Below are positions 1-64,000 of a stretch of DNA of 64,000 nucleotides, in pieces. Under the pieces are notes generated by a model. The model did not search any database, was not told the DNA's origin, and saw only the letters and a list, made by a program, of their open reading frames with translations. The stretch is taken from the NCBI RefSeq assembly GCF_014109765.1, contig NZ_CP059139.1:3290001-3354000 (forward strand), read 5' to 3'. Numbering within the stretch: position 1 is the first letter of the stretch; each line of letters starts with the position of its first letter. The position numbers were made by a program, and so were the translations under genes. Source of the DNA: Pseudomonas berkeleyensis (GTDB taxonomy: Bacteria; Pseudomonadota; Gammaproteobacteria; Pseudomonadales; Pseudomonadaceae).

Positions 1-156
1 ACTGGCCACTGTTGCGCCACCGTTCGGCGGCCGTGCTTGGCTGGCCGCCGCCCCCTTGGTTATGATCCCCGCCCAACGAGCCTCTGGCTCAGGTCTTGCA
101 GACCAGCCAGGCGTCCAGCAGAGACGCCAGAAATCCAGCAGGGACAGTTCCAGCAG
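1..156. other. Left edge, upstream region of cyaB
   Basis: No coding region can be supported here. An open frame continues upstream of the cyaB ATG, but it begins at a TTG and its N-terminal extension is Arg/Pro-rich with no family resemblance, so it is treated as non-coding leader. Confidence 0.6.
37..66 (+). promoter_or_regulatory. Possible sigma-70 promoter of cyaB
   Basis: A TATGAT hexamer at 61-66 lies 18 bases after TTGGCT at 37-42, about 90 bases before the cyaB start. Only the -10 element is close to consensus, so this is a weak call. Confidence 0.3.
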
Positions 157-1545
157 ATGAAACCAGCCACCACCAGCCGTGCCAACGGGCTGCCGACGCC
201 GCCGTTGCGCGAATACTATTCGCGCGTGCTGGCCTATATCGCCACGGCCGCCAGCATTGCCGCCGGCACCTATGTGGGGCACTTCACCTACGACATCCTC
301 TGGATGGTGCCCTACGCCCTGCTCTACCCGCATCTGGCGCACAATCTCAGTCGCCGCTTCAAACGCGACTACCCCGCGCAGACCGACCTCGCCCTGTTGT
401 TCTTCGATGCCCTGCATGCCGGCGCTGCCTGCGTGCTGCTCGGTTTCTCCGTCGTGCCCAGTCTGATGTTCCTGTTGATCCTGTGTTTCAGTGCCCTGGT
501 CATCGGCGGCCTGCGCTACCTGGGCCTGGGGCTGCTGGTCGCCGCCAGCGGTATGGCGCTATGCGCCGCGCTGATAGAGGTTCATCCCAATACCGACACG
601 CCCACCCTGGTGGCACTGGTCAGCATTCTCTTCGCCACCCTGTACATCTGCATCACCGCCTATTTCGTCAACCAGCAGGGTCTGCGCCTGGCCCAGGTGC
701 GCAGCGAGATCAAACGCGAGCAGGAAAAGGCCGCACGCCTGGCACGCAACCTGGCGAAATACCTATCGCCGCAGGTATGGGAATCGATCTTTACTGGCAA
801 GAAGAGCGTGCGCCTGGAAACCCAGCGCAAGAAGCTCACGGTGTTCTTCTCCGACATCAAGGGCTTCACGGAGCTGTCGGAAGAGCTGGAAGCCGAAGCG
901 CTGACTGACCTGCTCAACACCTACCTCAATGAAATGTCGAAGATCAGCCTGAAATACGGCGGCACCATCGACAAGTTCATCGGCGACTGCGTCATGGTGT
1001 TCTTCGGCGACCCCAGCAGCAACGGCGCCAAGAAAGACGCCGTGGCGGCGGTTTCCATGGCCATCGCCATGCGCAAGCACATGAAGGTGCTGCGCCAGCA
1101 GTGGCGCGCCCAGGGCATCACCAAGCCACTGGAAATCCGCATGGGCCTGAATACCGGCTACTGCACGGTGGGTAACTTCGGCGCCGACACACGCATGGAC
1201 TACACTATCATCGGCCGCGACGTGAACCTCGCCAGCCGCCTGGAGAGTGCCGCCGAATCCGGTGAAATCCTGATTTCCCACGAGACCTACTCGCTGATCA
1301 AGGACGTGATCATGTGCCGCGACAAAGGCCAGATCACCGTCAAGGGCTTCACCCGCCCGGTGCAGATCTACCAGGTGGTGGACTTCCGCCGCGACCTGGG
1401 CGCCACCTCCAGCTACGTCGAGCACGAGCTGCCGGGGTTCTCCATGTACCTGGACACCAACGGCATCCAGAACTTCGACAAGGAGCGGGTGATCCAGGCG
1501 CTCAACCAGGCCGCCGAGAAGCTGCGCGACAAGGTCATTCTGTAA
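157..1545 (+). CDS. cyaB: Class III adenylate cyclase CyaB, membrane-bound
   Basis: Makes cAMP from ATP. In P. aeruginosa CyaB is the main cyclase feeding the Vfr virulence and surface-sensing pathway. The ATG at 157 gives 462 residues, essentially the length recalled for P. aeruginosa CyaB (463). The N-terminal ~190 residues are a MASE2-type region with about six hydrophobic helices. A short linker helix leads to a catalytic domain (about 240-430) with the class III signature: VFFSDIKGFTELSEE with the first metal Asp, then the FIGDCVMVFFGDP segment with the second metal Asp, and the GLNTGYCTVGNFG and RDVNLASRLESAA motifs. Longer in-frame starts (TTG at 37) lack a ribosome site. The gene is followed at once by a REP-like palindrome and the convergent agt gene, so it is probably monocistronic. 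Synteny with plcP/agt/araC/csaA supports the call. Confidence 0.93.
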   Translation: MKPATTSRANGLPTPPLREYYSRVLAYIATAASIAAGTYVGHFTYDILWMVPYALLYPHLAHNLSRRFKRDYPAQTDLALLFFDALHAGAACVLLGFSVVPSLMFLLILCFSALVIGGLRYLGLGLLVAASGMALCAALIEVHPNTDTPTLVALVSILFATLYICITAYFVNQQGLRLAQVRSEIKREQEKAARLARNLAKYLSPQVWESIFTGKKSVRLETQRKKLTVFFSDIKGFTELSEELEAEALTDLLNTYLNEMSKISLKYGGTIDKFIGDCVMVFFGDPSSNGAKKDAVAAVSMAIAMRKHMKVLRQQWRAQGITKPLEIRMGLNTGYCTVGNFGADTRMDYTIIGRDVNLASRLESAAESGEILISHETYSLIKDVIMCRDKGQITVKGFTRPVQIYQVVDFRRDLGATSSYVEHELPGFSMYLDTNGIQNFDKERVIQALNQAAEKLRDKVIL

Positions 1546-1565
1546 GATCGGGACATCAGCCACTC

Positions 1566-1699
1566 GTAGGGCGGACCGGAACGCCGGCCGCTTGTAGCGA
1601 AGCGAACAGTCCGCCGTTTTCCGGTGCTCCACACATACGACGGCGTACTGCTTCCGAGCGGTCGGCGTCCCGGTACGCCCTACCACCAATGCGCCCTAC
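1566..1699. repeat. REP-like palindrome between cyaB and agt
   Basis: The outer 20 bases at 1566-1585 (GTAGGGCGGACCGGAACGCC) and the reverse complement of 1664-1683 match at 18 of 20 positions. A further GTAGGGCGC on the minus strand (1691-1699) contains the TAG stop of agt. It sits between two convergent genes and could act as a bidirectional terminator. Confidence 0.7.
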
Positions 1700-2724
1700 G
1701 CCTCCAGCGCCTCAGCCAGCGCCGGCTCGCCATCGATCAGCGGCTGCAACGCCAGGAACTCCAGCGCCGAAGCGCGCCAGGACTGCGCCGCCGCCAGCTC
1801 TGCGCAACGCCCGCGATCCAGTTCCAACGCGGCCAGGCAGGCAGCGTGCAGATCCTCGTCCATTACGCCACTAAGCCCCTGCTGCAGCACATCCAGCGGC
1901 CCGGCCACGGGAAACGCAGCCACGGGTGTACCGCAGGCCAATGCCTCCAGCATCACCAGACCGTAGGTATCGGTACGCGAAGGGAAGACCAGCACCGAGG
2001 CATCCTGGTAGGCCTCGGCCAACGCCTGGCCATGGCGATAACCGAGAAAACGCACCAGCGGATAGTGCTGCTGCAACGCTTCGCGCTGCGGGCCGTCCCC
2101 CACTACGCGCTTGTCGCCAGGCAGATTCAGATCGAGAAAGGCCTGCAGATTCTTTTCCGGAGCGATGCGTCCGACGTAAAGAAACACCGGGCGCACAGGC
2201 CGAGCGCGCGTCTCGTCCGGCCGAAACAGGCGGGTATCCACGCCCTTGCGCCACAGCTGCAGTCGTTGCAAATCCCAGTTGGCGAACTCCTCGCGCAGGC
2301 GCTCGGTGGTTACCAGCACGGCCTGGCTTGGACGATGAAAGGCACGCAGGAAGGCATAACCGAAGCGCAGTGCGATCCACGGCCAACGCGTGCTGACGTA
2401 CTCGGGAAAACGCGTATGGATCGCCGTGGAGAATGCCATCCCGCGCTTGACCAACCAGCGCCGCGCCGCCCACCCCAGCGGCCCCTCGGTGGCAAGATGG
2501 ACGCAGTCGGGATGAAAATCACGAATCGCCGCACCGACTCTCCAGAGATTCCATACCAGCGGTATCTCCGGGTAAGTAGGACAAGGAATGGCACGAAAAT
2601 CGGCAGGCGACAGCAGCTTGACCTGATGCCCCAGCCCACGCAGTTCGCCGACCAGAGCCGCCAGACTGGTGACCACACCATTGACCTGAGGCGCCCAGGC
2701 GTCGGAGACGATCAGTATCCTCAT
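1696..2724 (-). CDS. agt: GT4-family glycosyltransferase (Agt, phosphate-stress glycolipid synthesis)
   Basis: Predicted to transfer a sugar from a nucleotide donor to diacylglycerol, replacing phospholipid with glycolipid when phosphate is scarce. The 342-residue protein has a GT-B fold. The N-terminal half starts with MRILIVSDAWAPQVNGV, typical of GDP-mannose-dependent glycosyltransferases. The C-terminal half has FLYVGRIAPEKNL and the donor-binding FPSRTDTYGLVMLEALACGTPV segment (E-x7-E pattern). Its ATG overlaps the plcP stop by four bases (ATGA), so the two are translationally coupled. From memory, the P. aeruginosa homologue PA3218 (Agt1) works with PlcP in lipid renovation. Database entries often call it only 'glycosyltransferase family 1'. 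Its TAG stop lies inside a GTAGGGCGC REP arm. The sugar donor cannot be read from the sequence. Confidence 0.85.
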   Translation of the reverse strand: MRILIVSDAWAPQVNGVVTSLAALVGELRGLGHQVKLLSPADFRAIPCPTYPEIPLVWNLWRVGAAIRDFHPDCVHLATEGPLGWAARRWLVKRGMAFSTAIHTRFPEYVSTRWPWIALRFGYAFLRAFHRPSQAVLVTTERLREEFANWDLQRLQLWRKGVDTRLFRPDETRARPVRPVFLYVGRIAPEKNLQAFLDLNLPGDKRVVGDGPQREALQQHYPLVRFLGYRHGQALAEAYQDASVLVFPSRTDTYGLVMLEALACGTPVAAFPVAGPLDVLQQGLSGVMDEDLHAACLAALELDRGRCAELAAAQSWRASALEFLALQPLIDGEPALAEALEA

Positions 2725-3539
2725 GCGCCGCTCTCGAGGGCGACGGCCTGCTCCTCGCTGGCCTGCTGCGCCTGCGCTTCGGCCAGGCGGTAGAGTTCGA
2801 TCTGCCCGTCCCAATGCTCGATCAACGCCGTACAGGACTCCACCCAATCGCCGCAATTCATGTATTCCACACCGCCCACCTGGCGAATCTCGGCATGGTG
2901 GATATGCCCGCAAACCACGCCCTGCAAGCCGCGCTTGACGCACTCGTGGGCAATGGCCTCCTCGAAGTCGCTGATGAAGTTCACTGCCGTCTTGACCTTG
3001 TGCTTGAGGTAGGCCGACAGCGACCAGTAGCCGTAGCCCCAACGGCTGCGCCAGTGATTGAGCCAGCGATTGAGGGTCAGGGTGAATTCGTAGGCCGAGT
3101 CGCCGAGAAAGGCCAGCCAGCGGTGATAGCGGGTTATCACGTCGAACTGATCGCCGTGGATCACCAGCAACTGGCGGCCATCGACAGTGACGTGCACGGC
3201 CTCGTCCACCAGCTGGATATTGCCCAGCAGCAAGCTGGAGTATCGGCGCAGGAATTCGTCGTGGTTGCCAGTGACGTAGATCACCTCGGTACCACGCTTG
3301 CTCATGGTCAAAAGACGGCGGATGACGTTGGTGTGCGCCTGCGGCCAGTAGATGCCGCCACGCAGTTTCCAGCCATCGATGATGTCGCCTACCAGGTAGA
3401 TACGATCGGCGTGATAGCGCTTGAGGAACGCCGCCAGGTGCTCGGCCTGGCAATCACGAGTGCCCAAATGCACATCGGAGATCCACAGGGTGCGGACACG
3501 TTGCTTGCGGCTGGGCTTGGCGAGCTGGGCGCTGGTCAT
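2721..3539 (-). CDS. plcP: PlcP-type calcineurin-like phosphoesterase (phospholipase C in lipid remodelling)
   Basis: Expected to remove phosphorylated head groups from membrane phospholipids, leaving diacylglycerol for Agt. The 272-residue protein has all the metallophosphoesterase motifs: SDVHLG near the N-terminus, VGDIIDGW, GNHDE, VIHGDQFD and CGHIHHAE. The ATG at 3539 was chosen because GGAGG lies seven bases upstream; a longer frame begins at 3626 without such support. This family is often annotated as UDP-2,3-diacylglucosamine diphosphatase (LpxH-like), but pairing with a glycosyltransferase and an upstream Pho-box-like repeat argues for the PlcP role. The downstream agt start overlaps its stop codon. 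Likely regulator: PhoB, under low phosphate. Confidence 0.85.
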   Translation of the reverse strand: MTSAQLAKPSRKQRVRTLWISDVHLGTRDCQAEHLAAFLKRYHADRIYLVGDIIDGWKLRGGIYWPQAHTNVIRRLLTMSKRGTEVIYVTGNHDEFLRRYSSLLLGNIQLVDEAVHVTVDGRQLLVIHGDQFDVITRYHRWLAFLGDSAYEFTLTLNRWLNHWRSRWGYGYWSLSAYLKHKVKTAVNFISDFEEAIAHECVKRGLQGVVCGHIHHAEIRQVGGVEYMNCGDWVESCTALIEHWDGQIELYRLAEAQAQQASEEQAVALESGA

Positions 3540-3581
3540 GGGCGGCCTCCGGCTGGGTTTAGTCGAGCTTGAGGCGTCGCA

Positions 3582-3599
3582 GTGAAAGGCTTGTGACAG
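3582..3599 (-). promoter_or_regulatory. Pho box upstream of plcP-agt
   Basis: On the minus strand the site reads CTGTCAC AAGC CTTTCAC: two 7-base direct repeats separated by four bases, the layout of the PhoB box (consensus CTGTCAT-N4-CTGTCAT). It lies about 43 bases before the plcP start. Confidence 0.75.
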
Positions 3600-3673
3600 G
3601 AAAAAGACCGTTTCATGACGCAGCATCGCTTCGGCCCAGGCGTTAAACTCCGCCAGTTGCCGAGGAAACCGCC

Positions 3674-4420
3674 ATGCCCCCGATTCTGTCCCTGCGTCAT
3701 TACAGCCACGAAGTGCTCAGCCATAGCCACGACCATGCGCAATTGGTGTTCGGCCTGGCTGGCGAGCTGCAATTCGAAGTGGATGGGCAGGGCAGCCGGG
3801 TACTGCGCCATCATCTGGCGGTGGTACCGGCCGAAGCACGCCATACCTGCGGCAGCCCACGTGGCAGCCAGTGCCTGGTGCTGGATCTACCGACCACCGA
3901 TTGGCTCGAGCACCAACTCGGCCACCACGCGAGCGACATCCAGCGCCTACTGGACAAACCCAACGCACTGCAGCTCGATCCATCCCAGGGCCAATTGCTC
4001 AACTGGCTGGCCAGCAGCCCGATCAACGACCCGGTCATCGCTGGACAGGGCGCGGCCTTGCTGCTCGGCAGCCTGGCCTGTAGCCGCCAGCAACGTGAAA
4101 TAGCGGGTTTGCCCCTGGCTGCACTCGATCACTACATCGATCAGCATGCGGCTCACCCGCTGCAGGTGGCAGATCTGGCACGCCTGGCCGGTCTTTCGGT
4201 GGCGCGTCTGCATGCCCGTTTTCTCGCTGAAACCGGTCGTACGCCCATGGAGCACATCCGCCAACGGCGCCTGCAACTGGCTGAACAGCTGCTGCGCGAC
4301 AGCGACCTGGCGGTTGGCGAAATCGCTGCACGGGTCGGTTACAGCTCGCAGAGCGCCTTCACCGCCGCCCTCTCCCGCCATCTGGGTATGACGCCGAGAC
4401 AGCTGCGTCGCGCTCGCTAG
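3674..4420 (+). CDS. AraC-family transcriptional regulator with N-terminal cupin
   Basis: A 248-residue regulator. The first ~130 residues look like an AraC-type cupin sensor (His-rich start HYSHEVLSHSHDHAQLVFG, then HHLAVVPAEARHTC). The last ~100 residues hold two helix-turn-helix units: HPLQVADLARLAGLSVARLHARF, and later VGEIAARVGYSSQSAFTAAL, a standard second HTH. It diverges from plcP, starting about 135 bases from that gene, with a GAGGAAAC ribosome site ahead of the ATG. By position it corresponds to P. aeruginosa PA3220 (from memory). The effector is unknown. It may control its own gene, csaA and the EamA exporter downstream, although a REP element separates them. Confidence 0.88.
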   Translation: MPPILSLRHYSHEVLSHSHDHAQLVFGLAGELQFEVDGQGSRVLRHHLAVVPAEARHTCGSPRGSQCLVLDLPTTDWLEHQLGHHASDIQRLLDKPNALQLDPSQGQLLNWLASSPINDPVIAGQGAALLLGSLACSRQQREIAGLPLAALDHYIDQHAAHPLQVADLARLAGLSVARLHARFLAETGRTPMEHIRQRRLQLAEQLLRDSDLAVGEIAARVGYSSQSAFTAALSRHLGMTPRQLRRAR

Positions 4421-4480
4421 CGATCTTGCCGGCACCATTACCTGAAACCACTCCGGACACGTCCAGGCTACAGCTGGGTC

Positions 4481-4543
4481 GTAGGGTGCGCCGTGCGCAC
4501 CGCAAAACTATCGGTTGTCCTCGGTGCGCGCGACGCACCCTAC
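4481..4543. repeat. REP element (GTAGGGTGCG family)
   Basis: Inverted termini GTAGGGTGCGCCGTGCGCAC and its near reverse complement enclose a short A/T-richer centre. The same family recurs at 36700-37039, 40529-40550 and 60172-60235. Confidence 0.85.
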
Positions 4544-4609
4544 GCGCAGGCGAGAGTCTGGCGATAAAACGCCTCGCTCGCGCGACAGACAGCAGCTGCC
4601 TGCGACGCC

Positions 4610-4615
4610 TAGACT
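4610..4615 (+). promoter_or_regulatory. Possible -10 element of csaA (TAGACT)
   Basis: TAGACT lies 26 bases before the csaA start, in the context GCCTAGACTGCG. The same hexamer precedes lapG (16727) and norM (61452). No clear -35 is seen. Confidence 0.3.
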
Positions 4616-4641
4616 GCGCCGCATCATCGAAGGAGTACCCC

Positions 4642-4977
4642 ATGCAAACCATCGAATGGCAGGATTTCGAGAAAGTGGAGCTGCGCGTCGGCACCATCCG
4701 CAGCGCCCGTCCCAATGAAAAGGCCGTGAAACCGGCCTACGTGCTGGAAGTCGATCTCGGCGAACTGGGTATCAAGACCTCCAGCGCACAGATTACCGCG
4801 CACTACGGCTGTGACGAGCTGATCGGCCGCCAGGTGCTGTGCGTGTGCAATTTCGCCCCCAAGCGTATCGCCGGGGTGCGCTCGGAGGTGCTGGTAACAG
4901 GCGTCTACGACAGCGATAACCGCGTCGTCCTGGCCGGCTTCGACAAGCCGCTGCCCAACGGTGCGCGCCTGGCATGA
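4642..4977 (+). CDS. csaA: CsaA, tRNA-binding-domain chaperone-like protein
   Basis: A 111-residue protein consisting of a single OB-fold tRNA-binding domain. The family is described as a homodimeric secretion-related chaperone (CsaA) related to the C-terminal domain of MetRS and Trbp111. Family features seen are DFEKVELRVGTIRSA at the start and the FAPKRIAGVRSEVLVTG segment; the length matches the family. A clear ribosome site (GAAGGAG) precedes the ATG. Its stop overlaps the next gene's start by four bases (ATGA), so the EamA exporter is translationally coupled. Its physiological role in Pseudomonas is not established. Confidence 0.92.
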   Translation: MQTIEWQDFEKVELRVGTIRSARPNEKAVKPAYVLEVDLGELGIKTSSAQITAHYGCDELIGRQVLCVCNFAPKRIAGVRSEVLVTGVYDSDNRVVLAGFDKPLPNGARLA

Positions 4978-5825
4978 CGCAGCGTAACGCTCTGCTGGCG
5001 ATTCACCTGGGTGCCCTGCTGTTCGGCCTGTCGGGTATCTTCGGCAAACTCGCGGCGACCACACCGAACATGATTGCAGGCGGCCGAGCCTTCTTCGCCG
5101 TACTCGCCTTGAGCCTGGCTGCGCTGCTCTGGCGCAGCCGTAACGCGGTTCGTCCGAGCCTGCGGCAGATGGTTCTGCTGATACTCGGCGGCCTGCTGCT
5201 CGGCACGCACTGGGTCACCTTTTTCGAAGCAGTGAAGATCTCCGGCGTCGCCATCGCCACCCTGGGTTTCGCTAGTTTTCCGGCCTTTACCGTATTGCTT
5301 GAGGGCCTGCTGTTTCGCGAGCGCACCCGCCCCAGCGAGTTCGCCATGGTCGGCGTGGTGTGCGTGGGGTTGATCCTGGTCACCCCGGAATTCAGCCTTG
5401 ATAGCAGTGCTACCACCGGCCTGCTATGGGCAGTGCTGTCGGGCTTTCTGTTCGCCCTGCTGTCGCTGCTCAATCGCGCCAGTACGCGCGGCCTCGATCC
5501 GGTAAAGGCCGCGCTGTACCAGAACGTCGCCGTCTTGATCTGCTTCCTGCCGCTGGCCTGGCCGCTGCTGCCCAGCGTGCGCCCAGTAGACTGGCTGTGG
5601 TTGGCGATGCTCGGCATCTTCTGCACGGGCCTGGCACACAGCCTGTTCGTCGCCAGCCTGCGCGTGCTCAAGGCGCGCACCACGGCCGTGATCTTCGCTC
5701 TGGAGCCGGTCTACGGGATTCTGTTCGCCTGGTGGCTGTTCAGCGAGCAACCGACGCTGCGCATGCTGGCTGGCGGCATGCTGATCGTCAGCGCCATCTT
5801 CGTGTCGGCGCGAATGGCGCGTTGA
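4974..5825 (+). CDS. EamA/DMT-family inner-membrane transporter
   Basis: A 283-residue membrane protein with about ten hydrophobic helices in two EamA repeats, the drug/metabolite transporter layout. The first repeat begins with LLAIHLGALLFGLSGIFGK. The second ends with a typical ALEPVYGILFAWWLFSEQPT segment. Family members export amino acids or metabolites, but the substrate cannot be inferred here. Overlap with csaA (ATGA) indicates one operon. No terminator is evident before the convergent gene at 5903. Confidence 0.88.
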   Translation: MTQRNALLAIHLGALLFGLSGIFGKLAATTPNMIAGGRAFFAVLALSLAALLWRSRNAVRPSLRQMVLLILGGLLLGTHWVTFFEAVKISGVAIATLGFASFPAFTVLLEGLLFRERTRPSEFAMVGVVCVGLILVTPEFSLDSSATTGLLWAVLSGFLFALLSLLNRASTRGLDPVKAALYQNVAVLICFLPLAWPLLPSVRPVDWLWLAMLGIFCTGLAHSLFVASLRVLKARTTAVIFALEPVYGILFAWWLFSEQPTLRMLAGGMLIVSAIFVSARMAR

Positions 5826-5902
5826 CGCCTGTCGGCATAACGCGCTCCCTGAACACAGGCCACCGAGCGACGCCAGCTCGGGAGCCTGCCTGCTTCGCCC
5901 GA

Positions 5903-6391
5903 TCAGTTGACGCTGTAGCCACGCCCCGTCAGGCAGGCGCCCAGCGCCCGACGATAGCGCTCGGTGGCATCGGCACCCACCGGGCGCGTTGCGGTTGCAG
6001 GATCGAAACCGCTCTGCCCCACGGCCCAGCTGTGGCACTCATAACGATCACGCCCCTGCTGCTCGACACTCTGGCCGCTGGCTGGATAGGCGATCACTTC
6101 ATAGCTGGCGACACTATTGCCTTGTATTGCCGGAGGCGGCGTGACGACCTCATAGCGCTGGGCATTAGCGTTCCATAGGTAGTAAGTGCCTGCTGCGACG
6201 AAGTACAGCGCACTCCCGATCCACAGTTCACGTGCACCTTCCGGCAAACCATGGTGATGACCACCGGGCTTCCACTGACCCCAACCCGGGCCGCCTGGAG
6301 CCGGCCCACCCGGCCCGGGTGGGCCAGCCAGTGCCTGGGCAGAAAGCACCAGGGTCATCAATGCCAGGATCACGGAGCGTTGCAGCGACAT
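5903..6391 (-). CDS. Secreted DUF6515-like hypothetical protein
   Basis: A 162-residue protein with a signal peptide (MSLQRSVILALMTLVLSAQALA), then a Gly/Pro-rich stretch and a His cluster (KPGGHHHG). A hydrophobic segment LWIGSALYFVAAGTYYLW follows, then a C-terminal part with two Cys (YECHSWAVGQSGFDP and GACLTGRGY). This layout resembles small periplasmic DUF6515-type proteins of Pseudomonas. Function unknown. It has its own promoter region and is convergent with the EamA gene. Family assignment is from memory. Confidence 0.7.
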   Translation of the reverse strand: MSLQRSVILALMTLVLSAQALAGPPGPGGPAPGGPGWGQWKPGGHHHGLPEGARELWIGSALYFVAAGTYYLWNANAQRYEVVTPPPAIQGNSVASYEVIAYPASGQSVEQQGRDRYECHSWAVGQSGFDPATATRPVGADATERYRRALGACLTGRGYSVN

Positions 6392-6505
6392 ACTTCACCT
6401 CTCACAGAATGGCCATATCGGCTCGAGGCAAATTATTCGCGCGCACTCGCAGTAGCGGGGTAAGCCCTGTGTAAAGAGGGGGTAAAGCTTCTGATACGTG
6501 TCCGC

Positions 6506-6790
6506 TCAAGCGCGGTCGTTGTGACCCAGATCGCGGCCGGGATCGATCAGGTCGCGCACCCGCTGCTTGAGTACCTTGGCCTCGGGAAAACCACCATCGG
6601 TCTTGCGTTCCCAGATCTGCTGGCCATTGCAGAGGATACGAAAAACGCCGCCGGTACCTGGCTCCAGGCTGACCCGGCCCAGTTCATCGGCAAAGGTGCT
6701 GAGCAGTTCCTGGGCCAGCCAGGCGGCGCGCAGCAACCACTGGCACTGGGTGCAATAGGTGATGACGATTTCAGGCTTCTGATCGGACAT
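6506..6790 (-). CDS. SelT/SelW/SelH-family thioredoxin-like protein
   Basis: A 94-residue protein with the Rdx-type start EIVITYCTQCQWLLRAAWLAQE. The CxxC pair (Cys13, Cys16) replaces the Cys-x-x-Sec of eukaryotic SelW. The later part GGVFRILCNGQQIWERKTDGGFPEAKVLKQ is the usual C-terminal motif. Members are thought to be small thiol oxidoreductases, though substrates are unknown. It is divergent from plpD, with 71 bases between starts, and probably has its own promoter. Confidence 0.9.
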   Translation of the reverse strand: MSDQKPEIVITYCTQCQWLLRAAWLAQELLSTFADELGRVSLEPGTGGVFRILCNGQQIWERKTDGGFPEAKVLKQRVRDLIDPGRDLGHNDRA

Positions 6791-6820
6791 GGCAGCGGCT
6801 CTACGGTGGGGCTTGATGCC

Positions 6821-6826
6821 TATAAT
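6821..6826 (+). promoter_or_regulatory. -10 element of plpD promoter (TATAAT)
   Basis: A perfect TATAAT lies 36 bases before the plpD ATG in the short divergent gap. No good -35 hexamer is visible at the right distance. Confidence 0.5.
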
Positions 6827-6861
6827 AACGGCCTTTGTCTCTGCTCCTGCCGGAAACCACC

Positions 6862-9048
6862 ATGCGCCGCCTGTTCTTTTCGCTGATCTGCCTGTTCGCC
6901 CTGTCCAGCCTGCCCGCCATCGCCGCCGAACGTGTCGGTCTGGTGCTGTCCGGTGGCGCCGCCCGCGGCCTGGCGCATATTGGCGTACTCAAGGCATTGG
7001 AAGAACAAGGCATTCGCATCGATGCCATCGCTGGCACCAGCATGGGCGCCATCGTCGGCGGGCTCTACGCAGCAGGCTATTCGGTAGCGGAGCTGGAACG
7101 CCTGGCAGTGGAGCTGGACTGGCAACAGGCACTCTCCGACTCACCGCCACGCGAGGACATCCCCTTTCGCCGCAAGCAGGACGACCGCGACTTCCTGATC
7201 AAGCAGAAACTCAGCTTCCGTGACGACGGCAGCCTGGGCCTGCCGCTGGGCGTGATCCAGGGCCAGAATCTCGCGCTGCTGCTGGAAAGCCTGCTGGTGC
7301 ACCGCAGCGCCACCCGCGACTTCGACCATCTGCCGATCCCCTATCGCGCCGTGGCCACCGACGTGGTCACCGGCGAACAGGTGATCATGGGCAGCGGTCA
7401 CCTGCCGCAGGTGATGCGTGCCAGCATGTCGATTCCCGCCGTGTTCGCCCCGGTGGAAGTGGACGGCCGCCTGCTGGTCGACGGCGGTATGGTCAACAAC
7501 GTGCCAATCGACGTCGCGCGGCAGATGGGGGTCGATCACGTCATCGTCGTCGACCTCGGCATGCCGCTGAAACCGGCCAAGGAGCTGCTCACCGTGGTCG
7601 ACGTGATGAACCAGTCGATCAACCTGATGATGCGCAAGAACTCCGAAGCTCAGCTCGCGACGCTGGAAGCGGACGACGTACTGATCCTGCCGCCTCTGGC
7701 CGGCTTCGGCGTGGCCGATTTCAACCGTGGCGAGCAGATGATGGACGCCGGCTACCGCGCCACGCAGGTTCAGGCAGAACGCCTGGCCCGTTTGCGTACC
7801 AACAGTGCCGGCAACCCGGCACTGGCCATGGCGCGCTCGCGCGAACAGCGCACGCCGGTGATTCGCGAGATTCATGTGGAGAACGACTCGAAAGTCGGCG
7901 ACGCGGTGATTCGCCGGCATATTCGCCAACCGCTCGGCAAACCGCTGGACGTAGATCGCCTGCAGAAGGACATGGGCACGCTGTATGGCCTGGATTACTT
8001 CGAGCGCGTGCAATACCGCATAGAGCCTCTGGATGAGCGCGGCAGTGCGCTGGTGATCGATGCCCGCGGCAAGCGTACCGGCACCGATTACCTGCGCCTG
8101 GGCCTGAACCTGTCGGATGACATGCGCGGCGATAGCGCGTTCAACATCGGCGCCAGTTACCGCATCAACGGCATCAACGAGCTCGGCGCGGAATGGCTGA
8201 CACGCCTGCAACTGGGCGACCGCCAGGAACTCTACAGCGAGTTCTATCAGCCACTGGATGCCGGCTCGCGTTACTTCGTCGCGCCCTACCTGTTCGGCGA
8301 AGCGCAGAACGTCGAGGCGATTCTGGACAACGACCCGATCGCCGAATACCGCCTGGAGCGCTACGGCTATGGCCTCAACCTCGGTCGACAGATCGCCAAC
8401 AACGGCGAGATTCGCTTCGGTATCGCCCAGGCCTGGGGCGAAGCGGATGTACGCGTCGGCGAGCGCGACCTACCCAGCTTCAGTTTCAGCGAGGGCTACT
8501 ACGAGCTGTTGTACTCCTTCGACACCCTGGACAACCTCGACTTCCCACGTACCGGCGAGGATATCGGCCTGATGCTGCGCAAGTACGACCGCGGGCTGGG
8601 CTCGGACGAGGAATATCGTCAATGGCAACTGAAGCTGGACAAGGCCTACAGCCACGGCCCCAATACCTGGCTGTTCGGTGGGCGCTACGGGCGCACGCTG
8701 GATGAGGCGGAAGTGGTCACCTCGGGCTTCATTCTCGGCGGTGCCCAGGAATTGTCGGGCTTTCGCCAGGACTCGCTGAGCGGCCAGAACATGGCCTTGG
8801 CGCGGATGATCTACTACCGGCGCATGACGCAAACCTCCATGCTGCCGCTGAACTTCCCGCTGTACCTGGGCATGTCGCTGGAGCGCGGCCGCGCCTGGAA
8901 CAACGACAACGCTTTCGATAGCGGCTACATCAATGCGGCCAGCATATTCCTCGGCCTGGATACGCCGCTGGGCCCGCTGAACTTCAGCTATGGCTTCAAC
9001 GACGAGCGGGAGAAGGCGTTGTATCTCAATCTCGGCAAGAGCTTCTGA
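6862..9048 (+). CDS. plpD: PlpD, patatin-like phospholipase type Vd autotransporter
   Basis: Outer-membrane protein that secretes its own lipase domain. It has 728 residues from the ATG at 6862; an earlier start at 6835 adds nine unsupported residues. Residues 1-22 are a signal peptide. The patatin domain follows with the GGAARG oxyanion loop, nucleophile Ser60 in GTSMG and Asp207 in DGG, the same Ser60/Asp207 dyad recalled for P. aeruginosa PlpD. A POTRA domain (about 320-400) leads to a C-terminal ~16-strand barrel ending in Phe, the usual Bam signal. It is monocistronic: a perfect palindrome at 9052-9081 separates it from the convergent FimV-like gene. Expected activity is phospholipase A1 on host or bacterial membranes. 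Confidence 0.94.
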   Translation: MRRLFFSLICLFALSSLPAIAAERVGLVLSGGAARGLAHIGVLKALEEQGIRIDAIAGTSMGAIVGGLYAAGYSVAELERLAVELDWQQALSDSPPREDIPFRRKQDDRDFLIKQKLSFRDDGSLGLPLGVIQGQNLALLLESLLVHRSATRDFDHLPIPYRAVATDVVTGEQVIMGSGHLPQVMRASMSIPAVFAPVEVDGRLLVDGGMVNNVPIDVARQMGVDHVIVVDLGMPLKPAKELLTVVDVMNQSINLMMRKNSEAQLATLEADDVLILPPLAGFGVADFNRGEQMMDAGYRATQVQAERLARLRTNSAGNPALAMARSREQRTPVIREIHVENDSKVGDAVIRRHIRQPLGKPLDVDRLQKDMGTLYGLDYFERVQYRIEPLDERGSALVIDARGKRTGTDYLRLGLNLSDDMRGDSAFNIGASYRINGINELGAEWLTRLQLGDRQELYSEFYQPLDAGSRYFVAPYLFGEAQNVEAILDNDPIAEYRLERYGYGLNLGRQIANNGEIRFGIAQAWGEADVRVGERDLPSFSFSEGYYELLYSFDTLDNLDFPRTGEDIGLMLRKYDRGLGSDEEYRQWQLKLDKAYSHGPNTWLFGGRYGRTLDEAEVVTSGFILGGAQELSGFRQDSLSGQNMALARMIYYRRMTQTSMLPLNFPLYLGMSLERGRAWNNDNAFDSGYINAASIFLGLDTPLGPLNFSYGFNDEREKALYLNLGKSF

Positions 9049-9051
9049 AAC

Positions 9052-9081
9052 GACCAGGCCGCGCATATGCGCGGCCTGGTC
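9052..9081. terminator. Bidirectional terminator: 30-base perfect palindrome
   Basis: Positions 9052-9081 (two 15-base arms, left arm GACCAGGCCGCGCAT) equal their own reverse complement. The site lies between the convergent plpD and FimV-like genes. There is no long T-run on either side, so termination strength is uncertain. Confidence 0.75.
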
Positions 9082-9102
9082 AGGTACAGCGGCACAAGGC
9101 GA

Positions 9103-11196
9103 TCAGGCGATTTCTGCCAGCAACTGGCGCGCCGCCTTCCTCTGCTCGTCGTCACCGTGGTCGATCACATCGTTGAGGATGTCGCAGGCGGTGGCGATAT
9201 CGCCCTGCTTGATATAGGCCAGAGCCTGATTGAGTTTGGTCATATGCTCGGGGTCGGTCGCCAACTGGTCGATATCCCCCTGTAGCGCTGCTGTGGCATC
9301 GGCCTCGCCGGAGAAGGCGTCGAGGAAGTTGTCATCCAGCTCCTGCGGCTCATCGATCAGTACCATCTCCATCTCACCGAAGGCACTCAGTTGCTCGTCT
9401 TCGTGATGCAGCTCGAAGACCTCGGGCAACTCCTGCAGGTTGCTGGAGAACGAAGTATCGAACTCGGGCTCGGCGACAGCTTTGGGTTTGGCCTTGGCAG
9501 CCGGGAACGGGCTGACCAGATCCCAGTCGGCATCCAACGACAGGTCGTCGAGATTGAGCTGGAAATCAGACTCGGCCAACGACTCACCCGCCGACGCGGC
9601 TACCGGCGCAGTCGGCTGCGCCGCTGGCTCGCTGGGCGCATGCTGCAGAGCAGGATGACGCGCCTTGAGCGCATCGATACGCGTCGCGTCGAAGCCCTCG
9701 GCATGCAACACTGCCTCCTCACGGGCGAAGGCGGCACCATCACCCAGCTGGGCCACAACTTCCAACAGGCGGAAACGCAGATCAGTACGCTGCGGCTCCT
9801 GGGCCAGCGCCTGGTCGAGTACACCGCGCGCCTCGCTGAAACGGCCGTAGGCGATATAGACGTTGGCCGCTTCCAGCGGATCGACCGGCCCCTGCGCACG
9901 CTGCTGGACGGGTGCAGGTACCGCCGGGGTAGCAGCGGCCAGTGGCGCGGCTACAGCGGCCACTGCTGGGCGGACGGGCTCTGCGGGACGCTGCGCCTTG
10001 GGTTCCACCTGCACCACCGGCGCTGGTTTTGCCCGGCGCCGCACGGCCCACAACAGAGCGCCCAGCAACAGCAGCAAGGCGATGCCACCTGCCAGCAGCG
10101 TGGAGAACCAACCCCGCTCGGCAGGTGCTGGAGCTTCCTGAACAGCCGGTGCGGCGACTACCGGTGCTGCAACGGGGGCTGCGGAAGCTCGCTGCTCAGC
10201 AAGCTCAGCCAGTTGCGCATCCTTCTGCGCCAGTTGTTCCTGCAATTGCTGAAGCTGCGCTTGCAGCTGTGCCAGCCCCTGCTGCAGTTGCAGGTTTTCT
10301 GCCGCCTGGTTGGCCAACTCCAGATCGACCTGACGCTGGCGTTCCAATACCTGTTGCAGGCTTTCCGTCTGCTCGGGCGCGGGCTCGACAGCCGCCAGCG
10401 GCGCACTCACAGGAAGCTCTGCACTGGTGACGGCAGGCGCGGAGACGGGCGTTTCAGCGACAACAGGAGCATCAGGCTGAGCGGGACTCGAACGCGACGC
10501 ATCAGGCAGCAGCAAATCGGCGCCGGCCTGCAAGCGGCTGGGATCACCACCAGCGAAGGCGCCAGGATTAAGTGCCAGAATGCCCTCCATCAGCGCCTGT
10601 TGCGACAAGCTGCTGCCCTGTTCACGCAGGCGAGCGGCGATCGACCACAGGCTGTCGCCACGTGCTACCTGATGGCGATGCCCCGCTGCAGAGCTGGGTG
10701 GTGCCACGGCACGCACCGATGCCGCAGGCGCAGCCGCCGGGCTGGCAGGACGGGAGTCTAGAGCAACAGCCGGCGCCGCTACTGCCGTATAGGCAGACGA
10801 ACCTGGCGGATCGAGCAGAACCGTATATTCACGCAGCAGTTGGCCGTTCGGGCGCGCCACCTCGACGATGAAATTCAGATAGGGTTCGCGTACCGGGCGA
10901 CTGGATACCACGCGGATCACGCTACGCGAACCACGCAGTAGAGGGGTGAAACGCAGATCGTTGAGGAAATAGAGGCGATCGACACCCGAACGGTTGAACA
11001 CCTCGGTCGACGCCAACCCAACGCGTATGTCCTGCGCACCGAGATCGGCGACTTCAAGCAATTCGATCTCGGCCTCGAAAGGCTGATTCAAGGCCGAATG
11101 CAGGGTGATCTCACCCAACCCCAGCGCCGGAACCATTCCCGAATAGAGAGCGGAACCCGACGCCAAACCCAACATCAACTGACGCACCCGAGCCAT
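9103..11196 (-). CDS. FimV-like LysM/TPR protein
   Basis: A 697-residue inner-membrane scaffold of the FimV/HubP family, whose members organise polar machinery and type IV pilus function. The ATG at 11196 follows GGAGG. Order: signal-like N-terminus; the FimV N-terminal domain (GEITLHSALNQPFEAEIELLE...); a LysM module (HQVARGDSLWSIAARLREQG); a long Ala/Pro linker; a Gln/Leu coiled coil (about 300-345); one TM helix (GIALLLLLGALLWAVRRRA); a TPR-like segment; an acidic region; and the conserved FimV C-terminal domain (MTKLNQALAYIKQGDIATACDILNDVI). It is shorter than FimV itself (~900 residues). Synteny with plpD and a marR gene suggests the paralogue PA3340 of P. aeruginosa (from memory), not FimV. 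Confidence 0.85.
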   Translation of the reverse strand: MARVRQLMLGLASGSALYSGMVPALGLGEITLHSALNQPFEAEIELLEVADLGAQDIRVGLASTEVFNRSGVDRLYFLNDLRFTPLLRGSRSVIRVVSSRPVREPYLNFIVEVARPNGQLLREYTVLLDPPGSSAYTAVAAPAVALDSRPASPAAAPAASVRAVAPPSSAAGHRHQVARGDSLWSIAARLREQGSSLSQQALMEGILALNPGAFAGGDPSRLQAGADLLLPDASRSSPAQPDAPVVAETPVSAPAVTSAELPVSAPLAAVEPAPEQTESLQQVLERQRQVDLELANQAAENLQLQQGLAQLQAQLQQLQEQLAQKDAQLAELAEQRASAAPVAAPVVAAPAVQEAPAPAERGWFSTLLAGGIALLLLLGALLWAVRRRAKPAPVVQVEPKAQRPAEPVRPAVAAVAAPLAAATPAVPAPVQQRAQGPVDPLEAANVYIAYGRFSEARGVLDQALAQEPQRTDLRFRLLEVVAQLGDGAAFAREEAVLHAEGFDATRIDALKARHPALQHAPSEPAAQPTAPVAASAGESLAESDFQLNLDDLSLDADWDLVSPFPAAKAKPKAVAEPEFDTSFSSNLQELPEVFELHHEDEQLSAFGEMEMVLIDEPQELDDNFLDAFSGEADATAALQGDIDQLATDPEHMTKLNQALAYIKQGDIATACDILNDVIDHGDDEQRKAARQLLAEIA

Positions 11197-11476
11197 GTGA
11201 CCTCCAGGGTTATCCAGGCTCGAACGCAGCCTCCTCAACATCCTGTATGAGCACTCCGTGACCGGAGGCTGCGCCCTGAACAAAAAATCGAGCGCGGACG
11301 ACTGTTCCCTGTCGAGCCCGGCTCGTACTGCATTATGGCTACTAATTCACAAAGTAGCGTGTTGGGCGCCAGTTTGCCGACGAAGCACAGTGCCATCAAG
11401 CGCCATCAGTCAAAAAATAGGCACAAGAAGACAACCATTCAAGTGATTATCGGAAAATTGACAGTGGCGAGATCGC

Positions 11477-11908
11477 TTACTTCAGCAAGTTACCGAGCAC
11501 GCGCGCATGCACCTGCTGACAGCGACGCAGATCGTCCTCGTCGATGCCGACAAAGACTTCCTGACGCAGCTGAGTGGAGATCGCTTCGATCTTCTCGATC
11601 AGCGGCTGCGCCTTGGGCTGCAAAGCGATCTTCTTGGCACGGCGGTCTTCCGGAACAGCCACGCGCGTGACCAGCTCCTGGCTTTCCAGGCTGTCGAGCA
11701 ATCGGGCCAGGGTAGGCCCTTCCACACCCACACTCTGAGCCAGCTCACGCTGGGTAGGCATCTCGGTGAAACGCGCCAGGTGCAGCAATACCAGCCAGCG
11801 GGCCTGCGACAGCCCGAGGCCGACCAGGCGCCGGTCGAGCTCGGAGCGCCAGGCTCTGGACAGTTGGGCGACTTGCATGGCGAAGCGATGTTGATCGGGG
11901 TAAGACAT
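11477..11908 (-). CDS. MarR-family transcriptional regulator
   Basis: A 143-residue winged-helix regulator. MarR features: the dimerisation N-terminus QVAQLSRAWRSELDRRLVGLGLS; the recognition helix region TQRELAQSVGVEGPTLARLLDSLE; and the wing ELVTRVAVPEDRRAKKIALQP. ATG 11908 is preferred over a TTG at 11935, which would add nine residues. A GCTAGCTAGC palindrome lies about 40 bases upstream, a likely autoregulatory operator. It is transcribed toward the FimV-like gene but 280 bases away. By position it matches P. aeruginosa PA3341 (from memory). No ligand is known. Confidence 0.88.
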   Translation of the reverse strand: MSYPDQHRFAMQVAQLSRAWRSELDRRLVGLGLSQARWLVLLHLARFTEMPTQRELAQSVGVEGPTLARLLDSLESQELVTRVAVPEDRRAKKIALQPKAQPLIEKIEAISTQLRQEVFVGIDEDDLRRCQQVHARVLGNLLK

Positions 11909-11942
11909 GGGCAAGCGGACTCGTACAAAGGTCAAAAACTAA

Positions 11943-11963
11943 TTATTAGCTAGCTAGCCATAA
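11943..11963. promoter_or_regulatory. Palindromic candidate operator for the MarR regulator
   Basis: GCTAGCTAGC (11949-11958) is a perfect 10-base palindrome flanked by TTAT and ATAA. It sits just upstream of the marR start, the usual place for MarR autoregulation. Confidence 0.5.
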
Positions 11964-12040
11964 CCCGGTACGCAGGGCAAGCCCTGTTTGTGGCCGGGCA
12001 TTTCAGAATGCGACCACGTCACCATGCCGATCACCGTTTT

Positions 12041-13201
12041 TCACAGGGACACGCGGTTGCGACCAAAGGCCTTGGCCTCGTATAGAGCCCGATCAGCCTG
12101 CTCGTACAACTGGCTCAGTTCAGCCTGGGTGCCAGGGCTCAGGCAGGCAATACCGATGGACATCGTCAGTACCTCGGCACTGTCGGAACCACGATGCGGA
12201 ATGGCTGCCGCCTGCAGAGACTCGCGCAGTGCCTCGGCCCGGCGCTGGGCCTCCTCGGCACTGATATCGAACAGCAGCAAGGCAAATTCCTCACCACCCA
12301 GTCGCACCCCCATATCCAGAGGGCGCCGCGCTGCCTGCTCGATCAACGCCCCGACCCGCTGCAACGCAGCATCGCCGGCCTGATGGCCATAGCAGTCGTT
12401 GTAAGCCTTGAAATGATCGATATCGCACAGCAACAACGCCAACGACTGGTCATTGCGCTGCGCTTGGCGCCACAGGCGTTCGAACTGTCGGTTGAAGCTG
12501 CGTCGATTGTGCAGGCCGGTCAGGCTGTCGTGGTAGGCGAGCAGTCGCATCAACCTGCTGATCAGAAAATGCTCGCGCGACTTGTACTCCAGGAGGTAGC
12601 AACCGACGGCCCCGGTGAGATTGCCGAACACGAGAAACAGCACATTGTTGATCAAACGCGGCGCTGTCAGCCCTGCGGCCAATTCCGCCAGCACATACGC
12701 GAGCATCACCACCAGGGAACAGGCCAGTGCCTCGCTCAGACGCAACCCCACCAGAAAGTACGCCGCCATGCTCACCAGTAGCAGGCCTTCATAGGGGTAG
12801 TTGGGATCAGCGCGGTGGGCAATGCCGACGATCAGCGCTGCACCCACGCCAAGCACGAGGATGCAGGCCATGCTCAGCGGCAACAGCAGATGAATGTGTC
12901 GACGCTGCAGAATCAGAGCCGCGCACACCAGCAGGATGAGCAGCACCACCACGCGCACGGCGATTATCCAGTTCAGGTGCGACGCCGGCACCACGAGCAC
13001 ATCGAGCGCAGCCAGAGCCAACCAGATGATCATGGCGACGCTTAGCGCGAAACGCTTGAGTTCGAAACTGTCTTCGAGCATGTGAGCGCGATACTCACGC
13101 TCCAGGCCTCGGGAAAAACGCAACCAGCGAAAACCCAAACTCAACTGGTCGGCATAAGGGCTCGGACGAACCTCATCGAGCCAGGCGTGATAGTTAGGCA
13201 C
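12041..13201 (-). CDS. hsbD: Membrane-bound diguanylate cyclase HsbD
   Basis: Synthesises c-di-GMP from two GTP. The GTG at 13201 is chosen because GAGG sits six bases upstream, giving 386 residues. The N-terminal ~190 residues hold about six hydrophobic helices. The GGDEF domain follows with an intact active site GGEEF (about 302-306) and an RPLD inhibitory-site motif five residues before it, so feedback inhibition by c-di-GMP is expected. The helix DSLTGLHNRRSFNRQF marks the domain start. Placement between marR and recQ matches PA3343 (HsbD), which in P. aeruginosa acts with the HptB/HsbA pathway that also receives signals from SagS. No hsbA or hptB is next to it in this window. Confidence 0.85.
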   Translation of the reverse strand: MPNYHAWLDEVRPSPYADQLSLGFRWLRFSRGLEREYRAHMLEDSFELKRFALSVAMIIWLALAALDVLVVPASHLNWIIAVRVVVLLILLVCAALILQRRHIHLLLPLSMACILVLGVGAALIVGIAHRADPNYPYEGLLLVSMAAYFLVGLRLSEALACSLVVMLAYVLAELAAGLTAPRLINNVLFLVFGNLTGAVGCYLLEYKSREHFLISRLMRLLAYHDSLTGLHNRRSFNRQFERLWRQAQRNDQSLALLLCDIDHFKAYNDCYGHQAGDAALQRVGALIEQAARRPLDMGVRLGGEEFALLLFDISAEEAQRRAEALRESLQAAAIPHRGSDSAEVLTMSIGIACLSPGTQAELSQLYEQADRALYEAKAFGRNRVSL

Positions 13202-13302
13202 CGTTACCTCGTTCAGTGGCGACCTGCCCCACACCTTAGCCGCGTCAGCGAGATGCCGCCAGAACCTTGCCGGCTAATTGCCTGCACGTCAGGGCGCCAG
13301 GC

Positions 13303-15435
13303 TCACATTTCGAACTCGGCCTGCAGTGCCGCACGCACGCAATAGAGCACTGCCTCGTCGACCCGGCCGGCGAACAGCGGCGCGATTTCGCTCACTGCTG
13401 GCAGCTCGCCCTCGCCGTCGAGGAAGGTTTCCTGAATCTCGCCGAGCAATTCTTCGGGCAGATCCAGCGCCTGCTCAAGGGTCAGTTGCTGCTGGGCGAT
13501 GGCCTCGGCCAGCAGGCTGTAGACGTTCTTCTCGCTGCAACCCAGTTGCCCGGCGATCTGCGTTGGGGTCATGCCGGCGCGAGCCAGGCTGACCAGTTCA
13601 TGGCGTAGATCGGCAACGGGAGCTGGCGCCTCGTCTGCCGCGCCGCCATTGAGCACCTCCAGGAAGGCCTGGCCGTAACGTTCGAGTTTGCGCGCACCGA
13701 CGCCGCTGACCTCGGCCATCTCGCTCAGCGAGCCGGGCTGGCTGCGCAGCATCTCCAGCAGCGTGGCATCGGGGAAAATCACGTACGGCGGCACGCTGTG
13801 CTCCTCCGCCAACTTGCGGCGCAGGCTGCGCAGCGCTTCCCACATCTCCCGCTCGTGGCCACGTACCAGTTGGCTGGCTGCGCTGCTGGAGGCCTTGGCC
13901 GCCTGCGCCGGCTTGGGCTCACGGCGCAGCTGCAGGCTGACCTCGCCACGCAACAGCGGCCTGCAACTCTCGGCCAGGCGCAAACCACCAAAACCGTCCA
14001 GGTCGACATCGGCCAGACCACGGGCGACCAGCTGGCGAAACAGCGTGCGCCACTCGACTTCGGAAAAGCCCTTGCCGACGCCGAATACCGCCAGGTGCTG
14101 GTGACCGGAGGCGCGGATTTTCTCGTTGTCACGGCCGAGCAGAATGTCCAACAGATGGCCAACGCCATAGCGCTGACCACTGCGATAGACGGCCGACAAT
14201 GCCTGGCGGGCCGGCTCGGTGGCGTCCCAGGTCTCGACACCGTCGATGCAGTTGTCGCAGTGACCGCAAGGATTGGGCAATTCTTCATCGAAGTAGGCCA
14301 GCAGCGCCTGGCGCCGGCAGCGCGTCTCCTCGCACAGCGCGAGCATGGCATCGAGCTTGTGCTGCTCGATGCGTTTGTGGCGCTCGTCACCTTCGGAGTT
14401 GTTGAGCATCTGCTTGAGGAATATCACGTCCTGCAGGCCGTAGGCCATCCAGGCATCGGCCGGCAAGCCGTCACGACCGGCACGACCGGTCTCCTGGTAG
14501 TAGGCCTCCAGCGACTTGGGCAGATCCAGGTGGCAGACGAAGCGCACGTTGGGCTTGTCGATGCCCATGCCGAAGGCAATGGTGGCCACCATGATCAGGC
14601 CTTCCTCATTGAGAAAGCGCTTCTGATTGAAGGCACGCAACTCGTTGGGCAGGCCGGCGTGATAGGGCAAAGCCGGGAAGCCCTGGCTGCTGAGAAAGTC
14701 GGCAACCTCCTCGACCTTCTTGCGCGACAGGCAGTAGACGATGCCGGCATCACCCTTGCGCGCGGCCAGGAAGCCGAGCAACTGCTTGCGCGGCTGATCC
14801 TTGGGCTGGATGCGGTAGAAGATGTTCGGCCGGTCGAAACTCGACAGAAAACGCTCGGCGTTTTCCAGATGCAGGCGCTGGACGATTTCTTCGCGGGTGC
14901 GCTTGTCCGCCGTGGCGGTCAGGGCAATACGTGGCACCTCGGGGAACAGCTCAGCCAGTTGCCCGAGCTGCAGGTACTCCGGACGGAAATCGTGGCCCCA
15001 TTGCGAGACGCAGTGCGCCTCGTCGATGGCGAACAGGGCGATGTCCAGCCCCTGCAGGAAACTCAGCATGCGCGGCTGAACCAGGCGTTCAGGTGCCAGG
15101 TAGAGCATCTTGATCTGCCCGCGACGGATGCGGTCGGCAATCTCGCGCTGCTCATCGACGCTGAGGGTGGAGTTCAGCGCAACGGCAGCCACACCCAGTT
15201 CGTCGAGGGTGGCCACCTGATCGTCCATCAACGCGATCAACGGTGAAACCACCACCGCCAGGCCTTCGCGCATCAGTGCTGGCACCTGGAAGCACAACGA
15301 CTTGCCGCCGCCAGTAGGCATCAGCACCAGAGCATCGCCGCCCGCGGCCACGCGCTCGATGATCGCGGCCTGGTTACCGCGAAAAGCGTCGTAGCCGAAA
15401 ACGTCTTTGAGAATGCGCTGGGCGTGGTCGAGCAT
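13303..15435 (-). CDS. recQ: ATP-dependent DNA helicase RecQ
   Basis: 3'-5' helicase for recombination and repair. The 710-residue length matches Pseudomonas RecQ. ATG 15435 follows GGAGG; a TTG four codons earlier is less likely. Motifs in order: Walker A ([12 protein letters not shown]), DEAH box, SAT-like TATAD, the [12 protein letters not shown] motif VI, the zinc-binding cluster (CEETRCRRQ...NPCGHCDNC), the RQC winged helix, and the HRDC domain near the C-terminus. A further Ala/Gly-rich HTH-like tail ([22 protein letters not shown]) extends beyond HRDC. It is divergent from the YecA-family gene. Confidence 0.95.
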
Positions 15436-15561
15436 GAAGGCCTCCAAATCGAGCCGCGCATTATGCCGCAGGATGGACGACAGCAGGGTGTCTGGCCGTC
15501 CGAAGCTGCTGAATCGCCGCTTTCAGAGCGCACCGCGCTGGCCGCAGGGGCAGCGGTGGAC

Positions 15562-15567
15562 TAGAAT
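15562..15567 (+). promoter_or_regulatory. Possible -10 element of the yecA-like gene (TAGAAT)
   Basis: TAGAAT lies 39 bases before the ATG at 15607, in the divergent gap with recQ. No convincing -35. Confidence 0.3.
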
Positions 15568-15606
15568 CCACCCTCGTTTATCCCTAAGCCTCAAGGTAGC
15601 CCCACG

Positions 15607-16191
15607 ATGTCCTTCGCTGAGCAACTGTCCCGCCTGCAAGCCTTTCTCGATGCCGATGAGCTGCACGAAGAGGCGTTGGACTACGTGGCCGCCCACGGCT
15701 ACCTGACCGCCTTGGCCATCTGCCCCGAGCAGGTGCCCGAGCGCGAATGGATCGACGCGCTGTTCGCCGAACCGCCGCACTACCGCAGCGATGCCGAACG
15801 CGAAGAGATCGAGAGCACGCTGATTCACCTGAAAGCCCATATCGCACGTCAACTGGCCGGTGAGGAAGAGCCGGAGCTGCCGTGCGACCTCGACCTGGGT
15901 GAAGAGCCGGATGATTCCGACCTGCGCGGTTGGTGCATCGGCTTCATGGAAGGCGTGTTCCTGCGTGAGTCGATCTGGTTCGAGGATGCCGAGGACGAAG
16001 TCAGTGAGCTGCTGCTGCCGATCATGGTGGGCTCCGGCCTGTTCGACGAACAACAGGAGTTCGCCGAGATCGCCCGTGACCACGACCTGGTGGACAGCAT
16101 GATCGACCAGATTCCCGAGTTGCTCACCGCCCTCTTCCTGCTCTGCCAGGCTCCGGAAGAAAAACCTGCCCTGCTCAAGCCGCGCCACTGA
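15607..16191 (+). CDS. YecA/UPF0149-family protein
   Basis: A 194-residue acidic, helical protein. Family features seen are the N-terminal helical region ending DYVAAHGYLTALAICPEQV, and the central DLRGWCIGFMEGVFLRESIW segment, which is the UPF0149 signature. It lacks the C-terminal Cys-rich SEC-C zinc module found in longer YecA proteins. Function is unknown in Pseudomonas. The next gene starts 15 bases downstream, so they probably share a transcript. Confidence 0.85.
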   Translation: MSFAEQLSRLQAFLDADELHEEALDYVAAHGYLTALAICPEQVPEREWIDALFAEPPHYRSDAEREEIESTLIHLKAHIARQLAGEEEPELPCDLDLGEEPDDSDLRGWCIGFMEGVFLRESIWFEDAEDEVSELLLPIMVGSGLFDEQQEFAEIARDHDLVDSMIDQIPELLTALFLLCQAPEEKPALLKPRH

Positions 16192-16206
16192 TCACGCCGT
16201 TCGGCC

Positions 16207-16605
16207 ATGCCCCGCGAAATCCGCGAGAGCCGTCACCGCAGCGTGCGCTACGCGCTGCTGGCGGTGGGCTGGCTGAGTGTCGCATTGGGCGTCATCGGCA
16301 TTTTCCTGCCGGTGTTGCCAACCACCCCCTTCCTGCTGCTCGCTGCCGCCTGCTTCGTCAGAAGCTCGCGGCGCTTCTATTTGTGGCTGGTGATGCACCC
16401 GCACCTCGGCCCATGGATTCGAGACTACCTCGACGGCCAGGGTATTCCGCGCAAAGCCAAGGTCTATGCGTTGAGCCTGATGTGGGCGAGCATCGCGTTC
16501 TCCTGTTACCTCGTGCCGATGTTCTGGGCGCGAACCTTCATGCTGACCAGCGCCGTGTTGGTGAGCATCTACATCCTGCGCCAGAAGACCCTGCCCAATC
16601 CCTGA
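16207..16605 (+). CDS. YbaN-family (DUF454) inner-membrane protein
   Basis: A 132-residue protein with three to four hydrophobic helices. The DUF454 hallmark GVIGIFLPVLPTTPFLLLAAACF is at about 29-51, followed by the Pro/Arg-rich HPHLGPWIRDY loop. Function unknown. It lies 15 bases after the YecA-family gene with no terminator between. Confidence 0.88.
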   Translation: MPREIRESRHRSVRYALLAVGWLSVALGVIGIFLPVLPTTPFLLLAAACFVRSSRRFYLWLVMHPHLGPWIRDYLDGQGIPRKAKVYALSLMWASIAFSCYLVPMFWARTFMLTSAVLVSIYILRQKTLPNP

Positions 16606-16726
16606 GGTACTGAGGTAGCCCCTCCGATTGCATCCGCACTGCGGGGTGACAGGCACGTCATCGACAACCTTTTGACACCGCACGTCTACTGCAGCGCAGC
16701 GGCCGGCAAAAAGCCGACACCTCGCC

Positions 16727-16732
16727 TAGACT
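16727..16732 (+). promoter_or_regulatory. Possible -10 element of lapG-lapD (TAGACT)
   Basis: TAGACT sits 31 bases before the lapG ATG, in the context GCCTAGACTCTGCG, close to the csaA element. A TTGACA at 16672-16677 is too far upstream to pair with it. Confidence 0.3.
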
Positions 16733-16762
16733 CTGCGCATCAAGCCTGGAGACAACGATCCC

Positions 16763-17443
16763 ATGCGACGGCTGCGTACTCAGGGATGGCGCTGGCATCT
16801 GTCGATCCTCTGGATCGGCGGCGTGCTGCTGGCTGGCCTGGCACTGGCCAACTGGGACTTCGCCCTGGTGCTGAAAAACGCGGAAAGCCGCTATGGCGAA
16901 CTCGGCCCGGCGCGCAAACGTATCCTCGACTGGGAAGAGCTGATCAAGAGCAGCAGCGCGCTGGCGGAAGCCGACAAGCTCACCGAGGTCAATCGCTTCT
17001 TCAACCGTACCGTGCGCTTCGTCGACGATATCCAGCTGTGGCGTGAGAACGACTACTGGGCCACCCCGGTAGAAACGCTGGTCAAGGGCGCCGGCGACTG
17101 CGAGGACTACTCCATCGCCAAGTACTTCACCCTGCGTCGCCTCGGAATTCCCAGCGAAAAGCTGCGCATCACCTATGTCAAAGCGCTCAATTACAACCAG
17201 GCGCACATGGTGCTGACCTACTACGCCAGCCCAAGCGCCGAGCCGCTGGTACTGGACAACCTGATCAACGACATACGCCCCGCCTCGCAGCGCAAGGATC
17301 TGTTGCCGGTCTACGCCTTCAATGCCGAAGGCCTCTACCTGCCAGGCTCGAATACCCGCAAGAGCGACTCGAAGAAGCTCTCGCGCTGGCAGGACATCCT
17401 GAAAAAAATGCATGCCGAGGGTTTCGCCGTGGGCGAAGGCTAG
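16763..17443 (+). CDS. lapG: LapG, periplasmic cysteine protease for adhesin release
   Basis: Bacterial transglutaminase-like cysteine protease that cuts the N-terminal retention module of a LapA-type adhesin, freeing the cell from the surface. It has 226 residues with a membrane-spanning or signal segment at 11-30. The catalytic triad is Cys113 (in GDCEDY), His148 (QAHMVL) and Asp165 (LDNL); the spacing of 35 and 17 is the same as recalled for L. pneumophila LapG. Asp112 and Glu114 match the known calcium-binding pair. It is held inactive by LapD, encoded nine bases downstream. Its target, with a TAAG site, is encoded at 19996-31056. Confidence 0.95.
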   Translation: MRRLRTQGWRWHLSILWIGGVLLAGLALANWDFALVLKNAESRYGELGPARKRILDWEELIKSSSALAEADKLTEVNRFFNRTVRFVDDIQLWRENDYWATPVETLVKGAGDCEDYSIAKYFTLRRLGIPSEKLRITYVKALNYNQAHMVLTYYASPSAEPLVLDNLINDIRPASQRKDLLPVYAFNAEGLYLPGSNTRKSDSKKLSRWQDILKKMHAEGFAVGEG

Positions 17444-17452
17444 GAGAAAACC

Positions 17453-19393
17453 ATGTCCCTACTCAAGCAACTGTTCCTCGCCATCTGCCTGTTCCTGGTC
17501 GTGGCCTTCACCGGCAGTTTCATCGCCAGTGTCGAGAGCTCACGCGAACAGTCGATCAGTCAGCTGCGCTCGCATGCACAGGATGCCGCTACGGCGCTGG
17601 GCCTGTCGCTGACCCCGCATGTGGACGACCCGGCGATGGTCGAATTGATGGTCAGCTCGATCTTCGACAGCGGCTATTTCGCCAGCATCCGCGTGGTGAA
17701 CATCGCCGACGGCACGGTGATGGTCGAGCGCACGACCAGCATCGAGACGGAAAACGTGCCGGACTGGTTCGCCAACCTGGTCGATCTGCACCCGCAGGGC
17801 GGCGATGCGTTGATCATGCGCGGCTGGGAACAGGCGGCGCGGGTCGAAGTGCTCAGCCACCCGCAGTTCGCCCTCGCCCGCCTGTGGGACAGTGCCATCG
17901 GCAGCCTGCTCTGGCTGCTGCTCTGCGGCCTGGTCAGCGCCGTGCTCGGTGGCTGGCTGCTGCGCACCCAGCTGCGCCCACTGGACAATATGGTGCAGCA
18001 GGCGCAAGCCATCACCCGCCGTGAATTCCTCACCCTGCCCCGCGTGCCACGCACCCCGGAACTCAAACGCGTGGTGCTGGCGATGAACCAGATGGTCGAC
18101 AAGCTCAAGACCCTGTTCGCCGAAGAGGCCGCGCGCAGCGAAAAGCTGCGTGAAGAGGCCTATCAGGACAGTCTTACCGGCCTGGCCAACCGCCGGCAGT
18201 TCGACGTTCGCCTGAGCAACCAACTGGTGGTCAACGAACAGAACGCCGAAGGCTATCTACTGTTGCTGCGCGTCAACGATCTGGGTGGGCTGAACCAGCG
18301 CCTCGGCGGACAACGCACCGATGCGTTGATCGGTGCCCTGGGTGAGCTGCTCAAGCGCCTGCTGGACGCCCCGGGTCGCAGCGAGTGGCTGGCCTCGCGT
18401 AGCCGCGGTGGCGAATTCGCCCTGCTCGCACCGGGCCTGAGTCGCGACGATGCGGATCGCCTTGCTGAAGAAATCAGCGAACACCTGAACAACTTGCACC
18501 AGACCGGCGCCAGCGACTGCAATCCGGTGGCCCATCTCGGTATCGCGGCGTTTCGCCCAGGAGAAGAACCCGGCAACGTGATCGGCCGCGCCGATCAGGC
18601 GCTGGCTCAGGCGCAAAGCAATGCGAGCCGGTGCTGGGAACGCCTCGACGATTTCACCGCGCAGAGCGGCCAGGGCCTGCACGACTGGCGCGGCTGGATC
18701 GACGACGCGTTGAGCCAGGGCAAGTTGCAGCTGTACTTCCAACCGGTGGTCGAATGCGTTTCCGGCAAGCTCCTGCAAAACAAGGTGCTCGCACGCCTGC
18801 TCGACCCGCAGGGCGAAGCCATCGCCGCCGGGCGCTTCCTGCCCTGGATCGAACGCCTCGGCTGGAGCGCCCGTTTCGACCTGGCGATGCTCGAGCATGC
18901 CCTCACTCACCTGAACGATCACCCCGAACCACTGGCTTTGAGCCTGTCTGCCGCGATCCTGCGGGAACCGGCGCAGCGGGCAAAGCTTCTGGCGTTGCTC
19001 AAGGAGCATCCGCAGCAGGCCAGCCTGCTGACCCTGGAGGTCGACGAACGCCATCTGCCCCCGCCGGCCGAGCTGGAAGCCCTGAGCCAGAGCCTGCGCG
19101 ACGCCGGTTACGGTCTGGGCCTGCAGCACTTCGGCGGGCGCTTCAGCCTGATCGGTAACCTGACCCACCTGGGGCTGGCCTATCTGAAGATCGACGGCAC
19201 CTATATTCGCGCCATCGATCAGGAGAGCGACAAGCGGCTGTTCATCGAGGCGATTTTCCGCGCAACCAACAGCATCGATCTGCCGCTGATCGCGGAGATG
19301 GTGGAAACGCAGGGGGAACTGGAGGTGCTGACCGAGCTGGGCGTACATGGCGCCATGGGCCGCCTGATAGGTGCACCGGCACCCTGGCAGTGA
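17453..19393 (+). CDS. lapD: LapD, inner-membrane c-di-GMP receptor
   Basis: Binds c-di-GMP in the cytoplasm and sequesters LapG in the periplasm, so the adhesin stays on the surface. The 646-residue order is: TM1 (about 8-27), periplasmic LapD/MoxY-type domain, TM2 (about 148-170), HAMP, degenerate GGDEF (SRGGEF instead of GGDEF), degenerate EAL. In the EAL domain the usual ExLxR is KVLAR, so the catalytic Glu is lost, consistent with a receptor and not an enzyme. It lies in one operon with lapG. A REP-free 108-base gap separates it from the convergent small gene at 19502. Confidence 0.95.
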   Translation: MSLLKQLFLAICLFLVVAFTGSFIASVESSREQSISQLRSHAQDAATALGLSLTPHVDDPAMVELMVSSIFDSGYFASIRVVNIADGTVMVERTTSIETENVPDWFANLVDLHPQGGDALIMRGWEQAARVEVLSHPQFALARLWDSAIGSLLWLLLCGLVSAVLGGWLLRTQLRPLDNMVQQAQAITRREFLTLPRVPRTPELKRVVLAMNQMVDKLKTLFAEEAARSEKLREEAYQDSLTGLANRRQFDVRLSNQLVVNEQNAEGYLLLLRVNDLGGLNQRLGGQRTDALIGALGELLKRLLDAPGRSEWLASRSRGGEFALLAPGLSRDDADRLAEEISEHLNNLHQTGASDCNPVAHLGIAAFRPGEEPGNVIGRADQALAQAQSNASRCWERLDDFTAQSGQGLHDWRGWIDDALSQGKLQLYFQPVVECVSGKLLQNKVLARLLDPQGEAIAAGRFLPWIERLGWSARFDLAMLEHALTHLNDHPEPLALSLSAAILREPAQRAKLLALLKEHPQQASLLTLEVDERHLPPPAELEALSQSLRDAGYGLGLQHFGGRFSLIGNLTHLGLAYLKIDGTYIRAIDQESDKRLFIEAIFRATNSIDLPLIAEMVETQGELEVLTELGVHGAMGRLIGAPAPWQ

Positions 19394-19501
19394 ACCAACA
19401 GCAGCGGTCAGGGGCGCTCTTGCTACGGTGATTCTTCGCGTATCGATTGTGCCAATCGAAGTGCACGGCCTCGGCGCCGCGCAACAGCCTACGCGCGCCG
19501 G

Positions 19502-19843
19502 CTACACCAGATGGTGATCGTCATCACCGATCAGACCGCTAAGGCCTTCGATCTCGGCACGGGCGATGGCACGCTGATCGAGCTTCTGGCGGGCAGCTTC
19601 GGGCAGGTCGGTGTAACGAATGACGCCACGCTCTACCAGTACGCTGACCACGTCCTCCAGTACGCGAACCAGTTCCAGATCGGATTGCTTCAGGCTGTCC
19701 AGACGCGCCTTGACCTCCTCCTTGGCTGTCAGCCAGGTCAGCAACTCCTCGCTTTCGACCGCCAGGTTTTCCGTCATGCCCTCGAAGGGTTCATGTTCGA
19801 CCCGCAACAAACGCCCCGCAGCGTCACGCTGTACGTAAACCAT
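19502..19843 (-). CDS. Conserved small Pseudomonas protein (often named 'tryptophan synthase beta-like')
   Basis: A 113-residue charged, helical protein starting MVYVQRDAAGRLLRVEHEP; GGAGG precedes the ATG at 19843. A central helical stretch EEVKARLDSLKQSDLELVRVLEDVVSVL and the VIRYTDLPEAARQKL segment match, from memory, a Pseudomonas family automatically labelled tryptophan synthase subunit beta. There is no PLP-lysine motif and it is far too short, so that label is almost certainly wrong. Function unknown. It lies next to the adhesin gene on the same strand but is separated by a strong terminator. Confidence 0.8.
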   Translation of the reverse strand: MVYVQRDAAGRLLRVEHEPFEGMTENLAVESEELLTWLTAKEEVKARLDSLKQSDLELVRVLEDVVSVLVERGVIRYTDLPEAARQKLDQRAIARAEIEGLSGLIGDDDHHLV

Positions 19844-19869
19844 CGGTGCCTCCAGCAAACGCCATAAAA

Positions 19870-19900
19870 AAGCCCGCTACCCGGAGCGGGTAGCGGGCTT
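19870..19900 (-). terminator. Rho-independent terminator of the adhesin gene
   Basis: Stem AAGCCCGCTACCCG / CGGGTAGCGGGCTT with a 3-base loop; read on the minus strand it is followed by six T. It lies about 95 bases after the adhesin stop. Confidence 0.9.
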
Positions 19901-19995
19901 ACTCTAGTTGAGTGCTCGAACTAAGGAAACTCTGATAAGCATTTCCTTGTATCTGAGTAGCCGCCAGCATAACGCTGACGGCTTTCTCTCACACC

Positions 19996-22900
19996 TCAGG
20001 CAACCAGTTGGTTGTTGTCCAACATGCCCTGGATGACCTCCGCAGCATTACCACCGGACAAAATGGTGTTTTCCAGGGTGATGGTCTGATCCACCGGTGC
20101 GCCACTGCCTGCACTGGCGATGTTGATCACCGTACTGCCTGGCTCGCTGACGAAATCGAAGCTGAGGTACTGGGTCAACACATCGGCGCTCCCTGAGTCA
20201 GTGACGTCCTGCAACAGTTGCGACAGATCCAGCTTGTCCTCGCCATTGCCGAAGTCCTTGACGATGTCGTGATAGTTGCCACCACGATCATCGGCGTTCC
20301 ACACGAAGGTGTCGTTGCCGGCACCGCCAATGAGGATGTCGTTGCCCTTGCCACCGATCAGGGTGTCATTGCCATCACCGCCCTCCAGACGATCATTGCC
20401 ACCCAGCCCATGGAGCGTATCGTTGCCACCCAGCCCCAGCAGCACATCGCTGCCTTCGCTACCCAGCAAGGTGTCGTTGAGCGCCTCGTGGCCCATCACC
20501 ACATTTGGCTGCGGTGCAGGCCCCGAGCCGATCCCGACCACCAGGCGCGCGGTACTGACGTCACCGTCCGGCTGAGTCAACTGGTAGGTGAAGACATCTT
20601 CCTTGCCCAGGTTGGCGTAGTCGGGATCCGGCGTGTAGGTGTAGGCCCCGTCGCTGTGCAGCACCAGGGTACCCCACTGCCCGTCGATGGTTTTGGAGCT
20701 GGTCACGGCCACGTAGCTGCCATTGTCCAGCACGCTGAGCGTAGCCCCCTCGCTACCTTTGCTATCCACTGCGCCCCATGGATGGTCGCTGTAGAGATAG
20801 TTGTTGGCATCGGTCAGCACGTTGCCCGCCACCGCCGTGGCCGTGTCGACCAGCATCGCGGCTGCCACGGTGATCAGAGTGATGTTGTCCACCCGGACGC
20901 GGTAGCTGCTGCTGTTGTTGGTACGATCATTGACCTCGAAGTAGAGGCGATAAGTACCTTCGCCCACGCTGTTGCTGGTGACGGTAGTCGAGTTACTGGA
21001 CGCATGGGTGCCGCTCTGCACCAGCTCCCAAGCGCTACCGTTCTGCTTGTACAACGTCCAGGTGAACTGATCGCCCGAGCCGCTGCTGCTGAAGTTGCTG
21101 ATGCTGCCTAGGTCGAACGAGACCTTGGCCGTGTTGCCCTCGGCCACCTCGAAGGTCGGCGTTGCAGCCTTGGTACTGACCCCGGCGTTACGGTCGCTGT
21201 CAACGAGCTGAAGTGCCCCACTCTGCACACTGACGCCATTGGTCGAACTGATCGCGGTGGCGCCCCACTTGCTACCCGACACATCCAGAACATTGGCCTG
21301 CGTGATCACCGTGGTTTCATTGCCACTCACGTTGCCGTTATCGGTGGTATCGAATATCCAGGGGTTGTAGTTGGGCCCGGACGAAGCCGGATTGCTGGTA
21401 CTGGAAAAGTCCGCCAGCACCTTGGTTACCGGATCGGGCGTGACCCATTTCTGTCCGACGATAGCCTGGTTGTAGTTGTCGTAGGCATGCACCTCGCTGC
21501 TGTCGGTGATGGTCAGCTTCAGCTCGGCAGTGGCCGCGTCGCCATCACGATCAATCAGGGTATAGCGGATGGTGTCCGTTACGTCCTGAGCCACATCACC
21601 GTTGAAGTTGTAGGTGTAAGCCCCGGTGAGCAGATTAACGCTGAACGAGCCGCCCCCCGCGGTGGTGAAGGTCAGCGTATGGCTCGCCGCATCGTAGCCA
21701 GCGGACGCGCTGGTATACGTCACACCGTTATGGGTGATCGCAGCAATCGGCTGCAGACCCGGGCCATCGGCGCCGAAGCCATTGCTGCCCTCGCTGATCA
21801 GGTTGCCGGAGATAACCGTGCCGATCACCGTCCCCTGCAAGGTGTCGTTGAGCTGGTTGAGGTTGGAGACCAGGATGCCATCGGTGTTGGCGCCCGCCTT
21901 GCCGTCATAAGCGATGGGGTTGAGCAAGGTCTTGTCGAGGTCACTGCCCAGGCCCATGCCCAGCGCATAGGACTTGATGCCCTTGGCCGTTAGGAAGGCG
22001 ATCCAGTCCGCCTCTTCGCCGGCACCGATACCATCGCCCAGTTCCGGGTTGTACTGGCTGCCGCTGTTGTTGTTGCCCGGGTTGGCGTTGGACAACGTCG
22101 GCTGCCCGTCAGAGAGGAAGTACGAGACGCTCTGCACGCCGGTACCGGTGAGCTTGCCGGCCGAGTCGTAGGCATTCATCGCCTTGATCAGGGCATCGTC
22201 ATAGTTGGTCGAACCGTTGCCGGCGTTGTTGGCCAGCGCGGTGAGCCAGGCCTTGGCATCGGCGGCGGTCATCCAGACATTGCCCACAGCACTCGCCGTG
22301 TTGGCGAAGGTGACGATGCGTACCATCACGTCACCAAGGTTGTCGTAGCTGTCGATCAGACGCTGCACGGCATCCTTGGCCAATGCCAGCTTGGTGCTGA
22401 AGCCACTGACGCCTGACGGCGCATCGTCCATGCTGCCGGACAGATCCAGCACCACCATGAGGTTGGTGTGGATGCCTTGCGGTTCGCTGGCAGACTTGGC
22501 GATGTCATCGGGCGTGGCCGGCGAGTCATCATCCACCGTGATCGTCAGGCTACCCGTGGCCGGAGCCGAAGGCGCAGCGGAGTCCCAAACCTTGTAGGAG
22601 AAGGCCAGGTTCAGGTCGTTCTCGTCTGCCGTACCGGCAACGTCCGGCGCCGGATGATCGAGCGGTTTGAACAGCTTGAAGCTGTATTGCCCGGTATCCG
22701 AGTTGGTCAGGCTGAGAGTGAAGACCGGATTGCCACCGGCATCGAACGCGCTCAGCGTCTTGCCATCAGCACTGAGCTGATAGTTGAGTGGCGAGCCGCC
22801 TGAAGACAGGCTGCCAAGGCCACTGGCATCCCAGGCGAAACCACCAAAGTTATCTACCTGATAACCCAGTGGCCCAACAGCCGTGGTGGCTTCACCAGCC

Positions 22901-25900
22901 AGGTCGTTGGGGCCTCCGGCCAGACCATGGGTCAAGCCATCCTCGTCGACGCTGCCAGAGGCCTGACCACCGACCGGGTCATTGCCACCGAGCGTGAGGG
23001 TCACGGTGGCCGTGGAAACGTCGCCATCGCCGTCGGTGATCTGATAGGTGAACACCTCCGTACCGGCGCTGGCCCCACTGCCAGCGCTGTAGACCAGATT
23101 ACCGCTGGGATCGATGACCAGCGTACCGCCCTGACTGCCCTGGCCGATGATCTGCACCGGCGAGACGCTTGCCTTGCCATCGTTGCCAAAGCTGTCATTG
23201 CCGGTGAGATCGTTGACGTTGCCGACGACCTGATCGACTGCCGAACGTGAGACCTCACCGGCAATCTCATCGTTGACCGCCATCGGTGCGTCATCACGGA
23301 AGCCCAGCACCTTACCCAGGTCGATACTGGCCGAATCCTGATCGCCGTCGGCGTCGGTGATGGTGGCCTGCAGCCCGATCTTGTCACTGCCCAGCAGATG
23401 CAACTCATCCGGCTGGGCGGTGGGATGAACCACGGCCCTCAGTTGCGTCAGAGTCACCAGTCCTGCGGCGTCGACGCTCAGGGTGAAGACCAGCTCGTTA
23501 CCGGTTTCGGTACGGCCTTCGAGCACCGAGCCGTTGAACACCAGCTTGACCGCTTCATCGCTCTCGGTATCGACCAGCCCGGAGTTCGGCGATTTGATCA
23601 CCAGTTCGTAGACCAGAGAACCAGGGCCGTCGGCACCATACTCGGCGTTGAAGGCCGAGCTGAAGTTGCGGCTGACCGTTGCATCCGGCGTACCCAGATA
23701 GGTCTCGTCCACCTGCAGCGGCATGCCCCAGGTCACGTTGGTGTTGACGTCGTTGTAGTCGTAGTCGGGATTGTTGGTCACATCCTCCCAGTTCTGGTTG
23801 CCGGGTGCGGCGTTGTCCTGCAGGTGCGAGCCGCCCGGGTTGAACTCGGCGCGGTCGAACAGCACGTTGGCACCGCCAGCACCGGTCAGTGGCACCCCGC
23901 CCAGCAAGGCCTGCCAGTTGCCATCAGCGTCCTGCTGGAAGGTCAGTTCGGCGCCATTGCTGAGCGCGACGTTGGCCGCACCATTGGGGATGATGAAGAA
24001 ACCCACCTCACTCGGGTCGAGCCCATCCAGATCGAAGGTGGTTCCCGCCGCCTGCGCTTTCACATCAGCCCAGATCACCTTGCCCACGGATGGATTGCCC
24101 TCGGCATCTCGCGAGTAATAGCCGTAGCTGTTGTGATAGCCGGCATCGGTACCGAGGAAGGTGGCCTGCGACTCGAAGCCCGGCTGCATGGCCTGGATGG
24201 TCGGGGTATCGTCGTTGACCGTGACCACCAGCTTGCCCACGGCGGTATCACCATCACCATCGGTCACGGTGTAGCCGATCTGCAGTTTGATGTCGTTTTC
24301 GTCCTGGCCAGCCGGATGCATCAGGGGCTGATGCAACTCCAGCTCGTACTTGCCGAGCGCCGGGTCGGTCAACACCACGGTCACCAGCGTGCCGCGCTCG
24401 GCACTGCTGATGGTCAGCGTTTTGCTGCCGGCGTTCCAGGTCGAGGTGACGTTCTCGGTGCCCAACACGCTCGGCCCGGACAGGGAGATGCCACGCAGAC
24501 CATCAGAGCCGGCGTCGAATACCAGCGTGCCAGAGACCGTGGTGTTCGCCCCTGTCACGTCGCCCTCACCACCGTTGATGCCATTGGGCAGACCTTCATC
24601 GTCCAGCGCGTAGGCGGCATTGGTGATGCCCGCGGAGGGGCCATCGTCCTCGAAGCCGACTACCTTGCCCAGATCCAGACTGGCACTGTGGGAATCGCCA
24701 TCCTTGTCATAGACAGTCACGCCGAGCTTCAGCACGCCGGCGCGAATCAGCGCCAGCTCGTCATGATTGCTGGTATTGCCATGGGCGATGGCCTCGTACT
24801 GCACGAGGGTCACACTGCCACTGCCGGCATTGACGCTGACCTTGAATACCGTGACGCCATTGGCCACACCCAGCACGTTGCCGTCGGCATCCTTGTACAG
24901 ACGAATATCGCCGCCTGCGGTAGCATCCAGCCCGGAGTCCACGCCGTCCTGGCTCAGGTTCAACTCGAAACGGGTACGCGACGTATCCTGGCCATCCGAA
25001 CCGGCATCCACCGTGAGCTTGAACAGATCCTTGCCGTCGATGCTGGCATAGCCAAGCACATCGCCATGGCCTTGCTCGTCGTTCGGCGCGACATGGCCAT
25101 TCTCGTTCTGGCTGGAACCTGTGGTGCCCACCGATTCGTCGACGTACAGCTTGGTGCCATGCTGCAGCTCGAACTTAGTGATTTTCGGGCCGTCGTCCTC
25201 GAAGCCGACCACCTTGCCCAGATCCAGGCTGGCGCTCTGCGAGTCGCCGTCCTTGTCATAGACCGTCACGTTCAGTTTCAGCACGCCATCCTTGAGCAGC
25301 GCCAACTCGTCATGGCTGCTGGTGTCACCATGGGCGATGGCCTTGTACTGCACCAGGGTCACGCTACCGTCAGCGGCATGGACGCTGATCTTGAATACCG
25401 TAACGCCATTGGCTTTACCCAGGATGCTGCCATCGGCTTCCTTGTACAGCAGGATGTCGCCGCCGGCCGTGGCATTCAGCCCGGAGTCCACGCCATTACT
25501 GGCAAGGCTCAGGGAGAAGCGGGTACGGCTGCTGTCCAGGCCATCCGAACCACCATCGGCGGTCAACTTGAACAGCTTGTCGCCGTCGATCCGGGCGTAA
25601 CCCAGCACATTGCCGTGGCCCTGCTCGTCATTCGGCGCAGCCTGACCGGGTTCGTTCTGGCTGGAACCACCTTTGCCAACGGATTCGTCGACGTATAGCT
25701 TGACGCTGTGACCCAGCTCGAACTTGATGATTTTCGGGCCGTCGTCCTGGAAGGAGAAATAGGACGAATTGCCGCCAGCAAGCTCGACCTTCGCGGTACG
25801 GGTCACCGCGTCACCATCACCGTCGACACGGGTGACCTGATACTGCAGCTGCAACGAGCCCTGGTGTTTGATCAGCAGATCGACCGCCTCGTCGAAACGC

Positions 25901-28900
25901 TGATCGTTGTCCGGATGGCGGATCGCTTCGAACAGCGTGGTCTGCAGTTGCGGCTGACCATCGACAGTGACGATGGCGATGGTGAAGACCGTATCGCCAG
26001 TGGCATCGACACCCTTGATGACCTGGCTGTTGGCCGGGTCGACGAACAGGCGGATGGCACCGCCATTGGTGGCCGAAAGTGTGGTGGCCAGCCCCTGGGC
26101 CGGCACCCCGGAGAAGCTCAGCGTGCCGTTGAGCGAAGCCTCGCCATCAGCCCCTGCTGCCCCACCGATGGTGAACAGCGAGGTCAGGCCACCGGCAAGT
26201 TGGGTGGTGACCTTGGCCAACGCGCCATTATCGTCGTTCACGTAGCCCTGGCTCTGGTCGTCGTTGGCGGCATAACGATCCTGATTGCCACGGGTTTCGT
26301 CCAACGCCACTTCCAGCTGAGCCAATGCCTGAGCGTTGACCCCGAGGCTCAGGGTCGGCACATCGTCCTCGATATTGATCACGAACAGGCCGCCAACACC
26401 TTCGGGGATGTTCAGCGGATCGCCATCACCGTCGGTGATGGCCAACAGATGGGTGAAGTCGATGCCGATCTGGCCGTCGCTCGACCACAACTCAGTGTCG
26501 TTGCCATCGGCCTGCGGATGGTCGATCGGCCCTTGCAGGGTGAAGGTGAAGCTGCCATCGGCATTGATCACCAGGGTGAACACCGGATAGCCACCAACGT
26601 CCGCGGCAGCCGTAGCGGTCAGCGTGGCGCTGAGCAGATTGCCGTCGTCATCGAAGCTTTCGCTGACCGTATAGACCAGCGGCTTATCGCCGGAAGTCAG
26701 CCCTTGCTCGTTCAGCTGCGAAGCGACCGTGGCGCTGTCCACCAGGCCGAAGCTGCCAGGGCCGTCGGCACCGAAGGCTACTAGCGAGGCCAGCGTGCCG
26801 GCACCGCCAGCCGTGCTTACAACCAGCGTCTGCCCAGCCTCCTGATTCCCGACATTGGGGGTCGTCAGCTTGTCTTCATGCACCGTGCCACCGATGGCAG
26901 GCGGTGTCTTGGCCGTCCAGGTGGCCTGGATATTGACGTCGTTGTAGTCGTTGTCGCTGTTGCCGTTGTTGACGTCTTCCCAGTTCTGGTTGCCGGGCGC
27001 GGCGTTGTCCTCGACATGGGATTTGCCATTGGGGTTGAGCGCCGGGTTGTCGAAGACAACCGCAGCACCACCGCCACCATTGAGTGCGCTACCGCCGACA
27101 AAGGCCTGCCACTGGCCATCGACCAGTTGGAAGGTAACCTCGGTACCGTTACTGACACCATTGAAGGCGCCGTTGGGGATGATGAAGAAGCCGACGCTAT
27201 CCGGATCGAGTCCTTCCAGAGTGGTGGTGGTGCCAACCCCGAGGAAGCGCGTATTGCTCCAGATGATCTCACCACTGGCCGGCGTGCCATCAGCGTTCTT
27301 GATGTAATAGCCGTAGCTATTGAACATCGCTGCATCACCGCCTTTGTAGGTCAGCGTCAGGCAGTAGTCCGGTTCGCTGACGACCAATTCCGGCACGTCA
27401 TCCTGGACATTGATGACGAACAGCCCAGTGGTGCCCTCCGGCAACTGCAGGTGGTCACCGTCGCCATCGGTGGCGGTGAATAGCTGGGTGAAGTCGATGC
27501 CGAACGCCCCGTCGTTGGCCCACAGCTCACCGTCGTTGCCGTCGGCAACCGGGTGATCGATCGGCCCCTGCAACGTGAAGCTGAAACTGCCATCGGCATT
27601 CACTACCAGAGTGAACACCGGGTAATTGCTCAGACTGTCAGCGGAAACCGCGGTCAGCGTGGTGCTGACCAGTTTGCCGTCGACGCGGGTTTCAACCACG
27701 TCATAGACCAGACTTTCCCCGCCCGAGGTGAGCCCCTGAGCATCGAGCAGCCCGGTCGCGGTACCGCTGTCGACCAGCCCAAAGGCTCCTGGGCCGTCGG
27801 CCCCGAAGGAAACCAGCGAACTCAGATTGCCGGCCCCTCCTTCGGTGCTGACAACCAGCGTCTGCGTACCGCCATCCGGGTTGCCCGCATTCGGACTGCT
27901 CAACAGATCCTCGTGGACGGTACCGCCCAGCGCGGGCTGCTGCGGGTCGAGCGTTTTGAGAATCGGTACGTCATCTTCCACGTCGATGACGAAGCTGCCA
28001 GGCAGGAAACCAGCGGCAATCGGGTCGCCATCGCCATCGGTGGCCACCAGCACACCAGAGAAATCCAGCGCCTGGTTGTTGTCGCCCAGGGTCTCCGAGT
28101 CGATACCGCTCGGATCCTCGTGATCCAGAGCCCCCTTGAGGGTGAACAGGTAGCTACCGTCGGCGCCGACCTGCAGGGTGAAGACCGGCGTGCCACCCTC
28201 ACCCGCGCTGGCGGTCAATGTCGTGCCGTCCGCCGACACGGCGTAGAACAGCGCCACGCCACCGGAGGTCAAGCCGAGCGCCTGCAGACCGGACAGCGCG
28301 CCGGGCTCCTGGCTCAGGTGGAAACCACCGCGACCATCTGCACCGAAGTTGACCAGCGCATCCAGCGTGCGCGGCCCGCCTTCGGCGGTCAGGGTTTGCT
28401 GCGGTTCGCTGCCGGGTTCGGCATTGCCGCTACCCAACGCATCTTCGTGCACTAGGCCACCGACCACCGGCTGCTGCGGGTTGGGCTGAGCCGGCAGCGG
28501 GACGTCATCCTGAATATTGATGACGAACAGGCCTTTCGCGCCTTCGGGCAGTTGCAGCGGATCGCCGTCGCCATCGGTCGCGGTGAACAGCTGGGTGAAA
28601 TCGATGCCGATACCGCCCTTCGACGCCCACAGCTCGCTGTCGTCGCCATCGGCGCGCGGATGATCGATCGGCCCCTGCAACGTGAAGCTGAAACTGCCAT
28701 CGGCATTCACCACCAGAGCGAATACCGGGTAGCCGCCCACCCCTTCGGCAGCCGTAGCAGTAAGAGTGGTACTTATCAGGTTGCCGTCGCCATCGAAACT
28801 TTCGCTGACCGTATAGACCAGCGCCTGGCCACCCGACTTGACGCCCTGCGCGGCAAGCTCAGTGCTCACAGCTGCGCTGCTTGCCAGGCCGAATGCGCCG

Positions 28901-31056
28901 GGGCCATCAGCGCCGAACTTCACCAGCGCCATAAGGCTGCCGGCACCACCATCGGTACTGATCACCAAACGCTGACCAGCCTCCGGATTGCCTTGATGCG
29001 GCGCTTCCAGTTGGTCTTCATGTACGGTGCCGCCGACCGGTGCCTTGGTCGTCCAGGTGGCCTGGATGTTGACGTCGTTGTAATCGTTGTCGCCACCGGC
29101 GCTGACGTCTTCCCAGTTCTGGTTGCCCGGTGCGCCGTTATCCTCTACATGGGATTTACCGTCAGGATTGAGCGCTGGATTATCGAATATGACATTGGCG
29201 CCACCCTCGCCGACCAAAGGCGTGCCGCCGATGAAGGCTTGCCACTGGCCATCCACCAGTTGGAAGGTCACTTCGGCGCCATTGGCGATCTCGTTGGCCG
29301 CACCATTGGGAATGATGAAGAACCCCACCTCGCTGGGATCGAGCCCGTGCAAAGTCACCGAATCGCCGCCACTGAGAGCGGAGGTATTGCTCCAGATGAT
29401 CTGGCCACTGACCGGAAGGCCATCCGCCCCCTTGATGTAGTAGCCGTAACTGTTGCCGTAGCCGGCATCCCCGCCCTGATAAGTCAGCGTCAGGCAATTG
29501 TCGATGCCATCATCAACCAGCACCGGCACGTCATCTTCGACGTCGATCACGAAGCTGCCGGCGTTGAAACCGCCCGGCACCGCGTCACCATCGTAGTCGG
29601 TGGCGATCAGCATTTTGGAGAAATCCAGTGCCAGACTAGCGTCGCCCAGGCGCTCGGAATCGTCGCCGTCGGTACGAGGATGATCGATCGGCCCCAGCAG
29701 GGTGAATACGTAACCCCCATCGGGGTTCACCTGCAGAGTGAAGATCTCAGTTCCACCCGTCTCGGTGACCGCAGTCAAGGTGGTACCGTCCGGGGAAACG
29801 GAATAGACGAGTTTTTCGCCCCCCGACTCAAGCCCCAGTGCCTGCAGATCGGCCAACGCGTCAGGGTTCGTGCTCAGTTGGAAGCCACCACGGCCGTCAG
29901 CACCGAAGTTGACCAGCGCATCCAGGGTGCCAGGCTCGCCGATGATCTGGGTCTTCTGCTCCGGAATGCTGCCAGGCTCGGCATTGCCAGTGCCCAGGGC
30001 GTCTTCGTTGACCACGCCCCTGATGAACGGACGTTCCTCACCACCTGCCAGCGCAGGGCTGTCATCGTCCACCAGGATGCTCAGGCTGCCGCTGGCTGGT
30101 GTGCCGTTGCCATCGGTGATGGTGTAGTTGAACAGGTAGAGAATGTCATTCTCGTCACTGCCGCCCAGCGCTGGAGCGGCATGGTCGAGCGGCGCGAACA
30201 GCTGGAACTGGTAGGCGCCAGTCGCCAGGTTGGTGACCTGGGCGACGAATACCACCGTTTCCCCGGCATAGGCGGTCAGGGTCAGCCCATTCGGGCTCAC
30301 CTGATAGGTCAGTGGCGTACCACCCGAACTGACACCCATTTCCGCCAGACCAGCGGCCGACCAGGTGAAGGTGCCCGGACCGTCGGGCCCGAAGCTATAG
30401 CCCAGAACACCGGTGACCTGCGTCGCCTCGCCATCCAGATCGTTCACCCCACCGACGATACCGTCGGGCAGGCCATCTTCGTCGACCGCGTTCGAGGCAG
30501 TGCCGCCCGAAGGAATGCCATCCACTTCAGGATCGGCGGTAGCGATTGGCAGAGCTTCTGGAAATTCCGGCCCTCCTGGCAAACCTGCAGTGGGGAAGCC
30601 GATTACCGGGTCAAGTGCTCCGCCTACCTCGCTGAGCAGTACGAACGAGTGGCCACCGCCTGCGCCGCCGGCACCACCCGCACCAGCCCCTGGGCCAGCC
30701 GCCGTGGCCTCACCTTGCTGGGTCGGGTCGTCACCCGCTTCGATGGCAGCCTGCAGGCGCTCGACATCGGTGAGGTCGTCATCGCTGGGGGCAGTCGGTG
30801 GGGTTTCGACGACCGGAGCCTGAGACTCGCCGCGATCCGCGATCATTTGCGTATCGAGGGTGATGCTGCTGTCGCGACCCAGGGTCAGTTGCTGCCCGTT
30901 GGTCATGGCCACCGCAACCGCACCGGAGACTCCAGTGACCAGTTGCTCGCCCGCATAGACCCGATCACCTTCGCTGATTGGCCGGCGCGATCCGTCGCTC
31001 GCTACCGCGAACACCTCGCCGACAACCTGACTGACGACACCAATAAGAGTAGCCAT
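19996..31056 (-). CDS. Giant LapA-like retention-module adhesin (T1SS, VWA and RTX)
   Basis: Cell-surface adhesin for biofilm formation, 3,686 residues. ATG 31056 follows GAGGAT and starts the retention module ([20 protein letters not shown]). The LapG target TAAG is at residues 118-121. A Gly/Ala-rich hinge follows, then a long array (about 190-2850) of T1SS-143/VCBS-like repeats (VHEDxL or VDEDGL starts, DHP and DGDGD motifs). It is interrupted by three DUF4114-like domains (about 516-671, 1229-1381, 2289-2444; each ending NDYNDVN). A VWA domain with MIDAS DLSGS is at about 2860-3050. RTX nonapeptides (GGNDxLxGG) are at about 3536-3586, before the C-terminal type I secretion signal. Secreted by LapBCE, cut by LapG. 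The architecture is unlike P. fluorescens LapA, whose repeats are many near-identical ~100-residue units, so no lapA symbol is given. Confidence 0.93.
24651..25748 (-). repeat. Tandem near-identical repeat units inside the adhesin gene
   Basis: Two neighbouring units align with a 549-base (183-residue) period: for example CGAAGCCGAC recurs at 24651 and 25200. Both encode KLYVDESVG...DEQGHG(N/D)VLGYA(R/S)IDG repeats. High DNA identity suggests recent duplication or gene conversion. Confidence 0.85.
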
Positions 31057-31502
31057 GATTCCATCCTCACTACAGCTGCCGACTACCGCCGACACGTACC
31101 TACCGAAAGGGTCAGAACACCTTTTCGAAGCAGAGGAGAGAAACAAGACAGCTGATTGAAATGGAACGGCGCAAAATTCCAAAAACGCTACTGACAAAAA
31201 AATGTCACCACAGCATGCGTCGAACTATTCCATCAGTTGAATCCCCGCCCTTTGATGCCTGACAACCCACTTCAGCCGTGCAAGGCCCAAAAAATGAGGA
31301 CTTGCGCAGCTCATAGGCTCAAACAATGTGCTGCTTTTCGCAGACTTCATAAGATTTTTTCCGAATATAGCTTGTGAAAAAATCTTCTTATCCTCTCCAA
31401 AAGTTGTTCTTAGCTGTGATGTTACAAGCCTGAAACGGTTTGACAGACAAAAAAGCCATTTTATTGGCGACACGATAAGAGCATCAGTAAGGAGAAACGC
31501 CA
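31057..31502. other. AT-rich divergent promoter region between adhesin and lapE
   Basis: 446 bases without a gene, clearly more AT-rich than the surroundings. It must carry promoters for both the adhesin (minus) and lapE (plus). An inverted repeat has 10-base perfect arms (AAGATTTTTT at 31351-31360, AAAAAATCTT at 31377-31386). TTGACA at 31440-31445 may be a -35 for lapE, with no clear -10. A 95-codon minus-strand frame here shows no family features. Confidence 0.6.
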
Positions 31503-32858
31503 ATGCGCACACTCAATACCCTGTGGAGCGCCATGCTTTTGGCGACTGCCTGCAGTCAGGTGCAGGCCATGAACTTGACGGAAGCTATCCAGAGCACGCT
31601 GGATAACCACCCTGAGATCCATGCGGCAGCCAACAGCCGTCTTGCGTCAGACGAAGACGTGAAGTTCGCCAAGGGCGGTTATCTGCCTACCGTCGATCTG
31701 TTGGTGGGCTATGGTCGCGAACGCACGGACAGCCCCAGCACCCGCGCCCTGGGTGATCACAACAAGGAGACGTTGAATTACCGCGATGCCGAACTGCGGC
31801 TGCGGCAGATGCTGTTCGATGGTTTCAACACGCCCAACGAAGTGGCGCGTACTCAGGCCGTGGTCAACTCCCGCGCCTATCGCCTGCTTGGCACCTCCGA
31901 AAGCCTGGCACTGCGCACCGTCGAGGTGTATCTCGATGTGCTGATGCGCCGCGAAATGGTCACGCTGGCACGCAACAACCTGCAGGCTCACCAGCGCATC
32001 AACGATCAGATCGGCATGCGCAGCCGCCAGGGCGTCGGCAGCACGGCGGATCTGGATCAATCCGAAGCCCGTCTGGCTCTGGCGCAAAACAACCTCTACA
32101 CAGAAGAGGTCAACCTGGCCGATGCCGAAGCCAACTTCTTCAGCGCGGTCGGCCGTCTGCCGGATCAGCTGGAGTCCCCCGCCTCGGTCAAAGGCAACAT
32201 GCCGGCCGATTTGCTCGCCGCCCGCCAGACCGTGATGGACAACAACCCCTTCCTGAAGTCGGCACAGTCGGACGTCAATGCCGCCGAGAAGCAATACGAG
32301 GTCGCCAAGTCGCCCTTCTATCCACGCTTCGACCTGGAGCTGGCCACCAATGCCAACGACAACGTGCAGGGTGACGAGGGCCACTACAACACCTGGCGAG
32401 CCGCCGTGGTGATGAACTACAACCTGTTCAACGGCATGCGCGACAAGGCCCGCCTGCAATCGGCCGCGCATCAGATCAACGAGTCGATGGACATCCGCAA
32501 CAACGCCCTGCGCGTGCTCAACGAAAACCTTTCGCTGGCCTGGAACGCCATGGAGAACGCGCGCCTGCAAACTCCCAAGGCACGTGACTACGCCGACTAC
32601 ACCTCACGGGTTCGCGAGGCCTACCAGCAGCAGTTCAGCCTGGGCCAGCGCACCCTGCTCGACCTGCTCGACAGTGAAAACGAACTGTTCACTGCCAACC
32701 GCCGCTATACCGAGGTTCGCTACGGCGAAGAGTTCTCGATGTACCGCGTCGTTGCGGCAATGGGTGATCTGCTGCGTCAGCAACAGGTCGTAGTCCCGGC
32801 GGAAGCTGTAGCCCTCAGCGAAGTGAAGAGCGAAGCACGCTTGCCGGAAATGAAGTAG
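31503..32858 (+). CDS. lapE: LapE, TolC-family outer-membrane channel
   Basis: Outer-membrane efflux channel of the type I secretion system for the giant adhesin. 451 residues with a signal peptide (1-22, ending VQAM) and the TolC duplicated helical architecture: first repeat from NLTEAIQSTLDNHPEI, second from DNNPFLKSAQSDVNAAEKQYEVAKSPFYPRFDLE. The C-terminal part has the typical QFSLGQRTLLDLLDSENEL motif. An AAGGAGAAA ribosome site precedes the ATG. LapB and LapC follow on the same strand after a 276-base gap that contains a hairpin and a repeat-flanked insert. Confidence 0.92.
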   Translation: MRTLNTLWSAMLLATACSQVQAMNLTEAIQSTLDNHPEIHAAANSRLASDEDVKFAKGGYLPTVDLLVGYGRERTDSPSTRALGDHNKETLNYRDAELRLRQMLFDGFNTPNEVARTQAVVNSRAYRLLGTSESLALRTVEVYLDVLMRREMVTLARNNLQAHQRINDQIGMRSRQGVGSTADLDQSEARLALAQNNLYTEEVNLADAEANFFSAVGRLPDQLESPASVKGNMPADLLAARQTVMDNNPFLKSAQSDVNAAEKQYEVAKSPFYPRFDLELATNANDNVQGDEGHYNTWRAAVVMNYNLFNGMRDKARLQSAAHQINESMDIRNNALRVLNENLSLAWNAMENARLQTPKARDYADYTSRVREAYQQQFSLGQRTLLDLLDSENELFTANRRYTEVRYGEEFSMYRVVAAMGDLLRQQQVVVPAEAVALSEVKSEARLPEMK

Positions 32859-32869
32859 TCGCAGCTCGA

Positions 32870-32895
32870 AGGCCCACGCGAATCCACGTGGGCCT
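32870..32895 (+). terminator. Hairpin after lapE (terminator or attenuator)
   Basis: Perfect 9-base arms AGGCCCACG / CGTGGGCCT around an 8-base loop, 12 bases after the lapE stop. No T-run follows, so it may only attenuate transcription into lapBC. Confidence 0.5.
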
Positions 32896-32899
32896 GACA

Positions 32900-33112
32900 C
32901 GCAGCAGACCTTGCACTGCAGGTCTCGCGAGCTAGAGCCAGGCAAGGCGAAATTGGGCGAAGAACGGACTGGGCTCGCATTCGAGTTTACGTGCTGTAAA
33001 TGAGCATTACTCGCTTCGCTCGCCCTTCGGGCCGCGCTGAAGCGCGTTAGCTACAACAGCTTTCTGAGCCCGATTTCAACGCAGCATGGCCGACGCGCAG
33101 CAGACCTTGCAC
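32900..33112. repeat. Insert of about 180 bases flanked by a 17-base direct repeat
   Basis: CGCAGCAGACCTTGCAC occurs at 32900-32916 and again at 33096-33112, 196 bases apart. The enclosed stretch has no coding potential. It may be a miniature mobile or repeat element; no transposase is nearby. Confidence 0.55.
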
Positions 33113-33134
33113 AGGCTCTGAGGAGTAGTAGAAA

Positions 33135-35294
33135 TTGACCACCATGGAACGGCCAGGGCCGGCCAGCGATCCACGTCTCAGCCATGACGACCCGCTACTC
33201 GATGGCCTGTTGATCCTGTGCAGATTGCACGGCTGCTCCGCCAGCCGCGGCAGCCTGAGCGCTGGGCTGCCTCTGCCGGCGCAGCGCCTGAGCCCCGACC
33301 TACTGGCTCGTGCCGCAGCACGGGCGGGCTTGCAAGGGCGCTTGCTGCAACGCGACCTGGCCAGCATCTCACCACTCAACCTGCCGGTACTGCTGCTGCT
33401 CAAGGACGGTCGCAGCGCCGTGCTGCGCCAGTGGGGGCCGAAACAGCAGGCGCAGATCCTGCCCTGCGAAACGGATGGCGGCGAGCAATGGGTCAGCCGC
33501 GAACAACTGGCCGCCGAGTACAGCGGCCAGGCCTTCTTCGCGCGTCCACGGCATGAACTGGAGGAAGCCCGGACACCGCTGGTGCCACGCATCGACGCCT
33601 GGTTCCGCGATACCCTCAAGCTGTCGCGCTGGCTGTATACCGATGCCGTACTTGCCAGCCTGCTGATCAACCTGCTGGGCCTGATGGTGCCGCTGTTCGT
33701 GATGCAGACCTACGACCGTGTGGTGCCCAACCAGGCCACCTCGACGCTGTGGGTGCTGGCCGTCGGCCTGTTGATCGGCACGGGCTTCGAACTGCTGCTC
33801 AAGGTACTGCGCGCGCACCTGCTGGACACCGCCGGCAAGAAGACCGACGTGGTGCTCTCGGCCACCCTGTTCGAGCGCATCACCGGCATGTCGATGAAAG
33901 CGCGGCCGGCCACCATCGGCGGTTTCGCCCAGAGCATTCACGACTTCCAGGGGCTGCGCGACTTCCTTACGGCCGTGACCCTGACCAGCCTGATCGACCT
34001 GCCATTCTCCCTGCTGATGCTGCTGGTGATCGGCCTGATCGGCGGGCCGCTGGTGTTCATCCCGCTGCTGGCCTTCCCCATTACCGCACTGTTCGCCTAC
34101 ATCATCCAGGTGCGCCTGCGCGACACGGTGCAGAAGAGCCTACAGCTCGGCTCGCAGCGCCAGGCGCTGTTGATCGAAACCCTCGGAGGCCTGGAAACCC
34201 TCAAAGCCTGCGGCGCGGAAAGCGAGCGCCAGCATCAGTGGGAGCAAACCCACGGTGCCCTCACCCGCCTGGACGGCCATGCAAAATTCCTCGCCTCACT
34301 GGCCACCAACGGCACCCTGTTCCTGCAACAGTTCGCCGGCATGACCACCATCGTCGCCGGGGTCTACCTGATCATCGCCGGCAACCTCAGCGTCGGCGCG
34401 CTGGTGGCCTGCTACATGCTGGGCAGCCGGATTCTTGCGCCACTGGGGCAGATAGCCGGGCTGATCACCCGCTACCAACAGGCGCGCCTGACCATGACCA
34501 GCACCGACGCGCTGATGGCATTGCCCCAGGAGCGCCAGGACAAGCAGCGGCCGCTGGATCGTACCCAGCTCAAGGGCGCACTGGAGATCCGCCAGATCAG
34601 CTTCACCTACCCCGGCCAGAACGCCCCGGCGCTGAACAACGTCAGCCTGCGCCTCGGCGCAGGCGAGCGGCTCGGCATCATCGGGCGCAGCGGCTCGGGC
34701 AAGAGCACCCTGGCTCGGTTGCTGATGGCTTTCTACAGCGCCGACGAAGGACAGATCCTGCTGGACAACCTCGACCTGCGTCAGCTCGACGTCGCCGACC
34801 TGCGCCACCAGATCGGCTACGTCGCCCACGACTTGCCGCTGCTGGCCGGCAGTCTGCGCGACAACCTCACCCTCGGCGCACGCTACATCAGCGACGCCCG
34901 CATGCTCGAAGTCGCCGAACTGACCGGTGTCGTCGACCTGGCGCGGCAGCATCCGCAGGGCTTCGACCGCCCGGTGGGTGAGCGTGGCCAACTGCTCTCC
35001 GGCGGCCAGCGCCAGGCCGTGTTGCTGGCCCGAGCGCTGCTGCTCGACCCGCCGATCCTGGTACTCGACGAGCCTACCAGTGCCATGGACAACACCAGCG
35101 AAGACCTGCTGCGCCAGCGTCTGCACAGCTGGGTGCAGGGCAAGACCCTGATCCTCATCACCCACCGCGCCTCCATGCTCAGCCTGGTCGACCGCCTGGC
35201 CGTGCTGGACAACGGCCATGTGGTGGCGGACGGGCCGAAGGAGTCCGTGATCGAAGCCTTGCGCAAGGGCCGTGTCGGCCCGGCCAGCCTGTAG
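33135..35294 (+). CDS. lapB: LapB, type I secretion ABC transporter
   Basis: Inner-membrane ATPase/permease that drives adhesin export. About 719 residues. The N-terminal ~140 residues form a C39-like domain without the catalytic Cys motif, so it binds substrate but does not cleave it. Five to six TM helices span about 165-440. The nucleotide-binding domain has Walker A GRSGSGKST, signature LSGGQRQ, Walker B ILVLDEPTSAMD and the H-loop in ILITHR. TTG 33135 lies nine bases after AGGAG; ATG 33144 is an alternative that removes three residues. Its stop overlaps the ribosome site of lapC, so both are co-translated. Confidence 0.94.
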   Translation: MTTMERPGPASDPRLSHDDPLLDGLLILCRLHGCSASRGSLSAGLPLPAQRLSPDLLARAAARAGLQGRLLQRDLASISPLNLPVLLLLKDGRSAVLRQWGPKQQAQILPCETDGGEQWVSREQLAAEYSGQAFFARPRHELEEARTPLVPRIDAWFRDTLKLSRWLYTDAVLASLLINLLGLMVPLFVMQTYDRVVPNQATSTLWVLAVGLLIGTGFELLLKVLRAHLLDTAGKKTDVVLSATLFERITGMSMKARPATIGGFAQSIHDFQGLRDFLTAVTLTSLIDLPFSLLMLLVIGLIGGPLVFIPLLAFPITALFAYIIQVRLRDTVQKSLQLGSQRQALLIETLGGLETLKACGAESERQHQWEQTHGALTRLDGHAKFLASLATNGTLFLQQFAGMTTIVAGVYLIIAGNLSVGALVACYMLGSRILAPLGQIAGLITRYQQARLTMTSTDALMALPQERQDKQRPLDRTQLKGALEIRQISFTYPGQNAPALNNVSLRLGAGERLGIIGRSGSGKSTLARLLMAFYSADEGQILLDNLDLRQLDVADLRHQIGYVAHDLPLLAGSLRDNLTLGARYISDARMLEVAELTGVVDLARQHPQGFDRPVGERGQLLSGGQRQAVLLARALLLDPPILVLDEPTSAMDNTSEDLLRQRLHSWVQGKTLILITHRASMLSLVDRLAVLDNGHVVADGPKESVIEALRKGRVGPASL

Positions 35295-35306
35295 GAGCGA
35301 AGCGTG

Positions 35307-36665
35307 ATGCAACTGACCCAGAGCCTCGGCAACTACTTCGGCAGCCTGCGCGAGAAGCGTCAGGACACCGAGTTCATGCCGGAAGTGGAAGGCGCCATTC
35401 TGGAAGATTCGCCCTGGCTCAGCCGCGTTACGGTCTGGGCGGTCAGCGCCTGCCTGCTCGCCGCGCTGGTCTGGGCGCACTTCGCTGTGCTGGAGGAGGT
35501 CACCACGGGCGAAGGCAAGGCCATCCCATCGAGCAAGGTGCAGGTGATCCAGAACCTGGAGGGCGGCATCGTCAGCGAGATCTTCGTCCGTGAAGGCCAG
35601 GTGGTGGACAAGGGCGACACACTGCTGAGGCTGGATGACACCCGTTTTCTGTCCAATCGCGGCGAAACCGAGGCCGACCGCCTGGCGTTGGTCGCTCGCC
35701 TGGAGCGGCTCGGTGCAGAAGCCGAAGGACGCGAGCCGAAGCTGCCCGACGAGGTTACCCAGAACGCACCGCGCCTGGCAGAAGACGAGTTGGCCCTGTA
35801 CCGCTCACGCCAGCAGCGCCTGAAGAGCGAGCAGCGCACCCTCGGCGAGCAACTGAGGCAGAAGGAGCAGGAACTCGCCGAATTCCGCTCCAAAGCCCAG
35901 CAATATCGCTCCAGCCTGGGCCTGTTGCAGCAGGAGCTGAACATGTCACAACCGCTGGTGGCCTCTGGCGCCATCTCCGAAGTCGAGGTACTGCGCCTGC
36001 GCCGCAGCGTGGTGGAACTGCGTGGTTCGCTGGAAGCCACCAACCTGGCCATTCCTCGCGCCGAAGCAGCGATGAGCGAGATCAAGAGCAAGATGGAGGA
36101 GTCCGAACTGGGCTTTCGCTCGGATGCTTTCAAGGAGCTCAATGAGGTGCGTACCGAACTGCAGAAGATCACCGCGACCAGCGTCGCCATTCAGGACAAG
36201 GTGACCCGCACCACCGTGACCTCCCCCGTACGCGGGGTGATCAAGCAGCTCAAGGTGAACACCATCGGCGGGGTCGTACAGCCCGGCAGCGACATGCTGG
36301 AAATCGTGCCCCTGGACGACAGCCTGCTGATCGAAGCCAAGGTTCGGCCGCAGGACGTGGCCTTCCTGCACCCGGGCCAGAAGGCCATGGTCAAGTTCAC
36401 CGCCTACGACTACACCATCTACGGCGGGCTCAAGGCCAACCTCGAACTGATCAGCGCCGATACCATCACCGATGATGAAGGCAACAGCTTCTACCTGATC
36501 CAGGTACGCACCGATAAAAGCCACCTGGGCAGCGAGGAACACCCTCTGCTGATCATCCCTGGTATGGTCGCCACGGTGGACATCATCACCGGCGAGAAGA
36601 GCGTGCTGGCCTATCTGCTCAAACCCGTGCTCAAGGCTCGTTCGGAAGCCATGCGCGAACGCTGA
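35307..36665 (+). CDS. lapC: LapC, HlyD-family membrane fusion protein
   Basis: Periplasmic adaptor linking LapB to LapE. 452 residues from ATG 35307; a GTG directly before it (35304) is possible. One TM helix at about 35-57 (AVSACLLAALVWAHFAV), a lipoyl half (GGIVSEIFVREGQVVDKGDTLLRLDD), a long coiled coil (about 110-285), the second lipoyl half (TVTSPVRGVIKQLKVNTIGGVVQPG) and a C-terminal beta-barrel region. AGGAG overlaps the lapB TAG. Three tandem REP elements follow, which may protect or end the lapBC mRNA. Confidence 0.94.
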   Translation: MQLTQSLGNYFGSLREKRQDTEFMPEVEGAILEDSPWLSRVTVWAVSACLLAALVWAHFAVLEEVTTGEGKAIPSSKVQVIQNLEGGIVSEIFVREGQVVDKGDTLLRLDDTRFLSNRGETEADRLALVARLERLGAEAEGREPKLPDEVTQNAPRLAEDELALYRSRQQRLKSEQRTLGEQLRQKEQELAEFRSKAQQYRSSLGLLQQELNMSQPLVASGAISEVEVLRLRRSVVELRGSLEATNLAIPRAEAAMSEIKSKMEESELGFRSDAFKELNEVRTELQKITATSVAIQDKVTRTTVTSPVRGVIKQLKVNTIGGVVQPGSDMLEIVPLDDSLLIEAKVRPQDVAFLHPGQKAMVKFTAYDYTIYGGLKANLELISADTITDDEGNSFYLIQVRTDKSHLGSEEHPLLIIPGMVATVDIITGEKSVLAYLLKPVLKARSEAMRER

Positions 36666-36699
36666 AGGGGTCGCGACGTTGGCCAGGCCAACGCAAACC

Positions 36700-37039
36700 G
36701 TAGGGTGCGCCATGCGCACCAGGCCCAAACACGACACCATGAAAATCATCAGCCCTGGTGCGCGCGGCGCACCCTACATGCACCGGCCCCGCACTTAGCA
36801 TGTTCCCGAATTACATCCGGGCCTCGGTATCGTAGGGTGCGCCATGCGCACCGAGCTAACCTCGACACCCATAAGATCGTCAGACCTGGTGCGCGCGGCG
36901 CACCCTACATGCGCCCGACTCGCACTTAGCATGTTCCCGAATTACATCCGGGCCTCGGCATCGTAAGGTGCGCCATGCGCACCGAGCTAACCTCGACACC
37001 CAGAAGATCGTCAGACCTGGTGCGCGCGGCACACCCTAC
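36700..37039. repeat. Three tandem REP elements after lapC (395-base gene-free region)
   Basis: Palindromes at 36700-36777, 36832-36908 and 36963-37039, each GTAGGGTGCGCCATGCGCAC...GCGCACCCTAC (the third starts GTAAGG). They are joined by nearly identical linkers containing GCACTTAGCATGTTCCCGAA, giving a period of 131-132 bases. This is a BIME-like array formed by duplication of a REP-plus-linker unit. No coding frame is supported between lapC and 37061. Confidence 0.88.
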
Positions 37040-37060
37040 ATATCACTGGGCGCACCGCCC

Positions 37061-37654
37061 CTAACGCTGGTGGTTGCGGATAAAGACCTCTTCCCCCATT
37101 GCCGCGATCTGACCTTCGATCAACGCATCGAACGGCTTGAGCAGCGCATCGAAACACCGTGGTGCTTCCAGCGTATCCAATGCCGTGGCAATTGCCTCGA
37201 TGGTCGACAGCGCACCTTCTTCCGGCACCTTGCGCAGGCGATAACGCGACGGGGCAGCAACGCTCAGACTGACGCGCGGCAGCGCCGCCAACGACGGATT
37301 GAGGTGCAACAACTTGCGGGCCTTGCGCCAGGTGCCATCGGGCACCACCAGCAGCAGCGGCTGCTCGTCCGCAGCATAAGCCGTCAGTGCCGCGGCCTCA
37401 TCACCGGGAAACAGCAGGCAGGTTCGATACCCCGGCTGTGCCAGCAATTGCGGCAGATCATCGAACACCTCACCCACGCGCAACTCGGCATTGCGCAACC
37501 CCAGCGCGGCCAGGCGAGCGGTATTGAGGGCATGACCGACCTCGCTCGGGTGCTGCAGGATGAGCACGCGGGTACGGCTGTCGAGGTCGGGAATCAGTGC
37601 GCACAGGCAATGGCCAAGCGGGCGCTGGCAGCGGGAGCAGGTCGGACGAGGCAT
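37061..37654 (-). CDS. DTW-domain protein, probable tRNA-uridine aminocarboxypropyltransferase
   Basis: Related to TapT (YfiP), which uses SAM to add an acp group to uridine 47 of tRNA. 197 residues from ATG 37654. The start has a Cys cluster (CSRCQRPLGHCLC) typical of these proteins. The SPOUT-like core has TRVLILQHPSEVGHALNTAR, the DTW-type motif PDGTWRKARKLL, and the C-terminal SRYRLRKVPEEGALSTIEAIA. No strong ribosome site is seen. Family assignment is firm; the modified position in this organism is inferred. Confidence 0.88.
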   Translation of the reverse strand: MPRPTCSRCQRPLGHCLCALIPDLDSRTRVLILQHPSEVGHALNTARLAALGLRNAELRVGEVFDDLPQLLAQPGYRTCLLFPGDEAAALTAYAADEQPLLLVVPDGTWRKARKLLHLNPSLAALPRVSLSVAAPSRYRLRKVPEEGALSTIEAIATALDTLEAPRCFDALLKPFDALIEGQIAAMGEEVFIRNHQR

Positions 37655-37687
37655 GCCGCGCAGTGTGCCAGAACGCTGCCTGCCCGC

Positions 37688-37779
37688 GTAGCCTGGATGC
37701 AATCCGGGAACATCGCCCATTTCCCTAAGCCTGTTCACTGAACAGTCTTGCACCACTCCCCGGATTACATCCGGGCTAC
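37688..37779. repeat. REP element (GTAGCCCGGATG family) between DTW and aer genes
   Basis: Inverted arms: GTAGCCTGGATGCAATCCGG at 37688 and the complement of CCGGATTACATCCGGGCTAC ending 37779. The same family occurs at 54264-54330. Confidence 0.8.
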
Positions 37780-37783
37780 TGGT

Positions 37784-39349
37784 TCAGCGGTTGAAGCGCT
37801 CCGCCAGGCTGTGCAGGTAGTCGGCCATCTCTTCCAGCTCACGGCTGATGGCTGCGCCCTGGTGCGCCTGCCCCGCGCTGTGATCGGAGAGTTGGGCGAT
37901 ACGGGTGATCTGCCGGCTGATGTCCTCGGCCACGTGGCTTTGCTCCTCGGAGGCCGCCGCCATCTGCTGGCTCATGCCGGTGATACGCGTGACCGCCGAG
38001 CTGATGCCCTCCAGCGCATCGCGTACCGACTCGACGCTCTGCACGCTGCCACGGGAAATCTCCTCGCCCTTGCCCGCCGTCACCACCGCACGCTCGGCGC
38101 CCGCACGCAGGTCGGCGATGATCTGGTGAATCTGCTCGGTGGACTGGCGGGTACGCGACGCCAGCGAGCGCACTTCATCGGCCACCACCGCGAATCCCCT
38201 GCCTTGTTCCCCTGCCCTTGCCGCCTCGATAGCAGCGTTGAGCGCCAGCAGGTTGGTCTGCTCGGCGATCGAAGTGATCACATCGGCGACGCTGCCGATC
38301 GACTGCGTGGAGTTGGCCAGTTCGTTGACCGCCTGACCGATATCGTTCACCGCCTTGGCCATCTGCCGCATCGAGTCCAGGCTGCCGACCGCCAGGTCGC
38401 GCCCTTCACGCGCCAGGCGGTCGGCCTCCTCGGCAGCGTGCGAGGTGTTCTGCACGTTGTGCGTCACTTCCTGAATAGTCGCCGCCATCTGATTGATGGC
38501 CGTGGCCGACTGATCCGTCTCGGCCCGCTGCTGGTCGAGCAGTTGGGCGCTCGAATGGGACAACTCCGCCGACTGCGCCGCCCGTTTCTTCACACTCACC
38601 CCGGCATCCTCGAGCCGGGTCAGGGCCGTCTGCAGGCGCGCCTCTTCACTGATCATGGCCATGTCCAACAGTGCCTGAGCGCCGCGGTTGTCACTGTAGG
38701 TCAGGGCGACCAAAGCGCTGGTGAACGCCTTGGGGTGCTCGGACAGCGTCTTGCGGATCAACTGGCGCTTGCTGTAGAGCTGGTAGGAGCCCAGCGCGAA
38801 CAGAATCAGGATGATGAAGGCCATCAGCCACGGCCCGGATACGACCCAGTGTGCGGCGAGAATCAGTAGTGCAGCCGCGATCAACGGCCAGGAGCGCAGC
38901 AGATCGTATGTCCAGTACTCCAGTTTGGGCACCGGCGACTTGCCCGCCCGTAAACGCGCGTAAAGGGTTTCGGCGCGACGTTTCTGCGCCTCGCTCGGTA
39001 GCGAGCGCACCGACTCGTAACCGGACATGCGGCCGTTCTCGTAGATGGGCGTGACATAGGCGCTGACCCAGTAGAAGTCGCCGTTCTTCGAGCGGTTCTT
39101 GACGATGCCCATCCAGGGTTTGCCCTGCTTGATCGTCTCCCACATGTGCCCGAATACCGCAGGCGGCATGTCCGGGTGGCGCACGAGGTTGTGCGGTTGC
39201 CCGATCAGTTCCTCACGGGTGAAGCCACTGATTTCTACGAATGCATCGTTGCAATAGGTGATCTTGCTGTTGAGGTCGGTGGTGGAAATCAGTCGTTCGT
39301 CAGCTGGGAAGGTTCTTTCACGCTGACTCACAGGCAGGTTCTGGCGCAT
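37784..39349 (-). CDS. aer: Aerotaxis receptor Aer (PAS-containing MCP)
   Basis: Energy/oxygen chemoreceptor. 521 residues from ATG 39349, the length recalled for P. aeruginosa Aer. An N-terminal PAS domain (about 10-120) has the FAD-type signature [32 protein letters not shown]. Two closely spaced TM helices lie at about 150-190, so there is no periplasmic sensor. The C-terminal signalling domain carries the hairpin tip [20 protein letters not shown]. There is no CheB/CheR tether. A REP element follows its stop. Confidence 0.93.
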
Positions 39350-39466
39350 CAAGGCTTCCCTGTTCGCATTGGAATTGGTACAGACGTATGAATAAGTACT
39401 AGCACAGCCTAATAAGCGCGCCAGCCGCTGGCTTTACGTCTTTCGAAGGATAAAGGCGACCCTGTT

Positions 39467-40360
39467 TCAGATCTGATTCAGTTGCGTCTTGAGCAGATCA
39501 CGAAACGTCTGAATGAGGGGTTCACGTGTACGGCCGCGCCGCAGGATCAGCGAGAACGGTGCCTGGTAACCGAAGGTGGCGGGCAGCAGCACACGCAGCT
39601 TGCCCTGATCCACCCAGTGCTGGGCGTAGTGTTCCGGTAGATAGCCGATATAGGCGCCGGAAAGCACCAGAATCAGTTGTGCTTCCATCGACTCCACGGT
39701 CGCCGCGCTGTGCTTGAAACCGTGGCGTGCCAGCTCGGCCTGGCTCCAGTAGCCACGGCCAACCATGCGCTGCTGGGTGATCAGTTCTTCGGGTATCCGC
39801 CGCTGCTCGAACAGGGCATGCCGTTCGCTGCAGTACAGCCAATGCTGCTCACGGTACAGCGGCTGGTAGACCAGGCCGTTCATGCGTGTGGAGAAAGCGC
39901 CGATGGCCAGATCCAGGCGGTTGTCCAACACCGCCAGCTGCAGCTCGTAGGGGCTCATCACCGACAGGTGCATATGCACGCCTGGGTGCTCCTGGCTGTA
40001 GGCACCGATCACCTCGGCCAGCGGCAGGGCCGGGTCGCTGACGGTGGAGTCCAGCACACCGAGATTGAGCGTGCCGCGCAATTCGCCCTTGAGCGCCGCC
40101 GAGTAACGCTCGAAGCCCTCGAGCTCGCCAAGCAGGCGCAGGGTTTCCTGATAGAACAGCTCGCCCTTGCTGGTCAGGCTGAAGCCGCCACGACCACGAT
40201 GACAAAGCACGATGCCGAGCTGGCTTTCCAGCTGGCTCATGTAGGTGCTGATCGCCGAAGTGGACAGGTTCAGCTCCTGCTGCGCCGCGGCGAAGCCCTG
40301 GTGGCGCACCACGGCGACGAAGATCTTCAACAGTTTCAGGTCGGGCAAGGCGAAGGACAT
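39467..40360 (-). CDS. LysR-family regulator of the guanidino/amino-acid cluster
   Basis: A 297-residue LTTR. ATG 40360 is chosen because the helix-turn-helix begins directly after it (LKLLKIFVAVVRHQGFAAAQQELNLSTSAISTYMSQLE); the frame runs further upstream without homology. The effector-binding domain is about 90-297 (LNLGVLDSTVSDPALPLAEV...). It faces the ten-gene catabolic region, so it is the natural candidate for the protein that binds the twin palindromes at 40601 and 45956. In P. aeruginosa a LysR gene, gbuR, sits beside gbuA (from memory); this gene may be its counterpart, displaced by the inserted block, but orthology is not shown. Confidence 0.82.
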   Translation of the reverse strand: MSFALPDLKLLKIFVAVVRHQGFAAAQQELNLSTSAISTYMSQLESQLGIVLCHRGRGGFSLTSKGELFYQETLRLLGELEGFERYSAALKGELRGTLNLGVLDSTVSDPALPLAEVIGAYSQEHPGVHMHLSVMSPYELQLAVLDNRLDLAIGAFSTRMNGLVYQPLYREQHWLYCSERHALFEQRRIPEELITQQRMVGRGYWSQAELARHGFKHSAATVESMEAQLILVLSGAYIGYLPEHYAQHWVDQGKLRVLLPATFGYQAPFSLILRRGRTREPLIQTFRDLLKTQLNQI

Positions 40361-40429
40361 GAGGGCGCACGGCGGATTAACAGGGCGCCAGTGTAGCGCC
40401 ATACAAGCACCGTCGGCATCCAGAGCAGT

Positions 40430-40490
40430 GCAGCGTTTCAGAGCGGATTTATCCGCGAGTTTCGCGGTTGAAGCCGCTCTGAAACGCTGC
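40430..40490. repeat. Nested perfect hairpin, 17-base arms
   Basis: Arms GCAGCGTTTCAGAGCGG (40430-40446) and the exact reverse complement (40474-40490) enclose an inner hairpin CCGCGA-GTT-TCGCGG (40453-40467). It does not resemble the REP families. It could be a miniature element or a structured leader of the LysR mRNA. Confidence 0.75.
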
Positions 40491-40528
40491 CTAACTCCAC
40501 ACACTGACCTGCGAAACAATCAGTGCGC

Positions 40529-40582
40529 ACGGCGCACCCTACGGAACGGCGTTGGCTTGGTGGCCCGGATGAAATCCGGGGC
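40529..40582. repeat. Two half REP elements
   Basis: GTGCGCACGGCGCACCCTAC (about 40530-40549) is one arm of the GTAGGGTGCG family. GGCCCGGATGAAATCCGGGG (40562-40581) is part of the GTAGCCCGGATG family. Each lacks its partner. Confidence 0.6.
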
Positions 40583-40599
40583 AAGGCACGGAACATCGA

Positions 40600-40648
40600 T
40601 AGTTCAGTAATCACTGAACTAAGTATTTGCTCAACGCGATTTAATCCG
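40600..40648. promoter_or_regulatory. Candidate operator A of the LysR regulator
   Basis: Perfect inverted repeat TAGTTCAGT-AATC-ACTGAACTA (40600-40621), core TTCA-N8-TGAA, followed by AAGTATTTGC and CGATTT. The same layout and tail recur upstream of gbuA (45956-46003), with 32 of 48 aligned bases the same. Confidence 0.7.
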
Positions 40649-40773
40649 TTCGCGCGCTGAGCCAACAATGCAGCCATAACCAGGCACCGGCTCGAACCGG
40701 ACGCCATTTCGGGCGATACACCACGCCCCTTTGCCAATCTGCCGCTGACCTTCGCCCTCTCCAGGAGACGGCC

Positions 40774-41616
40774 ATGCGACTGGAAATCTTCCGCACCCTC
40801 TGGGGTTATCGCGGCAGTTGGCAGCAAGCGCTCGACGAAGCGCTCGGTGCCGGCTTCGACGGTATCGAAGCGCGCATCCCCGAGACGACCGCGCAACGCA
40901 GTGCAAATGCCCGCCTGCTACGCGAACAGAACGTCCCCTATATCGCCACCCTGTTCACTTCCACCCCGGTACTGCCGCGTCAGAGCGACAGCCCCCAGGC
41001 GCACCTCGAAGACCTGCGCAGAAAGCTCGACTGGGCTGCCGAACTCGAACCGCGCCTGGTCAACGTACTGCCCGGCAACGACCGCTGGGCACTGAGCGAA
41101 CAGGTCGACTTCTTCGCCCGTGCCGTCGAACTGGCAGATGCCAGTGGCCTGCACGTCTGCTTCGAGATTCATCGCGGCCGTTCGCTGTACAGCCCCTGGG
41201 TCACCCTCGACGTGATCCGCCAGGTGCCCGAACTGCGCTTTACCAGCGACATCAGCCACTGGCTGGTGACCTGCGAGCGCCTGCTGGACGACCCCACCGA
41301 TGACCTTTCCGCGTTCATCGAGCGGGTCGACCATATCCAGGCCCGCGTGGGCTACGACCAGGGCCCACAGGTGCCGCACCCCGGCGCACCGGAATACGCC
41401 GAGGTACTGGCCTTTCATCAGCGCCACTGGGAAAACATCTGGAGCAGCCAGGAAAAACGCGGCCTGCAGACCACCACCCTGACCCCCGAATTCGGCCCGG
41501 ACGGCTACCTGCATCACCTGCCCTTTACCGACGTGCCGGTGGCCGACCTGTGGCAGCTCAACCAGTGGATGGCGCGCTGCGAGCGCCAGCACTTCCACCG
41601 TTTCACCAGTCGCTGA
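40774..41616 (+). CDS. TIM-barrel sugar isomerase/epimerase-like protein
   Basis: 280 residues in the xylose-isomerase-like AP-endonuclease 2 fold. Pattern: MRLEIFRTLWGY...ALDEALGAGFDGIEARIPE; then VCFEIHRGRS, with a Glu and His at the barrel end; TSDISHWLVTCE; DHIQARVGYDQGPQVP; and LTPEFGPDGYL. The Glu, Asp, His and Glu in these segments fit the metal site of the family. Good ribosome site (AGGAG). It is the first gene of a run in which the next starts 10 bases after its stop. The substrate is unknown; members act on sugars, hydroxypyruvate, inosose or ketose derivatives. Together with the class II aldolase downstream it suggests processing of a hydroxylated product. Confidence 0.82.
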   Translation: MRLEIFRTLWGYRGSWQQALDEALGAGFDGIEARIPETTAQRSANARLLREQNVPYIATLFTSTPVLPRQSDSPQAHLEDLRRKLDWAAELEPRLVNVLPGNDRWALSEQVDFFARAVELADASGLHVCFEIHRGRSLYSPWVTLDVIRQVPELRFTSDISHWLVTCERLLDDPTDDLSAFIERVDHIQARVGYDQGPQVPHPGAPEYAEVLAFHQRHWENIWSSQEKRGLQTTTLTPEFGPDGYLHHLPFTDVPVADLWQLNQWMARCERQHFHRFTSR

Positions 41617-41625
41617 GGAGCCGTG

Positions 41626-42666
41626 ATGAACAACAAGGCCAAACATTTCACCGAAATCCCCGTGGTCGACATCGCCGGCCTGTTCAGCAGTGATCCGGCC
41701 GCACGCCTGGCCGTGGCCGAGAACCTGGGCCGCGCCGCACGTGACGTGGGCTTTCTCTACATCAGCGGCCACGGCATCGAGCAGGCACTGATCGACGGCC
41801 TGCACCGCGCCGCCGAGAACTACTTCGCCCAGCCGCTGGACGACAAGATGCGCCACTACATCGGCACCTCGGCTAGCCACAAGGGCTTCGTACCCGAGGG
41901 CGAGGAGCGCTACAGCGTCGGCAAGCCGGATCACAAGGAAGCCTTCGACATCGGCTTCGAAGTCCCCGCCGACAACCCGCTGGTGCTGGCCGGCACGCCG
42001 CTGCTGGGGCCCAACGACTGGCCAACCCTGCCCAATTTCAAGGAGGCGGTGCAGGCCTACTACGCACGCATCTTCCAGCTTGGCCGCACGCTGTTCCGTG
42101 GCTTCGCCCTGGCCCTCGGCCTGCCGGAAAACACCTTCGACGAGATGGCCAACTTCCCGCCGTCGAAACTGCGCCTGATCCACTACCCCTTCGATGGCGA
42201 CGCGCAGGACGCGCCCGGCATCGGCGCACACACCGACTACGAGTGCTTCACTATCCTGCTCGCCGACCGCCCGGGACTGGAGGTGATGAACGACCTCGGC
42301 CAATGGATCGACGCACCGCCGCGCGAGGGCACCTTCGTCGTCAACATCGGCGACATGCTCGAGGTGATGAGTGCCGGCACCTTCGTCGCGACCTCGCACC
42401 GCGTACGCAAGGTCAGCCAGGAGCGCTACTCGTTCCCGTTCTTCTATGCCTGCGACTACCACACGCAGATCCGCCCGCTGCCGCAGTTCGAAGCCGCCGG
42501 CCAGAGCTACGAGGCCATCAGCATCGGCGAGCACATGTGGAGCCAGGCGCTGCAGACCTACCAATACCTCAAGAAGCGCGTCGAGGACGGCCAGTTGCAG
42601 CTGCCCGAACGCGCCCGCCGGCCGTCCAGCTTCGGCCATCTGAAGCACCAGCCGAGCGCGCTGTGA
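41626..42666 (+). CDS. 2-oxoglutarate/Fe(II)-dependent dioxygenase, isopenicillin-N-synthase fold
   Basis: A 346-residue oxygenase. ATG 41626 is five bases after GAGGAG; a GTG at 41623 would be too close. Iron ligands are His202, Asp204 (AHTDYEC) and His258 (ATSHRV); Arg267 (ERYSFPFF) is placed to bind 2-oxoglutarate. The N-terminal DIOX_N part reads [10 protein letters not shown]...[12 protein letters not shown]. The family contains amino-acid and arginine/homoarginine hydroxylases and the ethylene-forming enzyme as well as antibiotic enzymes. Beside an amino-acid importer and guanidinobutyrase, hydroxylation of an amino or guanidino acid is a reasonable inference, but no specific substrate can be read from the sequence. 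P. aeruginosa PA4191, also next to an amino-acid ABC transporter, may be similar (from memory). Confidence 0.88.
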
Positions 42667-42721
42667 CTTTCCCCTATGTAGCCCGCTGCCAACACAAAAA
42701 ACTGATCCGGAGATAAGCACA

Positions 42722-43528
42722 ATGGCAACCCGTACCCCGCTGCGCACCACCGCCCTGGCCCTCACGTGCACCCTCGTTGGCCTGTTCGCCACCGCCCACG
42801 CCGCCGAAACGCCCAAGACCCTCGCCAGCGGCGAGCTGAAGGTGGGCATGGAGATTTCCTACCCGCCATTCGAATACTACGAAGGCGACAAGGTGCTCGG
42901 CTTCGACCCGGAAGTCTCGGCCGCTCTGGCCAAGCGCCTGGGCCTGACCGCCAGCTTCAGCGATATCAGCTTCCCCAACCTGATCCTCGGCCTCGACGCT
43001 GGCCGCTTCGACACCATCATTTCCGGCATGTACATCCTTCCCGAACGCCTGGAAAAAGCCGACGCCATCCCCTACGCCAAGACCGGTGCAGCGATCATGG
43101 TGCGCAGCGACGCCGAGAAAAAACCGGCCACTCCTGAGGAGCTGTGCGGCATGACCGTCGGCCTGCAACAGGGCACCTCGTGGATTCCGGCGCTGCAAAA
43201 AGTCTCCGACGGCTACTGCAAGGAACAAGGTGCCGGCGCGATCACCATCAACCAGTACCCGACCACCGCCGAAACCACCCAGGCGCTGCTCTCCGGCCAT
43301 ATCCAGGCACACCTGGAGATCGACGCCGCCTCGCTGCGCATCGTCGAACGCGCCAAGGGCCGTATCGCCATCAGCTCCAAGGGCTCGATCTACCCGCAGG
43401 TGCTGGGCATCTACGTGAAGAAAGGCAACGCCCAGTTGCTCGACGCCCTGAAAGCCGCGCTGGACGAGTTCAAGGCCAGCGGCGAGTACAGCGAGCTATT
43501 GAAGAAATACAACCTGGAAGAAGCCTGA
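42722..43528 (+). CDS. Periplasmic amino-acid-binding protein (SBP family 3)
   Basis: Ligand-capturing component of the ABC importer. 268 residues, signal peptide 1-27 (ending AHA). Family 3 features: LKVGMEISYPPFEYYEGDKVLGFDPEVS; FDTIISGMYILPERLEKADAIPYAK, with the Arg expected to hold the ligand alpha-carboxylate; and the HIQAHLEIDAAS segment with an Asp where family members bind the alpha-amino group. Two Cys (about 141 and 160) may form a disulphide. This suggests an amino-acid-like ligand, not free guanidine. GGAG precedes the ATG. A terminator-like hairpin follows and may lower expression of the permease gene. Confidence 0.9.
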   Translation: MATRTPLRTTALALTCTLVGLFATAHAAETPKTLASGELKVGMEISYPPFEYYEGDKVLGFDPEVSAALAKRLGLTASFSDISFPNLILGLDAGRFDTIISGMYILPERLEKADAIPYAKTGAAIMVRSDAEKKPATPEELCGMTVGLQQGTSWIPALQKVSDGYCKEQGAGAITINQYPTTAETTQALLSGHIQAHLEIDAASLRIVERAKGRIAISSKGSIYPQVLGIYVKKGNAQLLDALKAALDEFKASGEYSELLKKYNLEEA

Positions 43529-43591
43529 AGCCAACCCGTGGGTGAACCTGATGGCTCGCCCACGAACGCTACATGACATGACCGCTTCACC

Positions 43592-43629
43592 CCGCTGGCC
43601 GGTACTCGCTCCGGCCAGCGGCCTTTTTT
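43592..43629 (+). terminator. Terminator/attenuator between binding protein and permease genes
   Basis: Stem CCGCTGGCCGG (43592-43602) / CCGGCCAGCGG (43611-43621), 8-base loop, then six T within nine bases. It probably gives partial termination, so that the binding protein is made in excess. Confidence 0.85.
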
Positions 43630-43653
43630 CGGCTTGAGTCGCAGGTGCCCCAT

Positions 43654-45168
43654 ATGCCGTTCGAATGGAGCTATTTCTTCTCCCTGTTTTCCATGCCGGC
43701 CTTCTGGGCCGCGTGCTGGACGGTGGTAAAACTCAGTAGCCTGGCCTGGCTGCTCGGCCTGGCGCTGGGCTTTGGTCTGGCCAGTGCCAAGCAGGCCACC
43801 AGCCGCTGGCTCAGCGCACCGGCCGCGATCTACGTGTGGTTCTTTCGCAGCGTACCGCTGCTGGTACTACTGATCTTCGTCTACAACCTGCCACAGCTAA
43901 TCCCGGCCAGCGGCAAGGTGCTGTCGAATCCCTTCTATGCCGGCCTGTTCGCCCTGGTGCTGACCGAAGCGGCGTACATGGCGGAGATTCACCGTGGTGG
44001 CTTGTTGTCGGTGGCCAAGGGTCAGCGCGAGGCCGCCCGTGCCCTGGGTATCGGCCGGCTCGGCGCGCAACGGCTGATCGTGGTGCCGCAGGCCTTTCGC
44101 ATCGCCCTGCCGACGCTGACCAACGAGTACGTCACCATCGTCAAGCTGACCTCACTGGTCTCGGTGATCTCCCTCAGCGAGTTGCTGCTGGTCGGCCAGC
44201 GCCTCTACGCGCAGAACTTCCTGGTACTGGAAACCCTCGGCGCCGTGGCCGTGTACTACGTGCTGATCGTCAGCCTGTTCGGTTGGGGCCTGCAATATCT
44301 CGAACGCCACCTCGATCTTGGTCGACGCAAGCCGGGCACGCTCGTCGATGCCCAGGTAGTCGAGCTGCGCAGCGACCTGCCGCAAGTGACCGCCGGCAGC
44401 ACGCAGGTTCGCGAGCCCGGCGCCCCGGCAGCACTGCACCTGAGCAATATCCACAAGCACTACGGCGATCACCATGTGCTCAAGGGCATCGACCTGAGCG
44501 TGCAACCCGGCGAGGTGATTTCCATCATCGGCCCGTCCGGCTCCGGAAAGACCTCGCTGATCCGCACCATCAACGGCCTGGAAAGCATCGACGAAGGCGA
44601 GATCGTGCTGTTCGGTGAGGCCTTCATCCGAGCCGGCGACCGTCCCGAGAACCGTCGCCAACGCGAAGGTGTACGGCGCATCGGCATGGTGTTCCAGAGT
44701 TTCAACCTGTTCCCGCACCGCACCATTCTCGACAACGTCCTGCTCGCGCCGCGCTACCACGGCCTGGGCGATGCTGCCGAACTGCGTCAGCAGGCTCTGG
44801 CCCTGCTGGACAAGGTCGGCCTGCTGGCCCACGCCAACAAGTACCCGCACCAGCTCTCCGGCGGCCAGCAGCAGCGTGTGGCCATCGCCCGCGCCCTGGC
44901 GATGAAACCGGACATCATGCTGTTCGACGAGCCCACCTCGGCGCTCGACCCGGAACTGGTGGGCGACGTGCTCGCGGTGATTCGCGACCTGGCCCGCGAG
45001 GGCATGACCATGCTCATCGTCACCCACGAGATGGACTTTGCCCTGTCGATTTCCGACCGCGTGCTGTTCATGGAAAACGGCCATGTCCAGCTCGACGCCT
45101 CACCCGAGGCCATCCGCACCGGCAATCACGAACGCGTACGCCGCTTCATCGGCCTGGAGAACGCATGA
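43654..45168 (+). CDS. Amino-acid ABC importer with permease and ATPase fused
   Basis: 504 residues from ATG 43654 (GTG 43645 also possible). Residues 1-225 are a HisM/GlnP-type permease with about five TM helices and the EAA loop (EAAYMAEIHRGGLLSVAKGQREAARALG). Residues about 250-504 are the ATPase: Walker A GPSGSGKTS, Q-loop VFQSFNLFPH, signature LSGGQQQR, Walker B IMLFDEPTSALD, H-loop VTHEMDF. Most relatives encode these as separate proteins; here one chain carries both and would work as a homodimer. The stop overlaps the aldolase start by four bases. Confidence 0.92.
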   Translation: MPFEWSYFFSLFSMPAFWAACWTVVKLSSLAWLLGLALGFGLASAKQATSRWLSAPAAIYVWFFRSVPLLVLLIFVYNLPQLIPASGKVLSNPFYAGLFALVLTEAAYMAEIHRGGLLSVAKGQREAARALGIGRLGAQRLIVVPQAFRIALPTLTNEYVTIVKLTSLVSVISLSELLLVGQRLYAQNFLVLETLGAVAVYYVLIVSLFGWGLQYLERHLDLGRRKPGTLVDAQVVELRSDLPQVTAGSTQVREPGAPAALHLSNIHKHYGDHHVLKGIDLSVQPGEVISIIGPSGSGKTSLIRTINGLESIDEGEIVLFGEAFIRAGDRPENRRQREGVRRIGMVFQSFNLFPHRTILDNVLLAPRYHGLGDAAELRQQALALLDKVGLLAHANKYPHQLSGGQQQRVAIARALAMKPDIMLFDEPTSALDPELVGDVLAVIRDLAREGMTMLIVTHEMDFALSISDRVLFMENGHVQLDASPEAIRTGNHERVRRFIGLENA

Positions 45169-45887
45169 ACGACATCGCCACCTTGCGCCGCGACCTGGCC
45201 GCGGCCTACCGACTGGCCGCCCTGTTCGGCTGGGACGACACCCTCTACACGCACTTCTCCGTGCGCCTGCCCGGCGACGGCGAGCCGCGCTTTCTTATCA
45301 ACCCGTTCGGCCTGTTCTTCGAGGAGATTCGCGCCAGCGACCTGATCGTGGTGGACATGCATGGCAAGGTGGTCGAGGGCAACGCCGACTACAACGTCGC
45401 CGGTTTCACCATCCACAGCGCCGTGCACATGGCCCGCGACGACGCCCACTGCGTGATCCACACCCATACCCTGGCCGGTATGGCGGTGGCCGCGCAGGAT
45501 AACGGCCTCTTGCAGCTCAACCAGATCAGCACCGAATTCCACGGGCGCCTGGGCTATCACGCCTACGAAGGCGTGGCGCTGGATCTGGACGAGCGAGTGC
45601 GCATCCAGGCCTCGCTGGGCGACAACATCGCCCTGCTGCTGCGCCACCACGGCCTGCTCAGCGTCGGCGCCAGCGTCGCCGATGCCTTCTACGTCATGCA
45701 TTACCTGAACCGCGCCTGCGAGATCCAGCTCGCCGCCACCGGCGGTGGCCAGCCCTGCAGCGAGATTCCCGCGCACCTGGCGCAACACGCCTGCGAGCAA
45801 CTACAGGGCGCCGAATGGCAACGCCAGCTGATCTGGCAAGCCTGGCTGCGCAAGCTCGATCGACTCGATCCCAGCTACCGGCAGTAG
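45165..45887 (+). CDS. Class II aldolase/adducin-family protein
   Basis: 240 residues. Zinc-dependent fold shared by fuculose-phosphate aldolase, ribulose-5-phosphate 4-epimerase and decarboxylating relatives. Motifs: GWDDTLYTHFSVRLPG; INPFGLFFEEIRASDLIVVD; the zinc His pair in CVIHTHTLAGMAVAA; and the third His in LLRHHGLLSVG. The family needs an acid residue after the first motif; Glu in FFEEI is a candidate. It is translationally coupled to the ABC importer (ATGA), so it probably acts on the imported compound or a product of it. A retro-aldol step after hydroxylation by the dioxygenase is one hypothesis. Confidence 0.88.
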   Translation: MNDIATLRRDLAAAYRLAALFGWDDTLYTHFSVRLPGDGEPRFLINPFGLFFEEIRASDLIVVDMHGKVVEGNADYNVAGFTIHSAVHMARDDAHCVIHTHTLAGMAVAAQDNGLLQLNQISTEFHGRLGYHAYEGVALDLDERVRIQASLGDNIALLLRHHGLLSVGASVADAFYVMHYLNRACEIQLAATGGGQPCSEIPAHLAQHACEQLQGAEWQRQLIWQAWLRKLDRLDPSYRQ

Positions 45888-45952
45888 GCTACGCCGTGCC
45901 TATCACGACCCTCTTCACCACAACAGAACACAGCTGGCATGGGGCTTCCAGC

Positions 45953-46003
45953 CTTACTTCAGGTATTCGTGAAGTAAGTTTTTGCCCCAGCCGATTTTTC
46001 CCA
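45953..46003. promoter_or_regulatory. Candidate operator B of the LysR regulator, upstream of gbuA
   Basis: Inverted repeat CTTACTTCA-N8-TGAAGTAAG (45953-45978), core TTCA-N8-TGAA as in site A, followed by AAGTTTTTGC and CGATTT. It ends about 55 bases before the gbuA start. Confidence 0.7.
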
Positions 46004-46057
46004 GCGTCTGGCCGGTCAAGACTCCGGCCACAACCAGAACGAGCCTGAGGCCTACCC

Positions 46058-47017
46058 ATGGACAAGACCTTCCACCAGCCCCTGGGCGGCAATGAAATGC
46101 CCCGCTTCGGCGGCATCGCCACCATGATGCGCCTGCCGCACATCCAGAGCCCCGAGGAAAAACGCCAGCTCGACGCTGCCTTCGTCGGCGTGCCACTGGA
46201 CATCGGCACCTCGCTGCGCTCCGGCACCCGCTTCGGCCCCCGCGAGATCCGCGCCCAGTCGGTGATGATCCGCCCGTACAACATGGCCACCGGCGCCGCC
46301 CCCTTCGACTCGCTGAACGTGGCCGATATCGGCGACGTGGCGATCAACACCTTCAACCTGCTCGACGCCGTACGCATCATCGAAGAGGCCTACGACGAGA
46401 TCGTCGAACTCGGCATCAAGCCGCTGACCCTGGGTGGCGACCACACCATCACCCTGCCGATCCTGCGCGCCCTGCACAAGAAGTACGGCAAGATCGGTCT
46501 GGTGCACGTCGATGCCCACGCCGACGTCAACGATCACATGTTCGGTGAGAAGATCGCCCACGGCACCACCTTCCGCCGCGCCCAAGAGGAAGGCCTGCTC
46601 GACAGCGAGCGCGTGGTACAGATCGGCCTGCGCGCCCAGGGCTACACCGCCGAGGACTTCAACTGGAGCCGTAAACAGGGTTTCCGCGTGGTGCAGGCCG
46701 AAGAGTGCTGGCACCAGTCGCTGGCGCCGCTGATGGCCGAGGTGCGCGAGAAGGTCGGCGGCGGCCCGGTGTACCTGTCCTTCGACATCGACGGCATCGA
46801 CCCGGCCTGGGCGCCCGGCACCGGCACCCCGGAGATCGGCGGCCTGACCACCATCCAGGCCATGGAGATCATCCGTGGCTGCGACGGCCTGGATCTGATC
46901 GGCGGTGACCTGGTCGAGGTCTCGCCGCCCTACGACACCACCGGCAATACCTCGCTGCTCGGCGCCAACCTGCTGTACGAGATGCTCTGCGTACTGCCCG
47001 GCGTGAACAAACGTTGA
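46058..47017 (+). CDS. gbuA: Guanidinobutyrase GbuA
   Basis: Hydrolyses 4-guanidinobutyrate to 4-aminobutyrate and urea in arginine/agmatine-type catabolism. 319 residues, the size recalled for P. aeruginosa GbuA (PA1421), with closely matching N-terminus (HQPLGGNEMPRFGGIATMMR). The three ureohydrolase metal motifs are present: GGDHTITLP, HVDAHADVND and SFDIDGIDP, supplying the binuclear Mn centre. A palindromic site (45953-45978) lies upstream. The NTF2-like gene starts nine bases after its stop. Related agmatinases and the Ni-dependent guanidine hydrolase share the fold, but the overall similarity and neighbours favour GbuA. Confidence 0.94.
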   Translation: MDKTFHQPLGGNEMPRFGGIATMMRLPHIQSPEEKRQLDAAFVGVPLDIGTSLRSGTRFGPREIRAQSVMIRPYNMATGAAPFDSLNVADIGDVAINTFNLLDAVRIIEEAYDEIVELGIKPLTLGGDHTITLPILRALHKKYGKIGLVHVDAHADVNDHMFGEKIAHGTTFRRAQEEGLLDSERVVQIGLRAQGYTAEDFNWSRKQGFRVVQAEECWHQSLAPLMAEVREKVGGGPVYLSFDIDGIDPAWAPGTGTPEIGGLTTIQAMEIIRGCDGLDLIGGDLVEVSPPYDTTGNTSLLGANLLYEMLCVLPGVNKR

Positions 47018-47025
47018 GGCTCGCC

Positions 47026-47436
47026 ATGGACATCCAGGCCCAGGTACTGGAGGCCGCCAGCACACTGGTGGCCGCCTTCGCCGCGAACGACAGCGATGCC
47101 TACTTCGCCGCCTTCAGCACCGATGCCAGCTTCGTTTTCCACACCAGCGAACAGACCCTGTCCAACCGCGCGGCCTACCGCCAGTTGTGGGACAGCTGGC
47201 AGCGCGACGGCATGCGCGTGCTGGCCTGTCGCTCGCTCAACCCGCGGGTGCAGGTGCTCGGCGACAACGTGGCGCTGCTGTGCCACGACGTCATCCCCCG
47301 CCTGCACCTCGCCGACCAGGACGTCGAGAGCCACGAGCGGGAGACCATTGTCTTTCGCCGAGAACACGAAAACGCCCCATGGCTTGCTTGCCATGAACAT
47401 CTGTCGGCCATGCCGCAACCCCTGCCGCCCACCTGA
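47026..47436 (+). CDS. NTF2-like (DUF4440/SnoaL-type) protein
   Basis: 136 residues from ATG 47026, with TTGAGG just upstream overlapping the gbuA stop. The alpha+beta cone fold is suggested by AASTLVAAFAANDSDAYFAAFSTDASFVFHTSEQTLSNRAAYRQLWDSW and the C-terminal strands ESHERETIVFRREH. No catalytic assignment. The same position is held by PA1420 in the P. aeruginosa gbu cluster (from memory), so it is a conserved accessory of guanidinobutyrate use, perhaps a small-molecule binding or isomerising protein. Confidence 0.8.
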   Translation: MDIQAQVLEAASTLVAAFAANDSDAYFAAFSTDASFVFHTSEQTLSNRAAYRQLWDSWQRDGMRVLACRSLNPRVQVLGDNVALLCHDVIPRLHLADQDVESHERETIVFRREHENAPWLACHEHLSAMPQPLPPT

Positions 47437-47456
47437 ACCGGCGCTGGAGATCGATC

Positions 47457-48977
47457 ATGCACAACAACAATAATGACGCTCAACACATCACCCGCATCGA
47501 AACCTTCGGCATCGAACAGATTCCCGAGCAGGCACGTCACGCTGGGCCACTGGATCTGTTCCGGCTGATCTTCGGCGGCGCCAATACTTTCGCCACAGCG
47601 GTGCTCGGCAGCTTTCCGGTACTGTTCGGCCTGTCCTTCCAGGCCGGCTTCTGGGCCATCCTGCTCGGTGTCGTCGCCGGTTCGCTGATCCTCGCGCCGA
47701 TGGGCCTGTTCGGCGCCCTCAACGGCACCAACAATGCGGTTTCCTCGGGCGCCCACTTCGGCGTGCACGGGCGCATCATCGGCTCCTTCCTCTCGCTGCT
47801 CACCGCCGTGGCCTTCTTCTCGCTGTCGGTGTGGAGCTCGGGCGATGCCCTGGTCGGCGGCGCCAAACGCCTGCTCGGCCTGCCGGAAACCGACCTGACC
47901 CTGGGTCTAGCCTACGGTCTGTTCGCCGTGCTGGTACTGGCGGTATGCATCTATGGCTTTCGCTTCATGCTGTGGGTCAACAAGGTCGCCGTGGTCAGCG
48001 CCAGCCTGTTGTTCCTGCTCGGCATCGCCGCCTTCGCCGGGCCCTTCGACCTGCACTACGCTGGCAGCCTCGGCCAGGACGATCCGGGCTTCTGGGCCGC
48101 CTTCCTCGGTGCCGCGCTGATCGCCATGAGCAACCCGGTGTCGTTCGGCGCCTTCCTCGGTGACTGGTCGCGCTACATTCCCAAGCACACCGCCAAGTCG
48201 CGCATCATGACTGCGGTGATCGGCGCACAACTCGGTACGCTGATTCCCTTCGTCTTCGGCCTGGCCACCGCCACCATCGTCGCCGTCCAGGCGCCGCAGT
48301 ACATCGAGCAGAACAACTACGTCGGCGGCCTGTTGGCCATCGCCCCGGTCTGGTATTTCCTGCCGGTGTGCCTGATCGCGGTGATCGGCGGCATGTCCAC
48401 CGGCACCACCGCGCTGTACGGCACCGGGCTGGACATGTCGAGCATGTTCCCGCGAGTGCTGAGCCGAGTACGCGCCACCGTGCTGATCGGCCTGGCAGCT
48501 ATCGCCTTCATCTTCATCGGCCGCTTCGCCGCCAACCTGGTGCAGAGCGTGTCCACCTTCGCCGTGCTGATCGTCACCTGCACCAGCCCGTGGATGGTGA
48601 TCATGATCCTCGGCCTGATCGTGCGCCGTGGTTTCTATTGCCCGGACGATCTGCAGGTGTTCACTCGCGGCCAACGCGGCGGACGCTATTGGTTCCACCA
48701 CGGCTGGAACTGGCGCGGCCTTGGCGCCTGGATTCCCAGTGCGGCGCTGGGCCTGTGCTTCGTCAATCTGCCGGGGCAGTTCGTCGGTCCGTTCGGCGAA
48801 CTCGCTGACGGTATCGACATCAGCCTGCCACTGACCCTGGGCATGGCCGCCGTGCTCTACCTCGCCCTGCTCAACCTGTTCCCGGAACCGGCCAGTGTCT
48901 ACGGGCCGGCCGGCGCACGTTGGGTTCGTTCGCCAGACAGCGTCGCGCCCGGCCTGAAGGATGCCGAAGCCGCCTGA
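47457..48977 (+). CDS. NCS1-family (cytosine/purine permease-like) transporter
   Basis: 506 residues with about twelve TM helices. NCS1 features: GPLDLFRLIFGGANTFATAVLGSFPVLFG near the start and the NNAVSSGAHFGVHGRIIGS and SFGAFLGDWSRYIP motifs. NCS1 members take up nucleobases, hydantoins or vitamins with H+ or Na+. Here, in the PA1419 position of the gbu cluster, the cargo may be 4-guanidinobutyrate or a related cation. Starts 20 bases after the NTF2-like gene, so in the same operon. Confidence 0.88.
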   Translation: MHNNNNDAQHITRIETFGIEQIPEQARHAGPLDLFRLIFGGANTFATAVLGSFPVLFGLSFQAGFWAILLGVVAGSLILAPMGLFGALNGTNNAVSSGAHFGVHGRIIGSFLSLLTAVAFFSLSVWSSGDALVGGAKRLLGLPETDLTLGLAYGLFAVLVLAVCIYGFRFMLWVNKVAVVSASLLFLLGIAAFAGPFDLHYAGSLGQDDPGFWAAFLGAALIAMSNPVSFGAFLGDWSRYIPKHTAKSRIMTAVIGAQLGTLIPFVFGLATATIVAVQAPQYIEQNNYVGGLLAIAPVWYFLPVCLIAVIGGMSTGTTALYGTGLDMSSMFPRVLSRVRATVLIGLAAIAFIFIGRFAANLVQSVSTFAVLIVTCTSPWMVIMILGLIVRRGFYCPDDLQVFTRGQRGGRYWFHHGWNWRGLGAWIPSAALGLCFVNLPGQFVGPFGELADGIDISLPLTLGMAAVLYLALLNLFPEPASVYGPAGARWVRSPDSVAPGLKDAEAA

Positions 48978-49047
48978 GTACAGCCTACGCCTCGCAAAAC
49001 GGGCGCACTGCGCCCGGATTCACTCCCAGAAGAAAGAGAACAAGATC

Positions 49048-50427
49048 ATGATCCTGGATATTTCCGTTGTCTTCATTTATGCCGCCTGCATGCTGCTCCT
49101 GGGCTGGTACGGCATGCGCCGTGCCCGCAATCAGGAGGATTACCTGGTGGCCGGGCGCAACCTCGGCCCGGCCTTCTACATGGGCACCATGGCCGCCACC
49201 GTGCTCGGCGGCGCGGCCACCGTCGGTACCGTACGCCTGGGCTACGTGCACGGCATTTCCGGCTTCTGGCTGTGCGCCGCGCTGGGCGCGGGCATCATCG
49301 TGCTCAACCTGTTCCTGGCCAAACCGCTGCTCAAGCTGCGCATTTTCACCGTCACGCAGATTCTCGAGCGCCGCTACACGCCGATGGCGCGCCAGGCCAG
49401 CGCAGTGGTGATGTTCACCTACGCCCTGATGATCGCCGTGGTCTCCACCCTGGCCAGCGGCACCGTGCTGCAGGTGCTGTTCGACCTGCCCTTCTGGGCA
49501 GCCATCCTGCTCGCCGGCGGCGTGGTGGTGGTGTACTCGAGCATCGGTGGCATGTGGTCGCTGACCCTGACCGATATCGTCCAGTTCGTGATCAAGACCG
49601 TCGGCCTGATGTTCGTGCTGCTGCCGATCTGCCTGTACCGCGTCGGCGGCTGGGACGAGTTGGTGGCCAAGCTGCCGGAAACCGCCTTAAGCCTGACCAC
49701 CATCGGCTACGACACCATCCTCACCTACTTCCTGATCTACTTCTTCGGCATTCTCATCGGCCAGGACATCTGGCAACGCGTGTTCACCGCCCGCAGCGAA
49801 GGCGTGGCCCGCGTGGCCGGGAGCATGGCCGGCGTGTATTGCGTGATCTACGGCCTGGTTGGCGCACTGATCGGCATGTGCGCCAAGGTGCTGCTGCCGG
49901 AACTGGAAAACGCCAACAACGCCTTCGCCGCCATCGTCCAGAACGCCCTGCCCGACGGCATCCGTGGCCTGGTGATCGCCGCCGCCCTGGCCGCGATGAT
50001 GTCCACCGCCAGCGCCGGCCTGCTCGCCGCCTCCACCACCGTGACCGAAGACCTGCTGCCGAAACTGCGCGGCGGCCAGGCCTCCAGCCTCGGTATGGCA
50101 CGTCTGTTCACCCTGCTCACCGGCCTGCTGGTGCTGGCCATCGCGCTGGTGGTCAACGACGTGATCGGTGCCCTGACCCTGGCCTACAACCTGCTGGTCG
50201 GCGGCATCCTGATCCCGATCCTCGGCGCCATCTACTGGAAGCGCGCCACCACCACCGGCGCCATCGCCAGCATGGTGCTGGGCTGCGCGACGGCCATGTC
50301 GTTCATGTTCAAGGACGGTCTGGAGGCCAATACACCGATCTACTACAGCCTGGCCGTCGGCCTGCTCGCCTTCGTCATCGGCAGCCTGTTGACCCGACCG
50401 CAGGCGCGAGCAACCCGCCTCGCCTGA
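49048..50427 (+). CDS. Sodium:solute symporter (SSS) family transporter
   Basis: 459 residues from ATG 49048; the frame also opens at 48961 inside the previous gene's end but lacks homology there. About thirteen TM helices in the LeuT-like fold. Typical SSS parts: GWYGMRRARNQEDYLVAGRNLGPAFYMGTMAATVLGGAATVGTV; the TM8 region VIAAALAAMMSTASAGLLAASTTVTEDL, holding the Ser/Thr that bind Na+; and IPILGAIYWKRATTTGAIASMVLG. It is the second transporter in the gbu block (PA1418 position). Which of the two carries guanidinobutyrate cannot be said. Confidence 0.88.
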   Translation: MILDISVVFIYAACMLLLGWYGMRRARNQEDYLVAGRNLGPAFYMGTMAATVLGGAATVGTVRLGYVHGISGFWLCAALGAGIIVLNLFLAKPLLKLRIFTVTQILERRYTPMARQASAVVMFTYALMIAVVSTLASGTVLQVLFDLPFWAAILLAGGVVVVYSSIGGMWSLTLTDIVQFVIKTVGLMFVLLPICLYRVGGWDELVAKLPETALSLTTIGYDTILTYFLIYFFGILIGQDIWQRVFTARSEGVARVAGSMAGVYCVIYGLVGALIGMCAKVLLPELENANNAFAAIVQNALPDGIRGLVIAAALAAMMSTASAGLLAASTTVTEDLLPKLRGGQASSLGMARLFTLLTGLLVLAIALVVNDVIGALTLAYNLLVGGILIPILGAIYWKRATTTGAIASMVLGCATAMSFMFKDGLEANTPIYYSLAVGLLAFVIGSLLTRPQARATRLA

Positions 50428-50498
50428 GCAGCTAACCTCAACCCTGGGTGCCGGCAACGCAAGCCGGCACCTCGACTCCTCATCACAAGGAACCCGCG

Positions 50499-52100
50499 AT
50501 GACCACCTGTGGAGAATTCCTCGTCAAGCAACTCGAAGCCTGGGGCGTCGACACCGTCTTCGGCATTCCCGGCGTGCATACCGTCGAGCTCTATCGCGGC
50601 CTGCCGGCCAGCGGCATCCGCCATGTCACCCCACGTCACGAGCAAGGCGCGGGCTTCATGGCCGATGGCTATGCACGGGTCAGCGGCAAGCCAGGCGTAT
50701 GTTTCATCATCACCGGGCCGGGGATGACCAATATCCTCACTGCCATGGGCCAGGCCTACGCCGACTCGATCCCGATGCTGGTGATCTCCAGCGTCAACGA
50801 ACGCGAACGCCTCGGGCTCGGCAAGGGTTACCTGCATGAGCTGCCCAACCAGCGCGCCATGACCGCCGGCGTCACCGCCTTCAGCCATACCCTGATGAGC
50901 GTCGAGGAGCTGCCTGCAGTGTTGTCTCGCGCCTTTACCGTATTCGAAGGTGAGCGGCCGCGCCCGGTGCACATCGAGCTGCCGCTGGACATCATCACTG
51001 CCGACGCCTCGCACATGGCCCTGGCGCCGCGCCCGACCGTGCGTCGCCCCGCCCCCAACCGCACGCTGATCCGTGAGGCGGCCGGGCTGCTCAAACAGGC
51101 CGAACGCCCGTTGCTGCTGCTCGGTGGTGGTTGCGTCGCAGCCGAAGCCGAGGCACGCGCCCTGGCCGCCGTGCTGGATGCACCGACGGCGCTGACCATC
51201 AACGCCAAGGGCCTACTGCCACCCGCCCATCCGCTGTTGCTCGGCAGCAACCAGTCGCTGCGGCCCGTACGGGATCTGGCGCTGGAGGCCGATGTGGTGC
51301 TGGCCATTGGCACCGAACTGGGCGAGACCGATTACGACGTGGTGTTCGACGGCGACTTTCGTCTGCCCGGCCGCCTGATTCGCATCGACATCGACGGCCA
51401 GCAACTGCAGCGTAACTTCACTCCACACCTGGCGATCCAGGGCGATGCACGCCTGGCCATGCGCATGCTGCTGGCCGAGTTCGACCCACGCCAGGCCAGC
51501 GCCAACAGCCCAGGCGCCCAGCGCACCGCGGCCGTGCAGAAACGTCTGGGCGAGGATTTCAGCGGCTGGGCGCACTACCGCCAGTTGTTCGACTGCATCC
51601 TCGATACCCTGCCCGATGCGCGCTTCGTCGGTGATTCGACGCAAACCGTGTACAGCGGCAATCACCTGGTGGAGCTGGACGGTGCGCGACGCTGGTTCAA
51701 CGCCTCTACCGGCTACGGCACTCTCGGTTACGGCCTGCCGGCCGCCATCGGCGCCAAGCTGGCCGAACCGCAACGCCCGGTGATCAGCCTGATGGGCGAC
51801 GGCGGCGTGCAATTCACCATTGCCGAGCTGGCCAGCGCAGTCGAAGCCAGGGTCGGCATCATCGTCTTGCTGTGGAACAACAGCGGTTACGGCGAGATCA
51901 AGCGCTACATGCAGCGCCGTGACATCACTCCGATTGCCGTCGACATCTACACCCCGGATCTACTGGCCATCGCCCGCGGCTTCGGCTGCGCCGCCGAGCG
52001 CGCACGGGATCACGCGCACCTGGCCGAGTTGCTGCGCCAGGCGCCTACGGATAGACCGCTGCTGATCGAAATAATGGAAGAAGCACCGTTTCACCCCTGA
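50499..52100 (+). CDS. ThDP-dependent 2-ketoacid decarboxylase (5-guanidino-2-oxopentanoate decarboxylase-like)
   Basis: 533 residues from ATG 50499 (AAGGA upstream). Full acetolactate-synthase-like fold: the N-terminal Pyr domain with catalytic Glu in PRHEQGAGFMADGYAR, central domain (about 190-330), PP domain with GDGGVQFTIAELASAVE and NNSGYGEIK (GDG-to-NN cofactor motif). AruI, a relative, decarboxylates 2-ketoarginine to 4-guanidinobutyraldehyde, one oxidation before the GbuA substrate. This gene is in the PA1417 position, so that role fits the operon, but it may act on another branched or guanidino 2-ketoacid. No aldehyde dehydrogenase is nearby. Confidence 0.88.
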   Translation: MTTCGEFLVKQLEAWGVDTVFGIPGVHTVELYRGLPASGIRHVTPRHEQGAGFMADGYARVSGKPGVCFIITGPGMTNILTAMGQAYADSIPMLVISSVNERERLGLGKGYLHELPNQRAMTAGVTAFSHTLMSVEELPAVLSRAFTVFEGERPRPVHIELPLDIITADASHMALAPRPTVRRPAPNRTLIREAAGLLKQAERPLLLLGGGCVAAEAEARALAAVLDAPTALTINAKGLLPPAHPLLLGSNQSLRPVRDLALEADVVLAIGTELGETDYDVVFDGDFRLPGRLIRIDIDGQQLQRNFTPHLAIQGDARLAMRMLLAEFDPRQASANSPGAQRTAAVQKRLGEDFSGWAHYRQLFDCILDTLPDARFVGDSTQTVYSGNHLVELDGARRWFNASTGYGTLGYGLPAAIGAKLAEPQRPVISLMGDGGVQFTIAELASAVEARVGIIVLLWNNSGYGEIKRYMQRRDITPIAVDIYTPDLLAIARGFGCAAERARDHAHLAELLRQAPTDRPLLIEIMEEAPFHP

Positions 52101-52163
52101 GGTGAAACGCAGTCGCGGCCAAAGCCCGGCCCACCAAGGATGTGGGCAAGGCTTTGGCCGCGA
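52087..52163 (+). terminator. Two consecutive hairpins ending the gbu operon
   Basis: The first (52087-52109, arms CGTTTCACC/GGTGAAACG) spans the stop codon. The second has 14-base perfect arms TCGCGGCCAAAGCC (52113-52126) and 52150-52163, with an inner GCCCAC/GTGGGC stem. No T-run follows. Confidence 0.65.
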
Positions 52164-52186
52164 TCATAAAAGGCGTTGCCGAACTC

Positions 52187-52239
52187 GTAGGGCGGGTGCA
52201 ACCCGCCGTTCTCAGGCCGGCGGGTTTCACCCGCCCTAC
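52187..52239. repeat. REP element (GTAGGGCGGG family)
   Basis: GTAGGGCGGGTGCAACCCGC at one end and the complement of GCGGGTTTCACCCGCCCTAC at the other, 53 bases overall. A near-identical copy is at 62856-62908. Confidence 0.85.
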
Positions 52240-52263
52240 GCGATCCGGTCGATGAAGAGATGC

Positions 52264-52395
52264 TCAGCGGCGCTGACGCGCCTCACGACGCAGGCGTTCC
52301 TGCTCGGCCTCACTGATACGGATCGGTTGGGGTTGCGGGGCGAGCCCAAGGGCCTGCAGCAGGTTTTGCACTTGTTCTTGCAGCTTGGCGAGCAT
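52264..52395 (-). CDS. Small conserved-looking protein, 43 residues
   Basis: A short frame with a strong ribosome site (AGGAGG, ten bases before the ATG). The product begins MLAKLQEQVQNLLQALGLAP and ends ISEAEQERLRREARQRR: a hydrophobic amphipathic helix, a Pro/Gln linker, and a very charged second helix. Codon use is like a real Pseudomonas gene. It lies on the aceK strand, 93 bases after the aceK stop, and could be transcribed with it. Function unknown. Confidence 0.75.
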   Translation of the reverse strand: MLAKLQEQVQNLLQALGLAPQPQPIRISEAEQERLRREARQRR

Positions 52396-52488
52396 GGATA
52401 CGACCTCCTGCCAAGTGAGTGGAATCACCAGCGCTGCTGGCTCACCTATGAGATTAGGCCTGCCAAAGCGGATTTCAACCAGTACACG

Positions 52489-54207
52489 TCAAATGACCGG
52501 ACTTTTGCGCCGGTATGGGAACACGTCGATCACCTTGCCCGCCCGAATCGCCTCCTGCAAGCCCTTCCAGTAGTCGGCGTCATACAGATTGCCGTGCAGT
52601 TGGCTGAACAGGCGACGCTGCTTGATATCGGCGAACAGAAAGGGCGGAAACTCCTCCGGGAACACATCCATCGGCCCCACCGAGTACCAGGGCTCGGAGC
52701 TCATTTCGTCCTCGGGGAAACGCGGCGGCGGAATGTGGCGGAAATTCACCTCGGTGAGAAAACAGATCTCGTCGTAATCGTAGAACACCACGCGACCATG
52801 ACGGGTAACGCCGAAGTTCTTCAGCAGCATGTCGCCGGGGAAAATATTCGCCGCCGCCAGTTGCTTGATGGCCAGGCCGTAATCCTCCAGCGCCTCACGT
52901 ACCTGGGCGTCGTTGGCGCTGTCCAGATAGAGGTTGAGTGGGGTCATGCGCCGCTCGGTCCAGCAATGGCGAACCAGCACGGTATCGCCCTCCACCACCA
53001 CGGTCGAGGGTGCCACCTCGAGCAATTCGGCCAGGCACTCCGGCTCGAACTTGGCCTTGGGGAAACGGAAGTCGGAGAATTCCTGGGTGTCCGCCAGTCG
53101 CCCCACGCGATCGACACTTTTCACCAGGCGGTACTTCTCGATCACCGTGTTGCGATCCACCGTCTTGGCGTGGGCAAACCGATCCTTGATGATCTTGAAC
53201 ACCGTATTGAAGCCCGGCAGCGTAAATACGCTCATCACCATGCCGCGCACACCGGGGGCCATGATGAAACGATCGTCGGTGGTCGCCAGATGGCCGATCA
53301 AGGCGCGGTAGAACTCCGACTTGCCGTGCTTGTAGAAACCGATCGAGGTGTACAGCTCGGCGATGTGCTTGCCCGGCAGAATGCGCTTGAGGAAGCCGAC
53401 GAACTCCGCCGGGATGGCCACGTCCACCATGAAGTAGCTACGAGTGAAGGAGAAGATGATCGACACCTCGGCCTCGTCGGTGATCACCGCATCGGCCTGG
53501 ATGCCATGGCCCTCCTGGTGCAGCAGCGGAATTGCCAGCGGCCATTGCTCGTCACGGGTGTACAGACGACCTACCAGGTAGGCGCCCTTGTTGCGATAGA
53601 GCACCGAGGAGAACAGCTCGATACACAGTTCCGGATCCTTGCAGATCCAGTCCGGCAGGCTGGCACGCAATTGCGTCTCCAGGCGCTGCAGGTCACGCGG
53701 CAGATCCTCGTAAGGCACGTCGAAACGGTAATCTTCGAAGATCGCCTGCAAGGCCTGGCCCAATTCCCCCATGGGTCGATAGCTGCGCGTCTGCGCGGCT
53801 GATGGATGGCTGCGCAACGAGGGTCGGGTGGTATGGATGAACATGCAGCCATCACTGATCAGGTCATGGCTGAACAGGCTGCAGAAGATCGAGTTGAACC
53901 AGGTTTCCGCCAGTTCGTCATCGAAACGCAGGTCGATCAGGGCGATATAGGCGCTCTTCACCAGCGGCCACTGCGCCACCTCCAGTAGCGCCGCATCGAA
54001 GCCCTGGCCCAGCCGCTCACGGGTTTGCGCGACCTTTTCCTCGTACAGATTGATCCGCGCGGCCGAAGCGCGCTGCGCCTCCTGCCACTGCGCCTGCTCG
54101 AAGCGGGCGCGCGCACCGTCGGTGATCTGGCGAAAATGTTCGCGATAATCGTCGAAACCATCGAGGATCAAGCGGGCGATTTCGCCAGCCGGCCATTGTT
54201 GCCCCAT
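52489..54207 (-). CDS. aceK: Isocitrate dehydrogenase kinase/phosphatase AceK
   Basis: Switches isocitrate dehydrogenase off by phosphorylation to send carbon into the glyoxylate shunt during growth on acetate or fatty acids, and also dephosphorylates it. 572 residues from ATG 54207, the usual length (570-580). Regulatory domain in the N-terminal half; kinase-like C-terminal half with [24 protein letters not shown] segment, [10 protein letters not shown] loop equivalent ([27 protein letters not shown]), and the metal/catalytic part [33 protein letters not shown]. The gene is monocistronic with its own REP upstream. Confidence 0.95.
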
Positions 54208-54263
54208 ATGAATGCCCTGCTGTGCAATGAGTGAACCGAGCTTAGCCGCAAAGCCAACAAAAC

Positions 54264-54330
54264 GTAGCCCGAATGTAATCCGGGGAAGGCTCCGCACCGT
54301 AAAACCGCTCCCGGATTGCATCCGGGCTAC
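54264..54330. repeat. REP element (GTAGCCCGGATG family) upstream of aceK
   Basis: GTAGCCCGAATGTAATCCGG and the complement of CCGGATTGCATCCGGGCTAC form the arms. It lies between the divergent aceK and EamA genes. Confidence 0.8.
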
Positions 54331-54432
54331 GAAGCTGTATGCGCCCCAGGCACGACTTCGAAAGCACGATGCGGATTGCCAGAAGCACAGCCAACGGCAA
54401 CACTCTCGCTCCCGACCTGCCGGATACCCGCC

Positions 54433-55323
54433 TTGCGTATCGCCGACCTCCTTCGCCTGCTCCTGCTCGCCGCCATATGGGGCGCCAGCTTCCTGTTCAT
54501 GCGCGTCGCGGCGCCGGAACTAGGCAGCATGCCCACCGCCTTCTTCCGCGCCAGCGTCGGCGCCCTTGGCTTGCTGTTAGTGCTTCTGGTGCTGCGCACG
54601 GACTGGGATTTTCGCGGCAAATTTCGCATCTGCCTGCTGCTTGGCGTGATCAACGCGGGCCTGCCCTCAGCGATGTATTGCCTGGCGGCGTTGATCCTGC
54701 CGGCCGGTTACTCGGCGATTTTCAATGCCACCACACCATTGATGGGCGTGCTGATCGGTGCGCTGTTCTTTCAGGAAGGCATCACCGCGAGCAAGGCCGT
54801 CGGTGTCGCACTCGGTCTGTTTGGCGTAGCCGTGCTGACCCGCACCGGCCCGATAGCCTTCGACATGCAATTGTTACTGGGCGCCGGTGCCTGCCTGGTG
54901 GCCACCACCTGCTACGGCTTCGCGGGCTTCCTGACGCGGCGCTGGATCGGCCAGCAGGGCGGCCTGGACAATCGTCTGACCGCCTTCTCCAGCCTGGTGG
55001 GCGCCAGCCTGTTCCTGTTGCCGTTGTTCGCTGGCAGCCTGGCATTGCAACCACCTGCCAGCTGGGGTGGGATCGAGGTATGGCTGTCGCTGGCAGGTCT
55101 CGGTCTGGTGTGCACCGCCTTTGCCTACGTTCTTTACTTCCGGTTGCTGGCCGATGTCGGGCCGATCAAGGCGAGCACCACCACTTTTCTGATCCCACCT
55201 TTCGGCGTCCTGTGGGGCGCGTTGCTGCTGGGCGAACCCCTGAGCTGGGATTACCTGCCGGGCAGCGTGCTGATCGCCCTGGCGCTCTGGCTGGTGGTGC
55301 GGCCAAGCGCCGTCAGAGGCTGA
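54433..55323 (+). CDS. EamA/DMT-family transporter
   Basis: About 296 residues and ten TM helices in two EamA repeats ([31 protein letters not shown] at the start; [24 protein letters not shown] in the second repeat). No ATG or GTG fits the N-terminus. TTG 54433 directly precedes the first helix and gives the family's length, but it has no clear ribosome site, so the start is uncertain. Substrate unknown. Convergent with the fRMsr gene, 12 bases away. Confidence 0.78.
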
Positions 55324-55335
55324 TCAGCAGGCACT

Positions 55336-55818
55336 TCAGCAGTCGCTGGCCGCCAGGAAGATCGCGGCCAGCGCCTCGATCCCGGCCTGATCCACTTCGG
55401 TGAAACGCCCAAGCAGCGGACTGTCCAGATCCAGCACGCCGATCAGGCGCCCGTCCTTGACCAATGGCACCACCAGCTCGCTGTTCGACGCGCTGTCACA
55501 GGCAATGTGCCCGGGGAAGGCATGCACATCCTCGACCCGCTGCGTCTGCAGGCTGGCCGCCGCCGCGCCGCAGACGCCTCGACCGAAGGCAATACGCACG
55601 CAGGCCACCTTGCCCTGGAACGGGCCGAGTACCAGCTCGCCGTCCTTGACCAGGTAGAAGCCTGCCCAGTTCAGATCCGCCAGCTCGTGAAACAGGAAGG
55701 CCGAGAACTGCGCGGCGTTGGCGATGAAATCACGCTCGCCGGACAGCAGCGCCTGCAGTTGCGCGCTCAACAGCGAGTAGCCATCGAGCCCTGAGCCTGT
55801 CTGGGAAAGATCGATCAT
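55336..55818 (-). CDS. Free methionine-(R)-sulfoxide reductase (fRMsr, GAF domain)
   Basis: Reduces free methionine-R-sulfoxide in the cytoplasm. 160 residues, one GAF domain. Three Cys at 73, 83 and 107 have exactly the spacing (10 and 24) of the E. coli enzyme (Cys84, 94, 118); the last is the catalytic one (HIACDSASNSE). Further family features: NWAGFYLVKDGELVLGPFQG and GVLDLDSPLLGRFT. The ATG overlaps the stop of the upstream DUF815 ATPase gene by four bases. Confidence 0.93.
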   Translation of the reverse strand: MIDLSQTGSGLDGYSLLSAQLQALLSGERDFIANAAQFSAFLFHELADLNWAGFYLVKDGELVLGPFQGKVACVRIAFGRGVCGAAAASLQTQRVEDVHAFPGHIACDSASNSELVVPLVKDGRLIGVLDLDSPLLGRFTEVDQAGIEALAAIFLAASDC

Positions 55819-56705
55819 GCCTGTTGCTCCAGCAGTTGCAGCCCGACCCAGTGACGGGCGAACTGGTAGGCGCAGCGGCCGTTGCGGTTGCCACGCCCCA
55901 GCGCCCAGCGAATGGCGGCCTTTTCCAGCGCCTCGTCCCAGCTCCACTGCAGGCCGACCTGGCGGGCCTGCACGTCCACCCAGTGACGCACGACGATCAG
56001 GAAGTGCTCCTGGCTGAAGGGATAGAACGACAACCAGAGGCCAAACCGGTCGGACAACGCGATCTTGTCCTCCACCGCCTCGTTGGGATGCAGCTCACCG
56101 TCGACCATCTGCCAGTTCTCGTTATCGCTCTGACGCTCGGGCACCAGGTGACGACGGTTGGACGTGGCGTACAACAGGACGTTGTCCGGAGCCTGCTCCA
56201 GCGAGCCATCGAGCACGCTCTTGAGCACCCGGTAGTCGCCCTCGCCCGCCTCGAACGACAGGTCGTCGCAGAACAGCACGAAGCGTTGCGGCAAGCCGGC
56301 CAACAGCTCGACCACTCGCGGCAGGTCGGCCAGGTGATCGCGCTCGATCTCGATCAGGCGCAGGCCGGCCTTGGCATGCTCGGCGAGCAAGGCACGCACC
56401 AGCGACGATTTACCGGTGCCGCGAGCCCCCCAGAGCAACGCGTGGTTGGCCGGCAGACCGCTGACGAACTGACGGGTATTGCGCGCCAATTGTTCGCGCT
56501 GGGCATCGACGCCGAGCAGGTCACTCAGCGACAGATCCAGGCTGACATCCAGCGGCTGCAGGAAGCCGCTACGGCCATCACGTACCCAGCGCGCGGCCAC
56601 GCTGCGGTTCCAGTCCACCACGGGACGCAGCGCAGGCAGCAAAGGCTCGAGACGCTCCAGCACCTGCTCGGCACGGGAAAGAAAATCCAGCAAACGGGAA
56701 TCCAC
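55815..56705 (-). CDS. DUF815-family AAA-like ATPase
   Basis: 296 residues from GTG 56705, which has AAGGAG at a proper distance. P-loop NTPase with Walker A WGARGTGKSSLV, Walker B FVLFCDDLSFE (two Asp), sensor LLYATSNRRHL and an Arg-finger-like C-terminal part (WALGRGNRNGRCAYQFARHW). Members are linked to the AAA+ ATPases by sequence; function unknown. Coupled translation with fRMsr suggests a shared stress-related use. Divergent from sagS with 110 bases between starts. Confidence 0.85.
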   Translation of the reverse strand: MDSRLLDFLSRAEQVLERLEPLLPALRPVVDWNRSVAARWVRDGRSGFLQPLDVSLDLSLSDLLGVDAQREQLARNTRQFVSGLPANHALLWGARGTGKSSLVRALLAEHAKAGLRLIEIERDHLADLPRVVELLAGLPQRFVLFCDDLSFEAGEGDYRVLKSVLDGSLEQAPDNVLLYATSNRRHLVPERQSDNENWQMVDGELHPNEAVEDKIALSDRFGLWLSFYPFSQEHFLIVVRHWVDVQARQVGLQWSWDEALEKAAIRWALGRGNRNGRCAYQFARHWVGLQLLEQQA

Positions 56706-56815
56706 GATGTACTACTCCTTTTGCGCAGAGCCGCACGTTGCAGGCTCTGCCGATACAGGGTCGCTATCAGCTATGCTTGGCAGGCGCCCAAGGATCAGAG
56801 ACTACGCACGCCTTT

Positions 56816-59137
56816 ATGGATATATCGCTCACCCATCGCCTGTCATTCAAACAGGCCGGCCTGACCGTCCTGGTGGCGTTTATCCTTGGTACGCTGCTCA
56901 GCGTCACCCAGGTAGCGGTCGATTATGCCAGCGAAGAGGCCTCCATCAACCGCGAGATTCGGGCGCTGATGGAAATCAGCCACAATCCTGCGGCCCGAAT
57001 CGCCTACAACATCGACGCCGAACTCGCCCAGGAGCTGGTGCTCGGTCTGCTGCGCTCGCCGGCGGTCACCCGCGCCGAACTGATCGACAACAGCGGCCTG
57101 GTTCTGGCCAGCGTCAGCCGCCCACGCAGCGAGAGTCGCTATCGCGTCTTCAGCGACAGCCTGTTCGGTGCTCAGCGCGAGTTCCAGGATCCGCTCCACG
57201 TTTCCCACGCCCCCGACGAAGCCCTTGGCACACTGCGCCTGGAGGTCGACACCTATGCCTTCGGCAGCCACTTTCTCAAGCGCTCGCTGATCACCCTGCT
57301 GACCGGCTTCGCCCGCAGCCTGCTGCTCTCACTGATTCTTCTGGTGCTGTTCTACTTCATGCTGACCAAGCCGCTGACCGGGGTGATCCGCGCGCTCAGC
57401 CAACGCAATCCACAAGATTCCCAGCACCAGCCGGTGCCCTGCCCGAAGGGGCACGAACGCGATGAAATCGGCACCCTGGTCGAAGTTACCAACCGCCAGC
57501 TATCGAGCATCGCCCAGGAAATCGAGCAGCGGCGCAACGCTGAAGATCGTCTGACCCAATACCTGGGCGAACTGGAAAACATCGTCTCAGCGCGCACCGC
57601 TGAGCTCAAGGCCACCAACGTCCGTCTCAGCGAGTCCAACAGGGAGCTGGAAGCGGCACGTACCACCGCACTGAACATGGCCCAGGCACGCTCGGCCTTT
57701 CTCGCCAACATGAGCCACGAGATTCGCACCCCGCTCAACGGCCTGCTGGGCATGCTCGCTCTGGCACTGGATGGCCCGCTGAGCGCCGAACAACGCCAGC
57801 AGCTGGGCATCGCTCACGACTCCGGCAAGGTGCTGGTGGAACTGCTCAACGACATCCTCGACCTGTCCAAATTCGAAGCCGGGCAGCTTGAACTGGAAGA
57901 AATCCCCTTCGACCTCGGCGTGCTGGCCGAAGAAACCGCCAGCCTGTTGTCGCAGAACGCCGCCAGTGCGGTCGAACTGACCTGCCTGATCGACCCGGCG
58001 TTGCCAGCGCAGGTATTGGGCGACCCGACCCGGGTGCGCCAGATCGTCAGCAACCTGCTGTCCAACGCGCTCAAGTTCACCCGTTTTGGCCGTGTCGATC
58101 TGTTGGTGGGGCGTACCGCGAAAGGCATCAGCATCCGTGTACGCGACACCGGCATCGGCATCGCCGAAGACGCACAGAACCGCATCTTCCAGCCCTTCGC
58201 CCAGGCAGAAGTGGGCATCACCCGCGAATATGGCGGCACCGGCCTCGGCCTGGCACTGACCCGTCGGCTGTGCAAAGCGATGCACGGCACCCTCAGCCTG
58301 CAATCGAAAGAAGGCTTCGGCAGCGAATTCTGCGCGGAGCTGCCGCTGCCGGCACATATCGAGCAAGCCTTGCGGCCCAATCTGCAAGGCCGCATCGTAG
58401 CGCTGACCCCAGCCAGCAGTGGCCTACAGCAGATGCTTGGCCAGTGGCTGCCGGTCTGGGGACTGCAATACCAGCGCCTGGACACCGACGCCAGCCTGCA
58501 GGGTATCGACGCCGACCTGCTGATCAGTGACGCCCCGGAGTGCCTGCAAGGCATTCGCCCCAAGCTGAGCACTCCCGTGTTGCTGGTCACCGCCTATGGC
58601 AATTTCCTGCCTCAGGAGCAGGCCCAGCGTCTTTCGCCGCTGCTGCAGATCGCTCGACCGCTGGCCCGCAATGGCCTGCTCCAGGTGCTGCGGCATATCC
58701 TCCACAGCGACGCGACCGAGACGCAGGACAGCGCCCAGGCGCATTCGCCTCGCACGGGCTCCAGCCGCGTTCTGCTGGTAGAGGACAATCCGGTCAACCA
58801 GATGGTCGCCAAGGGCATGCTGGCCAAGCTCGGCTGCCAGGTGCTGGTCGCCGGGCACGGCGGCGAAGCCCTGGAGGTTCTGGAACAGGAAGAGGTCGAC
58901 CTGGTGTTGATGGACTGCAACATGCCGGTGATGGACGGCTACGAAGCCAGCCGGCGCATCCGTGACAACGGCCGCTGGCCCGATCTGCCCATTGTCGCGC
59001 TGACGGCCAACGCACTGTCCGATGAGCGCGAGCGTTGCCGCGCCGCCGGTATGAACGACTATCTGGCCAAACCCTTCCGCCGCGAGGAGCTGGCCGCCAT
59101 GCTCGACACCTGGCTGCCCAGCGAAGTCACTCGCTGA
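56816..59137 (+). CDS. sagS: Hybrid sensor histidine kinase SagS
   Basis: Two-component hybrid kinase controlling the motile-to-sessile switch, biofilm tolerance and, through HptB, c-di-GMP. 773 residues from ATG 56816. TM1 about 13-33; periplasmic HmsP-like region about 34-160; TM2 about 165-190; HAMP/coiled-coil; DHp with His301 (SHEIRTPLNG); ATPase with N-box (QIVSNLLSNALKFT) and G-box (DTGIGIAED); a degenerate-looking linker; and a C-terminal REC with phospho-Asp700 (LMDCNMPVMDG). There is no Hpt domain, so an external one is needed. Position next to ospR and gpx matches PA2824-2826 (from memory). The end overlaps the convergent ospR by 11 bases. Confidence 0.88.
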   Translation: MDISLTHRLSFKQAGLTVLVAFILGTLLSVTQVAVDYASEEASINREIRALMEISHNPAARIAYNIDAELAQELVLGLLRSPAVTRAELIDNSGLVLASVSRPRSESRYRVFSDSLFGAQREFQDPLHVSHAPDEALGTLRLEVDTYAFGSHFLKRSLITLLTGFARSLLLSLILLVLFYFMLTKPLTGVIRALSQRNPQDSQHQPVPCPKGHERDEIGTLVEVTNRQLSSIAQEIEQRRNAEDRLTQYLGELENIVSARTAELKATNVRLSESNRELEAARTTALNMAQARSAFLANMSHEIRTPLNGLLGMLALALDGPLSAEQRQQLGIAHDSGKVLVELLNDILDLSKFEAGQLELEEIPFDLGVLAEETASLLSQNAASAVELTCLIDPALPAQVLGDPTRVRQIVSNLLSNALKFTRFGRVDLLVGRTAKGISIRVRDTGIGIAEDAQNRIFQPFAQAEVGITREYGGTGLGLALTRRLCKAMHGTLSLQSKEGFGSEFCAELPLPAHIEQALRPNLQGRIVALTPASSGLQQMLGQWLPVWGLQYQRLDTDASLQGIDADLLISDAPECLQGIRPKLSTPVLLVTAYGNFLPQEQAQRLSPLLQIARPLARNGLLQVLRHILHSDATETQDSAQAHSPRTGSSRVLLVEDNPVNQMVAKGMLAKLGCQVLVAGHGGEALEVLEQEEVDLVLMDCNMPVMDGYEASRRIRDNGRWPDLPIVALTANALSDERERCRAAGMNDYLAKPFRREELAAMLDTWLPSEVTR

Positions 59138-59581
59138 GCCTGGCCAGCAGACGATCCAGACTGCGGCGCAGCCCTTCCATCTCCAGCAGCTCCTGGTCAC
59201 CGAACTGGCACAGGAGCTGCGCCTTGAGCGGCACTACCTGCGCTCGTAGCGCTTTGCCCTCTTCGCTCAGAGCAAGATGCACCTCACGCTCGTCATGCGC
59301 CGCACGACGGCGCAGCACCAGACCCATCTGCTCCAGACGCTTGAGCAACGGCGTGAGGGTGCCGGAGTCCAGCTGCAGGCGCTGGCCGAGCGCCTTCAGC
59401 GTCGGTTGCTCGGGAGCCATTTCCTGCCACTCCCACAGCACCAGCATCGCCAGATACTGCGGGTAGGTCAGGCCGAGCGCATCGAGCATCGGCTTGTAGC
59501 CACGAATCACCGCACGGGATGCAGCGTAGAGCTTGAAGCAAAGCTGGTCGTCCAGTTGTAGCCGGACACTGTCGAAGGCTG

Positions 59582-59585
<4 letters not shown>
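59127..59585 (-). CDS. ospR: OspR, MarR-family redox-sensing regulator
   Basis: 152 residues. Thiol-based repressor of the OhrR/MgrA type, in P. aeruginosa controlling gpx and other oxidative-stress functions. Reactive Cys16 lies in DDQLCFKLYAAS, the position of the sensing Cys in OhrR; a second Cys (QLLCQFGDQE) may resolve it. The winged helix is TLKALGQRLQLDSGTLTPLLKRLEQMGLVLRRR. It is coupled to gpx by a four-base overlap (ATGA), so one transcript starting before gpx carries both. The palindrome at 60115-60136 is the likely operator. Confidence 0.92.
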
Positions 59586-60067
<482 letters not shown>

Positions 60068-60114
60068 GGAGATCGTCCTGAAGAGGCTGGAAGTGCCGAA
60101 CAAAATAGCGAGCA

Positions 60115-60136
60115 ATTAAATTGTGCGCAATTTAAT
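60115..60136. promoter_or_regulatory. OspR operator candidate upstream of gpx-ospR
   Basis: ATTAAATTG-TGCG-CAATTTAAT: perfect 9-base arms, A/T-rich, like OhrR/OspR-type sites. It lies 48-69 bases before the gpx start, within the promoter region. Confidence 0.7.
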
Positions 60137-60171
60137 AAGCACAAAATAAGGCGCATGGATAACGCCTTATC

Positions 60172-60235
60172 GTAGGGTGCGCCATGCGCACCAATTGCCT
60201 CGACCTCCAAAATCGGTGCGCACGGCGCACCCTAC
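60172..60235. repeat. REP element (GTAGGGTGCG family) overlapping the pdxB 3' end
   Basis: Arms GTAGGGTGCGCCATGCGCAC and the complement of GTGCGCACGGCGCACCCTAC. Read on the minus strand, the first bases of the right arm supply the TAG stop of pdxB. Confidence 0.85.
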
Positions 60236-61362
60236 AGGGCAGTGGAGCCCAACGCTTGCACCAGCGCTACCAACTGCGGCGCATCGCCCTGGATACGCAC
60301 ACGCAGGCCGTCGATCTCGCGACGCATGGGGTAGTGCTTGCGCAGGCGGTCGAAGGCGGCGCGGCGGGCGTCGGCATCGCCTACCAGGCTGCGGCGAAAA
60401 TCGGCATCGTCGCGGCGCGGGTCGTACACCGCACGGCACAGCGTGGTCAGCGTCCAGACCGGGTCAGCGCTGGCGTCTAACGCCACCTCGCTCAGCCAGG
60501 GCGCTGGCAGCAGATCATCCAGGCGCACCCGCTCGGACACGTCGAGTACACGGCAACAGGCCTGGTAGATCTGCGCCGTACCGCGCAGCTTGCCATCCAG
60601 GCTGTAGCCGGCGATATGCGGCGTTGCCAACTGACACAATGCGGCCAGCTCGGCATCGGCCTGTGGCTCGCCTTCCCAGACATCCAATACGGCCTTCAGA
60701 TCGCCTCGCCCAGGCAACAATGCACGTAGCGCAGCGTTGTCGACCACCGCACCACGACTGGCGTTGATCAGCCAGGCGCCGGGTTTGAGCGCAGCCAGGC
60801 GAGCAGCATCGAACAGGTGACGCGTCGATGCGTCCAGCGGCGTGTGCAGGCTGATCACATCGCATTCGTCGATTATTCGCTCCAGGCTGACGAAATCGCC
60901 GCCCTCGGCGGCCTGGCGCGGCGGGTCACAGACTCGCACCTGCCAACCGAGACCACGCAGCAGATTGACCAGACGCGCACCAACCTGCCCTGCCCCGACC
61001 ACGCCATAAATCCGCGCAGCCGGGTCAACGCCCTCGCGCTCGGCCAGGGTCAGCACGCTGCTCAGCACGTAATCCACCACGCCACGGGCGTTGCAACCCG
61101 GCGCACTGCTCCAGGCGATGCCGGCCTCGGCGAAATAATCGAGATCCAGGTGATCGGTGCCGATGGTGCAGGTACCGACGAACCGCACCCGGCTGCCTTC
61201 GAGCAAGGCGCGATCGACCTGCGTCACCGAGCGCACCAGCAGCAGATCGGCATCGCGCACGTCCTGTGCGGTGATGGCGCGCCCTGACAGGCGGCGAATG
61301 GTGCCGAAGTCGGCGAAGAACTCATCGAGCAGGGGAATGTTTTCGTCGGCAACGATATGCAT
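60232..61362 (-). CDS. pdxB: Erythronate-4-phosphate dehydrogenase PdxB
   Basis: Second enzyme of pyridoxal-5-phosphate synthesis: oxidises 4-phosphoerythronate with NAD. 376 residues. 2-hydroxyacid dehydrogenase fold: catalytic-domain start [19 protein letters not shown] loop [16 protein letters not shown], and the Arg-Glu-His catalytic residues in [14 protein letters not shown] and TPHIAGYS. The C-terminal ~90 residues are the PdxB dimerisation domain. Its TAG stop is inside the REP element downstream. Divergent from the MATE gene. Confidence 0.95.
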
Positions 61363-61451
61363 GGCAGGCTCCGCAGGTCAGGGCGCCATTCTATGCCAGC
61401 AGTGCGCTGGCGTCCTCCCGCGCGGGCTTTTCTGACCGAAGCGTCAACGCG

Positions 61452-61457
61452 TAGACT
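61452..61457 (+). promoter_or_regulatory. Possible -10 element of norM (TAGACT)
   Basis: TAGACT lies 35 bases before the ATG; the same hexamer precedes csaA and lapG. The -35 is unclear. Confidence 0.3.
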
Positions 61458-61491
61458 AGGCGGTTTTCCCTCACCTCTACGAAGAGTCGAC

Positions 61492-62859
61492 ATGTCCGCC
61501 GAAACCCGCCTGGGGCGCGTGCGCAAGGAACTGCGCGAGCTGCTCGCCCTGGCCACCCCGATCATCATCGCCCAGCTGTCCTACACCTCGATCAGCTTCG
61601 TCGATACCGTCATGTCCGGCCGCGTCAGCCCGCGTGATCTGGCCGCCGTGGCGTTGGGCAACTCGATCTGGGTACCGGTGTTCCTGCTGATGACCGGCGT
61701 GCTGCTGGCCACTACGCCCAAGGTGGCGCAGCGCTTTGGCGCGGGCCAGGAGAGCGAGATCGGCCCACTGGTACGCCAGGCCCTGTGGCTGGCGCTGTTC
61801 GTCGGCCTGTGCGCAGCGACCTTGTTGTGGAATGCGGAGATCGTCCTGCGCCTGATGAAGGTGGACGAGGAACTGATCGTTCCGGCCATGGGCTACCTGC
61901 GCCCGGTGGCCTGTGGCTTCCCCGCCGTGGCGCTGTATCACGTGCTGCGCTGTTTCAGCGATGGCCTGGGCCATACCCGACCGAGCATGGTGCTGGGCCT
62001 CTTCGGCCTGTTACTGAACATTCCGGCCAACTACATCCTGATCTACGGCAAGTTCGGCGTACCGCCACTGGGCGCAGTCGGCTGCGGCTGGGCCACGGCA
62101 CTGGTCATGACCTGCACCCTGCTGGGCATGCTGGCGTGGATTCGCAAGGCGCCGTACTACCAGTCCAGCGGCCTGTTCGAGCGTTTCGACTGGCCCGAGT
62201 GGGCGACCATCAAGCGCTTGCTGGGCATCGGCGTACCGATTGGCGTCTCGGTATTCGCCGAGTCGAGCATCTTCGCGGTGATCGCCCTGCTGATCGGCGG
62301 CCTAGGTGCCACCGTGGTCGCCGGCCATCAGATCGCCCTGAACTTCAGTTCGCTGGTGTTCATGATCCCCTATTCGCTGGGCATGGCCGTGACCGTACGC
62401 GTCGGCCAGGCGCTGGGCCGTGGGCAGCCACGCCAGGCACGCTTTGCTGCCGGTGTCGGCATGGCTACCGCGCTGGCCTATGCCTTCCTCTCGGCCAGCC
62501 TGATCCTGCTGCTGCGCGAACCCATCGCCCGTATCTATACGCCGGATGCGGAAGTGATCGCGATTGCCGCCATGCTGATCGTCTACTCGGCGCTGTTCCA
62601 GCTGTCCGACGCCATCCAAGTCACCGCAGCCGGTGCCCTGCGGGGTTATCAGGACACCCGCGTGACCATGCTGCTGACGCTGTTCGCCTACTGGGGCATC
62701 GGCCTACCTGTGGGTTACGCGCTGGGGCTGTCCGACTGGTTCGGTGAACCGAGCGGGCCCAGCGGTCTGTGGCAAGGGTTGGTGGTGGGGCTGACCTGCG
62801 CGGCGATCATGCTATCGATCAGGCTGACCAGCAGCGCGCGCAAGCGCATTCGCAGGTAG
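61492..62859 (+). CDS. norM: MATE-family multidrug efflux transporter (NorM/PmpM-like)
   Basis: 455 residues, twelve TM helices in two pseudo-repeats. Exports cationic drugs using H+ or Na+. NorM-branch features: LALATPIIIAQLSYTSISFVDTVMSG in TM1, with the conserved Asp; the central KFGVPPLGAVGCGWATALVM; and the second-half start GVPIGVSVFAESSIFAVIALLIGGLG. ATG 61492 matches the start of the first cytoplasmic segment; earlier in-frame codons overlap the pdxB leader. Its TAG stop is the TAG of the GTAGGG arm of the next REP. Confidence 0.9.
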   Translation: MSAETRLGRVRKELRELLALATPIIIAQLSYTSISFVDTVMSGRVSPRDLAAVALGNSIWVPVFLLMTGVLLATTPKVAQRFGAGQESEIGPLVRQALWLALFVGLCAATLLWNAEIVLRLMKVDEELIVPAMGYLRPVACGFPAVALYHVLRCFSDGLGHTRPSMVLGLFGLLLNIPANYILIYGKFGVPPLGAVGCGWATALVMTCTLLGMLAWIRKAPYYQSSGLFERFDWPEWATIKRLLGIGVPIGVSVFAESSIFAVIALLIGGLGATVVAGHQIALNFSSLVFMIPYSLGMAVTVRVGQALGRGQPRQARFAAGVGMATALAYAFLSASLILLLREPIARIYTPDAEVIAIAAMLIVYSALFQLSDAIQVTAAGALRGYQDTRVTMLLTLFAYWGIGLPVGYALGLSDWFGEPSGPSGLWQGLVVGLTCAAIMLSIRLTSSARKRIRR

Positions 62860-62908
62860 GGCGGGTGTAACTCGCCAGGGCACCAATGGCGGGTTTCACC
62901 CGCCCTAC
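62856..62908. repeat. REP element (GTAGGGCGGG family) overlapping the norM stop
   Basis: GTAGGGCGGGTGTAACTCGC and the complement of GCGGGTTTCACCCGCCCTAC form the arms. Bases 2-4 are the norM stop codon. Confidence 0.85.
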
Positions 62909-63008
62909 AAGGTTCCGAGCCTTCCCGGAACCGCTTGGCAACAGCTAACGCAGACATAGCCCCTACTTTTGCTGCCGAAGCAAACACCGCAGGGTCAGTC
63001 CGCCGTAA

Positions 63009-63260
63009 TCAATCAGTCTTCTTGCGAATCCAGTACAGATAGCTGCCATCTTCTTCTGCCTGGCCGAGCAGTTCGTGGCCGAGGAAGACGCAGAACTTGG
63101 GGATATCACGGCGGGTCGACGGGTCGGTGGCGATCACCTTGAGCAGACCGCCCGGCGACAAATCGCGCACCTTATTGTGCAGCATCATCACCGGTTCTGG
63201 GCAATTAAGGCCGCTGGCGTCGAGCAGGTCATCGTGGTTGAGGGTCAGGGCTTCGGACAT
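63009..63260 (-). CDS. tusA: Sulfur carrier protein TusA
   Basis: 83 residues. Carries persulfide sulfur from IscS toward tRNA thiolation and molybdenum cofactor synthesis. Cys20 is in the family motif [13 protein letters not shown]. The remainder ([35 protein letters not shown]) is the usual alpha/beta fold. GGAGCC before ATG 63260 fixes the start; the longer frame upstream is not related to the family. A short gap with no gene (63261-63473) separates it from rlmM. Confidence 0.94.
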
Positions 63261-63437
63261 AAGGGGCTCCACAGGCAGGCGCGCATTGTCGCGCAAAGCT
63301 GACCTCCAGGTCACCCTGCGCGCACAACCTTGGATGGGCAGCACGCACCGGCCAACTGCGGCACAGTGCTTGCGCTCTGGCGAGTCATGGATGGCGCGCA
63401 CGCCAGCTTCGGGCGGAGCCTGGAGCGACGCGGGAGT

Positions 63438-63464
63438 CCGGGCCGGACGAATGTCCGCGCCCGG
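63438..63464 (-). terminator. Hairpin after rlmM
   Basis: CCGGGCCGGAC-GAAT-GTCCG-C-GCCCGG: an 11-base stem with one bulged base, directly after the rlmM stop on the minus strand. No T-run. Confidence 0.55.
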
Positions 63465-63473
63465 TTCACGTTG

Positions 63474-64000
63474 TCACTTACCGTGCCGACGCAGGTGGCA
63501 GGTCACTTCTTCACGGTCGTGATACAGCTGCTTGCAGCCAATGCTGACCTTCAGGCCGCGCTCCGCCAGCCCAGACTCGATACGATCGAGCAGTCGCCGC
63601 ACCTCGGCGTAGCGCTGCTTCATCGGCAGTTTGAGGTTGACCACCGCTTCGCGGCACAGCCCCTCACCCAGCCAGGTTTCGATCATCGCCGCCGTGCGTG
63701 CCGGTTTCTCGACGATATCGCAGACCATCCAGTGCACCGGATGCCGCGGGCGAAACAAGAAACCATCGGCGCGCTGGTGCACGACGAAACCGGAGTACAT
63801 CAGGCTTTCGGCCATCGGCCCGTTGTCCACGGCAGTGACGCGAATCTCCCGATTGACCAGTTGCCAGGTCCAACCGCCCGGTGCGGCGCCCAGATCCACG
63901 GCGGTCATGCCCGGCGCCAGGCGCTGATCCCACTGCTCGCGCGGGATGAAGTGGTGCCAGGCCTCTTCCAGCTTCAGCGTGGAACGGCTCGGCGCCTCAC
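63474..64000 (-). CDS. rlmM: 23S rRNA 2'-O-ribose methyltransferase RlmM (3' part, runs off window)
   Basis: Methylates the 2'-OH of C2498 in 23S rRNA with SAM. Only the last ~175 residues are visible; the 5' end is beyond the right edge. The visible frame starts [21 protein letters not shown], then the SAM-binding [13 protein letters not shown], the second-shell Asp in [13 protein letters not shown], and [12 protein letters not shown] with the catalytic Lys. The ending ([17 protein letters not shown]) is typical. An internal ATG at 63908 is not the start. Confidence 0.92.

Follow-up and report, generated by a model that had tools for sequence, protein, structure and literature searches.

Two adjacent gene blocks behind a LysR-type regulator

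The window, a 64-kb stretch of Pseudomonas berkeleyensis DNA, carries eleven genes between positions 39467 and 52100, and both the position and the family that the initial annotation had given to each of them were confirmed. The gene of a GbuR-like LysR-family regulator (39467..40519, minus strand; true start likely near 40360) precedes two blocks read from the plus strand. The first block begins with tim (40774..41616), encoding a TIM-barrel protein of family PF01261, and the gene of a 2OG/Fe(II) dioxygenase related to the methylguanidine hydroxylase MgdH (41623..42666; PF14226 and PF03171). It continues with sbp (42722..43528), for the SBP_bac_3 substrate-binding protein of an ABC importer, the gene of a permease-ATPase fusion of the same importer (43645..45168), and ald (45165..45887), an optional member encoding a class II aldolase/adducin-family protein. 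The intergenic gaps are 6, 55, 116 and -4 bases. Since a terminator-like hairpin (43592..43621, plus strand) separates sbp from the permease gene, some attenuation within the first block is possible at this point; hairpins of this kind occur at 14 sites in the region, against 6.9 expected. The 170 bases between ald and gbuA hold an operator of their own.

The second block comprises gbuA (46058..47017, arginase family), an NTF2/SnoaL-like gene (47014..47436), an NCS1-family transporter gene (47457..48977), an SSS-family transporter gene (48961..50427), and the gene of a ThDP enzyme (50448..52100). The gbuA product matched the guanidinobutyrase of PDB entry 3nio over its whole length (656 bits over 1-319) and guanidinopropionase with only 323 bits, and the ThDP enzyme scored 855.9 bits with the model of the 5-guanidino-2-oxopentanoate decarboxylase family, NF005712 (cut-off 500). 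This gene order is presumably that of the P. aeruginosa gbu genes, PA1417-1421. In this known guanidinobutyrase set the ThDP decarboxylase converts 2-ketoarginine to 4-guanidinobutyraldehyde, and GbuA converts 4-guanidinobutyrate to 4-aminobutyrate and urea.

The two blocks share an operator

The same palindromic LysR-type sequence, a putative operator, was found upstream of tim (40600..40644, plus strand; TAGTTCAG-N6-CTGAACTA, about 174 bases from the gene) and upstream of gbuA (45953..45998, plus strand; CTTACTTCA-N8-TGAAGTAAG, about 103 bases from the gene). In the genome of origin the pattern matched at these two promoters only, and the reversed control gave one match. Across 70 Pseudomonas genomes, 64 of the 67 exact sites lay just upstream of gbuA (40) or tim (24), and two of the other three lay upstream of ntf2-ncs1-ALDH sets; the reversed operator gave no site, and no exact operator was present in the 16 of these genomes devoid of gbuA. 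Furthermore, the operator was upstream of gbuA in all six block-free relatives tested. The locus resembles the gbuR-gbuA regulon of Pseudomonas, presumably as found in P. aeruginosa, in its LysR, gbuA, NTF2-like, NCS1, SSS and ThDP decarboxylase genes; it differs in that the core block is driven from an additional promoter, which has this operator too.

A matrix scan of 71 loci, for which the best of 71 shuffled backgrounds scored -15, covered 65 copies of the first block that are not linked to gbuA, and in every one it placed the operator ahead of tim, with scores of 11 to 60. Six loci had none upstream of tim. Among them, L120 and L121 carried it upstream of gbuA instead (scores of 63 and 66), and L088, L097 and L098 belong to other cluster types. 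The true exception is the Salinicola locus L133, where the blocks are linked, yet no operator was found in 19 kb (best score -22.8). In Kozakia no operator was found either (best score -3.3), while Klebsiella and the genomes G678 and G304 have linked blocks with the operator. It is therefore well supported by the DNA sequence that the two blocks are neighbouring operons of a single GbuR-type regulon, and the adjoining LysR protein probably binds both operators. The earlier reading of the locus as a single regulon is borne out by this operator, common to the tim and gbuA promoters and nearly exclusive to promoters of these types.

Linkage of the blocks across genomes

In a sample of 149 genomes the two blocks were adjacent in 7 of the 34 carriers; neighbourhoods were taken from the window and 25 further carriers, the remaining 8 having gbuA and the dioxygenase gene on separate contigs. 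The presence of gbuA in all 34 carriers and in 99 of the 115 other genomes (p 0.02) says little, because the gene occurs in 133 of the 149. We then considered the best 80 of 416 TIM loci (L100-L179), which contain tim by construction because they were found through it. gbuA lay within about 10 kb in 36 of them and was not linked in 44, lysR adjoined one of the genes gbuA and tim in 34, and ald was present in 27 and had no match in 53; here, as in the adjacency count above, filters on identity, length and E-value can miss diverged genes. A dioxygenase match was absent in two, L136 and L175, the latter at a contig end. Many unlinked copies (29 of the 80) adjoin recD, which indicates that the first block moves.

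Nevertheless, Pseudomonas, Stutzerimonas, Salinicola, Klebsiella and two further families all have the blocks side by side, in five or more different gene arrangements and across at least two bacterial orders. Co-occurrence of the blocks with the same LysR in other genomes, which had been set beforehand as a check, was thus found in several genera and gene orders. That the two blocks became neighbours by chance, when mobile DNA inserted itself between gbuR and gbuA, is extremely improbable: the copies beside recD and the near-ubiquity of gbuA in the genus would suit such an event, but the operator is common to both blocks even when they are far apart, and the linkage survives the changes of gene order and of bacterial order. 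Chance neighbourhood was rejected on the strength of the operator and the recurring gene orders.

Among 5,426 E. coli genomes 16 matched, none covering more than 80% of the query, and the matches listed extended over about 1% of it, in ABC ATPase genes. A class-wide search of 274 genomes at E <= 1e-130 recovered the genome of origin and G678 only. Plasmid cargo was rejected as a general rule, with 2 of 72,556 plasmid records covering more than 80% of the query; both are labelled Klebsiella and one is chromosome-sized.

The dioxygenase is a relative of methylguanidine hydroxylase

The iron triad H203, D205 and H259 and the 2OG-binding R268, close to S270, are invariant in 107 core rows (99 distinct sequences), in keeping with a 2OG/Fe(II) dioxygenase. 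E94 and E95 are likewise fixed in all 107 core rows and in 13 of 13 MgdH-type rows; compared by eye, E95 presumably corresponds to the guanidinium-binding Glu of ethylene-forming enzyme. The protein scored 404 bits with MgdH-type paralogues, against about 83 bits with structures of the P. savastanoi ethylene-forming enzyme. The paralogue in the genome of origin (55-56% identity) is of the MgdH type and adjoins an MgdL-like protein, in a cluster that also has four guanidine riboswitches and a carboxylase of family TIGR02712; the MgdL-like protein keeps its active-site Asp and Arg in 12 of 12 cases. In a tree built by a quick method, with long branches flagged and the Klebsiella, Kozakia, G678 and L192 rows left out, the dioxygenases of the core loci formed a clade of 43 rows (SH-aLRT 100), with the MgdH-type rows outside it and not in one group. 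NCBIfam holds no model for either the TIM-barrel protein or the dioxygenase. The likeness first drawn to ethylene-forming enzyme and to arginine hydroxylases gave way to these data: those enzymes and the homoarginine hydroxylases have the 2OG/Fe(II) dioxygenase fold in common with this protein, but match it far more weakly than the methylguanidine hydroxylase-type enzymes do. The reading as an ethylene-forming enzyme was rejected in view of this closer kinship with the MgdH type, seen in the bit scores and the tree.

MgdH and MgdL of Vreelandella boliviensis, published in October 2025, are a dioxygenase and a lyase that together demethylate methylguanidine; MgdL acts on N-(hydroxymethyl)guanidine, and NMMA and ADMA are not substrates of MgdH (PMC12508155). 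The present locus has in common with that system the dioxygenase family, the invariant iron site, R268, the E94-E95 pair, a dedicated partner enzyme alongside the dioxygenase, and the guanidino theme. In contrast, it has a LysR operator and no guanidine riboswitch or carboxylase nearby, a TIM barrel in place of MgdL, an importer of the amino-acid type, and the pocket K87/Y97/K182/A309/Y313 where MgdH-type enzymes have S or R/F/Q/T/F. MgdL adjoined the dioxygenase in none of the 112 core loci, which are not independent since some represent one genome under two names, and within the search filters no guanidine-degrading genes (gca, UAAP1 or guanidine SBP) were detected in them. The dioxygenase also lies outside the MgdH-type sequences in the tree and outside any guanidine carboxylase operon with a riboswitch, and by gene context and phylogeny it does not look like an MgdH orthologue. 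Neither a guanidine riboswitch nor any other Rfam match was found in the window. A riboswitch over operon 1 was rejected; a lax search gave only weak unrelated matches (best E 0.054).

A TIM barrel in place of MgdL

The tim product has the fold of the xylose-isomerase-like TIM barrels and the metal-type site E131/D159/H187/E239. A PDB sequence search with its profile gave one weak match, Art22 (E 0.00037); identity to Art22, the tagatose/ribulose 3-epimerases and IolE is 11-17%, and here, as a difference, the gene partner is an oxygenase. Among 16 guanidine-type dioxygenase loci, MgdL was present in 13, the TIM barrel in 2, neither in one and both in none, and the 112 core loci contain the TIM barrel but no MgdL. 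This mutual exclusion suggests that the TIM-barrel protein may be a lyase of N-(hydroxyalkyl)guanidines. At L097 its partner is of the FA_desaturase type and scores 31 bits with the GntB arginine hydroxylase model (cut-off 380). The fold is that of epimerases and isomerases and no hemiaminal lyase was among the matches listed, which we count against a lyase role.

The same fold would suit a different chemistry. Hydroxylation of a guanidino or amino acid at a chain carbon would give a stable hydroxy acid, which would be isomerised by the TIM barrel and then finished by the aldolase and a 2-hydroxyacid dehydrogenase in the manner of sugar-acid pathways, GbuA handling only a by-product or related compound. 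The aldolase of 27 loci, joined in Klebsiella, G678, G304 and Kozakia by a GhrA-like dehydrogenase, speaks for this pathway; the 53 loci with no aldolase match, and guanidine-type clusters that have the TIM barrel and no aldolase, make it unlikely. The aldolase, initially counted as a pathway step, is indeed encoded at the locus, but it is only an optional member.

Substrate class of the importer

The binding protein keeps R109, whose position presumably binds the carboxylate. The Asp column of AncQR, which in relatives presumably binds the alpha-amino group, is occupied here by I200, which is conserved in at least 95% of 108 rows and is preceded by E199. A side-chain acid is retained, as is the carboxylate-site Arg. 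Because Ile replaces this Asp, a plain amino acid is a less likely ligand than a guanidino acid, as far as the residues indicate. From the original proposal that the first block imports an amino or guanidino acid, the guanidino part is retained and the plain amino acid disfavoured. In the Kozakia core locus an ADI/DDAH-like protein stands where others have GbuA, both being on-chain guanidino hydrolases.

A non-guanidino substrate under the same regulon, the first block being a mere nitrogen-scavenging companion of the gbu genes, appears very unlikely to us. The breadth of the aldolase, SBP and ABC families would allow it; the MgdH kinship with its invariant E94-E95 pair, the Kozakia neighbour and the near-exclusivity of the operator to gbuA-type and tim promoters all argue against it.

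The urea/guanidine carboxylase family was counted in order to exclude a release of free guanidine, but it proved to be enriched in the core carriers, with 27 of 34 having it and 57 of the 115 other genomes (p 0.003, without control for phylogeny); such release would be compatible with this enrichment as well. The dioxygenase would then hydroxylate the chain carbon that adjoins the guanidine nitrogen of 4-guanidinobutyrate or another unmodified guanidino acid, and the hemiaminal would yield free guanidine and a semialdehyde, with help from the TIM barrel and in parallel to GbuA. Ethylene-forming enzyme and the plant homoarginine-6-hydroxylases attack the same kind of carbon (PMC12508155; PMC12186494), the binding protein fits a guanidino acid devoid of an alpha-amino group, and at L192 the TIM-dioxygenase pair lies inside a guanidine carboxylase operon. 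We hold this shunt to be improbable, however, for it would place two redundant routes under one switch, neither guanidine genes nor a guanidine riboswitch were found near the core, and in 7 of the 34 carriers no carboxylase scores above the cut-off.

A tentative pathway for modified guanidino acids

We tentatively favour, as quite possible though short of probable, a pathway in which a guanidino acid is imported, loses a substituent on a guanidine nitrogen through the dioxygenase and the TIM-barrel enzyme, and then passes to GbuA, all within one GbuR-type regulon. The ABC importer would take up a guanidino acid bearing an extra group on a guanidine nitrogen. With 2-oxoglutarate and O2, the dioxygenase would hydroxylate the carbon attached to that nitrogen, the TIM-barrel metalloenzyme would split or rearrange the hemiaminal as MgdL does for N-(hydroxymethyl)guanidine, and the freed guanidino acid would be taken over by GbuA; operon 1 would be an oxidative module serving modified acids of this kind. 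The sequence itself shows the genes, the operator common to both promoters, the recurrent linkage, the kinship with MgdH and the intact iron- and metal-site residues, whereas the substrate class, the carbon attacked, the TIM barrel's role as a lyase, the order of steps and the binding of the operator by the adjoining LysR protein are what we infer. The idea that the importer-oxygenase block feeds the guanidinobutyrase block stands as plausible.

Several observations run counter to this pathway: the inactivity of MgdH on NMMA and ADMA, the carboxylase enrichment, the 44 unlinked loci, and the operator-free loci of Salinicola and Kozakia. It also offers no obvious step for the aldolase and the 2-hydroxyacid dehydrogenase that some carriers have.

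We found no account of this first block or regulon in the open-access papers searched. The further claim, that the TIM protein is a second, non-homologous N-(hydroxyalkyl)guanidine lyase and the regulon the first dedicated oxidative route for removing guanidine-N substituents from guanidino acids, is doubtful. If it is true, the substituents would be N-methyl, or else N-carboxymethyl of the kind that glycation products of arginine carry; in the latter case the GhrA-like dehydrogenase of Klebsiella-type carriers would take the released glyoxylate. The locus represents a larger, LysR-controlled branch of the MgdH enzyme line, which in Pseudomonas, Stutzerimonas, Salinicola and Klebsiella is tied to the use of 4-guanidinobutyrate. 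Its conserved operator defines a regulon, the TIM-barrel protein may represent a novel type of hemiaminal lyase, and the locus yields a short, testable list of substrates together with residue-level predictions (K182, Y97). The pattern points to an undescribed use of modified guanidino compounds as food in several bacterial groups.

Gene content of the window and conservation of the core

Every gene named in the initial annotation was confirmed at its position. The LysR gene (39467-40519) points away from the two blocks. The first block (40774-45887) encodes a TIM-barrel protein (tim), a dioxygenase (diox), a binding protein (sbp), a permease-ATPase fusion (ABC) and a class II aldolase (ald), with a terminator-like hairpin between sbp and the permease gene; the second (46058-52100) runs from gbuA to the ThDP decarboxylase gene (thdp). 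GbuA matched the solved guanidinobutyrase 3nio over its full length with 656 bits, as compared with 323 for guanidinopropionase, and the last gene of the second block scored above the threshold of the model for 5-guanidino-2-oxopentanoate decarboxylase. A tRNA search and an Rfam search at standard thresholds, both covering the whole window, gave no match. The next downstream gene (52489-54321, minus strand) resembles by eye an AceK-type isocitrate dehydrogenase kinase/phosphatase gene.

A dioxygenase of at least 72% identity is encoded in 34 of 149 genomes of the genus (the carriers). Since TIM, dioxygenase, SBP and permease plus ATPase matches were co-located in all 25 carriers whose surroundings were fetched besides the window, these four genes were taken as the core, the aldolase being optional. 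The gbu genes adjoin the core in 7 of the 34 carriers; in the fetched carriers outside these seven, the core lies away from them, often beside recD. Scanning named genomes with the TIM alignment gave 416 loci, and among the best 80 of these gbuA was found within about 10 kb in 36, a ThDP gene in 36 and either of them in 38, while recD stood beside unlinked core copies in 29. recD is a recurrent insertion place of such copies (L041 and other loci among L138-L179). P. nitroreducens-type genomes carry the core with a divergent ThDP gene (59-60%) nearby but no gbuA there.

Kinship of the dioxygenase

The window dioxygenase has a 56% paralogue in its own genome at 1704445, in locus L057, next to a protein of unknown function, a TIGR02712 carboxylase (1879 bits), UAAP1 and a TIGR03427 binding protein; three Gd-I riboswitches and one Gd-II riboswitch lie within the cluster. 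This Pseudomonas guanidine carboxylase cluster, with its MgdH/MgdL-like pair, occupies 2579-14910 of L057 (about 1697600-1709900 of the contig). MgdH of Vreelandella boliviensis hydroxylates methylguanidine and N,N-dimethylguanidine, NMMA and ADMA not being substrates, and the unusually stable N-(hydroxymethyl)guanidine is split by the product of the neighbouring gene, MgdL, which uses an Asp and, two residues away, an Arg; the genera named are halophilic only (PMC12508155). The Asp/Arg pair was kept in 12 of 12 sequences, namely the L057 neighbour of unknown function and 11 homologues. From context and kinship, we infer that the L057 paralogue is an MgdH.

The window dioxygenase falls in a separate clade (43 rows, SH-aLRT 100), surrounded by MgdH-type rows. 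Comparison of 107 core rows (99 distinct) with 13 rows at 50-62% identity showed that the iron ligands, R268 and the E94-E95 pair are invariant throughout; E95 aligned by eye with what we take to be the guanidinium-holding residue of the ethylene-forming enzyme. All core rows share K87, Y97, K182, A309 and Y313; at these positions the 13 remaining rows carry, in the same order, S or R, mainly F, Q, T and F. The core set also occurs in Klebsiella, Kozakia, Salinicola and the genomes G304 and G678; the MgdH-like set is found fully in locus L192 and mostly in L088. R184 follows two residues after K182, which, we predict, could come within reach of the carboxylate of a larger substrate.

A third paralogue in the window's own genome (43-44%; L061 9506-18800, about 1229800-1239100 of the contig) neighbours a BMP-family binding protein, a nucleoside-type ABC importer and an amidohydrolase resembling by eye 8-oxoguanine deaminase. 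TIM-barrel homologues (48%) at L097 9497-14210 and L098 5795-9826 stand beside an NMT1-type ABC importer with a second kind of oxygenase, an FA_desaturase-family protein (assigned with Pfam for L097 and from its appearance for L098). On a Paraburkholderia sprentiae plasmid (L192 8120-18652), a TIM-dioxygenase pair directly precedes UAAP1-UAAP2-carboxylase-atzF, with Gd-I and Gd-II riboswitches present and MgdL absent.

Nature of the substrate

Both R109 and E44, presumably the carboxylate and cationic side-chain places of arginine/glutamine binders, are retained in the binding protein, which has a conserved Ile where these binders have an Asp that we assume to contact the alpha-amino group. 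The filter used found no guanidine-degrading genes among the 112 core loci, and an ADI/DDAH-like protein is present in Kozakia; both observations fit a guanidino acid that would retain its guanidino group after the action of the core. The Kozakia baliensis plasmid (L190 1-10418) carries a core-type dioxygenase and TIM, aldolase, GhrA-like dehydrogenase, the ADI/DDAH-like protein and a TonB receptor, with neither gbuA nor operator seen in this stretch. Against a guanidino-retaining substrate, the carboxylase family is enriched in carriers (27/34 versus 57/115 non-carriers, phylogeny not controlled), as would be expected if free guanidine were released; true urea carboxylases are among the members of this family and could process the urea produced by GbuA. 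One may speculate that glyoxylate is the freed fragment, in keeping with the dehydrogenase of Klebsiella and Kozakia that resembles GhrA (its match to NF012013 lying below the cut-off) and a similar protein in G304 and G678.

Linkage of the core to gbuA

At least five gene orders link the core to gbuA. The window, P. sediminis, P. composti, P. chengduensis, P. flavescens and others share lysR / tim-diox-sbp-ABC-(ald)-gbuA-...-thdp. The order is lysR / gbuA-(ntf2)-ncs1-tim-diox-sbp-ABC-thdp-(ALDH) in P. viridiflava, P. cichorii, P. triticifolii and Stutzerimonas kirkiae, gbuA-tim-diox-sbp-ABC-ald-thdp in Stutzerimonas nosocomialis, and tim-diox-sbp-ABC-gbuA-NCS1-ALDH in Salinicola peritrichatus. 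The fifth, lysR / gbuA-tim-diox-sbp-ABC-ald-2-hydroxyacid dehydrogenase, occurs in G304 (L080), G678 (L191; last gene identified by eye) and Klebsiella pneumoniae CP125156 (L188). The gbuA-core copy on K. pneumoniae plasmid NZ_MN823990.1 (L189) has its frames broken into several pieces, with intact copies elsewhere. The dioxygenase tree, with 58 sequences, places the 21 gbu-linked rows on a single side of one branch, whose SH-aLRT support of 82 is below the starred level; a single origin of the linkage, which then survived rearrangement, is therefore possible.

A shared operator upstream of tim and gbuA

Comparison of the lysR-tim, lysR-gbuA and ald-gbuA gaps revealed a single common element, aTAGTTcAG-N6-CTGAACTAAgTATTTGC followed by a CGATTT-like end, present in the window at 40600 and 45953. 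The second site differs from the first by matching changes in both arms, so that the palindrome is preserved. In block-free relatives lysR immediately adjoins gbuA (L089, L090), and the lysR-gbuA element was found in all six tested (L089-L093, L096). When a 45-column matrix built on 47 unique sites was applied to the region upstream of tim, all 65 unlinked copies gave scores of 11 to 60, as compared with a best score of -15 in 71 shuffled upstream regions. With up to two mismatches allowed, the only matches of the pattern in the window's own genome were the two window sites (reversed control, 1).

A looser exact pattern was sought in 34 carriers, 16 genomes lacking gbuA and 20 that have gbuA only, 70 genomes in all. 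Of its 67 sites, spread over 48 genomes, 40 lay just upstream of gbuA, 24 just upstream of tim and 3 elsewhere; no site occurred in the 16 genomes lacking gbuA, nor did the reversed pattern occur in any of the 70. Two of the three other sites precede an ntf2-ncs1-ALDH set and the third an NCS1-like and a nitrilase-like gene (both named by eye); the latter, at L184 5152-7519 (G073), with a different NCS1-like gene, is a possible additional regulon member. Among carriers, as judged by this strict pattern, the tim site was present in 24/34, the gbuA site in 23/34, both in 16/34 and none in 3/34. Matrix scores were 41, 45 and 50 in the lysR-gbuA gaps of Klebsiella, G678 and G304, and 59-66 upstream of gbuA in three Stutzerimonas loci (L120, L121, L130); the matrix scan found no operator in Kozakia, with a best score of -3, or in Salinicola, with one of -23. 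The operator is probably bound by the neighbouring LysR.

GbuA, its operon and the superfamilies are already known, as are MgdH/MgdL since 2025. Our searches of a library of open-access papers gave no account of the core, its operator or its tie to gbuA, or of a TIM-barrel partner for an MgdH-type enzyme. The initial annotation had proposed that one regulon joins the two blocks; the operator shared by tim and gbuA across carriers argues, at the level of sequence, that they form one regulon in most carriers seen, also when they lie far apart.
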